Assembly (NCBI GenBank): GCA_903875445.1
Contig: CAIQWD010000068.1
Location: 62,001 to 126,000, forward strand
DNA length: 64,000 nucleotides
DNA from: an uncultured delta proteobacterium
GTDB lineage: Bacteria; Desulfobacterota; Desulfobulbia; Desulfobulbales; Desulfocapsaceae
Direction of reading: 5' to 3'
The notes below the pieces were generated by a model that saw only the letters and a list, made by a program, of their open reading frames with translations, was not told the origin of the DNA and did no database searches. Each line of letters starts with the position of its first letter. The first letter of the stretch is position 1. Positions 1-64,000 of the stretch are shown here, one piece after another. The position numbers and the translations under genes were made by a program.

Positions 1-986
1 TCTCGCCGGGAAAAACCACGCGCCACTGCCGCGAGTCCTGTATCAACGGCATGGATCTTTTTGGGGTTGGCGGACCGCCGTTTCTGTGACCAGTCGAAAA
101 GGGGCAGGCGATGAATAAGAAATGCCCCCTCTAGATATTCCACATAATTGTTCAGCAGGTGATACGAATTGCCGAAACTCCCCTTGAGCGAGTTGAGGGA
201 AAGAATGGTTGCGCTGTTCGCCAGCAGATAACGGGACAGGTTGAGCAGGGATTCGACGTTGTCCAGTCGGTGCCGCGCCGCCACATCACGGAGCAGGATG
301 GAATCGAAGTAGGCTCGCAGCTCCAGCCTCTTTATCTCTAGGTCTTCGATTCGAACCACCCGCGGGAAAGCTCCCCAGAAAAGATAATCGTCAAAGGCAG
401 CGGCGATCTCAATCCGCTGCTGGACACGATCAAACGGAGTTGTCACCGACATGCCGCGAAAGGCAAGGAATTCGGTAAAGGAGAGCGGGTGAACCATGAG
501 CGGCAGATAACGGCCGCTCAGGACTGTGCCGATTTCCCGTCCAAGCAGGTGGGCATTAGAACCGGTTACATAGAGACGCGACCGCTGCAATTCATATTCG
601 GTGAGCAACCACTTATCGAATCCGGCGATGTTCTGCACCTCATCCAGAAAAATATGGGGAGTGCCGACCGGCCGAAAATGACGCTGGTGCAATTCGCGGA
701 TACGGGTAAGGAGCCTCGGCGTCAAGCTACCCATAATGCGAGGATCTTCCAGATTGACAAAGAGGATGTCGCTCCGGGGCACTCCTTCCGCCAGCAGGCG
801 CCGCACCGCGTTGCGAAGGATGGTTGATTTGCCGCAACGCCGAACTCCCTGCAGCACCACTATCTCCCCCGTTGCACTCAGTGCTCGCAAACGCTCTTCG
901 TAGAACGGACGGGGCACCGTTGCCGATTCGGGACGGGACCAATCGTTCCAGTCCGCCAGGGCCTGGAGAATTTCATTGTCGGATAT
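1..986 (-). pseudogene. AAA_14/DUF4143-type ATPase, split near its N-terminus by the IS element; also cut by the window edge
   Basis: Translating the reverse strand gives one continuous frame across this stretch. It has a Walker A motif (GVRRCGKST) and a Walker B motif (IFLDEVQNI), followed by the helical region usual in AAA_14/DUF4143 ATPases. These are often orphan or mobile-DNA-associated proteins of unknown role. The 3' end runs off the left edge. The frame has no ATG near 986; the natural start lies across the IS at 2338-2340 and encodes MKIDLA before rejoining at ISDNEIL. The IS therefore separates eight codons and part of the ninth from the rest. A GTG formed at the IS tip (complement of 987-989) is in frame and might restart translation, but no ribosome binding site precedes it. 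I call it a pseudogene with that reservation. Confidence 0.8.
978..986. repeat. Left 9-bp target-site duplication (GTCGGATAT)
   Basis: GTCGGATAT directly abuts the left inverted repeat at 987 and is repeated exactly at 2314-2322 beside the right inverted repeat. Nine base pairs is within the range for the IS4 family. Identical copies suggest a fairly recent insertion with no later rearrangement. Confidence 0.9.
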
Positions 987-2313
987 CACTAGTGTCCGGC
1001 TAACAAAGAATATACGTCTATTCAAGTTTATGATTTTTCATTAGAAAACAGCAAAAAATGCCAAGAATCGACTTGAAAATCTATCCCTTTATACGGCACT
1101 CTTCCAGGACCATCCTGGAGGGGGGTACACATGTATACCGGAAAATTGATTTTCTCACAGATTATGGACTTCATGCCACTGCAAACCTTTCGTCGCTGTG
1201 TGGAAAAGTATCGTGGCAATTTCAAAGTCAGAAAATTCTCTTGTCTCGATCAATTCTTTTGCATGGCGTTCGCACAGATCACCTACAGGGAAAGTCTTCG
1301 GGACATCGAGGTCTGCCTTCGTTCTCAGAACAACAAGCTTTATCATATGGGTATTCGCGGGGACATATGTCGTTCAACTCTGGCAAATGCAAACGAAAAT
1401 CGAGACTGGCGAATCTATGCCGAACTGGCCCATTCGCTTATCGCCACAGCTCGTACTCTTTACAGCAAAGATGCATTCATCGAAGAATTAGACGAAACCG
1501 TCTATGCTCTCGATTCTACGACCATCGATCTTTGCTTATCAGTTTTCCCATGGGCCGCTTTCCGCAAGAACAAAGGGGCCATCAAGCTTCACACTCTTCT
1601 CGATTTGAAGGGAAATATCCCAACATTCATTCACATTTCCGACGGCAAACTCCACGACGTCAACGCTCTCGATCTCATTTCCTTGGAACCTGGCGCCTTT
1701 TATGTCATGGATCGTGGCTATGTGGACTTCAAGCGTCTCTATACTTTCACCGAGATAGCAGCTTTTTTTGTCACTCGCGCCAAAATCAACATCAAGTTCA
1801 GAAGGCTCTATTCCTATCCGGTCGATCGAGATACCGGTTTGATTTGCGACCAAACCATTTTACTCACCGGTACTGCTTCGCGGAAAAGCTATCCCGACAA
1901 ACTCAGGCGGGTCAAATTCCACGATCAGGCAACAGACAAGACCTTGGTGTTTTTAACGAACAATTTCAAACTGCCGGCGTTGACGATAGCTCAGTTGTAT
2001 CGCAGTCGTTGGCAGGTGGAACTGTTTTTCAAATGGATCAAACAACATCTCAGAATCAAAAGATTTTTCGGCACATCAGAAAACGCTGTGAAAACCCAGA
2101 TCTGGATAGCAATCTCTGTGTATGTTCTCGTTGCCATCATGAAAAAGCAACTCCATCTCAAAGAAAGCCTCTACACAATTTTACAGGTGTTGAGCGTTTC
2201 AGCTTTCGAAAAAGTTCCAATTTATCAATTAATTACAGACCACGATTACAACAACGAACCGACTACTACATGTAAGCAGCTAAAATTATTCGATTAACAA
2301 CCGGACACTAGTG
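987..2313 (+). mobile_element. Complete IS4-family insertion sequence, about 1.33 kb
   Basis: The ends are 13-bp perfect inverted repeats, CACTAGTGTCCGG at 987-999 and its complement at 2301-2313, flanked by a 9-bp direct duplication. The element carries one transposase gene on the plus strand that stops four bases before the right repeat. Ends, duplication and transposase all look intact, so the element may still be active. It interrupts an AAA_14 ATPase gene. A second long open frame overlapping the transposase in another phase (1058-2275) is treated as a shadow because its composition has no family signature. Confidence 0.93.
1131..2297 (+). CDS. IS4-family DDE transposase
   Basis: The 388-residue protein has an N-terminal DUF4372-like region (about residues 1-80) and an RNase H-like DDE catalytic domain. 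Likely catalytic residues are D128 (in YALDSTTID), D194 (in VMDRGY) and E297. E297 lies in a perfect YREK signature, Y290-x2-R293-x3-E297-x6-K304. The protein would cut and paste the surrounding inverted-repeat element. Its length is ordinary for the family and I see no frameshift. The ATG is the first in frame; no strong ribosome binding site precedes it, which is common for transposases kept at low expression. Confidence 0.93.
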   Translation: MYTGKLIFSQIMDFMPLQTFRRCVEKYRGNFKVRKFSCLDQFFCMAFAQITYRESLRDIEVCLRSQNNKLYHMGIRGDICRSTLANANENRDWRIYAELAHSLIATARTLYSKDAFIEELDETVYALDSTTIDLCLSVFPWAAFRKNKGAIKLHTLLDLKGNIPTFIHISDGKLHDVNALDLISLEPGAFYVMDRGYVDFKRLYTFTEIAAFFVTRAKINIKFRRLYSYPVDRDTGLICDQTILLTGTASRKSYPDKLRRVKFHDQATDKTLVFLTNNFKLPALTIAQLYRSRWQVELFFKWIKQHLRIKRFFGTSENAVKTQIWIAISVYVLVAIMKKQLHLKESLYTILQVLSVSAFEKVPIYQLITDHDYNNEPTTTCKQLKLFD

Positions 2314-2322
2314 GTCGGATAT
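2314..2322. repeat. Right 9-bp target-site duplication (GTCGGATAT)
   Basis: Exact copy of 978-986, directly adjoining the right inverted repeat that ends at 2313. Removing one copy plus the IS restores the ATPase reading frame, which independently confirms the element boundaries. Confidence 0.9.
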
Positions 2323-2340
2323 AGCTAAATCGATTTTCAT
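2314..2340 (-). pseudogene. Detached 5' end of the AAA_14 ATPase gene
   Basis: Read on the minus strand, an ATG at 2340-2338 opens MKIDLAI and joins exactly, after removal of the IS and one copy of the 9-bp target duplication, to the ATPase body at 986. This fixes the ancestral start codon. Only a weak purine stretch precedes it, so the original ribosome binding site is poor. The stretch 2341-2519 between this start and the SPFH gene holds no other gene that I can support and presumably contains the old promoter. Confidence 0.75.
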
Positions 2341-2519
2341 GACGACTTATATTTACCTGTTTTCGGTCGGTATGACAACCGAAATAGCAACGAAGCGACA
2401 AATCGCAACATCTATCGTCTTCTGCGAGCTGCCGAAGATCGCCACCGGCAAGATCCCTTATGTCCAAGCATACTCCCGACAAATCACCAACCAATTTTTC
2501 AACGCATCTATCACTGTGA

Positions 2520-3497
2520 CTATTTACCGGTACCAGGGCTTCCAGTGCCTCCTGGAGCAGGTACAGGAATGAGCAGGTTTGTCGAAGTACCGGAACCTGC
2601 AACAATCTGCGGCTGTTGTCCATTCCAGTTCAAGGTGGCTTTGGCTTTCAAGTATTCAATGTATTTATCGGGTGAACCGAATGGTTTAATTTCAGCGGTT
2701 AGACGTGCCTCAAGACCTTGACCTTCCAGGGATTGCTTGGTCTTATTGGCTTCTGCTTCCAGTAAAGTAGATTGCGAACGCCCCCTGGCCGCCTCAATGG
2801 CTGAATCGGCCTCGCCTTTAGCTTTGATCACCACCTGATCGGCTTCAAACTGCCTTGTCCGCTTGGTGTTCTCGGCGGCCACGGCCTCATTTTTGGCTTT
2901 CACGGCAGCCTCGTTGGATGCCATGAATGCGGGAGAAGGAGTGATTCCGGCGATTTGCAGACTATGCGGTTGAATACCGAATAACTCTTCCACCGTTACT
3001 GAAACCGATTTTTCAATTTCGATTTGAATCGCCGAACGATTTGCATTAACCGTAGCCATGTTCTGACCTGCAAAAATACGTGCCGTCCGATCTTTGACGA
3101 CTGGTATGATTTGACTTTCGATATCAACGTTTCCGGAACGGCCGATCTCGTACATGATGTGATAAACCTTTTCTACCGGGATCGTGTAGTTGAAATTCAG
3201 GTCCAAGGTAATCTTTTGGTTATCAACCGTGGTTACATCGAAGGGAGGAACATGCAAGGTTGTCAATGTGACTTGTACTCTATCAACGGTATCGACAAAG
3301 GGGATCTTGAAATGAAGCCCGGGTCGAACCGGCTTGTCATATTGAACGACACCAAATCGCCTAACGTTGGCGAGCTCGGTCTGATCGACCTTGTAGTAGG
3401 AACCGGTTAAAAGGACGAACGCCGCCAGGCCTATGATGACGAATTTTATGTATCGAAAACCAATCCTCTGCAAGGGAACAAATCTAGCCTCGGACAT
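2520..3497 (-). CDS. SPFH/band 7 (prohibitin-like) membrane protein
   Basis: The protein has 325 residues from the ATG preceded by AAGGAG six bases upstream; a longer frame up to 3536 exists but lacks that site. It starts with a short basic segment and a single transmembrane helix (about residues 16-34). A band 7/SPFH domain follows (for example RRFGVVQYDKPVRPGLHFKI), then a charged, Ala/Glu-rich coiled-coil region and a Gly/Pro-rich tail. Family members such as HflK/HflC and stomatins oligomerise on the membrane and often modulate proteases or channels. No NfeD partner or protease gene adjoins it, so its partner is unknown. The IS-split ATPase lies downstream on the same strand, and co-transcription before the insertion is possible. 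Confidence 0.85.
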   Translation of the reverse strand: MSEARFVPLQRIGFRYIKFVIIGLAAFVLLTGSYYKVDQTELANVRRFGVVQYDKPVRPGLHFKIPFVDTVDRVQVTLTTLHVPPFDVTTVDNQKITLDLNFNYTIPVEKVYHIMYEIGRSGNVDIESQIIPVVKDRTARIFAGQNMATVNANRSAIQIEIEKSVSVTVEELFGIQPHSLQIAGITPSPAFMASNEAAVKAKNEAVAAENTKRTRQFEADQVVIKAKGEADSAIEAARGRSQSTLLEAEANKTKQSLEGQGLEARLTAEIKPFGSPDKYIEYLKAKATLNWNGQQPQIVAGSGTSTNLLIPVPAPGGTGSPGTGK

Positions 3498-3605
3498 AAT
3501 CGCTCCTTTTTCTTCTTTTTGGCTTAATCCAACCATTTATTTCTCCTCTCAAGTTTCTAATCCATTTCATCCATCTATATGAGCTAACAGTGGTTAGCCT
3601 GGTTT

Positions 3606-3890
3606 TTACTTACTTTTCAGATAACTCTTCAAATCTCTGTAATAATTTTCATGAGGCCCGATCATTACGAGCTCAAGACTTTCTTCCTTGATGAAACGAT
3701 AAGAAAGAAGATACAGCTGGTTTTGCAATTTGAACTTATGAACTAAAACTCCCCTCAAATTTCCTTTCTTCTCATTGCCGATTAATGGATTTTCAATGAT
3801 CTGTTTAATCTCATTATCTAGCTCATATTTTTCTTTTGCATTGAACTTCTTTACTTTTTTCTCGAAAGATCTTGACTGATAAATCTTCAT
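3606..3890 (-). CDS. RelE/ParE-superfamily toxin of a type II toxin-antitoxin pair
   Basis: This 94-residue basic protein has the RelE-like pattern MKIYQSRSFEKKVKKF at the N-terminus and a C-terminal strand with LVMIGPHENYYRDL, resembling YafQ/RelE-type ribosome-dependent mRNA interferases. It begins six bases after the stop of the ParD-like gene 3897-4115, the usual antitoxin-first order. By family knowledge it should block translation or gyrase when free and be neutralised by its partner. Which of those targets applies cannot be decided from sequence. AT content is higher than in the metabolic genes downstream, fitting an acquired module. Confidence 0.8.
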   Translation of the reverse strand: MKIYQSRSFEKKVKKFNAKEKYELDNEIKQIIENPLIGNEKKGNLRGVLVHKFKLQNQLYLLSYRFIKEESLELVMIGPHENYYRDLKSYLKSK

Positions 3891-3896
3891 CTACTC

Positions 3897-4115
3897 TCAA
3901 CCAAATTGATATTCCGTTTTTTCATTTTGATCTGATTCTTCGATTCCAATCAAAATTTCTTTTATCAGGTTATACGTCAAATCTGGATTTTCCTCGGAGC
4001 ATTTGCCAATTCTCGCCCAATGCTCAATTTGCCCAGTCAAGGATCGATGTTCAATTTTGCTGAACTTTTTCGCTTCCCCCAGCAATTCTTCTGATATTCT
4101 TACCGCCATTGCCAT
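3897..4115 (-). CDS. ParD-like antitoxin
   Basis: The 72-residue protein begins MAMAVRISEELLGEAKKF and continues with SLTGQIEHWARIGK, the ribbon-helix-helix pattern of the ParD-like antitoxin family. The N-terminus would dimerise and bind the operon operator; the acidic C-terminus (GIEESDQNEKTEY) would wrap the toxin. It lies immediately upstream of the RelE-like toxin with a six-base gap, so the two are almost certainly one operon. A purine-rich GGAGGTT lies seven to ten bases before the ATG. Confidence 0.8.
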   Translation of the reverse strand: MAMAVRISEELLGEAKKFSKIEHRSLTGQIEHWARIGKCSEENPDLTYNLIKEILIGIEESDQNEKTEYQFG

Positions 4116-4192
4116 ATTATTAACCTCCAGGATTGAGTTGATACCATGTATTCATTTTACAACGAATAATCGCATAATGCAACTTACAGTCT

Positions 4193-4382
4193 CATCTTGC
4201 ATTGAAGGCTAGTCACGGTGCTCACCGGCGGAGTGGACCACAAACTGAAGGTTTGACGGACGATTCGACAGGTGTAGTGACTTGTTCCGAGGCGTGCTTC
4301 GCGCCGAGGGACAAGGGCACAAACGAAGTGAGTGCCGCGATTCCCGCAGGAGATGCGAATCGCATGCTGCGGGAACTTGTCA
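4193..4382. repeat. Dispersed repeat copy 1, with a strong internal hairpin
   Basis: The segment from CATCTTGCA through GGTTTGACGGACGATTCGAC to CTTGTTCCGAGGCG recurs at 6282-6406 at high identity by eye. Copy 1 also has a middle part missing from copy 2. That part forms a hairpin with TTCCCGCAG (4341-4349) pairing with CTGCGGGAA (4367-4375) and an inner ATGCG/CGCAT stem. Both copies sit just after, or between, small accessory genes. No terminal repeats or protein-coding potential are apparent; it may be a non-autonomous mobile repeat. Confidence 0.6.
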
Positions 4383-4401
4383 GCGGTTTATCTGGGGCAT
4401 T

Positions 4402-4437
4402 GAATCGTTGGAATTGGGTATCATATCCACAGATCTC
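4402..4437. repeat. Short dispersed repeat, copy 1
   Basis: About 36 bases beginning GAATCGTTGGAATTGGG match 7975-8011 with a handful of differences. It directly follows the longer repeat at 4193-4382 and runs up to the end of the ABM-domain gene. The two repeats may be parts of one mosaic element broken up differently at each location. Confidence 0.5.
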
Positions 4438-4748
4438 TAGCGGGCTGATCCCGGTAATTTTGCGGCAAGGACGTCAACTTTCTCAATCGATGGTGGCGCG
4501 GAGAATAGCTCGCCGGCTTTTGCCATTAAAGCTGCTGCCACCTTGCCTGAAAGGTGAGCCTGCCGCCCCTCTTCATCCGGGAAGGCATCGAATATTCCAA
4601 AGGTGGTTGGCCCAAGACGGATGCCAAACCATGCAGTGGTGGCGGGCTCCTCCAGGACGATCGGGAGACCGCTTATGAGAAAGCTTTCAACCTCTTTCTC
4701 TTTCCCGAGTTTTGCTTCGAGACGAACAAACAACGCTACTTTGACCAT
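4437..4748 (-). CDS. Antibiotic biosynthesis monooxygenase (ABM)-domain protein, YgiN-like
   Basis: The 103-residue protein has the ferredoxin-like ABM fold pattern MVKVALFVRLEAKLGKEKEVESFL. The conserved middle, TTAWFGIRLGPTTFGIFDAF, is typical of small dimeric monooxygenases such as quinol monooxygenase YgiN. Family members oxidise small aromatic or quinone substrates without a bound cofactor, but many have no known substrate. GAGGAGG lies six bases before the ATG, so the start is firm. It is a lone gene between a repeat and a hypothetical gene on the same strand. Confidence 0.82.
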   Translation of the reverse strand: MVKVALFVRLEAKLGKEKEVESFLISGLPIVLEEPATTAWFGIRLGPTTFGIFDAFPDEEGRQAHLSGKVAAALMAKAGELFSAPPSIEKVDVLAAKLPGSAR

Positions 4749-4838
4749 GACTTACCTCCTCATCGAGACAATGCTCGATTTGAACGTGCCAATCACCTGT
4801 ACAAGGCGTCGTTATTACAGCCGTTTATTAATTTCTAC

Positions 4839-5135
4839 CTAACCGCCAAACTCATAATCAAAATGAACATTGGCTGTGTCATTGAAATTAAACTGAGGAT
4901 CATGGAAAGAAGCATCCTCGTTTTCCGGCTCCCATGAAATCGGGCATTCGGTCCTCAGTTTTTCAATCCTGTCGCATAACTCAGTCATAATGATATGCAA
5001 GCCGTTCACATCCTCGAACATTCGCTGTTTGTTCCCTGTAGGCAAGCTGTCAATTTTACTGACGACATCATAGATTTTACCTCGCCATTGAGTGAGTTCT
5101 ATATCGACGTTTCTACAATAATCTTTGATTTCCAT
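4839..5135 (-). CDS. Conserved-looking hypothetical protein, 98 residues
   Basis: The start is the ATG preceded by AAGGAG with a five-base spacer; the frame stays open to 5378 but the upstream part lacks a start signal and looks non-coding. The protein is acidic and predicted largely helical (MEIKDYCRNVDIELTQWRGK, then repeated Leu-rich heptads), with a polar, Asn/Asp-rich tail ending FDYEFGG. I do not recognise a named domain. I have a weak memory of similar small proteins in other Desulfobacterota. It is divergent from the ADP-ribosylglycohydrolase-like gene, with 231 bases between them. Confidence 0.65.
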   Translation of the reverse strand: MEIKDYCRNVDIELTQWRGKIYDVVSKIDSLPTGNKQRMFEDVNGLHIIMTELCDRIEKLRTECPISWEPENEDASFHDPQFNFNDTANVHFDYEFGG

Positions 5136-5366
5136 TGCGTTCTCCTTATTAAAATATAAATGGAGAGTGTCCTCTCGTCTTGCCTGAGAAAGATCCTCCA
5201 TAGATAGACTTATAATAATTCCCATTCCCAAATTTGCTCTAGCTGTTTCGACTATTTTTGAATAAAGGGGGACCCGAAAAGGTTCACCTGCCTGGTCCCG
5301 ATGCCTTGGCAACACGGAAAATTCGGAACAGACAACCTGTTTAACCCGGATAACTGGAGGATAATT

Positions 5367-6278
5367 ATGGAAACACAAGCAACAGCAATGGTCCTGGCCT
5401 CATTCGCAGCGGATTCTCTTGCTCTGGGAGCGCATTGGATCTACGATACTGACGAAATTGATCGTCAATTCGACCGGATTGAGAGTTTACACAAGCCCCT
5501 TCCTAATTCTTATCATCCATCTAAGGGAAAAGGTGATTTTACTCATTACGGAGATCAGACCCTGATTTTGCTCGAATCCCTCGTAAAAACCAACGAGTTT
5601 TCACTCGCCGAGTTCGCCAAGGCCTGGAAAGCACTGTTTACCGGCTATCACGGCTATATCGACAAGGCGACCGCCACCACCTTGGACAATATGAACCGGC
5701 AAATACCGCCAGATCAATGCGGTTCGCAATCTTCAGATCTTGGAGGAGCTGCACGTATCGCTCCCCTCCTTTTTTTCCACAGAAAAGACCGGCAAGAACT
5801 CCTTAAGGCTGTCCATCAGCAGACCGCCATGACACACAACTGTCCAGCCTCTTTGGCGGGTGCCGAGTTCATCGCAAAGACGGTCTGGGGCGTGCTCGAA
5901 GGGATGAGTCCGATCAAGGCCATGGAAAGCGCTCTTGAGGAGGGGGTAGCCGATATCGATCTGGATAACCGCATCCGGATGGGGTTTGATTCAGGAGGCA
6001 AAGACACCAGAACCGTGATCAAGAAGTTCGGTCAGATGTGCGGCATTGCTGCCGCACTCCCTGGAGTTATTCACCTGATTACTACCTATGAAAACGATCT
6101 CAAAACCGCGCTCATCGAAAATGTCATGGCCGGTGGCGATTCAGCAGCACGCGGGTTGGTTGTTGGTATGATTCTTGGTTCCCATTTAGGTCGGCAGGCG
6201 ATTCCCGACGAGTGGTTGACCGATATGGTTCAAGGCAAACACATTTCGGCGTTACTCTCTTCCAGGAAGAACGCATAG
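5367..6278 (+). CDS. ADP-ribosylglycohydrolase (DraG/J1-crystallin) family protein
   Basis: The 303-residue protein starts at an ATG after GGAGG (six-base spacer); an earlier in-frame ATG at 5301 has no such signal. Features of the ARH/DraG fold are the N-terminal ASFAADSLALGAHWIYD, the segment GDFTHYGDQTLILLESL and the C-terminal AGGDSAARGLVVGM. In characterised hydrolases the last motif is GGDTDT-like and binds two Mg ions; here the second acidic position and the threonine are replaced, so hydrolase activity is uncertain. It might remove ADP-ribose from a protein or be a structural relative. No ADP-ribosyltransferase gene is nearby. Confidence 0.8.
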   Translation: METQATAMVLASFAADSLALGAHWIYDTDEIDRQFDRIESLHKPLPNSYHPSKGKGDFTHYGDQTLILLESLVKTNEFSLAEFAKAWKALFTGYHGYIDKATATTLDNMNRQIPPDQCGSQSSDLGGAARIAPLLFFHRKDRQELLKAVHQQTAMTHNCPASLAGAEFIAKTVWGVLEGMSPIKAMESALEEGVADIDLDNRIRMGFDSGGKDTRTVIKKFGQMCGIAAALPGVIHLITTYENDLKTALIENVMAGGDSAARGLVVGMILGSHLGRQAIPDEWLTDMVQGKHISALLSSRKNA

Positions 6279-6281
6279 TCG

Positions 6282-6406
6282 CATCTTGCACTAAAGGCTG
6301 ATCGCGGTGCTCACCGGTGGAGTGGACGGCAAGCTGAAGGTTTGACGGACGATTCGACAGGTGCAGTGCCTTGTTCCGAGGCGCGAAGCGCGTCCTGCGG
6401 GAACGA
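6282..6406. repeat. Dispersed repeat copy 2
   Basis: Starts four bases after the stop of the ADP-ribosylglycohydrolase-like gene and matches 4193-4382: GCATCTTGCA, GTGCTCACCGG, GGTTTGACGGACGATTCGAC, CTTGTTCCGAGGCG and CTGCGGGAAC occur in the same order. About 60 bases present in copy 1 are missing between GAGGCG and CTGCGGGAAC. The rest of 6407-6487 shows no feature. Confidence 0.6.
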
Positions 6407-6487
6407 TTTGGGCAAGCGGCAGCTACTGGCCTTGCTTTGAAAATTGCCAATTTTCACGCCGTCCGCCTCAACCGATTGTTAACAATC

Positions 6488-6772
6488 TCATTTCCTTTCA
6501 TTAGCCTTTTTATAGACCAGATTTTTGTCTCTTTTCCCGATTGCAATTACCAAAACAAAAATTTCTTCGTCGATTACTTCATATACAAGACGGTAACCAC
6601 TGGCTCTGAGTTTGATTTTGTAATGGTTTTCAAAACCTGAAAGCTGACAACTGGGCACATGTGGAGACTCAAGACGTTCTTTCAACTTTTTCTTAAGTTG
6701 AGTCTGAATGGTATTGTCGAGCTTTTTCCATTCCTTAAGGGCTGTGGGGAGAAACTTTAATTTATAGCTCAT
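6488..6772 (-). CDS. RelE-family toxin
   Basis: The 94-residue basic protein MSYKLKFLPTALKEWKKLD has the classic RelE start and the FENHYKIKLRASGYRLVYEV core, followed by VLVIAIGKRDKNLVYKKA. In RelE the conserved Arg and Lys/Tyr residues cut mRNA in the ribosomal A site; the equivalent basic and aromatic residues are visible here (R in LRASGYRL, K and Y near the end). It overlaps the antitoxin gene 6762-7013 by 11 bases, so translation is probably coupled. Confidence 0.88.
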   Translation of the reverse strand: MSYKLKFLPTALKEWKKLDNTIQTQLKKKLKERLESPHVPSCQLSGFENHYKIKLRASGYRLVYEVIDEEIFVLVIAIGKRDKNLVYKKANERK

Positions 6773-7013
6773 CCAGTGTTACTTCCACGGCTGAAATTTT
6801 TTCATGCTGGCGTTCTTTAACAATAACTCCCAGTTGGTAGTTTTCTATTTTTTCGAGTAACGCTTCGTATGTCTCTGCCGGAATGAGATATGCTGTTGGC
6901 CTATTATGATTAAGAATGGCAATAGGCTCACCACCTGACTGTTCAATAATGGCGGAAGGGTTTTTCTTCAGTTCCGATATGCTTACTGAGCAATTCGCTA
7001 ATACGGATTCCAT
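6762..7013 (-). CDS. Phd/YefM/RelB-type antitoxin
   Basis: The 83-residue protein begins MESVLANCSVSISELKKNPS and continues GGEPIAILNHNRPTAYLIP, the standard Phd/YefM DNA-binding fold. An acidic C-terminus (ISAVEVTLDEL) follows for toxin binding. I start at the ATG at 7013; a GTG two codons earlier is also in frame. It precedes and overlaps the RelE-type toxin. A promoter with overlapping inverted repeat lies just upstream, fitting autoregulation by the complex. Confidence 0.87.
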   Translation of the reverse strand: MESVLANCSVSISELKKNPSAIIEQSGGEPIAILNHNRPTAYLIPAETYEALLEKIENYQLGVIVKERQHEKISAVEVTLDEL

Positions 7014-7019
7014 GATCAC

Positions 7020-7086
7020 ACCTATAAGTTTTTTATTTAGGTCATAAATATATACTTATTATAGGTCTTAATTTTGACACCGGCAA
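7020..7086 (-). promoter_or_regulatory. Promoter and operator of the RelE/Phd module
   Basis: Read on the minus strand, TTGCCG (7086-7081), a 17-base spacer and TATAAT (7063-7058) form a good sigma-70 promoter. The inverted repeat ACCTATAAGT (7020-7029) against ACTTATTATAGGT (7054-7066, three extra bases) brackets the -10 region. That is where an autoregulating antitoxin would bind. Inferred from sequence only. Confidence 0.6.
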
Positions 7087-7210
7087 GTTGTATTTTGGTG
7101 GTTAACTGAAAGATTACCGGTTTATTCGGTGCAATTGTTTGTTGAAAATCCGTATTGTGTCTCCAAATTTCCCCGAATTTCCCCGGTCGGCTTAACCAGG
7201 TTTTTGACCC

Positions 7211-7498
7211 TTATTTTGTTGTCCCTTCAACCAATGTTCCGTTGATAAATTTGTGAATGATGCTTGACACATAGGTCTGATACGGCAAACCTTCTTGGAC
7301 GGCCTTTCTTTGTAACTCTATAAGGTCTCTTTCGGAAATACGTATATTCAGCCTTTTATCCTTTCTTAAAGTATTGCGAGCGTAGGCCGACAACTCTTTC
7401 TTTCTTTTTGCAAGGTCTGCAACAGGAACCCATTCACCCTTCTCAAAGGTATCCAGTATTTCCTTCTCTTCCTTTGTCAGTTTAGTTTTAGTATTCAT
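7211..7498 (-). CDS. BrnA/CopG-type antitoxin
   Basis: The 95-residue protein starts at MNTKTKLTKEEKEILDTFEKG; an in-frame start four codons earlier is possible. The C-terminal half, LNIRISERDLIELQRKAVQ followed by GLPYQTYVSSIIHKF, is a ribbon-helix-helix domain of the CopG antitoxin kind found in BrnA. It follows and overlaps the BrnT-like toxin by 11 bases. Toxin-first order is the hallmark of brnTA and the reverse of most type II systems. By analogy it should repress its own operon and neutralise BrnT. Confidence 0.82.
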   Translation of the reverse strand: MNTKTKLTKEEKEILDTFEKGEWVPVADLAKRKKELSAYARNTLRKDKRLNIRISERDLIELQRKAVQEGLPYQTYVSSIIHKFINGTLVEGTTK

Positions 7499-7772
7499 GC
7501 GTTTCTCCAAAATATCGCTGTGTGGCCTTCCTGCTCGGGATAATAGTTTTCAGAAACAACTCTTTCTCATTCTCAACATAAGGTACGAGATATGCATAAT
7601 TGGCCACATTAATGACCATGATTCGTTGGCCAGGGTATTCCTTCTGGTTCGGATGCAGATAGTCGTCTACTATTTCACCCCTTTCAATAAAGAAAACAAC
7701 ATCCTCGAAACAAATTCCCCGTGACGCCTTGAGTGCCACACTCTTTTCTGTGTTCCAATTTATGTTTTTCAT
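7488..7772 (-). CDS. BrnT-family toxin
   Basis: The 94-residue protein starts at MKNINWNTEKSVALKASRG, with a further ATG two codons upstream. It has the family pattern of an early N-W-N-xxK segment, GICFEDVVFFIERGEIVDD, then HPNQKEYPGQRIMVINVANY and a C-terminal LKTIIPSRKATQRYFGE. The final RKAT-Y signature is shared with BrnT ribonucleases, which have a RelE-like fold and inhibit translation. It is the first gene of the toxin-antitoxin pair. Confidence 0.82.
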   Translation of the reverse strand: MKNINWNTEKSVALKASRGICFEDVVFFIERGEIVDDYLHPNQKEYPGQRIMVINVANYAYLVPYVENEKELFLKTIIPSRKATQRYFGETHEY

Positions 7773-8150
7773 CAACAAATGTAATCACAACGTGTGCAGT
7801 TTGGCAACAACATGCAGATAATTTAAGGCCGCTCAAGGCTAACGCAAGCATCTGCGGCTTATGTGTAGAATATTTTTGCTGGAATTTAGTATCTTGTCCC
7901 CACATTCCGCGGATGGTTGAGAAAAATTTTCACTTAATCTGGTCATTTTAAGAGCCTGACCCCATTCTGACCTTGGATCGTTGGAACTGGGTATCATGGC
8001 CTCAGATATCGGCCATAAAAGCAATTGGTTTTGTTTAATTTTTTACACACATGTCAACATCAAAGATTTGACCCCCGATCCTTTTTCCCCGATCCTTTTT
8101 TTACCCCCGATCATTTACCCTGCCCAGGAACTTAAGCAGGGCACCCTATA
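7773..8150. other. Gene-free stretch with a short repeat and a CCCCGATC array
   Basis: No credible gene; the small open frames here overlap each other on both strands and lack start signals. It holds the second copy of the short dispersed repeat (7975-8011, matching 4402-4437). It also has three imperfect CCCCGATC-plus-T-run units (8073, 8087, 8105). A phrase like AGAGCCTGACCCC (7950-7962) resembles REP-like intergenic repeats of related genomes. It probably contains the brnTA promoter near 7780-7850 and the end of the DUF2971 transcript. Confidence 0.5.
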
Positions 8151-9092
8151 TTATACTTCAATTGAAAAGTCAAAACTGTCTGGTTTGTAGCCAAATGCGT
8201 TGCTTTCAACTACTTTGATATTTTTTTCTTTTATACGAAGTGCATCTATTAAAACTTTTATTTTGTAATTTGGCATTCTGGGGTCGAAACAAATTTCTTC
8301 AATAAAATCATAATCTATTGAGACATTTATTGTATTGCTAAGCTCTTTACTTTCAGGATAGTGGCATGTTGCGGTACCGAAAATAAATCTCGGATCATCG
8401 CTGTTTTTATTGTTTTCCCACTCTTCAGTAGTTAGCCCATTTCTAAGACATGCTGTAAAAGTAGCTCTTATTTCATTTTCATGTGAATAAGCTTTATCTT
8501 TTAATAATGCGCCATTGTTCTCAGGAATAATTTTTTTATCAACAATTTCTTCCAATTCTTTTGGGAGACCATTTTCAATAAATTTCGTGTGGTCGTGATT
8601 TCTAAGTTCGTCAATATATTCAGTGTGTTTACTTTTTAAATTGTTTGATATCTCTTCGAAGGATACGTAACTCACTGTTTCGACAGTTGGGTAGCTGTCT
8701 AATTGGAGAGTACCTTCTGGAGAATTAATATGTTCTGTTATGAAGTTGTCTTTAAAAAATTTATCCATGCAAAATTTCAGTTTTTCAAGAGAGGTTTTTA
8801 CTCGAATGGCTGATTGGTCTTTCGAATAAAGTAACCACATAGCCATGGCTTCTGGTTCTTTTGTCCAACATGAAATATATGTTCTTCCTTTCGAGCGATT
8901 GTGGAAGTCCCTAAATCCTTTTTTGTCCTTTAGGTTCCAACCAAAAGACATAGATTCCTGAAACTTTAAAGCGTTACCTAATCCTTCATTGATATCTTCC
9001 ATAAGTTCAAGTTTGCTCATCTTCAGGTTTCTATTGATAAGCATTTCATATAGCTCAAAGAATGACATGAACCTATAAATACTTGTTTGCAT
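8151..9092 (-). CDS. DUF2971 family protein
   Basis: The 313-residue protein opens MQTSIYRFMSFFELYEMLIN and continues through WEDP-like LMEDINEG, TYISCWTKEPEAMAMWLLYS and AIRVKTSLEKL, the conserved landmarks of DUF2971. A later AYSHENEIRATF segment is also typical. The family is widespread in accessory DNA and has no known biochemical role. Codon use is strikingly AT-rich compared with the genes after 10.6 kb, which suggests horizontal acquisition. No strong Shine-Dalgarno precedes the ATG. It stands alone between two gene-poor stretches. Confidence 0.8.
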   Translation of the reverse strand: MQTSIYRFMSFFELYEMLINRNLKMSKLELMEDINEGLGNALKFQESMSFGWNLKDKKGFRDFHNRSKGRTYISCWTKEPEAMAMWLLYSKDQSAIRVKTSLEKLKFCMDKFFKDNFITEHINSPEGTLQLDSYPTVETVSYVSFEEISNNLKSKHTEYIDELRNHDHTKFIENGLPKELEEIVDKKIIPENNGALLKDKAYSHENEIRATFTACLRNGLTTEEWENNKNSDDPRFIFGTATCHYPESKELSNTINVSIDYDFIEEICFDPRMPNYKIKVLIDALRIKEKNIKVVESNAFGYKPDSFDFSIEV

Positions 9093-9628
9093 TTTGACCT
9101 TTTATTTTTGAAGCCTAACAATTAATTCTGCTGATCAGTATATCAACCCCATTTGCAGGGTCTCTCACAAATTTTCTTAGACCGGTAGAATCAAGACCTT
9201 TGCCGTACAATCCGGTCATGGAAGGTAATGTACCAATATTTTGCAAAATATTCTTAAAAATCTTTACTTGCTAAACTCATTACCCTGGCAATAAGTCGTT
9301 GTTTTTCATTGTTCGGGAACACAAAACTTACTGTAATCTTGGTGAGCCATTGCAAAAATTCCGTTACGATCAGGTATTCACTTTTCTGCAGATCATCCAG
9401 AACGGGGTGCTTCACACAAGCCACAAAACAAGCATTACCCCACACATAATGCACAAAGGAGAAAAACTACAAGTACAGTGTATACTGGATCACCGACGCC
9501 ACGAACAATTCCCAACACCAGCAAACCATCAACGTCAGCGGTGAGAGAACAAATGGAAACCATGGCAGCGATCTCTCCATGGTGAAAATTGAAGACCGAC
9601 TGAGGGCAAGAACCGTCATTGCCTCCCC
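9093..9628. other. Gene-poor stretch with an 18-bp perfect palindrome
   Basis: I find no gene I can support in these 536 bases. A 66-codon frame on the minus strand (9254-9454) has no recognisable domain or start signal. The one clear structure is AATATTTTGCAAAATATT (9235-9252), a perfect 18-bp palindrome, possibly an operator or part of a lost element. The stretch ends where the displaced etfA copy begins. Confidence 0.5.
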
Positions 9629-9867
9629 AAAAAACGGCCGTCACGCCGGGAGAAAAAAAGCGTGACGACCGTGGGGAGAAAGCCTACTACGCGGTCTGGA
9701 GACGTTCGGTGAGTACCGGCAGGAATTGTTTGAGGTCGGCAACCACGAAAACATCGGCGACCTCGCTGATTGGGGCGTCGCGGTCGGTATTGACGGCAAC
9801 GACAAATTCCGACTTCTTCATGCCCGCTAAGTGCTGCACCGCCCCGGAGATGCCGCAGGCGACATAG
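9629..9867. repeat. Displaced copy of the etfA 3' end and terminator (copy A)
   Basis: This segment aligns end to end with 10586-10826, with about 13 mismatches in roughly 240 bases and essentially no gaps by my alignment. It contains the last 59 or so codons of etfA plus the downstream hairpin terminator (stem ACGGCCGTCACGC with GCGTGACGACCGT). The homology stops sharply at GACATAG on the right. The 0.7-kb unit between the two copies is a toxin-antitoxin pair. Confidence 0.92.
9687..9867 (-). pseudogene. etfA C-terminal fragment
   Basis: The minus-strand frame reads [15 protein letters not shown] through LTERLQTA and stops at a TAG in the same place as etfA. Compared with the intact gene I find only three amino acid changes (I to V, G to S, A to T) despite about a dozen base changes, so most differences are silent. 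No start codon or N-terminal part is present, so the fragment cannot make EtfA. The silent divergence suggests it comes from, or was replaced by, a gene that was functional while diverging. Confidence 0.88.
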
Positions 9868-9957
9868 CAAAAAAAGAAGAAAAAGGGGACGTATATATTA
9901 TTTATTCAATGCCCCTATTTCTTTGCTCAACCCCTTGCTTTGTTGATCGGTTGGTGA

Positions 9958-9971
9958 TACGTTTACACGTA
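9958..9971 (+). promoter_or_regulatory. Inverted repeat TACGT-N4-ACGTA, candidate antitoxin operator
   Basis: TACGT (9958-9962) and ACGTA (9967-9971) flank four bases, 17 bases before the Phd-type antitoxin start. GGAGGTG lies just before the ATG. Position and symmetry fit a site for autoregulation by the antitoxin, but no regulator has been shown to bind it. Confidence 0.4.
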
Positions 9972-9987
9972 CAATTGGAGGTGTACT

Positions 9988-10269
9988 ATGGGCAAGCTAG
10001 CAAATATCATTCCGGTGAGCGATTTACGACAGGATGCAGCCAAACTGCTGAAACAATTAAAAAATAGCAATGATCCTTTGATTATTACTCAAAGAGGGCG
10101 AGCAACAGCCGTACTCATTGGTGTTGATGCCTATGAGAAATCTGAACACGAAAAAGAACTCCTGCGCCTGTTGGCCAAGGGAGAAAGAGAAATTGAACTT
10201 GGGGATGGTTACGATCTGGATACTGTCCTTGCCGAAGCAGACGCTTTATTGGCAATTGAACCTTCGTGA
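9988..10269 (+). CDS. Phd/YefM-type antitoxin
   Basis: The 93-residue protein has a Phd/YefM N-terminal fold (MGKLANIIPVSDLRQDAAKL, then LIITQRGRATAVLIGVDAY). An acidic C-terminus follows (ELGDGYDLDTVLAEADALL), as needed to bind a toxin. GGAGGTGTACT precedes the ATG, so the start is secure. It overlaps the ParE-like toxin by four bases (GTGA). It lies between the two etfA 3' ends and opposite in strand to etfA. Confidence 0.88.
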   Translation: MGKLANIIPVSDLRQDAAKLLKQLKNSNDPLIITQRGRATAVLIGVDAYEKSEHEKELLRLLAKGEREIELGDGYDLDTVLAEADALLAIEPS

Positions 10270-10279
10270 AGGTTCAATT
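10254..10279. promoter_or_regulatory. Perfect 26-bp palindrome over the toxin start codon
   Basis: AATTGAACCTTC (10254-10265), a GT centre, and GAAGGTTCAATT (10268-10279) form 12-bp perfect arms. The GTG start codon of the toxin (10266-10268) sits at the centre. In RNA this would be a 10-11-bp hairpin with the start codon in the loop. It may couple or limit toxin translation, or in DNA act as a binding site. Both reading frames are coding here, so the symmetry is unlikely to be trivial. Confidence 0.6.
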
Positions 10280-10574
10280 TACACCTTCGGCGCGGAATCA
10301 ATTTCTCTCAGCGCTGTCATATATTCGGAAAGATAAACCATCGGCGGCAGTCAAGTTTAGACATAAAGCTGAAAAAATCCTGCGAAGACTCGAGGAGTTT
10401 CCTGAATCCGGAAGGATCATACCTGAATTTCCAGAGCTTCCCTACAGAGAGGTGATTATATCTCCTTATCGGTTCTTTTATAAAATCAAAATCGAAGTCG
10501 TCTGGATTGTTGCTGTATGGCATGGGGCGCGAATTCCTAATGAACCGGTAGCTCAACACCTTGGCTCCGAATAA
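10266..10574 (+). CDS. ParE-family toxin
   Basis: The 102-residue protein MKVQFTPSARNQFLSALSYI with KAEKILRRLEEFPESGR and YREVIISPYRFFYKI matches ParE. That branch of the RelE fold usually poisons DNA gyrase. The C-terminal VWIVAVWHGARIP is the expected last strand. It starts with GTG inside the 26-bp palindrome and overlaps its antitoxin by four bases. The stop lies 11 bases before the etfA terminator region, tail to tail with etfA. Confidence 0.88.
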   Translation: MKVQFTPSARNQFLSALSYIRKDKPSAAVKFRHKAEKILRRLEEFPESGRIIPEFPELPYREVIISPYRFFYKIKIEVVWIVAVWHGARIPNEPVAQHLGSE

Positions 10575-10585
10575 ATTTATCGAGT

Positions 10586-10826
10586 CAAAAAAACGGCCGC
10601 CACGCCGGGAGAAAAAAAGCGCGACGACCGTGGGGAGAAAGCCTGCTATGCGGCCTGGAGACGTTCGGTGAGTACCGGCAGGAATTGTTTGAGGTCGGCG
10701 ACCACGAAGACATCGGCAACCTCGCCGATGGGGGCGTCACGGTCGGTATTGACGGCGACGATAAATTCCGACTTCTTCATGCCCGCTAAGTGCTGCACCG
10801 CCCCGGAGATGCCGCAGGCGACATAG
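10586..10826. repeat. etfA 3' end and terminator, copy B (part of the intact gene)
   Basis: Matches 9629-9867. Here the sequence continues into the full etfA gene, so this copy is the one in use. Differences in the terminator hairpin between the copies leave the stem paired through G-U wobbles, suggesting both hairpins have been functional. Confidence 0.9.
10587..10631 (-). terminator. Rho-independent terminator after etfA
   Basis: On the minus strand a 13-bp stem (complement of 10619-10631 pairing with complement of 10593-10605, some G-U pairs) is followed by seven T residues at 10593-10587. It lies 15 bases after the etfA stop and would end the acyl-CoA operon transcript. Confidence 0.78.
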
Positions 10827-11560
10827 AGTTTCGGAGCAACGGTGCTGCCGGTGGTACCGACCTGGCGATTGTGTTCCACCCATTCGGCATCGACCACCGG
10901 CCGGCTGGCGCCGTATTCGCCGCCAAGGGCCTTGGCAAGACTTGCCACCATTGCGATATTTTCCGGCTTGCCGACACCCCGTCCGGCGCTGACGATGACC
11001 GACGCCTTGCTCAGATCGACCGCGCCCTTCTGCGCCGCCTCGTAGCCCAGCAACTCCACCTGTCCCGTCACATCCGCAGTGAGACGCACGACCGTCGGCT
11101 CGCCGCTTGGCAGATTTTCAGCCGCAAAAGCCCCGGCCTGGAGGGTAAGAACAGTCACCGGTCGCAGGCTCTTTACCGTGCGTCGTAGCTTGGCATTGCA
11201 GGCCATGACCTGCCAGCCGTCGCCGTCTATACCCACCACTTCGGAGATCTGGCCGGCACCGATCGCAACCGTTAGACGTGGGGCAAGATCCCAGCCGTAG
11301 GAGCTGTGGGCAAAGACGATCAGATCCGGCTGTTCGCGGACGATGGCTTTTTGCAGCAAGTCCTTATGCACGCCGGGGTTATATTCACCGTATTGGGTGC
11401 TGTCGGCCAGATACAGGATACCGGCAAACTTTGGCAGTTGGCTGCCACCCACCAGGAACATCGTTGGTTCCGATCCGAGCCGTTCGGCAAAGGCCAACAG
11501 TTCTGTATAGTTGTCCTGCAAGCGGCCGTCTTTTTGTTCTGCAACAAGTAAAATCTTCAT
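10646..11560 (-). CDS. etfA: Electron transfer flavoprotein, alpha subunit
   Basis: The 304-residue protein has the EtfA N-terminal domain and the C-terminal FAD-binding domain. The latter shows GRGVGKPEN, GASRPVVDAEW, QVGTTGSTVAPKLYVACG and [12 protein letters not shown]. EtfAB accepts electrons from acyl-CoA dehydrogenase and passes them to a membrane quinone oxidoreductase, whose likely gene is two genes upstream. AGGAG precedes the ATG. It follows etfB by nine bases in the usual order. The last 59 codons have a displaced duplicate at 9687-9867. Confidence 0.96.
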   Translation of the reverse strand: MKILLVAEQKDGRLQDNYTELLAFAERLGSEPTMFLVGGSQLPKFAGILYLADSTQYGEYNPGVHKDLLQKAIVREQPDLIVFAHSSYGWDLAPRLTVAIGAGQISEVVGIDGDGWQVMACNAKLRRTVKSLRPVTVLTLQAGAFAAENLPSGEPTVVRLTADVTGQVELLGYEAAQKGAVDLSKASVIVSAGRGVGKPENIAMVASLAKALGGEYGASRPVVDAEWVEHNRQVGTTGSTVAPKLYVACGISGAVQHLAGMKKSEFIVAVNTDRDAPIGEVADVFVVADLKQFLPVLTERLQAA

Positions 11561-11569
11561 ATCGGTCTC

Positions 11570-12334
11570 CTAGGCCGGAATCCCGGTCTTTTCCCTAAGG
11601 ATTTTGATGAGTCGTTCGGCGATATCGGCGGCATCGCCTTCGAGATAGAGTCCGCCGCCCTTCTTCTCCGGCAGGCCCATCCGCAGGGTTTGTACGGCCT
11701 CCGCGGCAGCCGGTGCGGCGGCGAGGCTCAGCAGCTCCTTCTTCTTGGCCTTCATGATATTCGGCAGGGTCGGATAGCGCGGTGTGTTAAGCCCAAGTTG
11801 ACAGGTGATAAGGGTCGGCAGGCTCGTTTTAACCACCATCTTGACGCCGCCCTCAAGTTCGCGTTTGACGGTGACGGCTCGGCCGTCCAGGACAAAATCG
11901 ACGACCGTGGTCACCGCATTCATGCCCAGCAATTCCGCCACCATCGGCCCGACCTGGCCGCTGCCCCGGTCCTGGGACTGCATGCCGCAGAAGATCAGGT
12001 CAAAACCCTTATCCCTTGCAAAACCGGCGATGCGCGTGGCAATGGCCAAGGGATCGCGGAGGTGCACACCGTCGTCGACCAGGTGCACGCCCCGGTCGCA
12101 GCCCATGGCCAGGGCCTTCTTCATGGTCTCCTTCACCCGGTCGGGGCCGATGCACAGCACCGTCAGGTCGCCGCCGCTCTGCTCCCTCACCCTAACCGCC
12201 TGCTCCACCCCGTACTCATCGTACTCGTTCATCCGCCAGGCGAGGTCGCTGCGCTCATACCACAGGCCATCGTCGTCTATCCTGAATTTCGATTCCATAT
12301 CGGGAACCTGTTTGATACAAACCAGCAGTTTCAT
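11570..12334 (-). CDS. etfB: Electron transfer flavoprotein, beta subunit
   Basis: The 254-residue protein starts MKLLVCIKQVPDMESKFRID, the unmistakable EtfB N-terminus. It carries the AMP/nucleotide-site pattern LIFCGMQSQDRGSGQVGPMVAELLG and the conserved loop LPTLITCQLGLNTPRYPTL. It forms the heterodimer with EtfA in the cytoplasm. AAGGAG precedes the ATG. It sits between the Fe-S oxidoreductase gene (38 bases upstream) and etfA, so the three form an electron-transfer unit. I see no sign that it is a bifurcating-type pair, but sequence reading alone does not settle that. Confidence 0.95.
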   Translation of the reverse strand: MKLLVCIKQVPDMESKFRIDDDGLWYERSDLAWRMNEYDEYGVEQAVRVREQSGGDLTVLCIGPDRVKETMKKALAMGCDRGVHLVDDGVHLRDPLAIATRIAGFARDKGFDLIFCGMQSQDRGSGQVGPMVAELLGMNAVTTVVDFVLDGRAVTVKRELEGGVKMVVKTSLPTLITCQLGLNTPRYPTLPNIMKAKKKELLSLAAAPAAAEAVQTLRMGLPEKKGGGLYLEGDAADIAERLIKILREKTGIPA

Positions 12335-12371
12335 TGTTGCTCCTTATGATGATATGATTGCGTCGGAATGG

Positions 12372-14363
12372 CTAATGGCCAACTCGTTCGACCAGGATTT
12401 CGGCGATATCCTTTGCCGCCAGGCGGTCCTCGGCGTTTGCCCCTTTCACTCCGTCTTCAAACATGGTGAGACAGAACGGGCAGTTGGCGAGCAGCAGCCC
12501 GGCGCCGGTTTCGAGGGCCATTTCCACCCGGCGGACATTGATCCTGGTGCCGAGTTTTTCTTCAGCAAGAATCCTCCCGCCGCCACCGCTGCAACAAAAG
12601 GCCTGGTCGCGGTTTTTCGCCATTTCCTGCAAAGTGCCCCCGGCCGCCGCGATCAGGTCGCGCGGGGCTTGATAGATATCGTTATAGCGGCCGAGGTAGC
12701 AGGAGTCGTGGTAGGTGCAGGAAAAGGCGCCGCCGGATGGGGCGAGTCGGCCCTCGGCTATCAGACGGGCGAGGAAGGTGGCGTGATGCTCGACTTCGAC
12801 CGCGAGTCCCAGGTCGACATAGTCCTTTGCCAGGGTATTGAAACAGTGCGGGCAGGCGGTGACGATTTTCTGCACCCCATAGCCCTGGATACGCTCGATG
12901 TTTTCCATGGCCAGGGTTTGATAGAGGTATTCGTTGCCCATCTTGCGCATCGGCTCGCCGCAGCACTTCTCCTCCTTGCCGAGGATGCCGACTTTGATGC
13001 CGGCGGTTTGGCACAGGCTGACAAAGGCCTTGGCCACCTTGATATTACGCTTGTCGAAACTGGCATAGCAGCCGACGAAATAGAGTATGTCGACGTCGCT
13101 GTCCTCGGCCAGGGTCGCGACCTCGAGGCCCTCGCTCCAGTCGGCGCGGCCGGCGTAGCCCATACCGAGCGGATTGCCGTTGACCTCGGTCTGCTCCATC
13201 GCCTTCATCACCTCTTCCCCTGGGAATTCGCCCTCCATAAGGACCAGATTGCGGCGCAACTCGACGATCTTATTCACATGCTCGACCGAGGCCGGGCAGA
13301 TATCCTGGCAGGCCCGACAGGTGGTGCAGGCCCAGATCGCCTCGCGGCCGATCGCTTCCAGCAGATCGCGGTCGGGCATGGTGCGCGCCGCCTCGCCAAG
13401 GTCGCTGATCAGACGCATCGGCGACAGCGGTTTGTCGGTGGTATATGCCGGGCAGCGATCCTGACAACGCTTGCACAGGGTGCAGGCATCGGTGTCGAAG
13501 AGGTCCTTCCAGGTAAAATCGCCGACCCTTCGTGCCCCGAAGCCTTCGCTGTTCTCATCCTCCAGGTCGAGGGTAACGAGTTTGCCGGTCGGCCCCCGGT
13601 CGGCGAAAAAGCCGTTTACAGTCGTGGTCAGCAGGTGGCGAAACTTGGAAAAGGGAATAAGGGCGATAAAGGCCAGGGCGAGAGCCAAGTGCAACCACCA
13701 CAGGCCCTTGTGCAGGGCCAAAAGCGTTCCCGGCGAGAGGGGAAAAACGATTTTTCCGACAACAAGACCAATGGGCGACCACAAGGCCAAGGCATCGTTT
13801 TTCCCTAGTTCGGTGGCCGCCATCCGCGCCCCTTCGATGACAAAGCCGCTGACGATGATGGCCAGCAGCAGCCCGTGCATCAGGAGATCGTCGCCACTAT
13901 TCAGAAGACCCGCGGGACGCACCAGATAGCGCCGGACAAAGAGACCGCCGAGCATAAGAACGGCCACAAGGCCGCCCAGATCGAGAGCCAGGCTGAACAG
14001 TTTATAAAAAGTTCCGGTGAGAAAACGACGGTCAAAGAGCAGATCGGTAAAATCCGCCTGGATGACGATGAGCACGGTACCGACAAACAACACCCCGAAA
14101 CTCCAGAAAAAAAGAGCATGGGCAAGGCCCGGGCCCGGCACCCGCAGCACCTTAGTCTGCAGGATGGCAAGTTTCAGCATGGCAGCCAGTCGCGCCAGGG
14201 GCTGGTCGCAGCGGTCAAGCGGCTTGCCTTGGCGATAGACCGCAAGGCGTTTCCAGCATCCCCAAACGAAGGCGCCGATTGCCAGCAACGTCAGCAGGTA
14301 CATCGGCCCCAAGGTTCCAAGGCCATGCCCGACATTCCAATAAATCTCCCGTGTTGCTTCCAT
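12372..14363 (-). CDS. Membrane Fe-S oxidoreductase, likely EtfAB:menaquinone oxidoreductase
   Basis: The 663-residue protein has an N-terminal membrane domain with several helices resembling NarI/DUF224-type cytochrome anchors. Two 4Fe-4S motifs follow (ACTLCKRCQDRCP and ACTTCRACQDICP). The C-terminus carries two CCG domains of heterodisulfide-reductase type (EKCCGEP and FCCSGGGG with nearby CPHC and CPFC). This architecture, beside etfAB and an acyl-CoA dehydrogenase, matches the EMO proteins proposed in Syntrophomonas and Geobacter relatives to link EtfAB to menaquinone. ATG chosen after GGGGAG; a GTG one codon earlier is possible. Confidence 0.9.
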   Translation of the reverse strand: MEATREIYWNVGHGLGTLGPMYLLTLLAIGAFVWGCWKRLAVYRQGKPLDRCDQPLARLAAMLKLAILQTKVLRVPGPGLAHALFFWSFGVLFVGTVLIVIQADFTDLLFDRRFLTGTFYKLFSLALDLGGLVAVLMLGGLFVRRYLVRPAGLLNSGDDLLMHGLLLAIIVSGFVIEGARMAATELGKNDALALWSPIGLVVGKIVFPLSPGTLLALHKGLWWLHLALALAFIALIPFSKFRHLLTTTVNGFFADRGPTGKLVTLDLEDENSEGFGARRVGDFTWKDLFDTDACTLCKRCQDRCPAYTTDKPLSPMRLISDLGEAARTMPDRDLLEAIGREAIWACTTCRACQDICPASVEHVNKIVELRRNLVLMEGEFPGEEVMKAMEQTEVNGNPLGMGYAGRADWSEGLEVATLAEDSDVDILYFVGCYASFDKRNIKVAKAFVSLCQTAGIKVGILGKEEKCCGEPMRKMGNEYLYQTLAMENIERIQGYGVQKIVTACPHCFNTLAKDYVDLGLAVEVEHHATFLARLIAEGRLAPSGGAFSCTYHDSCYLGRYNDIYQAPRDLIAAAGGTLQEMAKNRDQAFCCSGGGGRILAEEKLGTRINVRRVEMALETGAGLLLANCPFCLTMFEDGVKGANAEDRLAAKDIAEILVERVGH

Positions 14364-14443
14364 CACTCTCCCCTTCCATCGTCTTGCGGGTCGCCTTGCC
14401 CGCAGGGCGCAGGAAGTACCGGCGCCCTGTTATTACCTTCTTC

Positions 14444-15589
14444 CTAGCGGCACAAAGCAGCACCGATAACCACCCTCTGGATCTCGCTGGTGCCTTCGTA
14501 GATCTCGGTGATCTTGGCGTCGCGCATCATCCGCTCGACCGGAAATTCCCGGGTGTAGCCGTAGCCGCCGTGCAGTTGCACCGCCTGGGTGGTCACCCGC
14601 ATGGCGGTCTCGCTGGCAAAAAGTTTGGCCATCGCCGATTCCTTCGAGTAGCTGAGTTTTCTGCTCGCCCGATTGGCGGCGTTGTAGACCAGCAAGCGGG
14701 CCGCTTCGACCTGGGTGGCCATGTCGGCAAGCTGGAACTGCACGCCCTGAAAACTGCTGATCGACTGGTTGAACTGTTGCCGCTCGGTGGTATAGGCAAT
14801 GCTGGCATCGAGCGCCCCTTGGGCAATGCCTAAGGCCTGGGCGGCAATACCGATGCGGCCGCCGTCGAGGGTCTTCATGGCGACCTTAAAACCCTGGCCT
14901 TCCTCGCCGAGCAGGTTTTCATGCGGCACCCGGCAGTTCTCGAAGACCAGCTCCATGGTCGGCGACGAGCGGATACCCATCTTCTTTTCCTTCTTGCCGA
15001 AGGAAAAGCCCGGCGTGCCCTTTTCGACGATGAAGGCGGTGATGCCGCGATGCTTCTCGGCGTTTTTGTCGGTGCGGGCAAGGACGACATAGGTCTCCGC
15101 TTCGCCGGCGTTGGTGATGAAGATCTTGCTGCCGTTCATGATCCATTCGCCGCCTTCGCGGAAGGCGGTGGTCTTGGTGCCGCCGGCGTCGGAACCGGCT
15201 GACGGTTCGGTCAGGCCGAAGGCGCCCATGGTCTCACCCTTGGCGAGAGGCACGAGGAATTTTTGTTTCTGTGCCTCGCTGCCGAACAGATAGATCGGGT
15301 TGGAACCAAGCGAGAGATGGGCGGACAGCGTCACGCCGGTTGAGGCGCAGACCCTGGACAGTTCCTCCACAGCAATGGCGTAGCTGACATAATCGGCACC
15401 GCCGCCGCCGTATTCTTCCGGGAAGACTATACCGGTGAGGCCGAGTTCGGCGAGCCGGCCGAACATCAGCGGCCGATCGAAATGCTCTTCCTCATCGCGG
15501 CCGGCAGCGCTCGGGGCGATTTCGCTTTCGGCGAAGTTACGGACCATGTCACGAATAAGATTCTGTTCTTCGGTCAATTCAAAGTTCAT
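14444..15589 (-). CDS. Short-chain acyl-CoA dehydrogenase (butyryl-CoA dehydrogenase type)
   Basis: The 381-residue protein contains FAD/substrate motifs [16 protein letters not shown] and [14 protein letters not shown]. The catalytic glutamate lies in [13 protein letters not shown] near the C-terminus, the position used by short-chain dehydrogenases. It interconverts acyl-CoA and 2-enoyl-CoA, exchanging electrons with EtfAB. GAGGAG precedes the ATG. It lies in one run with the 3-hydroxyacyl-CoA dehydrogenase (36 bases upstream). Exact chain-length preference is inferred, not visible. Confidence 0.95.
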
Positions 15590-15625
15590 TGTGTGCTCCT
15601 CAAAAGAGAGTGAAAGTTTATCGGT

Positions 15626-16474
15626 TCAATACTGGTAGAAACCACGGCCGCTCTTGCGTCCCAGCCACCCGGACTCGACATAGAGGCGGAGCAGCGGGCA
15701 GGGCCGGTACTTGGGATCGCCGAGACCGTAGTGCAGGGTTTCGAGAATGGCGAGACAGGTGTCGAGACCAATGAGATCGGCGAGAGTCAGCGGCCCCATG
15801 GGATGATTCATACCAAGCTTCATCACCGTATCGATGGCTTCCCTGGTGCCGGTCCCCTGGTAGAGACAGAAAATCGCTTCGTTGATCATCGGTAAAAGGA
15901 TGCGGTTGGCGATGAACCCCGGGAAATCGCCGGCCTCCGCCGGAATTTTGCCGAGCTTTTTCGCCAGTTCGACGGTTGTCTGGTGGGTTTCCTCAGAGGT
16001 GGCCAGGCCCTTGATTATCTCGACCAGTTGCATGACCGGCACCGGGTTCATGAAATGCATGCCGATAACCTTGTCGGGCCTGCCGGTGCGCGCCCCGATC
16101 CGGCCGATGGGAATGGACGAGGTGTTGCTGGCGAGAATGGTATGGGTTGGGCAGATCTCGTCCAGGCGTTTAAAGAGTTCGAACTTGATCTCCTCTTTCT
16201 CCGAGGCGGCCTCGACCACGAAATCAACACCTTGCATGTTGGCGAGATCAGTGCTCGGGGTGATTCTGGCGAGGATGTCGTCCATCCTCTCGGCGGTGAG
16301 TTTACCCTTCTCCAGCTGCCGCAGGAGGTTTTTGCCGATGTTGTCCTTGCCGCGGCTGGCGTACTCCAAGGTGATGTCGTGCATGATGACGTTCAGGCCG
16401 CTGGCCGCCGCCACCTGGGCGATGCCGCTGCCCATCTGACCGGCGCCGATGACACCGAAATTTTTAATGTTCAT
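15626..16474 (-). CDS. hbd: 3-hydroxybutyryl-CoA dehydrogenase
   Basis: The 282-residue protein has the Rossmann motif GVIGAGQMGSGIAQVAA for NAD and the signature HFMNPVPVMQLVEII. The C-terminal segment is NHPMGPLTLADLIGLDT. It oxidises 3-hydroxyacyl-CoA to 3-ketoacyl-CoA or the reverse. Length and motifs match the single-function Hbd family. AAGGAG precedes the ATG. It lies 19 bases from the thiolase upstream, whose product is its reaction partner. Confidence 0.95.
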   Translation of the reverse strand: MNIKNFGVIGAGQMGSGIAQVAAASGLNVIMHDITLEYASRGKDNIGKNLLRQLEKGKLTAERMDDILARITPSTDLANMQGVDFVVEAASEKEEIKFELFKRLDEICPTHTILASNTSSIPIGRIGARTGRPDKVIGMHFMNPVPVMQLVEIIKGLATSEETHQTTVELAKKLGKIPAEAGDFPGFIANRILLPMINEAIFCLYQGTGTREAIDTVMKLGMNHPMGPLTLADLIGLDTCLAILETLHYGLGDPKYRPCPLLRLYVESGWLGRKSGRGFYQY

Positions 16475-16493
16475 GATTGTCTCCTTTAAGTTG

Positions 16494-17779
<1,286 letters not shown>

Positions 17780-17783
<4 letters not shown>

Positions 17784-19483
17784 ATTGCCCGTGCTCCTTT
17801 TTCGTTATCAAAAGTTGCGGCAGCACCGTCAAGGGCCCGGTCCACCGGTGGATTGTCCTGTGGGCCATGCCAGGCCATGTCGCCATCCAATACCCTTTGC
17901 CATTCCTGATGGCGCAGCTTGGCCTTCATAGTCTTGCCGGTGGCGGTCTTCGGCAGCTGGCCGAATTCGACGATGGCCGGGGCATGAGCATCGGTGCCCT
18001 GTCGCCGGCAGAAATCGATCAGCTCGTCCTCGGTGAGGGTGGCACCGTCCTTCATCATGACGAAGGCCTTGGGCACCTCGCCCTGCCATTGGTCGGGGGT
18101 GGAGACAACCGCTACTTCCAGCACCTCGGGGTGACGATAGATGATCTCTTCGATCTCCATCGAAGGGATGGTCGCCCCAGCGCGAACAATGCCGTCGTTG
18201 AGCCGATCGACGATCTGGATGTAGCCGTCCGGGTGCACCACCGCCAGGTCGCCGCTGTGAAACCAGCCGTCGCGAAAGACCTCGGCGGTCGCTTCCGGGT
18301 CTTTATAATAACCGAGCATGACATTGTTGCCGCGCATGACCACCTCGCCGATTGCCCGACCGTCGCTGGCCACCGGCAACTGGGTTTCTCGGTCCAGCAC
18401 CGCCATATGCCGGCTGACGATATAGGGCACGCCCTGCCTGGCCTTCATCTTCGAGACGTTTTCCGGGTCGAGTTCGACCCACTGCGATTGCCAGGCACAG
18501 ACGCTGTGCGGGCCGTGTAGTTCGGTCAGGCCGTAGACATGGATAACGTTGGCGCCGATCTCTTCCATCCCCCGGATGACCGCCGGCGTAGGTGCGGCAC
18601 CGGCGGTAATGACCTGCAAGGGTCGACGCAATTTAACCAGGGTTCCGCCGGGGTGATTGATCATCGCCAAGAGCACGGTGGGTGCGGCGCAGAGGTGCGT
18701 AACCCCTTCCTTCTCGATCAGGTGGAAAATTTCGGCAGGCTGACGGCCGCGCAGACAGACATGGGTACCGCCGATCGCCGTTACCGCCCAGGGAAAACCC
18801 CAGCCGTTGCAGTGAAACATCGGCAGAGTCCAGAGATAGACGGTCTCGGAGCCGAGCCCGGCTTCGATGATCTCGCCCAGGACGTGCAGATAGGTGGCGC
18901 GATGGCTGTACATCACCCCTTTGGGGCGGCCGGTGGTGCCGGAGGTGTAATTGATGGAAATCAGCTGATTTTCGTCCCGGATGCCGGGGTCAGGTGCGGC
19001 ATCGCCGCCGCCGGCGAGAAACAACTCGTACCGGTAACCGTCGATCGGACTGGTGCAAGTACGGTCGAAGATATTGACAAAGAATTGCACGCAGGACAGT
19101 TCTGCCCGCACCTGCTGCAACTTGCCGGCAAACTCGCTGTCGACGAAGACCGCCTTGGCCTCGGAGTGATTGATGATATAGGCGAACTCCGGCCCGGACA
19201 GTTCGCTGTTGACCGCCACCAGGACCGCGCCGATCAGCGGAATGGCGAAATGCGCCTCCAGCAGCGGCGGGGTATTGGGGCAGATAAAGATCACCTTGTC
19301 GCCGGCGGCAATGCCACGGTCGCGCAAGGCATTGGCCAACCGGTGCACTCTGGCCCGGAGGTCCGCGTAGGTATACTGGCTGCTTCCATAGCGCACCGCC
19401 ACCTTATGCGGATAGACCGCGGCACTGCGCTCAAGGAAGGTGACAGGGCTGAGGATGTCGGAATTCACAGGTGACTGTAACAT
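17780..19483 (-). CDS. AMP-forming acyl-CoA synthetase
   Basis: The 567-residue protein starts at the ATG after AAGGAG; the open frame runs 28 codons further without a start signal. It has the adenylate-forming motif ISINYTSGTTGRPKGVMYSH, the core motif GWFHSGDLAVVHPDGYIQIVDR and the C-terminal LPKTATGKTMKAKLR with the catalytic lysine. It activates a short- or medium-chain fatty acid to the CoA thioester. It is the first gene of the operon running to etfA and overlaps the thiolase by four bases. An operator-like motif lies 137 bases upstream. Confidence 0.93.
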
Positions 19484-19619
19484 AATGGCAAGACTCCTTG
19501 GCTTGGGATCGGGACGCGGCATGGCAAAGGCAAAACCCGTCGCGCACGACCCTAAATACAAGGGCAAGAGTATTGGATGGGAGGGATTTACACAATCGGG
19601 CGAAAACCGATTTGCGTCC

Positions 19620-19654
19620 GGGCAAAAATCCGAGGTCGGCTAGGTTATCAACCT
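19620..19654 (-). promoter_or_regulatory. Operator-like motif before the acyl-CoA synthetase operon
   Basis: On the plus strand CCGAGGTCGGC (19630-19640) is followed by the perfect inverted repeat AGGTT-ATC-AACCT (19642-19654). A very similar arrangement occurs at 24256-24289 before the CoA-transferase. The shared pattern is GGG, an A-rich stretch, CCGAGG-C-G, then TAGGTT-N3-AACCT. The rest of the gap 19484-19764 shows no gene. It is probably a regulator site; the neighbouring LuxR-type response regulator is the obvious local candidate. Confidence 0.55.
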
Positions 19655-19764
19655 ATGAGGTGGGCGGTGCTGGGAATATCGCTGCCGAAGAACAGTACCA
19701 AGCAGCAGACTCCTCATACATACTTTCACCAAAGCAATGGAGCTGAAGATTTTTTACCGGTCTC

Positions 19765-20430
19765 TCAATGCTGGATCTGTTCCAACCAGTGCACGGCAAA
19801 CTTCACCAGGCCGGTGAAATGCTTGAGGTTCAGTTTTTCCTTGATGTTTTCCCGGTAGGTGCCGATGGTTTTGATCGACAGGTGCAGGCGATCGGCGATC
19901 TCCTTGGTGGAAAACCCTTCGCCGATCAGTCGCAAGACCTCCAGCTCACGGTTGGTAAGAATGTCGAGCGGGCTGGTCGAATCGCCGCTCTGGGAGGAGG
20001 TGGTCAGGCGTTTGAAGACCTTTTCCTTGACGCTGCTGCTGGCGTAGATATCTCCGGCCAAGACCCGACGGATGGCCTCGACCACCGAGGCAATGGCCTC
20101 CTGCTTCATGATATAGCCGCTCGCTCCGGCCATCAGCGCCCGTTCGGCATAGAGCGATTCGTCGTACATCGACAGAACCAGCATCGGCAGACCGCTGAAA
20201 TGTTTTTTGATCTCCTGCACGAGGTCGATGCCGTTGCCGTCTTTCAGCGAGATATCGATGATGGCCAGATCCGGCTGGTGCTGCTTGATCGCCGGGCAGG
20301 CCTTCTTCGCCGATTCGACACTGGCGCAGACCAGCAGATCGTCCTCCTTGTTGATCAACTCGCTCATGCCGAGGCAAAAAATCGGATGATCGTCGATGAT
20401 CAAGACCTTACGCTTCTCCGGTTGGGCCAT
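19765..20430 (-). CDS. NarL/LuxR-family response regulator
   Basis: The 221-residue protein has a receiver domain with acidic pocket DD (residues 13-14), phospho-acceptor D59 in LAIIDIS and the conserved Lys in GYIMKQE. A LuxR-type HTH follows (LTNRELEVLRLIGEGFSTKEIADRL cut by a short linker). It is the partner of the kinase gene 20408-22654, which overlaps its start by 23 bases. Sitting inside the acyl-CoA gene block, it probably controls these genes, possibly through the AGGTT-N3-AACCT motifs. GGGGAG precedes the ATG. Confidence 0.93.
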   Translation of the reverse strand: MAQPEKRKVLIIDDHPIFCLGMSELINKEDDLLVCASVESAKKACPAIKQHQPDLAIIDISLKDGNGIDLVQEIKKHFSGLPMLVLSMYDESLYAERALMAGASGYIMKQEAIASVVEAIRRVLAGDIYASSSVKEKVFKRLTTSSQSGDSTSPLDILTNRELEVLRLIGEGFSTKEIADRLHLSIKTIGTYRENIKEKLNLKHFTGLVKFAVHWLEQIQH

Positions 20431-22654
20431 GGGGGCTCCCTGGGGTGATGGACTGTTGTCCCGTTATTGCCCATTTCATGGAGACATGAATGGTTGTGCC
20501 GCGTCCCGGAGCGCTGTCGATGGCGATAAAGGCGCCGATCACCAGAACCCGGTATTTCATAATCTGCAGGCCGATGCCGCCTGCCTTGCCGTCGTTTTCG
20601 ATGCCGCAGCCGTCGTCGGCGATCTTCAGATGCAGATAGCCCGCGTCCTCGAAAAGGGATATTTCGATGACCGTAGCACCGGCATGGCGGACCGCATTGT
20701 TGACCGCTTCCTGGGCAATATAATACAAATGGGTGGCGAGTGCATTGTCGGTGATGACCAAAGCCTCGTCTCCTGAAAAAATGCAGGAGATGCTGCTCGC
20801 AAGACTGCTGTTGGCGGCAAGGTCGCGCAAGGCAGCAAACAGACCGTGCGCCACCAGATGCACCGGACAGAGCCCGCGCGCAAGGCCCCGCGCCTTGGCG
20901 GTCGCCTCGCCGATGAGGGCGATGATCCGGTCGGCAAGCTCCGTGTCGCTGCTGCCGTCTTTTTCGATGCGATGCCTCAGCACCGCCGTCAGGCCGGCAA
21001 TGCCGATGAGGTGCGGGCACAGATCGTCGTGCATGTCCTGGCCGATGGTCTGGCGGACGTTGTCGCCGATGTCCATGAGCTGTTTCGTCAGCCCCTTGGT
21101 CTCGGTAATGTCGCGAAGGATGATGACGCTGCCCACCAGGGTGTCGCTGTTGTCGCGGTAGGCGGCGCCGCTGATGCTGACGGTAAGGATCGTGCCGTCT
21201 TTCGCGGTACGTTTGGTCTCGGTGACGGGCAGCACCGTTCCGGTCTGAATGGCCTGGATCATGATAGCGGTCTCGGGCCAGTTTTCTTCGGGCACGAAAT
21301 GGTCCATTTTGCGACCGACGCTCTCTTCCAGGCTCCAGCCGAAGACCTTGTGGAAGGCCGGATTGAAGTAGACGACCCGTCCCTGCATGTCGTAGACGAC
21401 GATCGGATCGGCCGCCGCCTCCATCACCGAGCGATACCGTTCCTCGCTCTCCCGCAGACTGTTTTCCACCTCCCGCCGCACCTCGATCTCCTGCTTGAGG
21501 CTGCTGCTGTAGGTTTCGAGCTGCGCCATGAATTTATTGAAAAAATTTGCCAGGGTGCCGATCTCGTCGCGGCCGGTGGCATCCATGCGCAGCCGGAAAT
21601 TACCGGTACTGGCCAGTTCGAAAAATTGCATCAGCCGCTGCAGGGGATCGGTTATCGACCCGCTGAGCCTTGCGGTCAGCAGCAGGACGAGCAGCAGGGT
21701 AAGGACAAAGATGGCCAACAGGACCAGACCGGCAGTGTGCAACGGATAGTAGAACTCGTCGAGATAGCTGGAGGAACCGACGATCCAGTCGTAGTCGTCG
21801 ATGGAGTTGAAGAGGCAAAGCTTGTCGCGCAACTTGTCCTCTCCGGGATTCTTCCACGGGTAGATTATCCGGCCGCTCTTCCGGGCGACCATTTCGCTTA
21901 AGAAATCCTTGGGGAACTCTCCGCTCATGAGGATGTTGACGCCTTCGAGCTTCGGGTGGATGATCGCCGTGCCGTCTTTGGCAATGACAAAGGAATAGCC
22001 GGTCTTACCGAAACGCAGGTCCAGTACACTTTTTTTGAAATCGTCGACATTGACCAGATCCTTGAACTCCGAACGGTAAGCGGAGACGGAAATGATCCAG
22101 TCCCATGGCTCGAAATGCACCATGTAGAGGCCCTTCGCCCGGGCCTTCGTTTCTCCCGGATTTTGCCAGTCGTATTCGAGATAACCCTTTTTTTTCCGCA
22201 TCTGGTCGCGGACGAAGGTGTATTCCGAGACATCGCTCAAAAGAAGCTGGCTTTGCGGATGGACGGTGACAATGCCGTTGCTGTCGAGGCAATAGATGTA
22301 TCCGGACTGGCCGATGGACTGACTGAGCAGCAGGCGGGATGCCCGGTCCTTGGCCTCCTGTTCGCTGATTTCGCCGCGGACGAATTCGTCGTAGGTGGCG
22401 CGAACAATCTCGTGGTTTTTCTCGGCCACCGCCCGCAGGTAGTTTTTCGTGGAGACGGCGGCGGAGGCCTTCACCAGGTTGTAGATCGCCGTCGTGGTAT
22501 TCTGCAGTTCGCTTTCGATATTGGCGGTAATGGCGTCGCGCAGGATGCTGTAGACGATGGAAAAGGCGATGAGGAGCGCCAGAAAGAAGAGCAGCGAATA
22601 GCTGAGGAGGAGCTTATGACGAATGCGCATATCGGAAAACATCGGCGGGCTCAC
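20408..22654 (-). CDS. Sensor histidine kinase, double Cache-HAMP-PAS-HisKA_3
   Basis: The 748-residue protein has a TM helix (about 14-36) and a long extracytoplasmic region with two Cache-type halves (about 75-200 and 205-300). The phrases YLEYDWQNPGETKARAK and RIIYPWKNPGEDKLRDK mirror each other. A second TM (about 308-328), HAMP, PAS (about 400-520) and a HisKA_3 phospho-acceptor H542 in GQDMHDDLCPH follow. The ATPase domain has an N-box with NAVRHAG and DDGCGI. Cache domains sense small organic acids, so a fatty or organic acid ligand is a reasonable guess given the neighbours. GTG start after GGAAAG. Confidence 0.93.
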   Translation of the reverse strand: MSPPMFSDMRIRHKLLLSYSLLFFLALLIAFSIVYSILRDAITANIESELQNTTTAIYNLVKASAAVSTKNYLRAVAEKNHEIVRATYDEFVRGEISEQEAKDRASRLLLSQSIGQSGYIYCLDSNGIVTVHPQSQLLLSDVSEYTFVRDQMRKKKGYLEYDWQNPGETKARAKGLYMVHFEPWDWIISVSAYRSEFKDLVNVDDFKKSVLDLRFGKTGYSFVIAKDGTAIIHPKLEGVNILMSGEFPKDFLSEMVARKSGRIIYPWKNPGEDKLRDKLCLFNSIDDYDWIVGSSSYLDEFYYPLHTAGLVLLAIFVLTLLLVLLLTARLSGSITDPLQRLMQFFELASTGNFRLRMDATGRDEIGTLANFFNKFMAQLETYSSSLKQEIEVRREVENSLRESEERYRSVMEAAADPIVVYDMQGRVVYFNPAFHKVFGWSLEESVGRKMDHFVPEENWPETAIMIQAIQTGTVLPVTETKRTAKDGTILTVSISGAAYRDNSDTLVGSVIILRDITETKGLTKQLMDIGDNVRQTIGQDMHDDLCPHLIGIAGLTAVLRHRIEKDGSSDTELADRIIALIGEATAKARGLARGLCPVHLVAHGLFAALRDLAANSSLASSISCIFSGDEALVITDNALATHLYYIAQEAVNNAVRHAGATVIEISLFEDAGYLHLKIADDGCGIENDGKAGGIGLQIMKYRVLVIGAFIAIDSAPGRGTTIHVSMKWAITGQQSITPGSPHGPTGEA

Positions 22655-22792
22655 TTCTTTCCGGTTGACCCGAGGGCGGAGGACAAAATTCGGTTTCTTC
22701 TGTGGTGAACAATATACCTTGGAAACACCAACTTGCCCTAAAAAACTGTCTTTCCGCCCCCCGTCAAGGTTTTCGGCGCCCTGCCGCCCTTT

Positions 22793-24118
22793 TCACATAA
22801 GAAGTTTCATGCTTTTTGCCTGGTCCAGCAGTTCCTCGCGGAAGTCGGGATGGGCGATGGAGATCAGCGCCTGGGCCCGCTCCCAGGTCGATTTGCCCTT
22901 CAAATTGACCAAGCCGTATTCGGTGACCACGTAGTTGACCACGACCCGCGGCAAGGTGGTGATGGTGCCGGGTTCGAGGAAGGGCCGGATGCGCGAGGTC
23001 TTGTTGCCCGCCCGGTCTTCCTTGCAACTAGAGAGACAGATCATGGCCTTGCCGCCTTTCGAATGGTAGCAGCCGTAGGTGTAGTCGAGTTGGCCGCCGG
23101 TGCCGGAGATATGCCGGGTGCCGTGCGATTCCGAGCTTACCTGGCCGAACAGGTCGATCTCGATGGCGTTATTGATGGCTATGGCTCGGTCGTTGATGGC
23201 GATATTCTCCAGCCTGTTGGTGTAATCCACCGGAAAGCTGCTGCACGACGGGTTGCGATCGAGAAAATCGTAGAGTTTTTTCGAACCGAGGGCGAAGGTG
23301 TAGACGAATTTGCCGATATTTTTCTTCTTCTTGGCATTGGAGATGCACCCCGCCTCGTACATATCGACAAAACTGTCGCAGAGCATCTCGGTATGCACCC
23401 CGAGGTCGCGCAGGTTGGAGGCGGCGATCAGTTTGCCGATGGCATTCGGCATGGCGCCGATCCCGAGCTGCAGACAGGCGCCATTTTCGATCTGCGCCAC
23501 GACGATTTCGGCGATCTGCTGATCGACGTCGCTGATCTTCGGCTCGGGCAGGCTGAACATGGTTTCATTGCTGCTTTCGATAATGGCATCCACCTCGGAG
23601 ATATGGACCTGTTCCGCGTTGCCGCCGTGGCAATAAGGCACATTTTCGTTAACCTCGACGATCACCTTTTTGGCAGAAGCGATCTGGGCGTGGGTAAAGG
23701 AATTGGACACACCGAAATTGAAAAAACCCTTATTATCCATCGGCGTGGTCCGCAGCATCATGACATCGGTACAAATGTCCTGTTTGTTATAGTAGCCGGG
23801 GCCTTCATGATAAAATAAGGGGATATAGTCGCAGACATTGCGATCGTGGAGTTTGCGGTCGCCGCCGGTGAAATGCCAGCTGTTGTATTTGAAACTGCGG
23901 CCTTCCGGATCGGCCTCGGCAACTGCGGCAATCCCTGGAAAACCGAGAGCCCTGATCTTCACATCGGCGACCTCGCCCGCTCTTTTCGCCAGTTCCCGAT
24001 CAAGGGTGATGGGGGTGGCGAGGAAACAGCCGTAGTCAACCCAGTCGCCGGAGTGTATCAATCCCACGGCTTCGGTCGGGGACATCAGTCTGCTGTTGTA
24101 TGCGTTCATATAATCCAT
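22793..24118 (-). CDS. Acetyl-CoA hydrolase/CoA-transferase family (butyryl-CoA:acetate or 4-hydroxybutyrate type)
   Basis: The 441-residue protein has the two-domain fold of this family. The likely CoA-carrying Glu is E244 in LGVHTEMLCDSF, the position equivalent to the catalytic Glu of 4-hydroxybutyrate CoA-transferase. The glycine-rich CoA loop is HISGTGGQLDYTYG. It would exchange CoA between acyl-CoA and acetate, completing the fatty acid/acyl-CoA cycle with the synthetase operon. GGAGGG precedes the ATG. An operator-like motif shared with that operon lies upstream. Substrate is not decided by sequence. Confidence 0.92.
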   Translation of the reverse strand: MDYMNAYNSRLMSPTEAVGLIHSGDWVDYGCFLATPITLDRELAKRAGEVADVKIRALGFPGIAAVAEADPEGRSFKYNSWHFTGGDRKLHDRNVCDYIPLFYHEGPGYYNKQDICTDVMMLRTTPMDNKGFFNFGVSNSFTHAQIASAKKVIVEVNENVPYCHGGNAEQVHISEVDAIIESSNETMFSLPEPKISDVDQQIAEIVVAQIENGACLQLGIGAMPNAIGKLIAASNLRDLGVHTEMLCDSFVDMYEAGCISNAKKKKNIGKFVYTFALGSKKLYDFLDRNPSCSSFPVDYTNRLENIAINDRAIAINNAIEIDLFGQVSSESHGTRHISGTGGQLDYTYGCYHSKGGKAMICLSSCKEDRAGNKTSRIRPFLEPGTITTLPRVVVNYVVTEYGLVNLKGKSTWERAQALISIAHPDFREELLDQAKSMKLLM

Positions 24119-24255
24119 GGTCTTCCCTCCAAGATGTGTTCTGGCAAGTGAGTCGTCGCCGATATCGGCAAGAATGACCCTGTTCTACCGGTTGGTAGGG
24201 AGAATAGGCGATTCCCACCCATAGAAGCAATCGGCTGATGGAGGAATTTACTTTG

Positions 24256-24289
24256 GGGGAATAACCGAGGCCGAGTAGGTTCCGAACCT
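24256..24289 (-). promoter_or_regulatory. Operator-like motif before the CoA-transferase gene
   Basis: CCGAGGCCGAG (24265-24275) is followed by the perfect inverted repeat AGGTT-CCG-AACCT (24277-24289). It matches the order, spacing and much of the sequence of the motif at 19620-19654. The spacer differs, as expected of a protein-binding palindrome. It lies in the 268-base gap between the divergent CoA-transferase and thiol peroxidase genes, 138-171 bases before the CoA-transferase start. The rest of the gap holds no gene. Confidence 0.55.
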
Positions 24290-24386
24290 GGACCAGATTT
24301 TGTAATACCGCGAGGACATTGCAAAGAGGTATGGCGATGCTTATGAAATGATAGGAAGGATGTAGAGACTTCACAGGAGGTAAAAC

Positions 24387-25013
24387 ATGTTCAAACAAAT
24401 CTGTTTTTTCTCAGCTGGACTTACCCTTGCTCTCTTAGTCAGTGCCTGCGCAATAAAACAGGCCCCAATCGCTATCGATTCGGACAGTGTCACACCGGGA
24501 ACCCAGGTAGCCAGGCAAGGTGAGAAATTAGCTCTCACCGGCACCGGCCTCGAAGTTGGACAAAAATTGCCGGACACCAGCCTGGTTGACGCTGCAACAA
24601 TGAAGGCAGTCAACCTGAATGATTACCAGGGCAGCATTCTTTTCCTCAGTATCGTCCCATCCATCGATACAAAGGTTTGCGAGGCGCAAACCCATTATCT
24701 CGGAGAGCAGGGCGAGAAACTGCCGGCAGCAGTCAATCGGATCACCATAAGCCGTGACACCCCGTTCGCCCAGGCGCGGTTTGCAAGAGAAGCAAAACTT
24801 ACCGACATCCAATATCTTTCGGACTATAAAGAGGGGGCTTTTGGCCGGTCAATCGGCTTGCTCATCGACAGTTCGCGGCTTTTGGCCCGATCGGTTATCC
24901 TCGTTGACAGGCAAGGAATTGTTCAATACATCCAGGTAGTCCCGGATATTAGCCATTTGCCTGATATGGAAAAAGCCTTCAGTAAAGCCACAGCCTTGGC
25001 CAATTTCCCCTGA
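24387..25013 (+). CDS. tpx: Lipoprotein thiol peroxidase, one-Cys variant
   Basis: The 208-residue protein has a signal peptide ending in the lipobox LLVSAC (Cys 21), so it should be a membrane-anchored lipoprotein. The peroxiredoxin domain has the Tpx motif PSIDTKVCEAQT with peroxidatic C98. The usual resolving Cys in the PFAQKRFC-like segment is replaced by Ala (A133 in PFAQARFA), and no other Cys lies beyond the lipobox. It must use an external thiol. AGGAGGT precedes the ATG. It is divergent from the CoA-transferase. Confidence 0.9.
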   Translation: MFKQICFFSAGLTLALLVSACAIKQAPIAIDSDSVTPGTQVARQGEKLALTGTGLEVGQKLPDTSLVDAATMKAVNLNDYQGSILFLSIVPSIDTKVCEAQTHYLGEQGEKLPAAVNRITISRDTPFAQARFAREAKLTDIQYLSDYKEGAFGRSIGLLIDSSRLLARSVILVDRQGIVQYIQVVPDISHLPDMEKAFSKATALANFP

Positions 25014-25024
25014 GCCTGACCAGT

Positions 25025-25065
25025 AAAAAAAATCCCAGGTATTTTCCCCGACCGAGAACACCTGG
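25025..25065 (-). terminator. Terminator for the minus-strand HTH/DUF3047 genes
   Basis: Inverted repeat CCAGGT (25035-25040) with ACCTGG (25060-25065) plus inner pairs; on the minus strand it is followed by an eight-base T run (25032-25025). It lies between the converging thiol peroxidase and HTH genes and may serve both. Confidence 0.6.
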
Positions 25066-25118
25066 AAACTGATCCTACCTATCCGCCGAGTTTTCAATAC
25101 TGAGGTTTGAAAAAAGCT

Positions 25119-25316
25119 TCAGGCCATCTTGCCCTTATCGCGAAACTCATAAAGACAGCAGGGATCGATGAGTAATCTGCTCTTTCTCCGGATGGCACGC
25201 AATACCTCGTTTTCCACTAGTTGATAAATTACTTTCCGGCCTACTCCGAGGAATTTCGCAGCCTCAGGGACCGTTACCAGATCAGGCAGGACTTGATACG
25301 GCAATATTTTCTGCAT
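25119..25316 (-). CDS. Excisionase/MerR-like HTH DNA-binding protein
   Basis: The 65-residue protein contains LVTVPEAAKFLGVGRKVIYQ followed by LVENEVLRAIRRKSRLLID, the helix-turn-helix plus wing of the excisionase-type HTH_17 family. GGGAG lies before the ATG at 25316; a longer frame to 25490 is a shadow of the DUF3047 gene. It follows that gene by 14 bases on the same strand. Such proteins may be phage excisionases or small regulators. No integrase is nearby, so a regulatory role is more likely. Confidence 0.8.
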   Translation of the reverse strand: MQKILPYQVLPDLVTVPEAAKFLGVGRKVIYQLVENEVLRAIRRKSRLLIDPCCLYEFRDKGKMA

Positions 25317-25330
25317 GTCATTCTCCCAAA

Positions 25331-26008
25331 TCATTTTTCGGTCGACAGGGTGATATCGCCATACCAGGCGATGGCATTGCCGCCGGTATTGTCGGTATCG
25401 GTCATGATGGCGATGGCACTGGCCTCCCCCGGATCGGAACCGAATAGATTTTTGTAGTCGGTATAAATATCCCTTTCCTCGACTCGCCATTGTCCGGCTG
25501 CCGTGTCTCCGGACTCTACCGCCACCATCATTGCACTGGAAGTAAAGGCGTTGGCGATGGAATCGCCGGTCTTCAGGTAGTTTGCCCAGATGTAGTTAAT
25601 CGCTTTCGTCTGCCAGAAGTACTTGCCGGCGAATACCACATAGATCCGTGCTGCATAGTCATCTCCGGCTTTTGTGGTTTCATCGCCTCCCGGTATCGTA
25701 TGGTCAACTTTCCACGACCAGCGCAGATACCGATATTTTTGCGGATCGAAGCTGATTTTCTTGACCAAACCCGATGCCGCCGCCCGGCTGGTAGCTTGCA
25801 CAACGAGAGTACTATTATCCTTCGTGAGGCGATAGTCCGTCAAACCCTTAAAATTTTTTGCTTCCCAGCCAGTTAAACCCTCGGCAGCGAAACGACCGAC
25901 AGCCAATTCCTCTGCCGGAACAGGAGCCGCAGATATCAACCATATCAAGACGATGGTGCCGGCGATTCTTTTCTTCGGAAAATTTCTGTACCGACTGTTG
26001 TCGTGCAA
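25331..26008 (-). CDS. DUF3047 family exported protein
   Basis: The 225-residue protein is best started at the TTG (26008-26006) after GGAGGTGG; longer frames upstream lack a start signal. A hydrophobic signal segment (RIAGTIVLIWLISAAPVPAE) is followed by a mature domain. Conserved DUF3047 landmarks are RYLRWSWKVD, DDYAARIYVVF, IWANYL and ASAIAIMTDTDNTGG. The family is periplasmic or outer-membrane associated, with unknown function and a beta-rich fold. A Fur-box-like sequence lies 46 bases before the start. Confidence 0.85.
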   Translation of the reverse strand: MHDNSRYRNFPKKRIAGTIVLIWLISAAPVPAEELAVGRFAAEGLTGWEAKNFKGLTDYRLTKDNSTLVVQATSRAAASGLVKKISFDPQKYRYLRWSWKVDHTIPGGDETTKAGDDYAARIYVVFAGKYFWQTKAINYIWANYLKTGDSIANAFTSSAMMVAVESGDTAAGQWRVEERDIYTDYKNLFGSDPGEASAIAIMTDTDNTGGNAIAWYGDITLSTEK

Positions 26009-26053
26009 GCTCCACCTCCAATAATGATAAATATCATTTACACTCTCGCCTGA

Positions 26054-26071
26054 GATAATAATCATTGTTAT
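26054..26071. promoter_or_regulatory. Possible Fur-box-like site
   Basis: GATAATAATCATTGTTAT plus the next base matches the 19-bp Fur consensus at about 14 positions by my count. It lies in the divergent gap between the DUF3047 gene and the kinase gene 26265-27392. The gap is AT-rich, so a chance match is possible. Confidence 0.3.
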
Positions 26072-26264
26072 GATGAAACACATTCTTACCAACAACCCAT
26101 TTTTGTCTTGCACTCAACCCGAAAAAAGCCGAACATAATCTTACCCGGATAAGCGGTGCAATGCCCTTTGGGGTGTTATGCCTCTCTGCAATGCATTTTT
26201 TCGAGAACACAGACAGAGAAAACCAGGATAACCGCTACCGCCCGGGCATCAGCGGTAATTGCCT

Positions 26265-27392
26265 ATGATCGAAACAGCAAACAAGAATTCGGAACAAGCC
26301 GTGCTCATCCGCAATTGCATGATCTACGCGGTGAGCTGGACGATCATCTGCCTTCTTGCCACTTTCTGGAATGTCCTGGAATTAAAGGACAAAGGTTCGG
26401 ATCCGGCGGCAAAAAAATCCGTGACGATCCAAGAGAAAGATCGGGCTTTGCCTTATTGGCCCACAGGGGCCGGAGATGCACGCGGCGGCAAAAACCCGGC
26501 GGTTTCCCTGGGACCTTTCCAGGTGATCGAGGCCCACGCCCTCCCCACCTTGTACTACACGCATCTGTTTTTCTGGGGAACCGGCCTTTTCATTATCAGT
26601 CTCAGTTTTTATCGCAATAAAAAGCGTTTGATCCATCGCTTGGCCGCCGAAGATCTGCTACGGGAACAGAGCGAAAAGATACAACTCTTCGCCTATTCCG
26701 TGGCCCACGATTTAAAAAATCCGGTTATCGCCATACATGCCCTGGCCAAACTCTTGAACAAGAGAAACCTCGACAACCCGGATGAAAAAACCCGGCAATA
26801 CTGCACCCAGATCGAAAAATCGGCGGAACAGGTGAGCGCCTTGGTCGATCAGATAAATGCCTTCATCTCCTCCAAGGAGCAACCTCTTAATAAAGAGCCG
26901 ATCAACCTTCTGGAAATCTGTCATACCGTCCGGGCGGAAAACGATCATAGATTGAAGGAAAAGGGTGTATATTGGTGCGAACCCTTGCAAGTCGGTACGC
27001 TTGAGGCCGATAGACTGGTCGTCCTGCGAATTCTCAGAAACCTGGTTGACAATGCCTTGAAATATGGCGGCGAAAACCTCAGTAAAATAGCGATCACCCA
27101 CGAGGAATCGACAAAATTGCATACCATTCGGGTCGCCAATAACGGCAAAGCGCTTGCCCCGGAAGAGTGCCGCAACATCTTTCAAAGATTCAAACGAAAC
27201 TGCACCGACAACAAGGTCGAAGGCACCGGCCTGGGTCTGGCAATTGTCAGGGAACTGGTTGGCCTCCATGGCGGACTGGTATGGGTCGAATCGGACGGCA
27301 AACAGGGCGTCACCTTCTCCTTCACCATCGCGAAAATTGATAAACTTGCCAAGAGCCCGAAAGCTCGCCTCTCCCGCGGCGGGAGTCAGTGA
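26265..27392 (+). CDS. Membrane sensor histidine kinase
   Basis: The 375-residue protein has two TM helices (about residues 17-35 and 105-125) with a short external loop. HisKA follows, with the phospho-acceptor in FAYSVAHDLKNPV. The HATPase_c domain shows NLVDNALKYGG, GTGLGLAIVRELV and VESDGKQGVTFSF. It has no PAS domain and its loop is too short for a known ligand domain. No response regulator adjoins it. I chose the ATG; a TTG two codons earlier is in frame and neither has a clear ribosome binding site. The next gene starts within 50 bases. Confidence 0.9.
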   Translation: MIETANKNSEQAVLIRNCMIYAVSWTIICLLATFWNVLELKDKGSDPAAKKSVTIQEKDRALPYWPTGAGDARGGKNPAVSLGPFQVIEAHALPTLYYTHLFFWGTGLFIISLSFYRNKKRLIHRLAAEDLLREQSEKIQLFAYSVAHDLKNPVIAIHALAKLLNKRNLDNPDEKTRQYCTQIEKSAEQVSALVDQINAFISSKEQPLNKEPINLLEICHTVRAENDHRLKEKGVYWCEPLQVGTLEADRLVVLRILRNLVDNALKYGGENLSKIAITHEESTKLHTIRVANNGKALAPEECRNIFQRFKRNCTDNKVEGTGLGLAIVRELVGLHGGLVWVESDGKQGVTFSFTIAKIDKLAKSPKARLSRGGSQ

Positions 27393-27438
27393 ACCGTCCT
27401 GACGTCTCTCTGTGAAAGAATCTTCATTCCTCTTTTCT

Positions 27439-28881
27439 ATGACCAAGATTACCTTTATCCTCCGCGAATTTCTCACCTGGCAGGCACTGCTCGATATCGC
27501 CCTCATTGCCGTCGGCCTGTTTTTTCTCTATCGGACCCTGGTGCGGCTCGGCACCTGGAAAATCCTGGTCGGCATCCTTGCCGCCTTTCTCGTGTTCACC
27601 CTGGCGAATGTCCTCGATCTTGAGGGCATTGAATGGATCTTCCAGAATCTCAGCCATGTCGCGGTCATCGCCCTAATCGTTATCTTTCAGCCGGAACTCC
27701 GCAAGCTCCTGGAAAAGGTCGTTTCCCTGCAAAAGAAAAAATCCGTATCCGGCGACGACAGCCTGGAGCAGATGGTCGCCCTCAGCCTCTGGCAACTGGC
27801 AAAACAAAAACGCGGGGCGATTGTCGTCTATCCAGGCAAGGAACCGATGCAGGAAAAGCTTTCCGGCGGCCACCGGCTGGCGGCGGAACCGAGCCTTCCC
27901 CTGATCATGAGTATTTTCGACCCCAACTCACCCGGCCATGACGGGGCAATGATCATTGAAGACAACCGCTTGACCAATTTCGGCGTCCGCCTGCCGATGT
28001 CTCAGACCTCGCGTCTGCCCGAGGAGTACGGCACGCGGCACCATGCCGCCATGGGCCTTGCCGAACAGACCGACGCCCTGGTGCTGGTGGTATCGGAAGA
28101 ACGGGGGCTCGTCTCCTCTTTCCGTAACGGAACTATGACCCCCCTGGAGTCGATTGAAGAAATTGCCGCAGCGATTAAAAACCATAACGTTCAGGAAAAT
28201 TTTCTCGATATCGATCGGCTTGGCCTCCGCGACCGGCGGACCTTTGTGCCGCTCCTCGTCAGTCTGCTCCTTGCTACCATCTTTTGGACAACACTCATTA
28301 CCGTCAACCGCCAGGTGGTGGCGAAATCGCTTACCCTGCCGCTCGAGTACAGCTCCCCCGGCGAAGGTCTTCTGCTGGTAGGCGACAAAGACGAGCAAGT
28401 GCGGGTGCAACTGACCGGTCCGAAGTCGGAGCTCGATAGCTTTGTCATGTCCCAGCCGACGGTCAAAGTCGATCTGTCCAACATGGTTGAAGGCAAACAG
28501 ACCATTCTCCTGACCGGAGAAAACCTGCGGCTGCCGGCCAGACTTTCCTTTCTTGACAGCAAACCGGCGCAGATCGTCGTCACCCTGGCGGCTATGGTGA
28601 AAAGATCGGTACCGATCCTACCGCAACTGGTCGGCACCCTGCCGACCCACCTGAAGATCAAGCAGGTTAAGGTCATTCCGGGCGAGATCCAGGTGATGAT
28701 GCCGCCACCGAAACGCGGCGACAAACCGCTGACCCTTTCCACCACCCCGGTCTACCTCAACGCCGTTGAGGAGGAAAGCCGGGTCTTCTGCAAGATCATC
28801 GCCCCGCCAACCGTCCAACCGGTGATCAGGCCCTGGCTGGATGTCGAGGTGCTGATTGAGGTAGCGGAGGCGGGCAAGTAG
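27439..28881 (+). CDS. Diadenylate cyclase CdaA fused to a CdaR/YbbR regulatory region
   Basis: The 480-residue protein (an in-frame GTG at 27412 would add nine) begins with three TM helices and IFQPELRKLLEK as in CdaA. A DAC domain follows, with HDGAMII (D168-G169-A170) and GTRHHAAMG. The usual RHR motif reads RHH (R200-H201-H202). A fourth TM (about 269-288) precedes two or more YbbR-like beta domains (for example VRVQLTGPKSELDSF). It should make c-di-AMP from ATP. CdaA and its regulator CdaR are normally separate neighbouring genes; here they form one polypeptide. Confidence 0.9.
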   Translation: MTKITFILREFLTWQALLDIALIAVGLFFLYRTLVRLGTWKILVGILAAFLVFTLANVLDLEGIEWIFQNLSHVAVIALIVIFQPELRKLLEKVVSLQKKKSVSGDDSLEQMVALSLWQLAKQKRGAIVVYPGKEPMQEKLSGGHRLAAEPSLPLIMSIFDPNSPGHDGAMIIEDNRLTNFGVRLPMSQTSRLPEEYGTRHHAAMGLAEQTDALVLVVSEERGLVSSFRNGTMTPLESIEEIAAAIKNHNVQENFLDIDRLGLRDRRTFVPLLVSLLLATIFWTTLITVNRQVVAKSLTLPLEYSSPGEGLLLVGDKDEQVRVQLTGPKSELDSFVMSQPTVKVDLSNMVEGKQTILLTGENLRLPARLSFLDSKPAQIVVTLAAMVKRSVPILPQLVGTLPTHLKIKQVKVIPGEIQVMMPPPKRGDKPLTLSTTPVYLNAVEEESRVFCKIIAPPTVQPVIRPWLDVEVLIEVAEAGK

Positions 28882-28910
28882 CAATCGGGGACAAGGACTT
28901 GCCCTATCTC

Positions 28911-28938
28911 TTGCCCCACCTCCGTATTCTGGTATAAT
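28911..28938 (+). promoter_or_regulatory. Sigma-70-like promoter before the DUF2868 gene
   Basis: TTGCCC (28911-28916), a 16-base spacer and TATAAT (28933-28938). The -10 box overlaps an ATG at 28937 and ends only seven bases before the ATG at 28946. Transcripts from it would have almost no leader. Confidence 0.45.
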
Positions 28939-28945
28939 GGCGCCC

Positions 28946-30502
28946 ATGAAAACATCATGGAACTATCAGGGCATTATTGATCTCGAGTATTTTTGCCATC
29001 TGGATAACGATACGGATGAAACCGACCTGCACCGACGCGATCGAAATATCTTTCTCGGCCACCAGGAACGGCTTGTCAATCAGACCACTCCCTCCCGCCG
29101 TGAGCTGATTCGGCTCTGGCTTGCCGCCATGGTCGCAAGCGAATTCCCGGGCCCTGCGCGGAAAAGCCCCGGCGCACTCCTGGGTGACGCCCTTCGCCTT
29201 GCCAAGAACCTGGCGGTAGTAACTGGTCTGGCGGTTGGTCTTGTCTCCGGTTTATCTTTTTTCACCTACACCGGGACAACCCCGGTAAACGTCTTTCACT
29301 TTCTTCTTTTTTTTGTTATTCCCCAGCTGCTTCTGGCCGGCCTGGTGCTTGGCGCCTGCCTGCTCCGTGCCCTCGTCCCGGCAGGGACGCCGCCATCCTT
29401 TTATTCCCTGCTGCTTCGCGGCATGCTGCGCCGGCTTGCCGCCTTTCTGCATAAACCCTTGCTGCAGAGCCTCGACGCCGACAAGCGGACCGGCTTCATG
29501 TACGCCTTCGATATTTTCAAAACCCGCAGCACGATCTACGGCTCACTTTTCTATTGGCCTTTGTTCGGGCTGGTCCAGCTCTTTGCCATCTTCTGCAACC
29601 TCGGCCTGTTGACGGCGACAATGGCAAAAATTACCACCAGCGACCTGGCCTTCGGCTGGCAATCGACCCTGCAGATCAGCAGCGAGGCTTTGCACCGCGC
29701 GGTACAGATAGTCGCACTGCCCTGGTCGTGGTTTATTCCCACATCCAGCCGTTATCCGTCGCTCGCGGAAATTGAGGGCAGTCGGATCATCCTTAAAGAC
29801 GGCATGTACCACCTGGTGACCGGAGACCTTATCGCCTGGTGGCCCTTTCTCGTTCTCACCCTGCTTTTTTACGGCCTTCTCCTCCGCCTGGCCTTCACGG
29901 TTTTCGGTAGATTACTGGAAGAGCGGGCCTTGGCCCGCCTGGATTTCGACAACGCCGCCTGCCTCACCCTGATCCGGAGAATGCGGACGCCGCTTGTCTC
30001 AACCCAGGCTGCCCCAGAGACGAATCAAGTAGAAAACGAGGCCATACCGGAGAAGGAAGAGGCCGAATCGCAAACGCCGGCGTCGCATCTTCTGCCCCAG
30101 GTAATGCTGGTGCCGGATGATATCTTCGGCCTTTGTCCGACCGACAAACTCATACCCCTCATGCGTGATCGCGGCTTTGCTATAAAGAGTGTACACAAGT
30201 TCATGAGCGGGTATGATGAGGATGAGGAGATTAAAAACATCCTGCTCGAACAGTGCCGCAATCCCAAAGACGGGCTCTTTATCCTGATGGAGGGCTGGAT
30301 GCCACCCCTTGTCGCCTTTATTACCTACTTAAAGGACCTACGAGAGATCCTGCCGGAAAAGACCATGATCCATCTGGGCCTCGTCGGCAGACCGGTGCGT
30401 TCCGGGTTTACACCGCTTACACCGCAGGATCTGGCCATCTGGCGCAAAAAAATATCGACATCCAGAGACCCCTATCTGCATGTCTTCTCCCTGCTCTCCT
30501 GA
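28946..30502 (+). CDS. DUF2868 membrane protein
   Basis: The 518-residue protein has an N-terminal DLEYF segment typical of DUF2868 and paired TM helices at about 95-145. Further TM segments lie around 205-235 and 295-320, followed by a cytoplasmic C-terminal domain after a charged linker. The function is unknown. I start at MKTSW because the earlier ATG overlaps a -10 box. It lies 12 bases before the DUF3482 GTPase gene; the two families are found together in other proteobacteria, so a membrane/GTPase complex is likely. Confidence 0.85.
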   Translation: MKTSWNYQGIIDLEYFCHLDNDTDETDLHRRDRNIFLGHQERLVNQTTPSRRELIRLWLAAMVASEFPGPARKSPGALLGDALRLAKNLAVVTGLAVGLVSGLSFFTYTGTTPVNVFHFLLFFVIPQLLLAGLVLGACLLRALVPAGTPPSFYSLLLRGMLRRLAAFLHKPLLQSLDADKRTGFMYAFDIFKTRSTIYGSLFYWPLFGLVQLFAIFCNLGLLTATMAKITTSDLAFGWQSTLQISSEALHRAVQIVALPWSWFIPTSSRYPSLAEIEGSRIILKDGMYHLVTGDLIAWWPFLVLTLLFYGLLLRLAFTVFGRLLEERALARLDFDNAACLTLIRRMRTPLVSTQAAPETNQVENEAIPEKEEAESQTPASHLLPQVMLVPDDIFGLCPTDKLIPLMRDRGFAIKSVHKFMSGYDEDEEIKNILLEQCRNPKDGLFILMEGWMPPLVAFITYLKDLREILPEKTMIHLGLVGRPVRSGFTPLTPQDLAIWRKKISTSRDPYLHVFSLLS

Positions 30503-30514
30503 CAGGAAACTGCG

Positions 30515-31924
30515 ATGATACCGGAATTCGCCATACTGGGACATCCAAACGAAGGCAAATCGTCGGTGCTCTCGACGCTCGCCGAGGATGACTCGGTAAG
30601 AGTCAGCCCGATTCCCGGCGAGACCACCGAATGCCGCTCCTTTCCGGTGATCATTGATGGCCGGGAGGTGCTGCGCTTCACCGACACCCCCGGTTTCCAG
30701 AATCCGGCCAGGGTGCTGGTGGAGTTGAAGAAACGGGCCAAAGAGAGCGACAATCCTCTTCGCGACTTCCGCACCTTTGCCGCAACCGTCCCGGAACTGC
30801 ACGACGACCGCGAACTCCTCGGCCCTGTTGAGCGCGGGGCGGGCATCATCTATGTGGTCGACGGCTCGCGGCCGGTGCGCAATGTCGATCGCGCCGAGAT
30901 GGAGATCCTCCGGCTCAGCGGTAAGCCGCGCATGGCGGTCATCAACTGCAAGGAACAGGGCAACGAGCATCTTCTGGCCTGGAAAAACGAGTTCCGCAAG
31001 AACTTTAACAGCAGCCGGGTGTTCAATGCCCATCGGGCTACCTATGCCGAGCGAATCCTCCTCCTTGAGGCCTTGAAATCGATCGATCAGGACTGGCAGG
31101 GCCCGCTGTCGCAGGTGGTCGATGCCTTCAGGAAAGACTGGGCGGCACGGAGCGATGCCACCGTCGAGATCATCACCGGCCTGCTGACCGATTGCCTGTC
31201 ACTGCAGCTCAGTGAAAACATCGGTGCCGGCCTTGCGGTCGAAGAGTGTCGGCAGCGATTGTTCCGTACCTACAGCGAGACCCTGGTACAAAAGGAAAAG
31301 ACCGCCCATCAGCGTATTCGCAGCCTCTTTAAACACAATATTTTCCAGTATGCCCTGCCGCCGCATTCGGTCCTGCACGCCGACCTGTTCGACGAACGAA
31401 CCTGGCAGCTCCTCGGACTCACCAAAAAGCAGGTGATGATCGCCGGCGGACTCGGCGGTGCGGCCATCGGTGCCGGCCTGGAAATGGCGACTCTCGGCCA
31501 CAGCCTGGGTATTTTCACAGTTGCGGGAACTGTCGCCGGGGCGCTCGGCGCCCTCTTTGGCGGCAAAACTTTCTCCGGCAAGGCCGAACTCATGGGTATC
31601 CCCTTAGGCGGTGAACGGGTGCAGGTCGGTCCGGCCAAATCCATTGACCTGCTCTTTGTCCTCCTCAACCGGTCGCTTCTCTACTACCGTCATGCCATCA
31701 ACTGGGCGCATGGCCGAAGAGACTACGACAAGGCCGATCAGCCGCTTCTCATGGCCACCTCTCGGCAGGCCTTCACCGACCGCTGGTCCGCCGGCAACAT
31801 CAAGACGTGCCATGATTTTTTCAAGAACATGAATAAAAAAAACAACGCCGGCGACGACCGGGAAAAGGCGCGCTTCCGTGAGCTGCTCCGCACTAACCTG
31901 CAGGAGATCTCGGAGAACGAATGA
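30515..31924 (+). CDS. DUF3482 family GTPase
   Basis: The 469-residue protein has a G domain at the N-terminus with G1 GHPNEGKSS, a G2 threonine in GETTE and G3 DTPGF. The G4 position reads INCKE rather than NKxD, so base specificity may be altered. The C-terminal DUF3482 region contains two glycine/alanine-rich hydrophobic helices (GGLGGAAIGAGLEMA and AGTVAGALGALFGGK), which probably insert into or contact the membrane. AGGAAACTGCG precedes the ATG. It is the operon partner of the DUF2868 gene. Role unknown. Confidence 0.87.
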   Translation: MIPEFAILGHPNEGKSSVLSTLAEDDSVRVSPIPGETTECRSFPVIIDGREVLRFTDTPGFQNPARVLVELKKRAKESDNPLRDFRTFAATVPELHDDRELLGPVERGAGIIYVVDGSRPVRNVDRAEMEILRLSGKPRMAVINCKEQGNEHLLAWKNEFRKNFNSSRVFNAHRATYAERILLLEALKSIDQDWQGPLSQVVDAFRKDWAARSDATVEIITGLLTDCLSLQLSENIGAGLAVEECRQRLFRTYSETLVQKEKTAHQRIRSLFKHNIFQYALPPHSVLHADLFDERTWQLLGLTKKQVMIAGGLGGAAIGAGLEMATLGHSLGIFTVAGTVAGALGALFGGKTFSGKAELMGIPLGGERVQVGPAKSIDLLFVLLNRSLLYYRHAINWAHGRRDYDKADQPLLMATSRQAFTDRWSAGNIKTCHDFFKNMNKKNNAGDDREKARFRELLRTNLQEISENE

Positions 31925-31945
31925 ACTTCGACAGAGGGAGAAAGA

Positions 31946-32563
31946 ATGGCACAGGTTATAAAAGGTGTATTTCCGAAAAGAGAGGAGACAGAAAAAAAAG
32001 ATGCCAAGCCGGTTGCAAGCTTTATCCTGCACATCTCCATAACCTTTTCCGATCCGCTCATCTGGCGACGCATCCAGGTACCGGGAACCTTCACCCTGTC
32101 GCAGCTGCATAACGTCATCCAGAAGAGCATGGGCTGGAGCGACTCCCATGTCCATCAGTTCCTGGTCGGCAAGATCTGTTATGAACCGACGGGGAAGAGC
32201 ACGGTCCTGCACGAAGCAAAACGTTTCGATGAGAACAAGTACAGACTTTATACCCTGGAGGAAGACATGCGGTTCATGTTCACCTACCTCTACGGTGCGG
32301 GCGAAGGCTGGGAACACGAAATCCACCTGGACGAGATTGTCCCGCCGACCAGGGAGTTGAAACAGCCGGTCCTCTTGGCCGGAGAAAGAGCCTGTCCGCC
32401 GGAGACAGTTGGCGATATCCACGAATACCAGTCGCTCCTTGCAGCCTTTGAAACCCCCGACCATAAAGACCATGACCGCCTTTTCGAACTGACCGATCGC
32501 CCCGATTTCGACCCGGCCTTCTTCGACCTTGAGGCAGCAAAGAAACAGGTTAGCAGCTCCTAA
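31946..32563 (+). CDS. Plasmid pRiA4b ORF-3 family protein
   Basis: The 205-residue protein has the family landmarks LHISITFSDPLIWRRIQVPG, LSQLHNVIQKSMGW, SHVHQF and FTYLYGAGEGWEHEIHLD. These form the compact alpha/beta fold of PF07929, which is common in bacteria and of unknown function. A 40-residue lysine-rich N-terminal extension precedes it. GAGGGAG lies before the ATG. It follows the GTPase gene by 21 bases and may share its transcript. Confidence 0.88.
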   Translation: MAQVIKGVFPKREETEKKDAKPVASFILHISITFSDPLIWRRIQVPGTFTLSQLHNVIQKSMGWSDSHVHQFLVGKICYEPTGKSTVLHEAKRFDENKYRLYTLEEDMRFMFTYLYGAGEGWEHEIHLDEIVPPTRELKQPVLLAGERACPPETVGDIHEYQSLLAAFETPDHKDHDRLFELTDRPDFDPAFFDLEAAKKQVSSS

Positions 32564-32685
32564 TATCTTCAGCCGGGAAAATGGGGGCTGTGTCTTCACC
32601 ATTGACTTAACCTTCCAGCCGTTTCTGCCGATACCAAGGATAAAGAACCTGCGAAAATGGACCGTCGGCAGGCGAACTGCAACTC

Positions 32686-33405
32686 ATGGTATGGATTATG
32701 GAATACAAAGTACATCGCGGTGACACCATTGCCCATGTCAAAAAAGTAATGGGCAGCGATTGGCAGACCTTGAAGAAGCTCAACCCCGCGGCTGTCGGTC
32801 GCTCAAAGGCCAACGGCAATTGGTTCGTCCGGGAAGGTGCCGTTCTCACAGGCCAGCCAAAATCGGATTTCAGCACGATTCTTAAGACGGCTGAGGGCCG
32901 CACAACCACCACCGTGGGCGGCAACGGGCAGGCAAATGCGACCGCCGCCAAAGAACGAAAACATACCATGAACGCGGGCGAAACCGTTTGGGGTCTCGCC
33001 ACCAAGACCTACCATGTCAATCCGGAGGAAATCATCAAGGCCAATAACATAAGTGACCCCAGAACGCTGCAGATCGGTCAGACCCTGACTATTCCTCAGG
33101 CCCCGGAAAAACCTGACAAGGAGAGTGTGGTCGCCAGCTGGTACGGGAGCTACCATCAAGGCCTACCCATGGCCAATGGCGAACCCTTTGATATGAACGC
33201 TCCGACCATCGCCCATAAGGATATTCCCCTCGGCACCAAGGTCCTCCTTGAGAATCCGGAAACCGGGCAGAAGGCCACGGCCACGGTCACCGATCGCGGC
33301 CCGTATGTCAAAGGCCGGGACGTCGATTTGAGCTACAAACTCGCCCAGCGCCTTTCTCTTGACAAGCAAGGCGTCGGCAATCTCACCCTGCAAGTACTTC
33401 TTTAA
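32686..33405 (+). CDS. LysM-RlpA (DPBB) protein without a visible signal peptide
   Basis: The 239-residue protein has two LysM-like segments (about residues 5-35, YKVHRGDTIAHVKKV, and 93-138, MNAGETVWGLATKTY). A C-terminal RlpA double-psi beta-barrel follows (VVASWYGSYHQGLPMANGE, then ATATVTDRGPYVKGRDVDLSY), including the conserved Asp/His region of lytic transglycosylases. RlpA trims septal glycan strands and is normally an exported lipoprotein. Here the frame opens at MVWIMEYK with no hydrophobic leader. Neither possible ATG has a good ribosome binding site. Confidence 0.85.
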   Translation: MVWIMEYKVHRGDTIAHVKKVMGSDWQTLKKLNPAAVGRSKANGNWFVREGAVLTGQPKSDFSTILKTAEGRTTTTVGGNGQANATAAKERKHTMNAGETVWGLATKTYHVNPEEIIKANNISDPRTLQIGQTLTIPQAPEKPDKESVVASWYGSYHQGLPMANGEPFDMNAPTIAHKDIPLGTKVLLENPETGQKATATVTDRGPYVKGRDVDLSYKLAQRLSLDKQGVGNLTLQVLL

Positions 33406-33476
33406 CAACCACCGCCACCTGCCCCCTTCTCCCTAACCCTTCATCTCCCTCACAAAAAAACCCTCTTGCCAGTTTC

Positions 33477-33488
33477 AAACAAATGTTT
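33477..33488. promoter_or_regulatory. Palindrome AAACA-N2-TGTTT before the regulator gene
   Basis: A 12-bp inverted repeat 41 bases before the TetR-type gene start. Such a position fits an autoregulatory operator of a TetR-family repressor, though the arms are short and AT-rich. Confidence 0.35.
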
Positions 33489-33528
33489 TATTCTCCTGTT
33501 TTAATCACCTGTGAAAATGTGGAGAACC

Positions 33529-34194
33529 ATGCCCAGCTACAATGCCTCCGCCAAGGAGAGAATCCTTGATGTCGCCGGAGAGATCTTCGGCGAGAAGGGA
33601 TTCAAGAATGCCACCATCCGCGTCATCGCCAGGGCCGCCAGGGTTAATATCGCCGCGATAAACTATCATTTTCGCGACAAGGAGAGCCTGTACGGCGCCG
33701 TCCTTGAAGAGGTCTTTTCCCAGGGCTTCTCCCGTTTCCCCGCCAACATGGATCTCGCACCGGATGCCGATCCGCAACAGCGTTTGCGGGCCTTTATCCG
33801 GGCCATGTTCTACCGGCTGCAAAGCTGCGAGGGCTGGGGCGGCATCGCCGGACGGGGACGACTCATCGCCCGCGAGCTGGTCGACCCCAGTCCGGCCTTC
33901 GAAGCGATCCTCGATCGCTACATCAAACCGCACAGGGATCTGCTCCTCACCATCATCCTCGACATCATGGGCACAGATCCCGGTCCGCGAAAACTCATGC
34001 CCTGCGTCCTCTCCATTATCGGTCAGTGCGTCTATTATGCCATGGCCTCGCCGGTTATCCGCAGGATCAGTATCGATAACGCCCCCACCGAAGAAAATCT
34101 CGACCGGCTGGCCGAATTCGTCTGGCTCTTTTCCTTGGGCGGGATCGCCAAAATCAAGGAAGAAACTCATTTGCCATCAAAGGAAGCAGTATGA
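33529..34194 (+). CDS. CecR-like TetR-family regulator (DUF1956)
   Basis: The 221-residue protein starts at the ATG after TGGAGAACC. The TetR HTH occupies about residues 1-55 (KERILDVAGEIFGEKGFKN, VNIAAINYHFRDKESLY). A C-terminal DUF1956-type ligand domain follows, as in E. coli CecR (YbiH). CecR controls the ybhGFSR exporter there, and the same exporter genes follow directly here, overlapping by four bases (ATGA). It is therefore most likely the local repressor. Confidence 0.9.
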   Translation: MPSYNASAKERILDVAGEIFGEKGFKNATIRVIARAARVNIAAINYHFRDKESLYGAVLEEVFSQGFSRFPANMDLAPDADPQQRLRAFIRAMFYRLQSCEGWGGIAGRGRLIARELVDPSPAFEAILDRYIKPHRDLLLTIILDIMGTDPGPRKLMPCVLSIIGQCVYYAMASPVIRRISIDNAPTEENLDRLAEFVWLFSLGGIAKIKEETHLPSKEAV

Positions 34195-35381
34195 AAAAAC
34201 GTCTACGCATTATTATCCCTCTCCTCCTCCTTGTTGTTGCCGGTGTAAGCCTTTTTAATTTCCTGAAAAGCCGGGAGGATGCCACCGCCCTGCGGTTTTC
34301 CGGCAATATCGAGGTCACCGAGGCGCAGATGAGTTTTCGCATTGCCGGTCGCCTGGCGGAAAGGACGGTTTCGGAAGGCGATACGGTACGCACAGGCCAG
34401 ATCCTGGCGCGCCTCGACAGGAGTGACCAGACCATCGGCGTAGCCCAGGCCGAAGCCAATCTGGCCTACGCCGAGGCGGTCTTGGCAGAGCTCGTCGCCG
34501 GCAGCCGGGTGGAGGATATCGACCGGGCCGCTGCTCGTGTTGTCCAGGCGCGCGAGAGTCTGACGGAAATGCAGCGGGGCAGCCGCAACGAGGAGGTCGA
34601 ACGGGGCCGGGCCGATCAGGCCAGCGCCAGGGCTGCCGAGCAGGCGGCCATCGTCCAGCTGAACCAGGCGAAAATCGACTTTGACCGCTACACCAGCCTT
34701 TACAAAGACGGCAGTGTCAGCAAAACCGTCCTGGAAACCTATCAAACCGGCCTCAAGACCGCGGAAAACCGGGTGAAGGAAGCGGAAGGCAAAACTAAGG
34801 CGGTAAGCGAACAGCTCAGCTTATTAAAGGCCGGGCCGCGGATCGAGCAGATCGACAGGACGGCGGCCGCCCTGAAACAGGCGGAAGCGGAGTACGCCTT
34901 GATCAAGGCCGGATCGCGGAAAGAGAGCATCGACCAGGCAAGAGCCAAAGTCCGGATAGCGGCGGAAGGAGTCAACCAAGCCCGGCAGCAGCTGAGCTAC
35001 ACCGATCTACCCTCACCCATGGACGGCGTTGTTCTCAGCACCGCGGCGGAGGTCGGGGAATATCTCAACCCCGCCTCTCCGGTGCTCACCCTCGGGCAAA
35101 TCGACCAACCCTGGCTACGCGCCTATGTCCATGAGAAGGATCTGGGCCGCATCCAGCTTAACCAGGAGGTCACAGTACAAACCGACTCCTTTCCCGGCAA
35201 AAACTATACGGGCCGGGTATCGTACATCAGCAGTCAGGCCGAATTCACCCCGAAAACCGTGCAGACCTTCGAGGAACGGGTCAAACTGATGTACCGCATC
35301 AAGGTGACGCTTGCCAACCCTGAAAACCAGCTGAAACCCGGCATGCCCGCCGATGGGCGCATTGCTATGCCCGGTCGCTGA
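34191..35381 (+). CDS. ybhG: HlyD-family periplasmic adaptor (YbhG-like)
   Basis: The 396-residue protein has a short cytoplasmic start and one TM (about 4-23). A barrel-sandwich half follows, with the biotinyl-like motif FSGNIEVTEAQMSFRIAGRL and then long coiled-coil hairpins rich in Ala/Glu/Gln. Within these, RVEDIDRAAARV, RIEQIDRTAAAL and RKESIDQARAKV show internal repetition. The returning lipoyl segment is YTDLPSPMDGVVLSTAAEVG. It links the inner-membrane ABC exporter to an outer-membrane channel. It overlaps the regulator by four bases. Confidence 0.92.
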   Translation: MKKRLRIIIPLLLLVVAGVSLFNFLKSREDATALRFSGNIEVTEAQMSFRIAGRLAERTVSEGDTVRTGQILARLDRSDQTIGVAQAEANLAYAEAVLAELVAGSRVEDIDRAAARVVQARESLTEMQRGSRNEEVERGRADQASARAAEQAAIVQLNQAKIDFDRYTSLYKDGSVSKTVLETYQTGLKTAENRVKEAEGKTKAVSEQLSLLKAGPRIEQIDRTAAALKQAEAEYALIKAGSRKESIDQARAKVRIAAEGVNQARQQLSYTDLPSPMDGVVLSTAAEVGEYLNPASPVLTLGQIDQPWLRAYVHEKDLGRIQLNQEVTVQTDSFPGKNYTGRVSYISSQAEFTPKTVQTFEERVKLMYRIKVTLANPENQLKPGMPADGRIAMPGR

Positions 35382-35394
35382 AGCGAGACCTCCG

Positions 35395-37371
35395 ATGCCG
35401 CAACCGACCGACCAGCCCCAGCTCACCCCGGCAATCGTCGCCGAACAGCTGACCAAGAGCTTTGCCGCGACCACCGCCGTGCAAGAGTTGAGCCTGAGCG
35501 TCTTTCCCGGCGAGATTTTCGGCCTCGTCGGTCCGGACGGGGCAGGCAAATCGACGAGTCTCAGGATGCTGGCGACGATCATGAACCCCGACTCCGGTTC
35601 GGCCAGGGTAGCGGGCTTCGACATTGCCCGAGAAGCGGCAAGCGTCAAGGACCACCTTGCCTACATGAGCCAGAAATTCGGCCTGTACCAGGATCTCACC
35701 GTCGGTGAGAATATCAGCTTTTATGCCGACCTCTACGGCATGAGCCGAAAAGGCAGGCAGGCCCGCATCGAGGAGTTGCTCGACTTCAGCCACATGCGGC
35801 CCTTTATCCGCCGCCGGGCCGGCGACCTCTCCGGCGGCATGAAGCAGAAGCTGCAACTGGTCTGCGCCCTCATCCACACCCCGAAAGTCCTCCTCCTCGA
35901 CGAACCGACCAACGGCGTCGATCCGGTGAGCCGCCGGGACTTCTGGCGCATCCTCCACCGCCTGCGCCGGGAACAGGTCGCCATCCTCCTCTCGACCGCC
36001 TATCTCGACGAAGCGGAACGCTGCGACCGGGTCGGCCTCATCGACCACGGCCGGCTCATGGCGACCGGCACGCCCGCGGAAATCAAAAAACTCATGGGCG
36101 GCCATATTCTGGCGATCAAAAGCCCCAAAGCCCGGAAAATCGTCGGCCTTTTACGCGGCCTGCCCTTTGCCAAAAGTGTCAACCTCTTCGGCGACACCGT
36201 CCATCTCGTCTGTGCCTCGGGCACGGGATGCGCCGGCCAGATCGCCACCCTGCTCGACCAGGCGAAAATCGACTACCAACAGCTGCGCGAGATCGAGCCG
36301 ACGCTTGAGGACATCTTCGTCAGCCTCCTTGGCGACAGCGGCGAAGCAGCGCAATTGCCGGCGGCGGAGCAGGTTGTTGTGCACGCCGGCATTAAAAAGG
36401 ATGCGACACCGGCGGTGCAGGTAGAACATCTGACCCGCCGTTTCGGCACCTTCACCGCCGTCGACGACGTCAGTTTCACCGTGCAAAAAGGCGAGATTTT
36501 CGGTTTTTTAGGCCCGAACGGCGCCGGCAAGAGCACCACCATCCGCATGCTCTGCGGTCTGCTCGGCCCGACCTCGGGCAGCGGCATGGTCGGCGGCTCG
36601 GATATCCGCCTGGAAGCGGAGCATATCAAACAGCACATCGGCTATATGAGCCAGAAATTCTCGCTCTACGAGGATCTCACCGTCAGCGAAAACATCGATT
36701 TTTACGGCGGTATCTATGGACTTTCCGGCAGTCGTCTGGCCGAGCGCCGCAACTGGGCACTGGCCATGGCCGGTCTTGAGCAACATAAAACCAGTCTGAC
36801 CTCAATCCTCAGCGGCGGCTGGAAGCAGCGGCTGGCCCTGGCCTGCGCCATTCTCCACGAACCGCCGATCATCTTCCTCGACGAACCGACCAGCGGCGTC
36901 GACCCTTTGAGCCGGCGGCGGTTCTGGGATCTCATCTATGCCATGGCCGAGCAGGGCATCACCGTCTTCGTCACCACCCACTATATGGAAGAGGCGGAAT
37001 ACTGCGACCGCATCGCCCTTATCTACGGCGGCAAAATGATCGCCTCGGGTTCGCCTCTGGAGCTGAAGACCGAGGTCATGCGCGATAAAATCATCGACCT
37101 GCGCTGCCCCGAACCGCAAGAGCTGATCGCCCCGCTGAAGGGGTTGACGGAGATCCGCGACGCCGCCCTGTTCGGCACCGGGCTGCATCTCGTCACCCCG
37201 GATGCCGCGGCCGCCGAGGCGGCAGTGCGGCGTCTCCTGACAGATCTCAACATTACCGAGGTTGCCATGGAAACCATCATGCCGAGCATGGAAGATGTCT
37301 TTATTTCGCTCATCGAAGAAGTTGATAGGCGTAACGGCCAGACCCAAGGCAAACCGGAGGCCCGGCCATGA
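35395..37371 (+). CDS. ybhF: ABC transporter with two fused ATPase domains (YbhF-like)
   Basis: The 658-residue protein (ATG at 35395) contains two complete nucleotide-binding domains. NBD1 has Walker A GPDGAGKST, signature LSGGMKQKL and Walker B LLLDEPTNGVDP. NBD2 has GPNGAGKST, LSGGWKQRL and IFLDEPTSGVDP. Both are of the ABC-2/DrrA type with C-terminal regulatory tails (PTLEDIFVSLL and PSMEDVFISLI). This double ATPase is diagnostic of YbhF. It drives the permeases encoded by the next two genes and starts 13 bases after ybhG. Confidence 0.94.
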   Translation: MPQPTDQPQLTPAIVAEQLTKSFAATTAVQELSLSVFPGEIFGLVGPDGAGKSTSLRMLATIMNPDSGSARVAGFDIAREAASVKDHLAYMSQKFGLYQDLTVGENISFYADLYGMSRKGRQARIEELLDFSHMRPFIRRRAGDLSGGMKQKLQLVCALIHTPKVLLLDEPTNGVDPVSRRDFWRILHRLRREQVAILLSTAYLDEAERCDRVGLIDHGRLMATGTPAEIKKLMGGHILAIKSPKARKIVGLLRGLPFAKSVNLFGDTVHLVCASGTGCAGQIATLLDQAKIDYQQLREIEPTLEDIFVSLLGDSGEAAQLPAAEQVVVHAGIKKDATPAVQVEHLTRRFGTFTAVDDVSFTVQKGEIFGFLGPNGAGKSTTIRMLCGLLGPTSGSGMVGGSDIRLEAEHIKQHIGYMSQKFSLYEDLTVSENIDFYGGIYGLSGSRLAERRNWALAMAGLEQHKTSLTSILSGGWKQRLALACAILHEPPIIFLDEPTSGVDPLSRRRFWDLIYAMAEQGITVFVTTHYMEEAEYCDRIALIYGGKMIASGSPLELKTEVMRDKIIDLRCPEPQELIAPLKGLTEIRDAALFGTGLHLVTPDAAAAEAAVRRLLTDLNITEVAMETIMPSMEDVFISLIEEVDRRNGQTQGKPEARP

Positions 37372-38501
37372 AACTGCGCCGCCTGGCCGCCGTGGCCCGC
37401 AAAGAATCCCTGCATCTTATCCGCGACTGGCGGAGCCTGACCCTTGCCCTGGCCATTCCGCTCCTCCTCATTCTCCTTTACGGCTACGCCCTGACCCTTG
37501 ACCTGCGCAACGTCCCGGCCGTCGTCTGGGACCAGAGTCAGAGCCCGGAGAGCCGGGAACTGCTCAGCCTGTTTGCCAGCTCTCCCTATTTTACCGTCAA
37601 GGGCTATCGCCATAACTATCTAGAACTGCAGGAGGATCTCGACCGGGGGCGGGCGATGGTCGCCATCGTCGTTCCCGGCGATTTCGCCGCCAAGGTGCAG
37701 GCGGCAAAACCGGTGCAGATCCAGATCATCGGCGACGGCAGCGATGCCAACACCTCGCGCCTTGCCATGAACTACGCCGCCAATATCGGGGCAATCTACG
37801 CCCGCACGGTCAGCTCGGAACAGATGCTCCTGCAGGGCCGCGGCAAGCTCAAGCAGCCGGTGGAGCTCGCCCAGCGCGCCTGGTACAACCCCGGTCTCAG
37901 GAGCCAGAATGTCCTCATCCCCGGCATCATTGCTCTCGTCATGATCGTCGTCGCCGCCCTTCTCACCAGCACGACCATCGCCAAAGAATGGGAGATGGGA
38001 ACCATGGAGCAGTTGATCTCTACCCCGCTGCGCGGCCCGGAACTGATCTTCGGGAAGATCGTCCCCTATTTCTGCATCGGCATGATCGATGTGGTGCTGG
38101 CCGTCCTCATGGGCAAGTGGATCTTCGATGTGCCGATCGTCGGCAACGCCGCCCTGCTCTTCGCCATGTCCGCCCTGTTTTTGACAGGTGCCCTGTTTTT
38201 CGGGCTGATGCTCAGCATCAAACTGAAATCCCAGGTGTTGGCCAATCAACTGGCGATAATCGCCGGCTTTCTGCCGACTCTCTTGCTCAGCGGTTTCGTC
38301 TTCGCCATCGAGAACATGCCGATCCCCCTGCAGATCCTCACCTACATCGTCCCGGCCCGCTACTTCATTGCCATTCTCCGCGGCATTTATTTGAAGGGTA
38401 TCGGTCTTGAGATCCTCTGGCTGAACGCCCTGTTTCTGGCGATCTACGCCCTGCTGATGATGGTTGTCGCTAACCGCAAATTCACCTTCAAACTGGAGTA
38501 G
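37368..38501 (+). CDS. ybhS: ABC-2 type permease (YbhS-like)
   Basis: The 377-residue protein has one N-terminal TM (about 22-42), a large extracytoplasmic domain (about 45-175) and five C-terminal TM helices. The ABC-2 signature EWEMGTMEQLISTPLRGPELIFGK lies in parts around residue 205. It overlaps the ATPase gene by four bases (ATGA). It is one half of the heterodimeric transmembrane channel. The E. coli system has been linked to chloramphenicol, cefoperazone and cation tolerance; the natural substrate here is unknown. Confidence 0.92.
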   Translation: MKLRRLAAVARKESLHLIRDWRSLTLALAIPLLLILLYGYALTLDLRNVPAVVWDQSQSPESRELLSLFASSPYFTVKGYRHNYLELQEDLDRGRAMVAIVVPGDFAAKVQAAKPVQIQIIGDGSDANTSRLAMNYAANIGAIYARTVSSEQMLLQGRGKLKQPVELAQRAWYNPGLRSQNVLIPGIIALVMIVVAALLTSTTIAKEWEMGTMEQLISTPLRGPELIFGKIVPYFCIGMIDVVLAVLMGKWIFDVPIVGNAALLFAMSALFLTGALFFGLMLSIKLKSQVLANQLAIIAGFLPTLLLSGFVFAIENMPIPLQILTYIVPARYFIAILRGIYLKGIGLEILWLNALFLAIYALLMMVVANRKFTFKLE

Positions 38502-38505
38502 GCCT

Positions 38506-39633
38506 TTGGGACGACGTCTTTTATGCATGCTCATTAAGGAGTTTTTGCAGATGCTGCGCGACCCGCGGATGCGGGTGGTGGTCTTCGGCACGCCGGTAAT
38601 TCAGATGACCATCATGGCCTTTGCCCTGACCACCGATGTCACCAACATCCGCCTGGCGGTGCTCGACATGGACAAGACGCCCGCCTCGCGGGAATTCATC
38701 AGCGCCTTTACCGCCGGCGAATATTTCCGCATCTCGGCTACACTTGCAGCCGAGAACGAGATCACCCCCATCCTTGATCGCGCCGAGGCCCGGGCGGTCC
38801 TGCAGATCCCCGTAGGTTTCAGTAAGGACCTGTACAACGGCCGGACCGCCACCATCCAGCTTTTAACCGACGGCACCGACAGCAACAGTACCGCCATCGT
38901 CCAGGGCTATGCCGGTTATATCCTCGGCGACTACAACGACCGTATGTTGAAAAAGCGCCTGGCGAAAAAGGGCATCACCACCCCGCCGGTGCAAATCGAC
39001 ACCGCCAACCGCGCCTGGTACAACGCCAACCAGGAGAGCCATTTTTATTATGTGCCGTCGCTCATCGCCACCATGCTCTTTATCTTCAGTCTGCTCTTGA
39101 CCAGCATCGGCATCGTCCGGGAAAAGGAGATCGGCACCATCGAACAGGTCATGGTGACGCCGATTCGCCGCATCGAATTCATCCTCGGCAAGACCATCCC
39201 CTATATGATCACCGGCTATATCTCGATGTCGTTCATGCTCATCGTTGCCTATCTTATTTTCGGCGTCCATGTCCGGGGCAGCATCATCCTCCTCTACGGC
39301 CTAACCGGCATCTATCTTGCCGGCAATATGGGTATCGCTCTGATCATCAGCGGCAGCGCCCGTACCCAGCAGCAGGCTCTGCTCACCAGCTTTCTCGTGC
39401 TCATGCCCTCGGTTATGCTCAGCGGTTTCATGTTCCCGATCACCAACATGCCCGAACCGGTGCGCATCGCCACCTTCGGCAACCCGATGCGCTGGTACCT
39501 GGAGATCCTCCGCTTCATCGTCATGAAGGATGTCGGCATCGCCTCGATCTGGCCGGCGGTCCTCGCCCAGACATGCCTGACCCTGACCTTTCTTACTGTC
39601 GCCGTGCGGCGTTTCAAAAAGACCTTGTCGTGA
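38506..39633 (+). CDS. ybhR: ABC-2 type permease (YbhR-like)
   Basis: The 375-residue protein has the same topology as its neighbour, with signature EKEIGTIEQVMVTPIRRIEF. I place the start at the TTG (38506) because GGAG lies seven bases upstream inside the end of the previous gene. An ATG at 38527 is the alternative, and the open frame extends back to 38464 within ybhS without a better signal. It is the second membrane half of the exporter and the last gene of the operon, followed by a strong hairpin terminator. Confidence 0.9.
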   Translation: MGRRLLCMLIKEFLQMLRDPRMRVVVFGTPVIQMTIMAFALTTDVTNIRLAVLDMDKTPASREFISAFTAGEYFRISATLAAENEITPILDRAEARAVLQIPVGFSKDLYNGRTATIQLLTDGTDSNSTAIVQGYAGYILGDYNDRMLKKRLAKKGITTPPVQIDTANRAWYNANQESHFYYVPSLIATMLFIFSLLLTSIGIVREKEIGTIEQVMVTPIRRIEFILGKTIPYMITGYISMSFMLIVAYLIFGVHVRGSIILLYGLTGIYLAGNMGIALIISGSARTQQQALLTSFLVLMPSVMLSGFMFPITNMPEPVRIATFGNPMRWYLEILRFIVMKDVGIASIWPAVLAQTCLTLTFLTVAVRRFKKTLS

Positions 39634-39704
39634 CAGAAGTTCTTTTACATACTACAAAGTAATGTATAAAAATCGTTCGCCAAAGGAACCCGCCTGCGAA
39701 AAGA

Positions 39705-39747
39705 AAAACGCTGCAAATTCCAATCAAGCAGGAATGTGCAGCGTTTT
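39705..39747. terminator. Strong, probably bidirectional terminator
   Basis: AAAACGCTGCA (39705-39715) pairs with TGCAGCGTTTT (39737-39747), with an inner ATTCC/GGAAT stem (39717-39721 and 39731-39735) after a one-base bulge on each side. T residues follow on the plus strand and a run of A precedes. It separates the exporter operon from the oppositely oriented small gene at 39778. Confidence 0.8.
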
Positions 39748-39777
39748 ACCTAAAACGACCAAGCTAAGGGATGAATA

Positions 39778-39948
39778 CTACCAGCGATCGGTACCGATGA
39801 AATCGTTTACATCGCTGCAGGTAACTCGCTCACTTTCTAAAAGTCCGTCAAAATCTCTCTTGTTCTCAGAGTTGTCGTTGACGGTGCATACGTACTCATG
39901 GCCTTCTTTATCATTTACCCATACCAGGGATCCAAAATCATTATTCAT
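39778..39948 (-). CDS. Small conserved-looking protein, 56 residues
   Basis: MNNDFGSLVWVNDKEGHEYV is followed by an acidic helix and a C-terminal CSDVNDFIGTDRW. GAGG lies seven bases before this ATG; another ATG four codons earlier is less well placed. I have a weak memory of similar short proteins (GSLVWV-DKEG-EYVC ... DVN-GT-RW) in related bacteria, with no known function. Two Cys residues might bind metal or form a disulfide. It stands alone, with 180 bases of gene-free sequence upstream (39949-40128). Confidence 0.65.
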   Translation of the reverse strand: MNNDFGSLVWVNDKEGHEYVCTVNDNSENKRDFDGLLESERVTCSDVNDFIGTDRW

Positions 39949-40128
39949 AAAATACCTCATCGGTTTTATTCTTAGGGCATAAGCATCGAGGTGATGCTTC
40001 CAGCTACCTCAGACAGTAAACCCGATGTGCCACAAGACAATGGTTTAAGGTTTAAAAGAGTTGGATCTTACTCGTAGGTCGCCATCGGTTCTCCATTTTC
40101 GAAAAACAGAGTGACTCAGGAGTCCATC

Positions 40129-40581
40129 TTACTCAGCTAACTGCCGACGAATCTCTTCCATCCTCCGACGGTTCTTACCCAGGTCGGAATATCCGAGGCG
40201 AGAAGCGGAGCGAACATGAAGCAGCCGTTTTTCGCCATCCAGCAGGAATTCTCCGTCATCTACGAACAGGGTGGTACGAAACTCAACACGTAAGTAACCG
40301 GGATGTTCTTCGATAATCGTGGTATCTGCCCGATTCAAAAGTGCCCTCTTCAAGCGGACAACTGCAGCATCGGGGTCGTCATCGAAAATGAGCGGCGCGA
40401 TGCGATGCGACTCGTCCACCGCCTGACTTGATACACAATTGGGTGATCCAGGGCATGCTGTCAACTGGCCACCCTGTATTCCGAGATTACCGGGCTGTTT
40501 TCCGGCGCAGGCCACCAGGATACTCGATAATAAGCTCATCACTATGATCCATTGCATACGTCTGGCTTTATACTTTCTCAA
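40129..40581 (-). CDS. DUF1499 lipoprotein
   Basis: The 150-residue protein has a signal sequence with lipobox ILVACAG (Cys 25). The DUF1499 pattern follows: CPGSPNCVSSQA, then HRIAPLIFDDDP, YLRVEFRTTLFVDDGEFLLD and SASRLGYSDLGKNRRRMEEIR. DUF1499 proteins are small periplasmic or membrane proteins without known function. The first start is a TTG overlapping the stop of the previous gene (TTGA); an ATG eight codons in is the alternative. It is translationally coupled to the TIM-barrel gene. Confidence 0.87.
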   Translation of the reverse strand: MRKYKARRMQWIIVMSLLSSILVACAGKQPGNLGIQGGQLTACPGSPNCVSSQAVDESHRIAPLIFDDDPDAAVVRLKRALLNRADTTIIEEHPGYLRVEFRTTLFVDDGEFLLDGEKRLLHVRSASRLGYSDLGKNRRRMEEIRRQLAE

Positions 40582-41372
40582 CCTGCAAACAGGGCCTTTA
40601 GCTTCTCTCGGCTGGCTACAAGCATTCCGCGGTCTTGATCGAACACCTCCAGGGTCAGGGTATCATCATAGCCGATGGCTTTGAGGCTCCGCGCCAATTC
40701 CGCAAAATTGACAGTGCCCTTGCCAATAGCCAGATGATCGTCTCGCCGACCGTGATTGTCGCTGAAGTGCAGATGGCCTATCCGCTTGCCGAACCGCTCC
40801 ACCAGCTTCTGCAAGCGTCCTCCCTTCTGATCGGCGATATGGGCGTGCCCGGTGTCAAGGGTCAGTTGCAGGCTGGGGAAGGCCTGGAAGATCTCTGCGA
40901 AATCCTCCGGCTCGACCCCCAGCAGGTTGCGGGGAAACATATTTTCAAGACAAATCGTCAGGTTAAGCCGTTCTGCGTCGGCAACCATCTCCGCCAGAAA
41001 GTCAAAGGCATAAGCCTTGACCATAGCCTGCACAAAGACCCCCATGCCACCTACCATGCTGGGGTGCAAAACCACTTTCTCGGCCCCAAGGTCCGTCGCC
41101 ACATTGAGGGAGTGATGCATCTCGGCAATGGATGCCCGCCGCAGGCTCTCGGTGAGATCGGCGGTAGTCAGAAAGGTGGGCAGATGACAGACCAGCCCCA
41201 GGCCATGAGCCTGCAAGGCCATAACGATATCATTCCTGGCGGCGGCGAGAATGCTGTGATGGGCCATCGGCGGATCCATGGCCAATTCCAGATAGTCGAA
41301 CCCCAACCTGGCAATGCTGTCGATTTCATCCAAAACCGGCATAACCGGGAAATTCATGGCGCCAAACCGCAT
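40578..41372 (-). CDS. Sugar phosphate isomerase/epimerase-like TIM barrel
   Basis: The 264-residue protein is an AP endonuclease 2/xylose isomerase-like barrel. Metal-ligand segments are LTICLENMFPRN (Glu), LTLDTGHAHI (Asp and His), GHLHFSDNHGRRDDHLAIG (His) and TLTLEVFD (Glu), which together fit a divalent metal site. It could epimerise or isomerise a sugar or related compound; no substrate can be read from sequence. It sits between a zinc-ribbon protein gene (eight bases upstream) and the DUF1499 gene. Confidence 0.85.
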   Translation of the reverse strand: MRFGAMNFPVMPVLDEIDSIARLGFDYLELAMDPPMAHHSILAAARNDIVMALQAHGLGLVCHLPTFLTTADLTESLRRASIAEMHHSLNVATDLGAEKVVLHPSMVGGMGVFVQAMVKAYAFDFLAEMVADAERLNLTICLENMFPRNLLGVEPEDFAEIFQAFPSLQLTLDTGHAHIADQKGGRLQKLVERFGKRIGHLHFSDNHGRRDDHLAIGKGTVNFAELARSLKAIGYDDTLTLEVFDQDRGMLVASREKLKALFAG

Positions 41373-41380
41373 ACGTTACC

Positions 41381-41728
41381 TCACAAAGTGTACCATACCT
41401 GCTCTTCTTTTTTGCATGCCCGGGCCAATCCCATATGTCGCAAGGTTGAAAAACGGGTACGAAACTCGTGTTCACCGATCCCCAGTTCACTACAGATCTG
41501 TTCGAGTGTGGCAGGGCCTTTGACCTTCAACACATCGACACACAGTTGCAATTCATCCGTGAGGCTCACACCTTTGGAAACGGTCCTGGAGGCCGTGTAA
41601 ACGGCCCAGGGATCACAGGTTTTGAGAACCGCAACGGCATCAATATAACAGTCTTCACAAAGAATCAGACCATTATGCTCATGGACATCCTGCCCTGCTA
41701 TCTTCGCTGCACATTTGCCACAATTCAT
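41381..41728 (-). CDS. Zinc-ribbon/winged-helix protein, function unknown
   Basis: The 115-residue protein starts at the ATG after GGAGGAGACAAAA; the longer frame to 41770 is not needed. It opens with CGKCAAKI and LCEDCYID, two CxxC pairs that would bind zinc. A winged-helix-like C-terminal half follows (ATLEQICSELGIGEHEF then TLRHMGLARACKKEEQ). It is probably a small DNA-binding or adaptor protein. It leads the three-gene run to the TIM-barrel and DUF1499 genes. Confidence 0.7.
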   Translation of the reverse strand: MNCGKCAAKIAGQDVHEHNGLILCEDCYIDAVAVLKTCDPWAVYTASRTVSKGVSLTDELQLCVDVLKVKGPATLEQICSELGIGEHEFRTRFSTLRHMGLARACKKEEQVWYTL

Positions 41729-42038
41729 TTTTGTCTCCTCCTGTGCCGGTTTTGACATTGCACGGCACATGGAATGCGCCTCTGAATGCCCAAGTGTAAT
41801 GAAGAACCTTATAGGAACAAACTGAGATTTTAAAGAGTTATTTTAATATATATCCCCTTTCCGACGGTGTGTAAATTTACAATAATTTCATTTTAGAGTA
41901 AGGTGCTCACATGCTTTTGGATCTCTACCAACCGAAGGTCTTCAATCATGTCTTCCTGTAACATTTTGAGCAGATGGCCCGCAGCAGCAAAACCCTGAAA
42001 CGCCTTAACCTGATTATTGGCAACCGATAAGCCATTCT
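41729..42038. other. 310-base divergent gap before the CNB/AAA/polyferredoxin gene
   Basis: No gene is seen. It must contain promoters for both directions. The one notable element is the palindrome TGTAAATTTACA. A short purine-poor leader precedes the ATG at 42039, and I see no canonical ribosome binding site there. Confidence 0.5.
41870..41881. promoter_or_regulatory. Palindrome TGTAAATTTACA
   Basis: A perfect 12-bp palindrome 158 bases before the fusion gene at 42039 and 142 bases before the zinc-ribbon gene on the other side. It could be an operator for a dimeric regulator. Its AT-rich core makes a chance origin possible. Confidence 0.35.
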
Positions 42039-44687
42039 ATGCCCGACGACAAAGCTCTCAGCAACAGTCTGCACCAAGCCCTCCTCTTCAAGAACGTCGA
42101 CGCCGGCGAGATCGGGCAAATTATTGCCGCCGGCCGGTGGCGGACAATCGAGTCGGGTCAATACGTGTACCAGCAGGGTGAAAATCATCGTCATTTTTAC
42201 ATTGTCGCAGGTGGCGAGGTGGAACTGTCGCTCAATGTCGAGGGGGGTGGGCAACACAGGGTCAGTCATATTGGCCCGGGTGGCCATTTCGGCGAAACGT
42301 CGCTTTTGACCAACAGCCGCAACAGTCTCAATGCCAGGGCTATAACCCGCGTCTCCCTTCTTAGTTTCGACCCGGATACCTTCAATTCCGTTCTCCTTGC
42401 CAACCAAGTCATTCAGCAGCAACTGAGCGTCACCCTGGCCAAACGCCTGCTGGTCTCCTTTCAGGACCACGCCGATTCCCTCACCAAAACAAACCATTCT
42501 CGCAAGGACTTAACCCATAACCTCGATCCGACATTTTTTTCCGAACCGAAGTTCCTGTCGACCGCTGAAAAACTCTCGCCGGATTCCGATCGAGAAATCC
42601 GCTTCGCCGAATCGACAATCGCCAGACAAATCAATAAAGCCGTGCAACGATTCGCTGACAACCTGGAACCGGTACTCCTCTCCGGCGAGTCCGGGACCGG
42701 AAGGCGAATGATCGCCGCCGAGATCTACCGTGCCTGCGCCTATCAAAACGGCCCCTACAGGGAAATCGATGTCCGTAACCTCGACCCCGTGCAACTCGAG
42801 GTCGAACTTTTCGGCTACGAACGCGATTCTCCGGCCTTCTCGCAGATCGCTCAACTCGGAGTTTTCGAGAGATTGCAGGGAGGGACCGTTGCCCTGTACA
42901 ATGCCGAATATATGGAGCCGGACTGTCAGCGGCAGCTGGCCAGGCTCCTGAAAAAGACCGCCGTCACCAAGGTGGCTGGCGATGCGGGGGTGGCACTGCG
43001 TTCCCGGGTGATCCTCATTTGTAACGACGCCTCCGGGCAGCAGGACGGCCACAACCGCTTGCTGCCTACCCTCTATGCCCTCTTTGCAGACCAGCATTTC
43101 CGGGCGGCTCCCCTGCGCGAACACCGCCGCGATATCCCCCGCCTGGTGCAGTATTATCTGAAGCGCTATTGCCTGCAGTACGGCAAGACCATCACCCGGG
43201 TAGACGACCAGACCCTCGGCCGCTTCATGAATTACGACTGGCCGGGCAATCTGACCGAGATGGCCAGTGTCCTGCAACGCGCCGTTCTCCTCGGTAAAAG
43301 CCACGAACCCCTGAGTCATGAAATTATTCTCGGGGTGCCCAAATCGGAAGGCAAGTGGGAGTTCAATCTGCTGCGCCTCCATAAAATTCGCGCCTTTCTC
43401 GCCAGTCGCCTCTTTCCGGTGCTGCCGCGAGTGGTTGTCGGTATCTTTTTCCTGCTTGTCCTCATCGCCCTTTTCTTCGGGCCTGTTGCCGCCGAGGAGA
43501 ATATCGGGCTGACTCTCAGCTGGGTGGTGGGCTGGCCTCTGATGATCTTTTCGTTCTTTTTTCTCGCCCGCACCTGGTGCAGTATCTGCGGGTTATCGGT
43601 GCCTGGGTGGTTGGCGCAATTGGTCCTGAAGCCGGAACGGCCGACGCCGCAATTCATCAAGCGCTATTCCGGCTGGATAATGGCCTCTCTCTGCATTCTC
43701 CTCTTTTGGATCGAAATCGCCTGGAATGCTTACCAATCCCCGCAACTCACCGCCTGGATCATCTGCACCATCACCCTCGGTTCGCTTTTCTTCAGCATGT
43801 TTTTCAAGCGCCGGGTCTGGTGCCGGTATCTTTGCCCGCTGGGGGCCATCAACGCCCTCTTTGCCATGCCGTCGATTGTCGAACTGCGCTCCAACACCCA
43901 TATGTGCATGAACCGCTGTATCGACCATGTATGCTACAACGGCGACGATGCGGCCGCCGGCTGTCCCATGTTCCGCCACCCCTTTTTGGTGGATAACAAC
44001 CGGGATTGTATTCTTTGCGGGCAATGCATTAAAAATTGCAAGCTTAACTCGATTCACCTCAATCTGCGCCTGGCACCGCAGGAGCTGTGGAATCAGCAGT
44101 CACCCCGTTTGGAAGACAGCTTTCTCGTCGTCAGCCTGGCGGCCATTTTTTATCCGTTCGCCCTCAACCAGAAAGATCCGGGTATTCTCAAGAGCCTGGC
44201 CGCAACCCTGCACCACGGCATCGGTCTGACGGAGAGTCTGCCCCTGACGACGGCAATCCTCTTCAGCGCCGGTATTGTCTTCTACCTGGCCGGCTATGCC
44301 ACAATGTCGCAGATCATGGCGCGGATCACCGGCAATAGCTGGAAGGTGACTGCCGCCAATCTCGGTTACGGCATGATCCCCCTGGTACTTGGGGCCTTTA
44401 TGGCTGTACATCTGGAAATCCTGGTGGGCGGCATTTGGCTGCTGCCGGCAAATCTCTTGCACATGGTCGGCATGGAGGCCGTCTCCGCTCCAGGCCGCAT
44501 CATGAGCCGCGACACGACCTTTGTCCTCCAGTTCATTTCGGTTTTTGGCGGACTGCTGGCCTCGCTCTATGCCACGAACCGCATCATCAAGCGGTTGCTG
44601 GCCGGGCGGCGCTACCTGCTGAAGATGTTTCTACCTTCCGGGCTGCTACTAATGCTTTCTGCTATTGCCTATCTCTATTTTTTATGA
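42039..44687 (+). CDS. Fusion: cyclic-nucleotide-binding domain, degenerate sigma-54-type AAA+ domain and membrane polyferredoxin
   Basis: The 882-residue protein has three parts. Residues about 15-145 form a CNB domain (QYVYQQGENHRHFYIVAGGE, then GGHFGETSLL). Residues about 185-435 resemble a sigma-54 activator AAA+ domain but are eroded: Walker A is GESGTGRR with Arg for Lys, Walker B reads TVALYNAEY, the GAFTGA loop is absent and WPGNLTEM lacks the sensor II Arg. Residues about 455-880 are a NapH/NosR-like polyferredoxin with several TM helices, Cys pairs C514/C517 and C595/C599, C623/C627/C632/C642, and a full CxxCxxCxxxC (C657-C667). Redox and cyclic-nucleotide signals may meet on a non-ATPase scaffold. 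Confidence 0.88.
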   Translation: MPDDKALSNSLHQALLFKNVDAGEIGQIIAAGRWRTIESGQYVYQQGENHRHFYIVAGGEVELSLNVEGGGQHRVSHIGPGGHFGETSLLTNSRNSLNARAITRVSLLSFDPDTFNSVLLANQVIQQQLSVTLAKRLLVSFQDHADSLTKTNHSRKDLTHNLDPTFFSEPKFLSTAEKLSPDSDREIRFAESTIARQINKAVQRFADNLEPVLLSGESGTGRRMIAAEIYRACAYQNGPYREIDVRNLDPVQLEVELFGYERDSPAFSQIAQLGVFERLQGGTVALYNAEYMEPDCQRQLARLLKKTAVTKVAGDAGVALRSRVILICNDASGQQDGHNRLLPTLYALFADQHFRAAPLREHRRDIPRLVQYYLKRYCLQYGKTITRVDDQTLGRFMNYDWPGNLTEMASVLQRAVLLGKSHEPLSHEIILGVPKSEGKWEFNLLRLHKIRAFLASRLFPVLPRVVVGIFFLLVLIALFFGPVAAEENIGLTLSWVVGWPLMIFSFFFLARTWCSICGLSVPGWLAQLVLKPERPTPQFIKRYSGWIMASLCILLFWIEIAWNAYQSPQLTAWIICTITLGSLFFSMFFKRRVWCRYLCPLGAINALFAMPSIVELRSNTHMCMNRCIDHVCYNGDDAAAGCPMFRHPFLVDNNRDCILCGQCIKNCKLNSIHLNLRLAPQELWNQQSPRLEDSFLVVSLAAIFYPFALNQKDPGILKSLAATLHHGIGLTESLPLTTAILFSAGIVFYLAGYATMSQIMARITGNSWKVTAANLGYGMIPLVLGAFMAVHLEILVGGIWLLPANLLHMVGMEAVSAPGRIMSRDTTFVLQFISVFGGLLASLYATNRIIKRLLAGRRYLLKMFLPSGLLLMLSAIAYLYFL

Positions 44688-44759
44688 CCGGTACGGACAG
44701 CGGAATGTGTTACCCTTGTCCGGAGGTCCTCTTCAAAGGTGTTTCCACAGGTTATCACC

Positions 44760-45935
44760 ATGATAGAAACCATTACCACTGAAAAAAAGCCGATCAAACT
44801 GTGGCTTAAGGAGATTGACGGCGATACCCTCACGCAGGCGAAAAATCTTGCCAACCTGCCCTTTCTTTTTCACCATGTGGCGATCATGGCCGACGCCCAC
44901 GTTGGCTACGGCATGCCCATCGGCGGAGTCGCCGCCACCGAAGGCGTGGTTATCCCTAATGCGGTCGGTGTCGATATCGGCTGCGGCGTGTGCGCCCTGC
45001 AGACCTCGCTGTCGGCCTTGGAAAAAACGCAGATAAAAAAGCTGCTGCAGGCGATCAGGCAGACCATTCCGCTCGGCTTTCAGCATCATAAGAAACCGCA
45101 ACCGGGCGGCCGAATGCCGGAATTCGGTAGGGGCCAAACGGAAAAGGAGCTGCCGGTGGTCGCCCGGGAATACGAAAGCGGAGTGCTGCAGCTCGGCACC
45201 CTGGGCGGCGGCAACCATTTTATCGAACTGCAGCAGGGCGACGACGGACTGCTGTGGATCATGATCCATTCCGGCAGCAGGAATATCGGCTACCAGGTAG
45301 CGAAACACTACAACCGCCTGGCGGCAGACCACAACAAGGCCCACGGCGCAATCGTCCCCGGCAAATGGCAGCTCGATTACCTGCCGCTCGACTCTGAACA
45401 GGGCCAGCGTTATCTCGGAGAAATGCACTACTGCGTACAGTTTGCAGCGGCCAACAGGCGGGCGATGCTTGGGCGGGTCAGGGAGATCCTCCTGGATATT
45501 GAACCGTCGATGACTTTCTCAACACCCTTCGACGTGGCCCATAACTACGCGGCCAGGGAACAGCATTTCGGTCGGGAGGTGCTCGTCCACCGCAAAGGCG
45601 CAACCAGGGCGGCGGCCGACGAGATTGGTCTCATCCCCGGCTCCCAGGGCAGTGTCAGTTACATTGTTCGAGGTCTTGGCAATCCGGAAAGTTTCTTCTC
45701 CTGCTCGCACGGGGCCGGACGAAAACTCGGGCGCAAACAGGCACAGCGCGAACTCGATCTACAAACCGAAATCGGCCGCCTGGAACGCCAAGGCATCCTC
45801 CACTCCCTCAGGCATAAAAGGGATCTGGAGGAAGCCGCCGGGGCCTATAAGGACATCACCCAGGTCATCAACAATCAGCGGGACCTGGTTGCGGTCATCA
45901 CCACCCTCCAGCCACTGGCGGTGGTCAAGGGGTGA
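44760..45935 (+). CDS. rtcB: RNA ligase RtcB
   Basis: The 391-residue protein has the RtcB signatures HHVAIMADAHVGYGMPIGG, VGVDIGCGV (metal-binding Cys), LGTLGGGNHFIEL, MIHSGSRNIGYQVA and FSCSHGAGRKLGR (the guanylylated His). It joins 3'-phosphate or cyclic phosphate RNA ends to 5'-OH ends using GTP and Mn. It is slightly shorter than the E. coli enzyme. A GTG at 44739 with GGAGG further upstream is an alternative start. It lies 72 bases after the fusion gene. No archease or RtcA gene is in the window. Confidence 0.95.
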   Translation: MIETITTEKKPIKLWLKEIDGDTLTQAKNLANLPFLFHHVAIMADAHVGYGMPIGGVAATEGVVIPNAVGVDIGCGVCALQTSLSALEKTQIKKLLQAIRQTIPLGFQHHKKPQPGGRMPEFGRGQTEKELPVVAREYESGVLQLGTLGGGNHFIELQQGDDGLLWIMIHSGSRNIGYQVAKHYNRLAADHNKAHGAIVPGKWQLDYLPLDSEQGQRYLGEMHYCVQFAAANRRAMLGRVREILLDIEPSMTFSTPFDVAHNYAAREQHFGREVLVHRKGATRAAADEIGLIPGSQGSVSYIVRGLGNPESFFSCSHGAGRKLGRKQAQRELDLQTEIGRLERQGILHSLRHKRDLEEAAGAYKDITQVINNQRDLVAVITTLQPLAVVKG

Positions 45936-45956
45936 AAGGCCAGAAGAAAGAAGAGA

Positions 45957-46595
45957 TTAGGGGGCGAGTCGGTTAATGGTCCACCGCTCGTCGCCTTCCC
46001 TGGTATAAAGAAACCGGTCGTGCAGCCGGTTTTGACCGCCCTGCCAGAACTCAATCTCCAAGGGTTCAACGCGGTAGCCACCCCAGAAAGATGGCAGCGG
46101 CACCTTGCCTTCGCCGATCTTTGCCTTCATCTCCTGAAACTTCTGCATGAGGATCTGTTTCGATGTCAGGGGATGGCTCTGGCTGGAGACCCAGGCGGCC
46201 ATCTGGCTCTCCTTCGGCCGGGACATAAAATACTTGGCCGATTCGGCGACGGAGATCTTGCTCGCCCGCCCGTTGATCATCACCTGCCTCTCCAGATCAA
46301 GCCAGACAAAGAGCAGGCTGACCTGGGCATTGCCGGCTATTTCCACAGCCTTGCGGCTTTCAAAATTGGTGAAAAAAACAAAGCCTTTTTGATCGAAATA
46401 TTTGAGCAGCACAGTCCGCTGGCTGGGCCTGCCGCTGCTCCCGACCGTTGCCAAAACCATCGCCGTGGGATCGGCAACCTCCGTCTTCCTGGCCTGTTCG
46501 AACCAGGTTGCAAACTGTACTACCGGGTCAATATCGAGATCGGCGCGTGCCAGCCCCCCCTTCAAATATTCCCGCCGAAATTCACTTAAATCCAC
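45957..46595 (-). CDS. pdxH: Pyridoxamine 5'-phosphate oxidase
   Basis: The 212-residue protein has FMN-binding motifs LKYFDQKGFVFFTNFESRKA and LLFVWLDLERQVMINGRA, and the C-terminal PdxH signature FWGGYRVEPLEIEFWQGG with NRLHDR. It oxidises pyridoxamine or pyridoxine 5'-phosphate to pyridoxal 5'-phosphate, with O2 as usual acceptor, which is notable in a probable anaerobe. It converges with rtcB (21-base gap). A terminator of the upstream Tim44-like gene lies just before it. Confidence 0.94.
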   Translation of the reverse strand: MDLSEFRREYLKGGLARADLDIDPVVQFATWFEQARKTEVADPTAMVLATVGSSGRPSQRTVLLKYFDQKGFVFFTNFESRKAVEIAGNAQVSLLFVWLDLERQVMINGRASKISVAESAKYFMSRPKESQMAAWVSSQSHPLTSKQILMQKFQEMKAKIGEGKVPLPSFWGGYRVEPLEIEFWQGGQNRLHDRFLYTREGDERWTINRLAP

Positions 46596-46604
46596 ACCTA
46601 CCTC

Positions 46605-46647
46605 TCAAAAAAAACCGCCGGCAAAGGGAACCCCCATACCGGCGGTT
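46605..46647 (-). terminator. Rho-independent terminator after the Tim44-like gene
   Basis: AACCGCCGG (46613-46621) pairs with CCGGCGGTT (46639-46647). On the minus strand this is a 9-bp stem followed by a T-rich run (46614-46607). It lies just after the stop of the Tim44-like gene and just before pdxH on the same strand. Confidence 0.85.
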
Positions 46648-46652
46648 AGGGA

Positions 46653-47546
46653 TCAACCTTCTTTTATGCCTTCGAGTTTCCAGTTTTGGCTACCGACCGG
46701 TCTAGCCCAGGTCCATTCCTCTTGGAACTTCACCGGGATGGTCATGCTGCCGAAGACCAGCGCACCGCTTTTATCATCAACCGTATAATCAAGGAGATTG
46801 GCGGTAAACAGCACGGTGATGAAATCCTCGCGACCATCGCTGCCCGCCTCAACAATTTCCACGCTACGAACAGCAATGGACTCCAGTTTATTGATATGCC
46901 CTTTGCTGCGCATTTCCACGAAATGTTCCGCATACTCGCGCGCCAGCTGCTCGCCGAGGAGATGGCGGTAGGATTCGAGATCGCGGCGCATCCAGCCGGC
47001 CTGCACCTGGAAAAAGACATCGGAGGCCACTTCCTTGAAATAGGCCGGATCAAAATTCCGGTCGGTCTCTTTGATCTGACTCAGGCCGTCGGCCAGCAGG
47101 TTCTCACCGATAATCGGCGGAGGCGGTGGCGGCTGGGCGTAATTATCGCCCCCTCCACCAAAGATGCCGGATGGCTGAAATTCCTGCCGGGCATTGGCAA
47201 ACCTTCTGTAAAGAAAATAGGCAATTCCACCGAGAATCAACACGGGCAGGATCCCTATCCCGGAACCCCCGCCGCCAAACATCGAACCGAACAGCATGCC
47301 GCCGATGGCCCCGCCGAGAAGGCCTCCCATCAGGCCACGGCCGAAGCCGCCGCCCGCAGGTGCCCCTGCCGGAGAAGACGAGGGCCCGCTTGCCGGGGCC
47401 GGCCTTGGGCTGGGGCTTGTGCTAAAGGATTTTCCACCGACCTTGGAGCGGGCATCGGCATAGTCGGCCAGCAGCCCTCCTTCAATGAGGGTGAAGGCGA
47501 TAAGCATCAAAAAAATCGGTGCGAATCTTTTGCAAAACGTTGCCAT
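46653..47546 (-). CDS. Tim44-like domain membrane protein
   Basis: The 297-residue protein has a signal-like first helix (FLMLIAFTLIEGGLLADYA) and a Pro/Ser/Gly-rich stretch. Glycine-rich hydrophobic segments with a TM follow (GGLLGGAIGGMLFGSMF, then ILPVLILGGIAYFLY). The cytoplasmic Tim44-like domain is at about 150-297 (DRNFDPAYFKEVASDVFFQ and WTWARPVGSQNWKLEGIKEG). Bacterial Tim44-like proteins are membrane-associated and of unknown role. It is monocistronic with its own terminator. Confidence 0.9.
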   Translation of the reverse strand: MATFCKRFAPIFLMLIAFTLIEGGLLADYADARSKVGGKSFSTSPSPRPAPASGPSSSPAGAPAGGGFGRGLMGGLLGGAIGGMLFGSMFGGGGSGIGILPVLILGGIAYFLYRRFANARQEFQPSGIFGGGGDNYAQPPPPPPIIGENLLADGLSQIKETDRNFDPAYFKEVASDVFFQVQAGWMRRDLESYRHLLGEQLAREYAEHFVEMRSKGHINKLESIAVRSVEIVEAGSDGREDFITVLFTANLLDYTVDDKSGALVFGSMTIPVKFQEEWTWARPVGSQNWKLEGIKEG

Positions 47547-47641
47547 AATCTTTTTTCTATTTCCTTTTCTGTTTTTTGTTGATCATTGTCAAACCGGGGC
47601 TACATTCATGAGCTTCATTATTATAGTACACCTCGCCTAAG

Positions 47642-49186
47642 ATGCCAGAAGCAAAAACCACTTTCCCGGACGAAAACCGCATGCTGATCCTTCACCCCCC
47701 ACTTACCAAAGGCTGCGAGCCCCCGGCCGCCCTTGCCTACCTCTCTGCGGCCCTGGCTGCCCACAATCTTCCGTGTACAATTTGCGATATGAATATCGAG
47801 GGCTTGATGCACCTCCTCCATAGCGTAACAGGAGCCGCCGACACCTGGTCGGCCCGTGCCTTGAAACACCTGGACGACAATATTGCCACCCTGCAAACCC
47901 CAAACGGCTATCGCAACTTTGACCACTACGGGCGGGCGGTCGCCGATATCAACCGGCTTCTGGAAATTACCGGCAAAAGCTGCAACCTGCAGCTGTCGCT
48001 CGCCAATTACCAGGACAATTGCAGGTCGCCACTGAACAGCGCCGACCTGCGGCAAGCCGCCGCCGATTACCGGGAAAATATCTTTTTCCCCTATTTCAGC
48101 GACAGGCTCGAAGAGCTTTTACACCAGGAACAGCACGCCCACATCGGCTTTTCCCTCAGCTATCTCAGCCAGGCCCTGTGCACCTTCGCAATGATCGGCT
48201 ATCTCCGGGCGCATCATCCCGACAAGACCATTATCGTCGGCGGTGGCCTGGTCACCACCTGGCTCAGCAACCCCGGATGGTGCAACCCCTTTGCCGATCT
48301 GGTCGATCATTTCATCGCCGGACAAGGGGAAAAGCCGCTGCTGCGCCTCCTCGGCACCGAGCAAAAGACGGTCCAGGTCCGTCCTTCCTATGCGGCGCTG
48401 CGCGACAACCCCTATCTCGCACCCGGTTTTATTCTGCCCTACGCCACGTCCTCCGGCTGTTTCTGGAAAAAATGCAACTTCTGCCCGGAAACCAGCGAAA
48501 ACAACCCATATCACCAGGTGTCGCCGACGACCGTAACCGCCGACCTGCAAAGCCTGACAATGGCAACTTCGCCGGTGCTTATCCATCTCCTTGATAACGC
48601 CATAAGCCCGAGCACCCTCCGCGCCCTCAGCGAACAGCCGCCGGGTGCGCCCTGGTACGGTTTCGTCCGCATCGACGCCCTTCTCGCCGACCGGGATTTT
48701 TGCAAACGCTTGCGGGCATCCGGCTGCCTGATGCTGAAACTGGGCCTCGAATCGGGCGACCAGAACGTTCTCAACAGCATGCACAAGGGGATCGATCTGC
48801 GGCACGCGGCAAAGGTCCTGGAAAATCTTCATGAGGTGGGGATTGCCGGCTATGTCTACCTGCTTTTCGGTACCCCTGCGGAAAACCGGGCTGCGGCCGA
48901 ACGTACCCGTAATTTTGTCGAGGACCATCACCAAGCGATCAGCTTTCTTAATCTGGCAATTTTTAATCTGCCCCTTGGCAGCGAGGATGGTACCTCGCTA
49001 CAGGTGACGGATTTTTACAGCGGCGATCTGTCGATTTACCGTAATTTCAACCATCCTCTCGGCTGGGACCGGGCGGAGGTGCGGCGTTACCTGCATGCAA
49101 CCTTCAAAAGGTCTCCGAAAATCGCTGCAATCCTCAGAAAAGACCCGCCGATTTTCACTTCAAACCATGCAGCATTCATGAAATAG
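47642..49186 (+). CDS. Radical SAM protein with a B12-binding-like N-terminal region
   Basis: The 514-residue protein has an N-terminal Rossmann-like region typical of B12-binding radical SAM proteins (LAYLSAALAAHNLPCTICD, IGFSLSYLSQALCTFAMIG, TIIVGGGLVTTWL). The radical SAM core starts at SSGCFWKKCNFCPE. The cluster cysteines are spaced CX4CX2C rather than the usual CX3CX2C. Later motifs include LKLGLESGDQNVLNSMHKG and GYVYLLFGTPAE. It could be a methyltransferase or other radical enzyme. No biosynthetic partner is adjacent; it is followed closely by an exporter-like gene. Confidence 0.88.
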   Translation: MPEAKTTFPDENRMLILHPPLTKGCEPPAALAYLSAALAAHNLPCTICDMNIEGLMHLLHSVTGAADTWSARALKHLDDNIATLQTPNGYRNFDHYGRAVADINRLLEITGKSCNLQLSLANYQDNCRSPLNSADLRQAAADYRENIFFPYFSDRLEELLHQEQHAHIGFSLSYLSQALCTFAMIGYLRAHHPDKTIIVGGGLVTTWLSNPGWCNPFADLVDHFIAGQGEKPLLRLLGTEQKTVQVRPSYAALRDNPYLAPGFILPYATSSGCFWKKCNFCPETSENNPYHQVSPTTVTADLQSLTMATSPVLIHLLDNAISPSTLRALSEQPPGAPWYGFVRIDALLADRDFCKRLRASGCLMLKLGLESGDQNVLNSMHKGIDLRHAAKVLENLHEVGIAGYVYLLFGTPAENRAAAERTRNFVEDHHQAISFLNLAIFNLPLGSEDGTSLQVTDFYSGDLSIYRNFNHPLGWDRAEVRRYLHATFKRSPKIAAILRKDPPIFTSNHAAFMK

Positions 49187-49204
49187 TTAGGGGGATATGA
49201 ACAG

Positions 49205-50080
49205 ATGAATTTCGTTGGGATAGTGTCCGCCATTCTGGCGGCCCTGTTTATGGGAACAATCGGGGTTTTTTCGCGCAAAACCGGGCTTAATCCCGAGGTT
49301 ATAACCTTCTTCCGCTTGTTTTTCGGCGCCGGCTTTCTGGTTATCCTTTTGCTTGTCAGCCGCCGACTGCGCTTGCTCCTGACCTGGCCAACCTGGCCGG
49401 TGATCGTCAACGGCCTGATGCTCGCTGGTTTTATTATTTTTTACATCCAGGCGATGAACCTCACCACCATGGCCAACGCCATCATGGTCCTTTACCTGGC
49501 ACCCCTCATTGCCGCGGTTTTTGCCCATTTTTTTCTCGGGGAAAAACTCAATGCACCGAGTGTCATCCTCATCTGCACCGCCCTCTTCGGCTTTGCCATG
49601 ATGATGGAATTCAAGCTCGATTTTTCGTCCGGCACAAACCACCTCCGGGGGTTAGGCTTTGCCGCTCTTTCTCTAGCCTGCTATTCGTCCTTTATCCTTA
49701 TCAATCGAACGATCCGCAGCACTATCCACTGCTACACCCGCACCTTCTACCAACTGATGACCGGGGCCCTGTGCATGGTGCCTCTCTTTATCACCAATTT
49801 TCCCGAGATAAGTGCCACGAATTGGCTTTGGCTGATTGGTGCCGGATTTTTCCCGGGATTTCTCGGCATCCTTTTGGCGGTGGTGGCCCTGGAAAAACTG
49901 CCGGCGGCGACCTTTGGTACCCTCGCCTATTTCGAGCCGATTTTCGTGGTCTTCCTCGGCTGGGTGCTTTTTGCGGAGCACCTCAACACCCTGCAGCTGA
50001 CCGGTTGCCTGCTGATCCTTACAAGCGGTGCGGTCAAAGGGTATCTAACCACCCGAATTGCCACGAATGTCACCTGTTAA
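49205..50080 (+). CDS. EamA/DMT-family transporter
   Basis: The 291-residue protein consists of ten TM helices in two EamA repeats (ILAALFMGTIGVFSRKTGL and ALSLACYSSFILINRTIR start them; FLGEKLNAPSVILI and FAEHLNTLQLTGCLLIL are the matching fourth/fifth-helix segments). Such proteins export amino acids, nucleotide sugars or other metabolites. It starts 18 bases after the radical SAM gene and may export its product. The stop overlaps the convergent diguanylate cyclase stop by four bases. Confidence 0.9.
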   Translation: MNFVGIVSAILAALFMGTIGVFSRKTGLNPEVITFFRLFFGAGFLVILLLVSRRLRLLLTWPTWPVIVNGLMLAGFIIFYIQAMNLTTMANAIMVLYLAPLIAAVFAHFFLGEKLNAPSVILICTALFGFAMMMEFKLDFSSGTNHLRGLGFAALSLACYSSFILINRTIRSTIHCYTRTFYQLMTGALCMVPLFITNFPEISATNWLWLIGAGFFPGFLGILLAVVALEKLPAATFGTLAYFEPIFVVFLGWVLFAEHLNTLQLTGCLLILTSGAVKGYLTTRIATNVTC

Positions 50081-51888
50081 ACCTGTTCCTCCGTCCACAT
50101 ATCCTTGGTAAAGCGGACACTTCGGTTGCGACCTTCTTCTTTGGCACGATAGAGGGCCACATCGGCAAACTTGATGCAACTCCACAGTGTGCCGGTATCG
50201 GCGGGGAATTCGCTGACTCCGAGGCTGATGGTCTTTTGGATCACGCCGTCCGGCAACTTGATCTTCAGCTGCTGGATGTTTTCTCGGATCTTCTCGGCGA
50301 TTTTGATGCTCTCTCCCTCGCCCACATCGAGCAGCACCGCCAGGAACTCCTCGCCGCCGAAACGGATGACGATATCCGAGTCGCGAATGCTCTGGCGGAT
50401 AACCTTCGAGGTTTCCTTGAGCACAAGATCCCCGGCATTGTGCCCGTAGGTGTCGTTGACCTGCTTGAAATAATCGAGATCGCACATGATGAGGCCGATC
50501 GCCTTGCCTCGGCGCAAAACACCGGCGACGATCTTTTCCGTATATTCCTGCAGGTATCGCCGGTTATTGAGGCCGGTCAAGGAATCAATCAAAGCCGAAT
50601 CCTTGAGGGAGCGCATCAGCCGCTTGGTCTCGATCACCGCCAGGGATTCGTTGATATACTGCTCGGCCTTAAAGATTTTGGCCTCCATCGCCTTAACGCC
50701 GGACGGGCTGTCGGGCGCATCGAAGACGAACTGCACGACGGCCACCGGCGCGCCACTGACCACAATCGGCAGACAGTAGTGCAGGGTTCCCTCCTGGCCG
50801 GTAAATTGGCGGCAGATTGCCGGAAAAATGGTGGAAGTGATGCCGTGTCCGGTCCGTTTGGCCTTGCAGAGATCGTTGTCGTCAAGAATCGCCAGATTGC
50901 ACTGCATCTCCGCCTGATCAAAGCTGCTTGGGTAGGTCAATTGCATGGCATTTTTGGCATTGTCCACCTGATAGATGAAACATCGTTCAATACCAATCTG
51001 TTGAGTGAAAATCTCGGCAAGTCGCTGGTACACCTCTTCCAGGTTGTCATCCTCCTCAATCACCTTTTTGAAAACCGAGAGATTGCTGATCGAATCCATC
51101 AGGCTGTTGAATTCCGACGATAGCAGTCCGATCTCGTCGATGGAGGTGATGGCGATACGCTTGGTCAAAGCCGTTTGCCCCTTGCCGCCGGCAATATCCT
51201 GCAGGCCCTCGATGACTTTCTTGAGGGGGCGGGTAATGCCGGTCCCGACCACGATGGCAAAGGAGATGGTGAGGACCGTAAACACCATGGTCCCGGCCAA
51301 CATGTAGAAACGAAGGCGGTTGACATCGTTGCGCACATCGTTGATATAAATACCGCTGCCGAGGATCCACCCCCAGGGCTCGTACAACCTCACATAGGAA
51401 ATCTTCGGCACCGGCTTCTCCTCGCCGGGTTTTGGCCACATATAATCGACAAAACCGGCGCCATGGGTTTTGCAGACCGCCACAAACTCCCGGAAAAGAA
51501 ATTTGCCGTTCGGGTCTTTGTTGTCGGTCAGATCGACACCTTCCAGTTCCGGCTTCATCGGATGCATGATCATGATCGGTTTCATGTCGTTGATCCAGAA
51601 GTAATCATTCTCCCGGTAACGCAAGCCGCGAATGCGCTGGGCAAGCTGTTTTTGCGCATCCTCCTGACTGATGCTGCCGTTTTTCACCAGGGTTTCATAC
51701 TCATAGAAGACACCGAAGGCCACGTCGACTACATTTTTTACGCCCTCCTTCTTCCCTTCCAGCATCTTCTCTTCGACCAAGGGCATGAAATACCACAGAA
51801 TGATCATCGTGATAAAGCCGACGCTGACAATCGAAATCGTGACAATCTTCGACAGAATATGCCACTTTTTAAATCTCGGCAGTAACAT
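50077..51888 (-). CDS. Membrane diguanylate cyclase (Cache-HAMP-GAF-like-GGDEF)
   Basis: The 603-residue protein has a TM helix (about 12-34) and a Cache domain of the sCache_2 type (YFWINDMKPIMIMHPMKPEL, then YEPWGWILGSGIYIND). A second TM (about 194-215), HAMP, a GAF-like segment (about 280-420) and a GGDEF domain follow. The active loop is RFGGEEFLAV, preceded by an I-site R-D-S-D. It makes c-di-GMP and should be product-inhibited. It adjoins an MSHA-like pilus cluster whose ATPase has a c-di-GMP-binding motif. Confidence 0.94.
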   Translation of the reverse strand: MLLPRFKKWHILSKIVTISIVSVGFITMIILWYFMPLVEEKMLEGKKEGVKNVVDVAFGVFYEYETLVKNGSISQEDAQKQLAQRIRGLRYRENDYFWINDMKPIMIMHPMKPELEGVDLTDNKDPNGKFLFREFVAVCKTHGAGFVDYMWPKPGEEKPVPKISYVRLYEPWGWILGSGIYINDVRNDVNRLRFYMLAGTMVFTVLTISFAIVVGTGITRPLKKVIEGLQDIAGGKGQTALTKRIAITSIDEIGLLSSEFNSLMDSISNLSVFKKVIEEDDNLEEVYQRLAEIFTQQIGIERCFIYQVDNAKNAMQLTYPSSFDQAEMQCNLAILDDNDLCKAKRTGHGITSTIFPAICRQFTGQEGTLHYCLPIVVSGAPVAVVQFVFDAPDSPSGVKAMEAKIFKAEQYINESLAVIETKRLMRSLKDSALIDSLTGLNNRRYLQEYTEKIVAGVLRRGKAIGLIMCDLDYFKQVNDTYGHNAGDLVLKETSKVIRQSIRDSDIVIRFGGEEFLAVLLDVGEGESIKIAEKIRENIQQLKIKLPDGVIQKTISLGVSEFPADTGTLWSCIKFADVALYRAKEEGRNRSVRFTKDMWTEEQV

Positions 51889-51899
51889 GGTTTCTGTGA

Positions 51900-52481
51900 T
51901 TAATAGTAAAAGCCGGTACTGACGATAATCGTATTAGGGATATAATCGGTAGTGGCACGAACGACACCGGTATTGTACACCCCATCATCCAGAGCCGTGT
52001 CAAGGGCCTGGGCAACGTCCGCCGGGAGGTTATCATAGCGGATATCGTTTCCGGTCTTGCCCTGAATGGCATCACGGTAGATATAGACACGCGTTCCGTA
52101 GGGGGAAAGGATAACATCGCTGGTCCCGTTATAGGTTCCGTTTATGAAGCCGGCACAGGCGAGATGTTGCGGCGCGGCAAAGTATTCATAGGTTAGTCCA
52201 TCCCCATTGCCGTTAACCAGATTCCCCGCAAGACAGCCGCCGGTTGCCCCCGGCAGATTGGTGACCGCTTTGGGGTCGTCGCCCGGCAGCGCCTTATATC
52301 GGTCCTGATAGGAATAGATGGCGGCTGAGAGACCGTTGGCATGGGTAACCAGGCTTTTAATCTTGGCATTGGCAATGAGTTGCTGCCCCTTCAATACCCC
52401 GCCGAGCAAGAGGCCGATAATGACCAGCACGATGGCGATCTCCACTAACGTGAAACCTTTTTCATTGGTGATGCGTTTCAT
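51900..52481 (-). CDS. Type IV prepilin-like protein
   Basis: The 193-residue protein starts at the ATG after AAGGAG (seven-base spacer). It has the prepilin cleavage site NEKG/FTLVEIAIVLVIIGLLLGG, then a long N-terminal helix. A variable C-terminal head has Cys residues at two positions likely to form a disulfide. It is probably the major or a minor pilin of the MSHA-like system, and is the last gene of the cluster. The 180 bases between its start and the small membrane protein (52482-52661) hold no gene. Confidence 0.9.
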   Translation of the reverse strand: MKRITNEKGFTLVEIAIVLVIIGLLLGGVLKGQQLIANAKIKSLVTHANGLSAAIYSYQDRYKALPGDDPKAVTNLPGATGGCLAGNLVNGNGDGLTYEYFAAPQHLACAGFINGTYNGTSDVILSPYGTRVYIYRDAIQGKTGNDIRYDNLPADVAQALDTALDDGVYNTGVVRATTDYIPNTIIVSTGFYY

Positions 52482-52661
52482 ACAAATTCTCCTTGACATT
52501 GGTAGTGCACTTTAGCGGAAAAACGTCGGCCCCCTCCCCCCGCGACGCACATTGAATACCTTTTTTAAATCATAGCGGTTTCATATGGCGGATACAAGGA
52601 ACCGGCCCGTTTTTTTTACTTTCGACTATTTTTTGCGAATCCCGTTTTACGATTACCTGAC

Positions 52662-52880
52662 TCAGGGCACTGCCCGGCCGAGCATGGCAAAACAAAGCCC
52701 GGCGAGCAACAGGCCGATGCCGAGAAAGCCGCGGGGGATCGCCGCCTCCATCGGGGTCTCGGGCGGCATGGCGAGAGCCGCATAGCCGCAAATGATCAAC
52801 AGCATGGCGAGGACGAGGAAGAGCCGCCGCCGGATCATGCGACGGCGGGCGATTTGTTCGAAGGTGGGATCGGGCTTCAT
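52662..52880 (-). CDS. Small two-helix membrane protein
   Basis: The 72-residue protein has a basic N-terminus (MKPDPTFEQIARRRMIRRR). Two TM segments follow, FLVLAMLLIICGYAALAM and GFLGIGLLLAGLCFAML. It overlaps the stop of the prepilin gene 52877-53611 by four bases (ATGA), so it belongs to the pilus operon. I do not recognise a family; it could be a pilus assembly accessory. Confidence 0.7.
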   Translation of the reverse strand: MKPDPTFEQIARRRMIRRRLFLVLAMLLIICGYAALAMPPETPMEAAIPRGFLGIGLLLAGLCFAMLGRAVP

Positions 52881-53611
52881 GGCAATTTGCCGGCGGCGAT
52901 CATCTTAGTATAGAGGATATTGGGCGAGAGCCAGGAAATCAGGTCATCGAAATTGGCCTCGTTATAACCAGCCGAAACGAAATCCCTGTTGTTTGCCATC
53001 CGGTACACGGCACCGCTCGGTCCACCACCCACTGTGGTTTCACCGGCATTGGCGATTTCGTCAGCCGAGGTAAAGCTCGCCCAATTCTTGCCTGTTGAGA
53101 GAATAACCACCGGCAAGGTGGCGGAGATAATGTTGCTGCAGGCCGCCTCGCGGCAGACCCTGAGGTCGGGGGCAAGATTAGCCATGGTTGTCGCCTGCAT
53201 ACCACCGACACCGGTTTTCGTAAAAGCGCCGGCATTGGCGGTAGTCACCGAATAGCGGTACGGAGCGTTCCACGGATCGAGGAGCAGGCCGTCGGCATTG
53301 ACCGCCCCGGTAAGCCCCAGGGTGGCGGACGGGACAAAACCGTGCTGAAGACCGCAGACTCCGCCGCCCGCCGGCAGTTCCGCACCGCTTGAGGCCGGGG
53401 TCGCCGGACAGGGCAAGCGGCCTTTGGCCTGGGCGAAGCCGTAGAGGGCGTCGAGGATGCGGTCGAGTTGCACCTTGGCATCGCTGCGTCTGGTGTTTTC
53501 GGTGGTCTGGCTGAGCGACATCATCAAGCCGCCGAGCATCAGGGCGACGATGACCATGACGATGGCCATCTCCACCAGGGTGAAACCGGATGCGTTGTCG
53601 TAACCCTTCAT
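52877..53611 (-). CDS. Type IV prepilin-like protein (pseudopilin)
   Basis: The 244-residue protein starts at the ATG after GAGGAGG. Prepilin cleavage site NASG/FTLVEMAIVMVIVALMLGG is followed by the N-terminal helix and a long globular head containing GKGRLPCPATPA-like and NANADG/LLLDPW-type motifs seen in MSHA/GspH-type minor pilins. It lies between the PilX-like gene and a small membrane protein gene. The frame extends further upstream but only as a shadow of the neighbouring gene. Confidence 0.88.
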   Translation of the reverse strand: MKGYDNASGFTLVEMAIVMVIVALMLGGLMMSLSQTTENTRRSDAKVQLDRILDALYGFAQAKGRLPCPATPASSGAELPAGGGVCGLQHGFVPSATLGLTGAVNADGLLLDPWNAPYRYSVTTANAGAFTKTGVGGMQATTMANLAPDLRVCREAACSNIISATLPVVILSTGKNWASFTSADEIANAGETTVGGGPSGAVYRMANNRDFVSAGYNEANFDDLISWLSPNILYTKMIAAGKLP

Positions 53612-53622
53612 GTATGGCCTCC

Positions 53623-54612
53623 TCAGCAATGGGTCTGGCTCCTGACGACAACCGAACTGCCGAAGGTCAGGGTATAGGTGATGCCGCAACCGGCGAAGGC
53701 CAGGGTGGCTTTGTCGCCGGAGAGCAGGGTATAGGTGGTGGTCGTGGCCGTAAGCCAGTTGTTGGTTGCCAGCCATGGCGGCGCCCCGGTAAAGGCGCCG
53801 GCAAAGGCCGCCTGGTCCGCTGGATAGGCGCCACCCGCCGTATGGTAGGCATCGAGATGTTTCTTCATCTCCTCGGCCACCCTGGCGGTCATCGGCAGCA
53901 GCAGGTCGGAGCGCCTGATTGCCAAGACCCGGTCATTGAAATTTGCCGGATCTGCCGGCCAGCCGGAGACGAAGGCGGGGCCGGTGCTGTTCCCCGCCTC
54001 CAGATAGGCAGCGGGATTGGTGCCGGAACGATTCTGGCCGCCTAAGGCCGGACCGGGGGCAATAATGACGGCGACGACATCGCTCTGGCCGTCGAGGCTC
54101 AGGGTGCCGGGGCTGGTGCTGTTCACGATGTTAGGTATGCCGCCGTTGGGATTGGCGAGAAAGGCATTTGCCACCGCGTACCAGAACTGCTGGTCGATAC
54201 CCGAACCATAATCGGAGAGCGGCAACGGATTGCCTGACGGCAGGGTGACGAAATGCGGCAGGCGGCCGATGGCGTTCGGGCCGCAGAGGGCGTTGGGCAG
54301 CCCGTAGGGTGCAAGCGGGTTGCCGCTTGCATCAAAGGCCGGTGCAGCAGTATCCGGGCACATCAAATGCCCGATCCCCGCCCCCCCGACCGGATAATTA
54401 TCAGCATACATCACGGCAAAGGCGATGACCGCCTCCTTGGCCTGCATCAGGGCCTTGGCGGTGGCGGCATCCTCACGTTCGCGGATACCTCTGTTGCCGA
54501 AACCATTAAGAATTACCGCCAGGGCAACCGTAAACAACAGCAGCAACATAATCAGCAGGGCTGCGCCTCTTTCTGATCGAAGGATCGGCAGATGCCATCC
54601 GATTCTGTTCAT
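53623..54612 (-). CDS. PilX-like/minor pilin-type protein
   Basis: The 329-residue protein starts at MNRIGWHLPILRSERGAALL, after GGGAG plus AGGA. One hydrophobic helix, GAALLIMLLLLFTVALAVIL, lacks the FTLVE cleavage signature and is closer to PilX/GspK-type components. A long extracytoplasmic domain (about 290 residues) follows, with conserved Cys and a LCPDTAAP-like segment. In MSHA and pseudopilus systems such proteins sit at the pilus tip. It is 11 bases from the next gene of the operon. Confidence 0.75.
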   Translation of the reverse strand: MNRIGWHLPILRSERGAALLIMLLLLFTVALAVILNGFGNRGIREREDAATAKALMQAKEAVIAFAVMYADNYPVGGAGIGHLMCPDTAAPAFDASGNPLAPYGLPNALCGPNAIGRLPHFVTLPSGNPLPLSDYGSGIDQQFWYAVANAFLANPNGGIPNIVNSTSPGTLSLDGQSDVVAVIIAPGPALGGQNRSGTNPAAYLEAGNSTGPAFVSGWPADPANFNDRVLAIRRSDLLLPMTARVAEEMKKHLDAYHTAGGAYPADQAAFAGAFTGAPPWLATNNWLTATTTTYTLLSGDKATLAFAGCGITYTLTFGSSVVVRSQTHC

Positions 54613-54625
54613 TCCTGCCTCTCCC

Positions 54626-55216
54626 TCATGGTTTTTCCGGCATACCCCGGACAGGTTCGACGATTGCCGCAGGCATGGCAGTGGTCTCAGCAGCTGCAGT
54701 CGACGTGCCGGTTGCGGCGGCAGCGGCAGTCGGGGGCCGTTCATAGGACTCGCGTATTTTGCCCTCGTTGATATCGACAGTCTGACCGGGACGCAGGGGG
54801 TATGATTTCCCGGTTTCCGGAACCTTGAGAACAACCTGCCCGGCGACATAGGGCTTGTCAACCCGGACATTTGCCGGCAGGCTGGTTGCCGAGGAGTACG
54901 ACCGGCCATTGAGCCAAACGGATTGAACCCCGTTTTTCCGCGTCACCGTGCCGCCCAAGGTAAAGACCTGAGGCCCCTTTTCCGCTTTCTCTTTGCCCTT
55001 TGGTTCGCTAGCGGACATGACGGGCCGGGAGGAGGCTTCGCGCAGTATCTCCAGAACCGCCCGGTCCTCGGGCGAGTAAAAGAGCCGGTCCATGCCCTGT
55101 TCTTCGGCACCGACCGACCCCGCCGGATTGCCGGAAAGTAGCGTAAGGGCAAAAATCGCCGCAATTCCGAGCAGCCCCCTGGATGATAACACGCCGCGCC
55201 GGCTTCTTTTTTTCAT
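54626..55216 (-). CDS. MshK/PilP-like periplasmic protein
   Basis: The 196-residue protein starts after GGAGGG and has an Arg-rich N-terminus with a signal helix (GLLGIAAIFALTLLSGN). The mature region has FTLGGTVTRKNGVQSVWLNG and LRPGQTVDINEGKI, a small beta-rich segment seen in MshK/PilP and GspC-type proteins. An Ala/Thr-rich tail follows. It probably bridges the inner-membrane pilus assembly to the secretin. It is 13 bases from the PilX-like gene. Confidence 0.7.
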   Translation of the reverse strand: MKKRSRRGVLSSRGLLGIAAIFALTLLSGNPAGSVGAEEQGMDRLFYSPEDRAVLEILREASSRPVMSASEPKGKEKAEKGPQVFTLGGTVTRKNGVQSVWLNGRSYSSATSLPANVRVDKPYVAGQVVLKVPETGKSYPLRPGQTVDINEGKIRESYERPPTAAAAATGTSTAAAETTAMPAAIVEPVRGMPEKP

Positions 55217-55238
55217 GACGTTTTCCCTCCCCCGTCCA

Positions 55239-55922
55239 TCACTTGGGCGACGGATCCGGTGGGATAATTCCCATTCCCGGTGCGCCGACACCGGTCTCCC
55301 TGCTCATGGTCAACCACAGCAGCTTGCAGGAGGCGTTCAAATTCTGGCGTAACTCCGGGCGGCGGTTATCAAGATCGCCGCCGATGCGTTTGATGGCACA
55401 CTCTTCGGTGACGATTATTCCCTGTTTCATGGTATTCAAGCCGTCGAAGAGACGGACAAAATCCTCCTCATGCAGGAGAGGGATGCCTATCACTACCCGG
55501 CTGGCACGTATGACCACTGATTCTCCCGGATTACCGGAGCCGCCGGCCTGGCCGAGCGGCAAGGTTGCCTGCTGTTCGATATCGAGCTGCATCGGGTAGA
55601 GCGAATACCGGGCACGAATCCGGCCAACCGACTCCACAAGCTCTAGACGGTCTTCATCGCCGATCACCCGTTCGTCCTGCAACTGCCGATATCGATCGCA
55701 AAAATCGCGAACAATCCCGGCCTCTTCCTCGATTTGCCGAACCGCGGCAATGGCCTGCATCCGATTTGCCCGGGCCACTCGCAGCAGCCGGTTATTCTCC
55801 TCCCCAAACCGATAGGAGCCGCCGTACCAGATCGCCCCGGCAAGAAGAGCAACGACCAGCCACAATGCCGGCCATTTCAGCAAAAGCAGATCTTCCTGGT
55901 GTGCGGATAATTTCATTTTCAT
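55239..55922 (-). CDS. PilO/MshJ-like inner-membrane assembly protein
   Basis: The 227-residue protein starts MKMKLSAHQEDLLLLKWPALWLV and has one TM (about 15-33) and a coiled-coil segment (about 40-100). A ferredoxin-like C-terminal domain is likely. This topology fits PilO/GspM/MshJ. Its start overlaps the stop of the PilM/N-like gene by four bases (ATGA), so translation is coupled. I rely on position as much as sequence for the name. Confidence 0.72.
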   Translation of the reverse strand: MKMKLSAHQEDLLLLKWPALWLVVALLAGAIWYGGSYRFGEENNRLLRVARANRMQAIAAVRQIEEEAGIVRDFCDRYRQLQDERVIGDEDRLELVESVGRIRARYSLYPMQLDIEQQATLPLGQAGGSGNPGESVVIRASRVVIGIPLLHEEDFVRLFDGLNTMKQGIIVTEECAIKRIGGDLDNRRPELRQNLNASCKLLWLTMSRETGVGAPGMGIIPPDPSPK

Positions 55923-57523
55923 CGCACCACCTGGTATTCGAGTTTCAGCGAGAACTCGGCGAGAATAACGCTGTCGTCCAGCTTGGCCTTGACGGTGGCA
56001 TTGGGTTTGGTGTCCGTCGGCATCGACAGCGGAGTAACCTTCATGCCCGGAATCCGTTCCAGGGCGGCGATGAATTGATTGACGCTCTGCTGGGCGTTGC
56101 CGTATCCGCCGCTCGGAAAAACCATGCCGTTGACAGTGGCCACGCCCCCGGTCTTCCCTTCGAGCAGCCCCGGCAGAACCGCCGGGACAGGCGCCTGCCC
56201 GCCTATTCCCGCAGCCATGGGCGGTGCGGCGGAGGAAACCGCCACCTCCCCGATCCCGGTGAGGACCGACAATTGCCACTCAAAGCGCTTAAGATGGATA
56301 TCCGGGCAAAGGGCCATTGCCCTGCTCACCATGACCATCGCCCGCACCGGCATAATCTCCTGGGCGCGGATACGGTCGGCCGCTTCGACGATCGCCCGCA
56401 TCGCCGCAGCCGGAATCGGAGTTTGCGGAAAGGTTTGCCGCAACTCCTCCAGGCGACCGCGGAAGCGGAGCGTCTCCTGTTCGAGCAGGCCCCGCGCCGT
56501 AATCATGGCCAAACCCTCGTGCACCAGCATCCCTCCCGCCGGCAGGATGAGGGCCGCCAGCAGGGAGGTGCCGACAATCAGCCCCTGGCGAATTTGCCGG
56601 AGGCGGTGATAGCGCGTCACCGGCGGCGGGGCATAGGCATTGAACAGTTTATTTGTCCGTAATGCCTGAAGAAGACAAAGAAAGACAGGGCTTTGACCTT
56701 CGCTTGTCAACGGATCGATGCCCAATTCGGCGCCAATCATCCCGGTTTCATGCAGATGAAACTGCAAAAGAGGGCTTGCCGCCAGTTCCCTGTTCAACAC
56801 CCCGGCCATCCCGTCCGCCACACAGACATGGACCTGCAGGGGCTGGTCATGGGGGAGGAGCTTCAGCCTCTCCAGATATTGCCGGGTATGGCGGCACTCG
56901 GCCAGCAGTATCTCGGCCAGGCTGTCGGAGCCGACCATTGCCATAATTCGGCTGAATTTCAACCGGCTTTTTTGCAGATAGGTCTGGCGCATGCCAACCT
57001 GCTCCTCCAGATTGACCAGGAGGAGATGCGGCAGCCGGCCGAATTGCAGAAAGTCGGCAAAGAGTTCCATCAGCAGCGGGACGGAGACGATGCCCTTGAT
57101 CCTGATCTTTTGCCGAAGAAGGCCGGCAATCCATGGGGCAAGCAGGTCGGGATTGGTCAAGGCGCTGAACAACACCCGGTCGTCCCGGCGGCCGCCCTCC
57201 TCCCGCTCCTGGAGCCTTGCCGAGCGGTATTCGCTGCCCCGGAAGAATTGCAGGAGTTTTCGTTCGAGCAGCACTTTCCGGTCATTTCTGCCGACATGGG
57301 CAATCGACTCCACGCGAAAATCCTCTTCACTCAGGTCGACGACAAAATAGACGGGGCTGTCGGGCGAAGCGGCCAGATAGCAGTCAAAGGCGGCCAAGCC
57401 CTGCTCCTCGGCGGCAAACCTCTCCTCGGCCACGAAGTGATCCTTATCGCCGGCGAAGACATGCAAGGCCTGCGAGGTGAGAAGCAGGATACGGACCGAG
57501 GTATTAAGTTTAAAAAACGGCAT
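55919..57523 (-). CDS. PilM/PilN-like fused protein
   Basis: The 534-residue protein has an N-terminal region of about 300 residues without ATP-binding motifs but in the position of PilM/MshI (actin-like). A TM helix follows (LIVGTSLLAALILPAGGMLV, about 312-335), then a PilN/GspL-like coiled-coil and periplasmic half. It would hold the inner-membrane assembly platform to the ATPase. In the canonical type IV cluster PilM and PilN are separate genes. Confidence 0.72.
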   Translation of the reverse strand: MPFFKLNTSVRILLLTSQALHVFAGDKDHFVAEERFAAEEQGLAAFDCYLAASPDSPVYFVVDLSEEDFRVESIAHVGRNDRKVLLERKLLQFFRGSEYRSARLQEREEGGRRDDRVLFSALTNPDLLAPWIAGLLRQKIRIKGIVSVPLLMELFADFLQFGRLPHLLLVNLEEQVGMRQTYLQKSRLKFSRIMAMVGSDSLAEILLAECRHTRQYLERLKLLPHDQPLQVHVCVADGMAGVLNRELAASPLLQFHLHETGMIGAELGIDPLTSEGQSPVFLCLLQALRTNKLFNAYAPPPVTRYHRLRQIRQGLIVGTSLLAALILPAGGMLVHEGLAMITARGLLEQETLRFRGRLEELRQTFPQTPIPAAAMRAIVEAADRIRAQEIMPVRAMVMVSRAMALCPDIHLKRFEWQLSVLTGIGEVAVSSAAPPMAAGIGGQAPVPAVLPGLLEGKTGGVATVNGMVFPSGGYGNAQQSVNQFIAALERIPGMKVTPLSMPTDTKPNATVKAKLDDSVILAEFSLKLEYQVVR

Positions 57524-57535
57524 GTTCCAGGTCGC

Positions 57536-58741
57536 CTATATCTTGATTTTGCTGATCGTATCGTAAATCGGACCGAGCACCGAAAGCATCACCCAGCCGA
57601 GTATGGCGCCGAGAAAAACGGTCATAATGGGCTCGATCATTGCCTGGGCCTTGGCGATCGCATCCTGAATGTCCCGATCGTAAAAATAGCTGACATTCAG
57701 CAGGGCGTGATCCAGAGCCCCGGTGGTCTCGCCGACGCGCAACATCCGTACCACCAGCGGCGGGAACAGGCCGCTGCTTTCAAAGGCCGCGGCAATGCCG
57801 CCCCCCGCCTGAATATATTCCCCGACCTCCTGCAGGGCTTCCTTGATCTGCAGATTACCGACAATCCCTTCGGCAATCTGCAGGCTGTGCAGGATCGGGA
57901 TTCCCGCCGCATACATCATCGAAAAAAAGTTGGCAAAGCGCGACAGCAGGATCTTCTTCAACACCGGGCCGATCATCCAGAATTTCAACTTCCAGCCGTC
58001 GAGGGTGTAGCGCACCTTAACGCTACTAGCGGCCAACACCCTCACCCCGAAAAAGAGGCCGAGGGGCAGGAACAAGACCACATACCAATAATTCACACAG
58101 AAATTCGAGGTAGCAATCAGTGCCTTGGTATGCAGCGGCAGCACCCCTCCCATCCCCTTAATGAATCCGACCAACTGCGGCACCAAGTAGATCATGAGAA
58201 AGAAGGTGACCGCAAAGACCACCGTGCCGACAAAGGCCGGAAACATCAGCAGTTTCTTGGTGGTGGCGGCCAATTCGTCCTGCCATTTGATGGTCTTGGT
58301 AAGCGAGGCGAAGACCTTTGCCAGTTCCCCGGTGGCTTCGCCGGCAATAATCAGGTTGATAAAGAGGATATCGAACACCGCCGGATGCTCGGCCATGGCA
58401 GCGGAAAGCGTCTTGCCACCCTCGACCTCGTTGATCATATTGGCGATCACCTCCTGAAATCGAGGATGCTCCAGGCTGTCACGAAGATCGGCCATACCCT
58501 CAAGGAGCGGCACCCCGGCATCGAGCAGCTGCTCCATATGAAAGCAGAAGTTGATCAGGTCGATCCTCTTCACCTTACGGACTCCGAGCATCGGCTTTTT
58601 CGGGTTGCGAATGCCGCAGGTGACCAGATCGAGCCCCATCCGTGAGAGCCGCTGCTCCAGGTCGGCGATATTCGAGGCGTCGAGATTGCCGGTCCTGACA
58701 TTCCCCTTGCCGGTGACTGCTTTATATTGGAAAAGTGGCAT
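57536..58741 (-). CDS. Type II/IV secretion system F-family protein (PilC/MshG/GspF)
   Basis: The 401-residue protein starts MPLFQYKAVTGKGNVRTGNL and has two cytoplasmic T2SSF domains joined by TM helices (LLMFPAFVGTVVFAVTFFLM near the middle, and three in all). Landmarks are FCFHMEQLLDAGVPLLEG, GEATGELAKVF and RVGETTGALDHALLN. It is the inner-membrane platform on which the ATPase acts. It lies between the ATPase gene and the PilM/N-like gene. Confidence 0.94.
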   Translation of the reverse strand: MPLFQYKAVTGKGNVRTGNLDASNIADLEQRLSRMGLDLVTCGIRNPKKPMLGVRKVKRIDLINFCFHMEQLLDAGVPLLEGMADLRDSLEHPRFQEVIANMINEVEGGKTLSAAMAEHPAVFDILFINLIIAGEATGELAKVFASLTKTIKWQDELAATTKKLLMFPAFVGTVVFAVTFFLMIYLVPQLVGFIKGMGGVLPLHTKALIATSNFCVNYWYVVLFLPLGLFFGVRVLAASSVKVRYTLDGWKLKFWMIGPVLKKILLSRFANFFSMMYAAGIPILHSLQIAEGIVGNLQIKEALQEVGEYIQAGGGIAAAFESSGLFPPLVVRMLRVGETTGALDHALLNVSYFYDRDIQDAIAKAQAMIEPIMTVFLGAILGWVMLSVLGPIYDTISKIKI

Positions 58742-58760
58742 GGCGATGCAAAGGCTAGGG

Positions 58761-60470
58761 TTAACTCGACAAGCGATCGGTCAGGTCCACTACCCTGCTG
58801 ATCTCGTCCAGACTGGTGGTGCCGTCCAGCACCCGGCGGGAGGCATCTTCGGCCAGGGGCCGAAAGCCTCCCGCCAGGGCGCGGTTCAACAGCTCGCGGG
58901 TGCCGACCCGCCTGGCAATTGCCTCCTCAAGTTCGGCGTTGATTTTCAACAGTTCCATAACCGTGGTCCGCCCTTTATAGCCCTGCTGTTCGCACTCCCG
59001 ACAGCCGGCCGCCTGATAAATAATAACCTCCGCCGAACCGGGGGCGATGCCCAGGAGTTTTCGTTCCAGTTCCCCCGCCGGGTAGGGTCGCTTGCAATGG
59101 GCGCAGAGTTTGCGGACCAGGCGCTGGGCGACGATGCCGATGATATTGCCGGCCATGATATCCGGCAGTACCCCGATATCGAGGAGTCGGGGAATGGCCC
59201 CCACCGCCGAGTTGGTGTGCAGGGTGGAAAAGACCTGATGCCCGGTCATCGCCGCGCGAAAGGCCATCTCCGCCGTCTCATGGTCGCGGATCTCGCCGAC
59301 CAGGATCACGTCCGGGTCTTGGCGCATCATCGAACGGATGCCGTCGGCAAAACCCATCTTGGCGTTTTCGTTGATCGACGACTGGCGAATCAGGGCCATG
59401 GGGTATTCCACCGGATCTTCCATGGTCATGATATTGATCGCCTCGGTGTTGACATGGTTCAGGACCGAATAGAGGGTGGTGGTCTTGCCGCTGCCGGTCG
59501 GTCCGGTCACCAGGATGATCCCTTCCGGCCGGGCCAGCATGAGTTGCAACTGGTCCAGATTATCGTCGGTAAGCCCCAGTTTATCGAGAGCGACAATGCC
59601 CTTCTGCCGGTCGAGGATGCGCAGGACGATGTTCTCGCCGTGGATGGTCGGCTGGGACGCCACCCGGAAGTCGATCTGCCGACCGACAAGCGACAGCGAG
59701 ATGCGGCCGTCCTGCGGCGCCCTCGATTCGGCGATGTTCATGGTGCTGATGACCTTTAAGCGGACCACCATGGCCGGCCAATAGTTCTTGTGCAGGCTGC
59801 GCACCTGGCGGAGCACCCCGTCGATGCGATAGCGAATACGCAAAAAGCCGGCTTCCGGTTCGAAATGGATGTCGGAGGCTCGGCGTTGCACCGCATCGGC
59901 CAGGAGGGCGTCGATCAAGCGGACCATCGGATGGCTGTATTCGTTGTTGCCCAGTTGCAGGCTCTGGTAGTCGATCTCGCCGGTCTCGATCTCCCGCAGA
60001 ATACCATCGATGGACAACTCGAAACCATAGAACTGCTCGATGGCGCGGATGATATCCGCCTCGCCGCCGAGCACCGCCGTCACTTGAAGGGTGCCACGGT
60101 GCAGGGCCCTGACCTGATCCATGGCAACCACGTTGAAGGTGTCGGACATAGCCAGCGTCATGGTACCCATGGCCCGGTCAAAGGACAGCGGCAGGATATT
60201 GTGGCGACGGGCCAGATCCTGGGGTACCAGTTTCAGGGTTTCGGCATCGATGACCGTGTTGGAGAGATCGACGCTGCCCTGGCCGATGTTCTCGCTGAGG
60301 ACGTCGCGGATGATGGCGTCGGTGACGAAACCCAGCTCGATCAGGGTCTTACCGAGAGGCTTGTTGGTCAGCTTCTGTTCCTGCAGGGCGATACGCAGCT
60401 GGTCTTCGGAGACGAATCCCTGTTCAACCAGCACTACCCCCAGCGGTTTTTTCGTCCCCTTGCCGTTCAT
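58761..60470 (-). CDS. Secretion/pilus assembly ATPase (GspE/MshE/PilB)
   Basis: The 569-residue protein has an N-terminal MshEN-type domain with two tandem PLGxxLxxxG units (about residues 8-55), close to the c-di-GMP-binding pattern. The hexameric ATPase part has Walker A VTGPTGSGKTT, an Asp box (MTMEDPVEYPM), Walker B DVILVGEIRDHETAE and a His box. The C-terminal zinc site is CAHCKRPYP and CRECEQQGYKG. It powers pilus extension or secretion. It overlaps the TPR gene by four bases. Confidence 0.94.
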   Translation of the reverse strand: MNGKGTKKPLGVVLVEQGFVSEDQLRIALQEQKLTNKPLGKTLIELGFVTDAIIRDVLSENIGQGSVDLSNTVIDAETLKLVPQDLARRHNILPLSFDRAMGTMTLAMSDTFNVVAMDQVRALHRGTLQVTAVLGGEADIIRAIEQFYGFELSIDGILREIETGEIDYQSLQLGNNEYSHPMVRLIDALLADAVQRRASDIHFEPEAGFLRIRYRIDGVLRQVRSLHKNYWPAMVVRLKVISTMNIAESRAPQDGRISLSLVGRQIDFRVASQPTIHGENIVLRILDRQKGIVALDKLGLTDDNLDQLQLMLARPEGIILVTGPTGSGKTTTLYSVLNHVNTEAINIMTMEDPVEYPMALIRQSSINENAKMGFADGIRSMMRQDPDVILVGEIRDHETAEMAFRAAMTGHQVFSTLHTNSAVGAIPRLLDIGVLPDIMAGNIIGIVAQRLVRKLCAHCKRPYPAGELERKLLGIAPGSAEVIIYQAAGCRECEQQGYKGRTTVMELLKINAELEEAIARRVGTRELLNRALAGGFRPLAEDASRRVLDGTTSLDEISRVVDLTDRLSS

Positions 60471-62026
60471 TGCCCGCCCCCCGGCAGAAGGTCCGCCAGC
60501 CGCCTCTCTAGAGCCTCACGGTTAAAACCCGCCGGGCGATGTTCGGCCAGATTTAATGCCTCCCGGTAATAGCGGCTGGCCACGGCGGGCTGGCCCAGGT
60601 GTTCAAGACTCACCGCCAGATTAAAAGAATAGTCGGGGGATCGCGAACCACCTTTTCCGTCCGTCTGCACAGCCTTGAAATAGGCCTGCTGGGCCTCGTT
60701 CCAGCGCCTGCCGGCGGCATAGTGATTGCCGAGGAGAAAAAAGAGCGGGGCGAGGTCCGGGTGGACCTCAAGGAGGAGTTTCAGTTCGCTCTCCAGCCGC
60801 ACCGGGTCGCCTCCCGCCATCACCGACAAGAGACCCGCCTTGGCCAGGGGATCCGAAGGATCCTGGGTCAGAAGGCGCAGATAGAGGTCCCTGGCCAGGG
60901 CGGCATCCTGTGCCCGTACGGCAAGGGCGGCCAACCCGAGCAGGGCGCCGCGGTGTTCCGGTTCCGCCTTCAAGATCTGTTGATAGCCGCTCCGCGACTC
61001 TTCGTACCGTCCCTGTTCGAAGGCCCCGTTTGCCGTGGTCAGCAAGGAATCGTTATGCGGTGCGGCGCTGCGTTTGCTGATGCGGATCGACGCCGGTTGG
61101 GCAGCCTCCTCCCCTGAGACGGCAAGGGGTTCGGGCTCAAAATGCACGGCCTCGGGCCCATCGGCTGCAGCGGGAGAAGCGGACGCGGTCGATACCGCAG
61201 TGGATTCGGCGACGGGCCGGGACGATTGCCGTCCAGCCGGAGGCAAAGTGGGCGATAAGGACACCGAGTTCTTCCGGGAATCGGCGCCTTCCGAACCGGC
61301 GTTTGACGAGTCATTCTTCGCCGCGACGGTGCTAACGGCAGCCATCTGTGGAGCGGCATCGGTTCCGGCTCCCGACGGCTGCGTTTTTTTCGCCTCTCCT
61401 TGAGGTGGGTTGGCGACGACGGGGACCGGTTGCAACTGCATCGGCGGATTCCCCGAAGACAGATAGAGGTATGCTGCGGCCCCGAATATTCCAAGCCCCA
61501 GCAACAGGCCGTATCCTAACAGTCGCCGCCGAAAGGCCTGATGCTTGTGCCGACTTTTGGCAAGAAACACCGCCTGAGCGGACTGCCGGGAGGTCGCCGC
61601 CGAACCGCCCGAGGCATCAGGGCCGGCAATGCCCACCGACGTTGGGGCCGGAAGAGGTTCCGCTGCCGGTGCGGCTTCCATGGAAGGCGCAAGAAGCGGA
61701 GCGATCGAAGGAGTAATCCTCTCCACTGCCGGACATCCCGCCGGCAGCGGGATGGTGACGGCAGGTTCCTTCGGCGGCGTGGTATCCTCATCGTTTTCCT
61801 GCACCTCCCAACCTTCGAGCACGACCCGTGCCTCCCCTGAAGGCCCCGCTTCTTCGCTCGTCTCGATTGCCAGGATTTCCTTGCCGGAAAGCTGCGGCGC
61901 AGAAGGCTCATCCGGATCCCTTCCGGGCGCGACAAGCGGTGTTGCGGCGGTCGGCGGACTGTCGCTTTCGGCTGCCTTTTTTTTCACCTGTTCCGCCTTG
62001 CGTAAGGCTTCCATCAAGAGGCTCAT
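60467..62026 (-). CDS. MshN-like TPR protein
   Basis: The 519-residue protein starts MSLLMEALRKAEQVKKKA, a motif shared with similar proteins of this cluster type, after GGAGATGGA; the longer frame to 62053 is a shadow. An acidic Pro-rich N-terminal region is followed by one TM (LLGYGLLLGLGIFGAAAYLYL), a long low-complexity Pro/Ala/Ser stretch and four or five TPRs at the C-terminus. It probably helps assemble the secretin or platform. It overlaps the secretin gene by four bases. Confidence 0.8.
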   Translation of the reverse strand: MSLLMEALRKAEQVKKKAAESDSPPTAATPLVAPGRDPDEPSAPQLSGKEILAIETSEEAGPSGEARVVLEGWEVQENDEDTTPPKEPAVTIPLPAGCPAVERITPSIAPLLAPSMEAAPAAEPLPAPTSVGIAGPDASGGSAATSRQSAQAVFLAKSRHKHQAFRRRLLGYGLLLGLGIFGAAAYLYLSSGNPPMQLQPVPVVANPPQGEAKKTQPSGAGTDAAPQMAAVSTVAAKNDSSNAGSEGADSRKNSVSLSPTLPPAGRQSSRPVAESTAVSTASASPAAADGPEAVHFEPEPLAVSGEEAAQPASIRISKRSAAPHNDSLLTTANGAFEQGRYEESRSGYQQILKAEPEHRGALLGLAALAVRAQDAALARDLYLRLLTQDPSDPLAKAGLLSVMAGGDPVRLESELKLLLEVHPDLAPLFFLLGNHYAAGRRWNEAQQAYFKAVQTDGKGGSRSPDYSFNLAVSLEHLGQPAVASRYYREALNLAEHRPAGFNREALERRLADLLPGGGQ

Positions 62027-63753
62027 TCCATCTCCAGATTCAACAAGCGCCAAGTCGGCGGCGGGATAGAGGGAACAGGCTGGGATGCCGGCAGATGCTC
62101 TCTGAATTGCTTCAGATCGCCATCGAGACTGGCATTACGGATCACCGCCGGTCGAAGAAAGATCACCAGTTCGGTCTTGCTGGCGCTGTCGTCCCGGTAG
62201 CTGAACAGGTTGCCGAGGAGCGGCAGGCGGGAGAAGCCGGGGATGCCGGCGGTGCTCTTGTCCAGGGTATCCTGCATCAGCCCGCCAAGGACGCCGATCT
62301 GGCCGCTGGACACCTTGAGGATGGATTCCACCTCCCGCACCTGAACCTCCGGCACCTGGTTGGTGATACTGTTTTGCGCCAGGGCCGGATTGGGATCGTT
62401 GACATAGCCGATGATCCGGGAAATGGTCGGTCGCACGTTGAGGGTGACCTGTTCGTTTTCACTGATCTGCGGGGTCACAGCCATGACGAAACCGACAGGC
62501 ACCGTATGCACGGTGCTGGTATAGGTGGGCGGAGTGGCGGCAGTGGTGGCGGTGGCCGCCGTCCCGGCGGTGACCTCAATGGTGAAATAGACCTTGTTGT
62601 CAACAACCTTCAGCATCGCCGTCTGGTTGTTGAGCACCATGACCTTCGGGCTGGACAGGACCTTGAGATCACCGAACTGTTCAAGAAGTTTGATGGTTGA
62701 GTTCAACCCGTTCGGACTGGTGCCATGATCGATAGTCATCGTGCTCACCGGAGAAGTCGCCAGATTGATCCCGGTGAGACTCTGGGCAAAGCTGTAACTG
62801 TACCCACTGCCGGCAAGAGATGCCCAATCGACCCCGGATTGGTATTGATCCTTGAGCCGCACCTCGACCACCGTGGCCTCGATGAGCACCTGTTGCAGGG
62901 CCCGCAGTTGCAGCAGATCGAGAAACCGCCGGACCTCCTCGTGCTGACGGAGCGTCCCCCGCACCGAGATGATCCCGCTTTCCGGATTGCTGATGATGAC
63001 ATTCGATGTTGCCTGACCGGCGGTAGCGCTTGCTCCTCCGGCGGCTCCTGCGGCTCCGGCGGCAGGCGGCCCGCCGCTGCCACTGCCTGCGGCACTGTTT
63101 TCGCCAAGGATGCCATGCAGGTTGGCCACCAGAGTAGTCCAGAACATATTATTGGATTCCTGGCTCAGCCGGCTGGTGGAATTGTTGTCGCCCCCGCCCG
63201 TATTGCCTCCGGCACCACCACTGCCGCTGCCGGAGGACCCGGTAGTGGAGATGGAGGTGGCCACATGCACCTCACCCGCCGACTTGCGGGCGATATTAAC
63301 GTAATCGATACGATAGGTGCGAAGGATCGGGGCGTCCGGCTCGACCACCAGGTTCGGCGGAACCAGATCCCAGCGGATGTCCACCTGTCTGGCTATCCTG
63401 GTGAGGATCTGCGGCAGGGTCTGATCGATGGCGTTCAATGTTACATTGCCGCTTATGCCGGGATGAACATCGATATTCAAGGAGGCATCACGGGCCAGGG
63501 CAAAAAGCAGATCCCGCACCGGGACATCGTGGACTACCACGGAATAGACGTCGAGTTTTGCTTCCGGGACGGGAGAGGCAAGAAGAGACGGTGTTTGCAC
63601 CACCTCGGGAATTGATGACTGCACGGGAGGCTGGTCGGGGGTGAGATGCCGACCGGTGGTCGGTCGTTCCGGCAGGTTGGCTCCACATCCGGATAGAAAG
63701 AAGGCGAATACGGGGAAAAGGGAAAAGAGATATGCCATCTTTTTCAGGGTCAT
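62023..63753 (-). CDS. Outer-membrane secretin (MshL/GspD/PilQ-like)
   Basis: The 576-residue protein is started at the ATG after CTGGAGAAACGA. A signal peptide with lipobox FFLSGC indicates a lipoprotein. Periplasmic N-domains (VVHDVPVRDLLFALARDASL), a Gly/Ser-rich insert and the secretin core follow (VLIEATVVEVRLKDQYQSG, then GVLGGLMQDT and SKTELVIFLRPAVI). It forms the pilus exit pore. It is the first gene of the cluster visible here; the gene before it is at 63839. Confidence 0.94.
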   Translation of the reverse strand: MTLKKMAYLFSLFPVFAFFLSGCGANLPERPTTGRHLTPDQPPVQSSIPEVVQTPSLLASPVPEAKLDVYSVVVHDVPVRDLLFALARDASLNIDVHPGISGNVTLNAIDQTLPQILTRIARQVDIRWDLVPPNLVVEPDAPILRTYRIDYVNIARKSAGEVHVATSISTTGSSGSGSGGAGGNTGGGDNNSTSRLSQESNNMFWTTLVANLHGILGENSAAGSGSGGPPAAGAAGAAGGASATAGQATSNVIISNPESGIISVRGTLRQHEEVRRFLDLLQLRALQQVLIEATVVEVRLKDQYQSGVDWASLAGSGYSYSFAQSLTGINLATSPVSTMTIDHGTSPNGLNSTIKLLEQFGDLKVLSSPKVMVLNNQTAMLKVVDNKVYFTIEVTAGTAATATTAATPPTYTSTVHTVPVGFVMAVTPQISENEQVTLNVRPTISRIIGYVNDPNPALAQNSITNQVPEVQVREVESILKVSSGQIGVLGGLMQDTLDKSTAGIPGFSRLPLLGNLFSYRDDSASKTELVIFLRPAVIRNASLDGDLKQFREHLPASQPVPSIPPPTWRLLNLEME

Positions 63754-63838
63754 TCGTTTCTCCAGGGAAAATGCCATGGTTGTTTTCATAAAAAATCGAA
63801 GAGACCGCAAAAAAAGTCAACCAGATGTTTTTTGTTAT

Positions 63839-64000
63839 TCAATTTTTTTTATTATCGGTGTGCAAACCGATGAGCACCTTCTTCAAACTCCGGATAAACG
63901 GTTGCGCCTGACGCAACTCGGGCGGTAACTCTTCCAAAGCCCGGCGGGCTGGCGTCACCCCTTGAAACTCGTCGTACAACACGACCCACCGAGTAATTTC
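63839..64000 (-). CDS. 3' end of an unidentified gene cut by the window edge
   Basis: The minus strand is open from the right edge to a TGA at 63841-63839, giving 53 residues that read like a real protein (WVVLYDEFQGVTPARRALEE, then LPPELRQAQPFIRSLKK). The composition is charged and helical. I do not recognise a family. It ends 85 bases before the secretin start and is probably part of the same transcript. Confidence 0.55.
   Translation of the reverse strand, partial: EITRWVVLYDEFQGVTPARRALEELPPELRQAQPFIRSLKKVLIGLHTDNKKN

Follow-up and report, generated by a model that had tools for sequence, protein, structure and literature searches.

What does a transcription-activator domain do between a cyclic-nucleotide-binding (CNB) domain and a membrane redox protein? 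The question is raised by a single gene in the window (the whole 64,000-nucleotide stretch of DNA analysed here), whose 882-residue product was described in a first-pass annotation as a fusion of a CNB domain, a catalytically dead AAA+ domain of the sigma-54 type and a membrane polyferredoxin.

A three-part gene and its relatives

Pfam recovered the proposed parts within one frame, and the features of the gene are listed below, where member counts refer to a family of 70 sequences and A3 to a 56-row alignment that includes 13 headless proteins.

42039..44687, + strand: gene for the 882-aa CNB/pseudo-AAA+/polyferredoxin protein, stop included; ATG start, single unbroken frame, homologues
42141..42398, + strand: CNB domain, residues 35-120; Pfam PF00027 (cNMP_binding), 63.3 bits, cut-off 27.5
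42489..42605, + strand: linker, residues 151-189, variable in sequence; modelled with low confidence, high dN
42609..43037, + strand: sigma-54-type AAA+ core without its catalytic residues, residues 191-333; Pfam PF00158 (Sigma54_activat), 71.8 bits, cut-off 20.2, and Foldseek
42684..42707, + strand: degenerate Walker A at residues 216-223, GESGTGRR with Arg replacing Lys; alignment
42825..42842, + strand: position of the GAFTGA loop, reading DSPAFS, residues 263-268; alignment
42888..42902, + strand: position of Walker B, reading VALYN, residues 284-288; alignment
43059..43085, + strand: position of the FRxDLYYRL arginine segment, reading LLPTLYALF, residues 341-349; alignment
43116..43304, + strand: AAA+ lid, residues 360-422, WPGN kept, sensor II Arg to Thr; Pfam PF25601 (AAA_lid_14), 53.4 bits
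43359..44684, + strand: membrane polyferredoxin, residues 441-882, about nine predicted TM helices; model of residues 442-882 and hydropathy
43578..43589, + strand: membrane-edge Cys pair C514/C517 (WCSIC); 70/70 members, invariant in A3
43821..43838, + strand: membrane-edge Cys pair C595/C599 (CRYLCP); 70/70 members, invariant in A3
43905..43964, + strand: Fe-S ligand set C623/C627/C632/C642; 70/70 members, in A3 invariant at C632 and C642 and at least 90% conserved at C623 and C627
44007..44039, + strand: Fe-S ligand set C657-x2-C660-x2-C663-x3-C667; 70/70 members, invariant in A3

Relatives carry full-length homologues with 58-82% identity, and the same genome holds a full-length paralogue at 47% identity, which makes the fusion more than a chance event. 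The concern raised at first pass, that a frameshift or another sequencing or assembly error had produced it, has practically no chance of being right: the frame is uninterrupted, an equal full-length gene is present in isolates, among them Desulfosediminicola flagellatus (from a record titled complete genome) and Desulfoprunum benzoelyticum DSM 28570 (66% identical), a full-length paralogue exists, and nothing was found in favour of an artefact.

The family set comprised 70 distinct sequences, the window's protein included, drawn from its own phylum and from samples of three other phyla, with some isolates among them. Profiles for the three parts found the order CNB, AAA+, polyferredoxin in every one, three rows (L147, L148 and L194) being apparently clipped by contig ends. 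Among genomes of the same taxonomic family, 26 of 36 had at least one full-length member; the window's type (type A, at least 58% identity) occurred in 14, all of which also had a second type, B (44-48%). Three of 21 genomes from the wider order had a member (full-length in G043 and G051, and on a whole-frame reading in G044). Matches across both the AAA+ and polyferredoxin parts were found in at least 20 of 395 genomes sampled from the window's phylum (own genome counted, two candidates scored per genome), at least 5 of 198 from the phylum of the L066 genome (titled Thermodesulfovibrionales), at least 1 of 199 Acidobacteria (L071) and at least 2 of 199 Planctomycetota (L077); these counts are lower bounds because each phylum was only sampled and only two candidates per genome were scored in the own-phylum scan. 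A Pseudomonadota-type sample (L108, Emcibacteraceae) gave 0 of 299 genomes in a search run without a positive control, and a sample around L116 (11 of 198) was left out of the counts since it apparently represents the window's own phylum, with genomes partly repeated. In a tree built by a quick method, with long branches flagged and two rows labelled Myxococcota that are titled only Deltaproteobacteria, the window's protein falls in a supported group of 20 rows (subclade A), sister to type B. Among the papers listed by one open-access library, covered through listings and the openings of abstracts, we found no description of this fusion, most subscription papers and all bioRxiv-only preprints being outside its scope; the family is apparently both widespread and undescribed.

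An AAA+ domain without its catalytic residues

By Foldseek, the AAA+ part falls among the bEBPs (NtrC1, FlrC, PspF), with best matches including 1ny5, 6iy8, 4qht and 2c9c, and it shares the fold of core and lid with these proteins and with DmpR. We aligned the AAA+ parts of the 70 members with 62 AAA+ relatives taken from loci fetched by that domain only; none of the ORFs of at least 250 aa in these control loci had a polyferredoxin match. The Walker A Lys is present in 36 of the 70 members, the window copy not among them, versus 62/62 controls. The Walker B Asp and Glu never occur together in the family (0/70, against 54/62), a single acid being left in a few members such as L024, L120, L149 and L197. 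Exact GAFTGA was likewise found in no member and in 34 controls, and when a match at four letters out of six was enough, one member (L195, GAFADA) qualified compared with 61 of the 62 controls. At most one member, a poorly aligned row, has the first FRxDLYYR Arg (61/62 controls) and none has the second (56/62 controls), while the sensor II Arg is present in 4/70 members and 60/62 controls, the window copy reading WPGNLTEM. WPGN itself is kept in 62/70 members and 59/62 controls. Thus the structural signature stayed while the catalytic parts went.

The first-pass annotation had named three losses (the Walker A Lys, the acidic Walker B and GAFTGA), all of which hold; the two FRxDLYYR arginines and the sensor II Arg are two further losses in the window copy. 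A homologue with an active AAA+ domain was sought and none was present among the 70; the dead AAA+ domain is a trait of a whole conserved family, not a one-off. On our reading the domain is derived from a sigma-54 activator. The residues needed to hydrolyse ATP and to contact sigma-54 are gone, and it cannot for that reason be an ordinary sigma-54 activator, in line with the first-pass annotation. That the protein might still be an unusual yet active one, a reading that the Sigma54_activat match and the bEBP fold would suit, is ruled out by the family-wide loss of motifs, the Walker B pair in particular; the window protein differs from bEBPs not only in lacking the Walker A Lys, Walker B, GAFTGA and the FRxDLYYR arginines, but also in being membrane-attached and without an HTH (no Pfam match at 0.01 in the 882 residues, the C-terminal half being predicted membrane helices). 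There is precedent for bEBPs off the canon that lose the sigma-54 contact loop in VpsR, which is among the fold matches of the window's AAA+ part (7v2b), and in GAFTGA-less NtrC; both are DNA-binding regulators, and we know of no non-canonical bEBP with a redox membrane part.

Loss of catalysis could mean that the domain is decaying. Across seven subclade-A pairs, dN/dS ranged over 0.09-0.12 in the AAA core and 0.05-0.10 in the lid, compared with 0.10-0.18 in the polyferredoxin and 0.13-0.24 in the CNB domain; these ratios are rough, since dS in many cases comes close to 1 or exceeds it. The lid (residues 346-440) had the lowest ratio wherever one was computable for every part, and in one pair (L041/L013) the AAA core lay slightly above the polyferredoxin. 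By these rough estimates, purifying selection acts on the dead AAA+ domain with roughly the strength seen for the redox part, and a decaying domain is rejected. In members from several phyla, a domain of transcription activators has lost its catalytic and sigma-54-contact residues and yet stays under strong selection, a combination that makes a role for AAA+ without ATP hydrolysis testable. The linker ahead of it behaves differently: residues 151-186 had the highest dN in six of the seven pairs, and pLDDT was below 50 at residues 152-163 and 168-189 in an AlphaFold2 model of the whole protein from 43 rows (mean pLDDT 77.4, pTM 0.56), in which the placing of head against membrane part is ill-defined.

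The membrane polyferredoxin and the input domains

Modelled alone from 56 rows, residues 442-882 gave a pLDDT of 91.4 and a pTM of 0.90, and the model and hydropathy together indicate about nine membrane helices. Predicted with high confidence, this part had no Foldseek match among solved structures in the PDB at E <= 0.001; a PDB sequence search returned two weak matches, both Fe-S subunits. Pfam reported a Fer4_5 match at residues 573-609. The complete CxxCxxCxxxC noted at first pass (C657-C667) is accompanied by the further Cys motifs it had mentioned, so that twelve cysteines (514, 517, 595, 599, 623, 627, 632, 642, 657, 660, 663 and 667) are present in all 70 members; ten of these are invariant in A3, and C623 and C627 are kept in at least 90% of its rows. 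The Cys ligands are intact, and the membrane part would carry Fe-S clusters and may take part in quinol-linked electron transfer. Given cytoplasmic N-terminal domains, the model would place all the Cys sets on the cytoplasmic side.

The nearest named relatives are the NapH/MauN ferredoxins (TIGR02163, NF007013), which likewise have TM helices and a membrane-edge Cys pair followed by a [4Fe-4S]-type Cys set. The NCBIfam similarity extends over residues 583-674 at 42.3 bits, far below the cut-off of 213, and for this reason we do not file the protein as NapH/MauN; it also differs in its roughly nine TM helices, its fused sensory head and an irregular first Cys set (C-x3-C-x4-C-x9-CP). At 1e-5 the NapH/MauN model matched 52 of the 56 A3 rows and the NosR model three, the window's row having no NosR match at that threshold. 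NosR, also a membrane polyferredoxin, resembles the window's protein in carrying a large additional region at its N-terminus and differs from it in having a flavin domain. Stand-alone polyferredoxins without the sensory head of the window's protein, most of about 455 aa, occur in related genomes; five of them (L121-L124 and L128) are 25-27% identical to its membrane part over the alignment, and ten of the twelve cysteines are found in every row. In L123 the gene adjoins MgtE, a trypsin-like/PDZ protease and CNNM-CBS, gene clusters that recur partly in other stand-alone loci. Since the membrane core exists alone in these relatives, the sensory head looks like an addition.

What, then, would the head sense? 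The first-pass annotation had called it a cyclic-nucleotide sensor. The CNB assignment stands, with a profile score more than twice its cut-off, and the phosphate-cassette Glu, which contacts the ribose (E86 in the window copy), is kept in 20/20 subclade-A rows; binding is doubtful, for the phosphate-binding Arg is found in none of these rows versus 15 of the other 23 in a 43-row alignment (A1). The window copy has N95 at that position and R94 just before it. An Arg one residue early is seen in three of the 20 subclade-A rows, the window's protein among them, and may or may not substitute. With the phosphate Arg missing across the subclade, cAMP sensing by the window copy is in doubt, and the usual mode of cAMP binding has probably been lost from its CNB domain. 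The paralogue in the same genome keeps the Arg, and cyclic-nucleotide binding appears more likely for it than for the window copy.

Other members vary the input. Ahead of the dead AAA+ domain and polyferredoxin, Pfam found CNB alone, FHA plus CNB (L176, L196) or CNB plus GAF (L164, L195). An MshEN-like N-terminal stretch was also noted by eye in L118, L120 and L133, where Pfam gave no report.

Gene neighbourhood and possible roles

We found no conserved neighbours around the subclade-A genes, and no conserved redox partner adjoining the gene at subclade-A or type-B loci. Among 15 loci with unequal flanks, the window gene shares RtcB and PdxH with L038 only and a CbiR-like gene with L038 and L047. 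By comparison, the type B gene sits among hisD, rsmG, leuB, prs-like and mlaA genes (named by Pfam in L054), and by a crude gene call the hisD cluster recurs in 9/9 of the loci L053-L061 and the prs-like and mlaA clusters in 7/9 each. Class III cyclase matches were nearly universal (51 of 54 genomes tested; 41/44 carriers and 10/10 non-carriers), and are therefore uninformative. Two genomes with subclade-A genes, G001 (84% complete) and G017, had no such match, while the window's own genome had three weak ones; no cyclase was found within 10 kb of its paralogue, where the contig ends. In at least six of 23 type-B genomes the type B gene converges with a class III cyclase gene located 4-13 kb further downstream; the protein was compared in three of the six and reads as CHASE2-type by eye.

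Neighbour profiling covered chosen neighbours, and signal genes that match an input domain were found at single loci. At L162 (G125), a Cache-HAMP class III cyclase is divergent from a member with the canonical CNB cassette FGE...PRSAS, and at L176 (G137) a Ser/Thr kinase gene lies directly downstream of an FHA-containing member on the same strand.

The explanation we favour, which we consider an even call, is that a sensory head in the cytoplasm, with its pseudo-AAA+ domain, regulates in cis a module for electron transfer in the membrane. It builds on what can be read at sequence level: the architecture, the catalytic loss, the selection, the conserved cysteines, the swapping of inputs and the headless polyferredoxins. 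That other bacteria have relatives built alike, dead motor included, suggests a membrane electron carrier under the control of internal signals. Such signals would reach the variable input domains (the CNB domain, joined in some relatives by FHA or GAF); the pseudo-AAA+ domain, which may form a ring or larger assembly, would probably have been retained as a folded link that relays from the inputs to the redox membrane part by oligomerising or changing conformation, so that a shift in the state of this assembly, brought about by the head, could control electron flow in the membrane part. All Fe-S clusters would face the cytoplasm, and electrons would pass between quinone and a cytoplasmic partner. 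The neighbours that suit their inputs at L162 and L176 support regulation in cis; the lack of a conserved redox partner, the loss of the phosphate Arg in subclade A, cyclases that do not track the family, the ill-defined placing of the head in the model and the restriction of matching signal genes to single loci weaken it. Of the role first suggested, a scaffold or nucleotide-responsive switch, the scaffold or switch survives as our best inference, and nucleotide responsiveness is weak for a window copy without the Walker A Lys. A more specific version, in which intracellular signals such as second messengers, phospho-threonine or GAF ligands act through an assembly of the dead sigma-54-type AAA+ domain to gate an electron conduit in the membrane, is tentative and less likely than not; the protein would then be a signal-gated electron wire made from a transcription activator that abandoned transcription.

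The strongest rival, in our estimate unlikely, reverses the direction of signalling. The polyferredoxin would sense the state of quinone or electrons, and the dead AAA+ domain would bind or co-assemble with genuine sigma-54 activators at the membrane as a tethered inhibitor or decoy, for which the window's genome offers 44 further sigma-54-type AAA+ matches. The lid being the most constrained part of the protein would suit such a role, as would L168 and L174 (two genomes of one genus), where a histidine kinase (called by profile in L168, in L174 by similarity) and an NtrC-type regulator that keeps both GAFTGA and Walker A precede the gene on one strand. However, this arrangement is found in two of the eight loci taken from that genome family, being absent from L169-L173 and L175, and the adjacency also fits plain transcriptional control of the gene.

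A further rival takes the AAA+ domain for a mere structural tether left by a fusion event, with no communication between sensing and redox activity. A tether needs the fold only, consistent with the complete absence of the Walker B pair and the second FRxDLYYR Arg from all 70 members, but in a simple spacer one would expect drift or replacement, whereas this domain is conserved about as well as the redox part, and its lid better, across several phyla; we regard a tether as distinctly unlikely. Very unlikely, lastly, is an assembly or maturation factor. Working like CcoG or NosR, it would deliver electrons for the building of a metalloenzyme instead of carrying them in respiration. The likeness between the membrane part and NapH-type proteins, together with the three A3 rows that match the NosR model, would fit such a function; no maturation gene was seen among the neighbours profiled, which are a subset of all neighbours.

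Membrane electron flow is usually explained through substrate supply and gene expression. If regulation in cis is correct, the family suggests that cytoplasmic signals, acting through a dead AAA+ domain, control a membrane redox protein directly at the protein level.

For expression of the genes themselves, a sigma-54 promoter pattern upstream was matched in 7 of 43 rows, each with the wrong spacing or a weak box, and not in the region upstream of the window gene. A sigma-70 scan gave four promoter-like sites, all on the minus strand, compared with 1.8 in shuffled sequences, and a terminator scan gave three terminators compared with 4.0 in shuffles.

Paralogue and cyclase genes

The genome carrying the window encodes a second protein of the same family, of another type (type B), which by its sequence retains the Walker A Lys and the CNB Arg while Walker B and GAFTGA are gone. 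In relatives, genes of this type are surrounded by hisD-rsmG-leuB-prs-like-mlaA, and in at least six a convergent class III cyclase lies 4-13 kb downstream; in the window's own genome, no class III cyclase was found within 10 kb of the type B gene, where the contig ends. The cyclase in L209 and its equivalents in L210 and L211 belong to this convergent set. At one further locus, L162, a class III cyclase gene lies beside a family member.

C27:94555-97146 (L002, L129): full-length paralogue of the window fusion gene, 47% identity
L162:4837-6603 (-): class III cyclase with Cache and HAMP domains; the family gene divergent from it has a canonical CNB cassette
L209:6659-8938 (-): class III cyclase, CHASE2-type by eye

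Two-component genes and stand-alone polyferredoxins

At two loci, a histidine kinase, an NtrC-type regulator with intact GAFTGA and a polyferredoxin gene with the dead AAA+ domain follow one another on a single strand.

L168:4439-10065: kinase, regulator, polyferredoxin gene
L174:6873-12636: same order

Polyferredoxins of about 455 aa that lack the sensory head lie in a recurring neighbourhood in L121-L124 and L128, adjoined in L123 by MgtE, a trypsin-like/PDZ protease and CNNM-CBS.

Other genes of the window

Divergent from the 882-aa fusion gene is a small gene, whose product had no match in 15 loci (some short-flanked) with fusion genes of the window's type.

41381-41770 (-): 129-aa protein whose start resembles a LIM zinc-binding domain, by a Pfam match below threshold

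The Cache-HAMP-GGDEF protein encoded some 5 kb downstream from the fusion gene (50077-51885, -) is likely a diguanylate cyclase. A 663-aa protein (12372-14363, -) combines CCG cysteine-rich domains with a 4Fe-4S pair and has a stretch weakly resembling NarI; it is likely a further membrane redox protein. The genes at 33511-39633, on one strand (TetR/CecR-like regulator, HlyD, double ABC ATPase, two ABC-2 permeases), look like an ordinary efflux operon.
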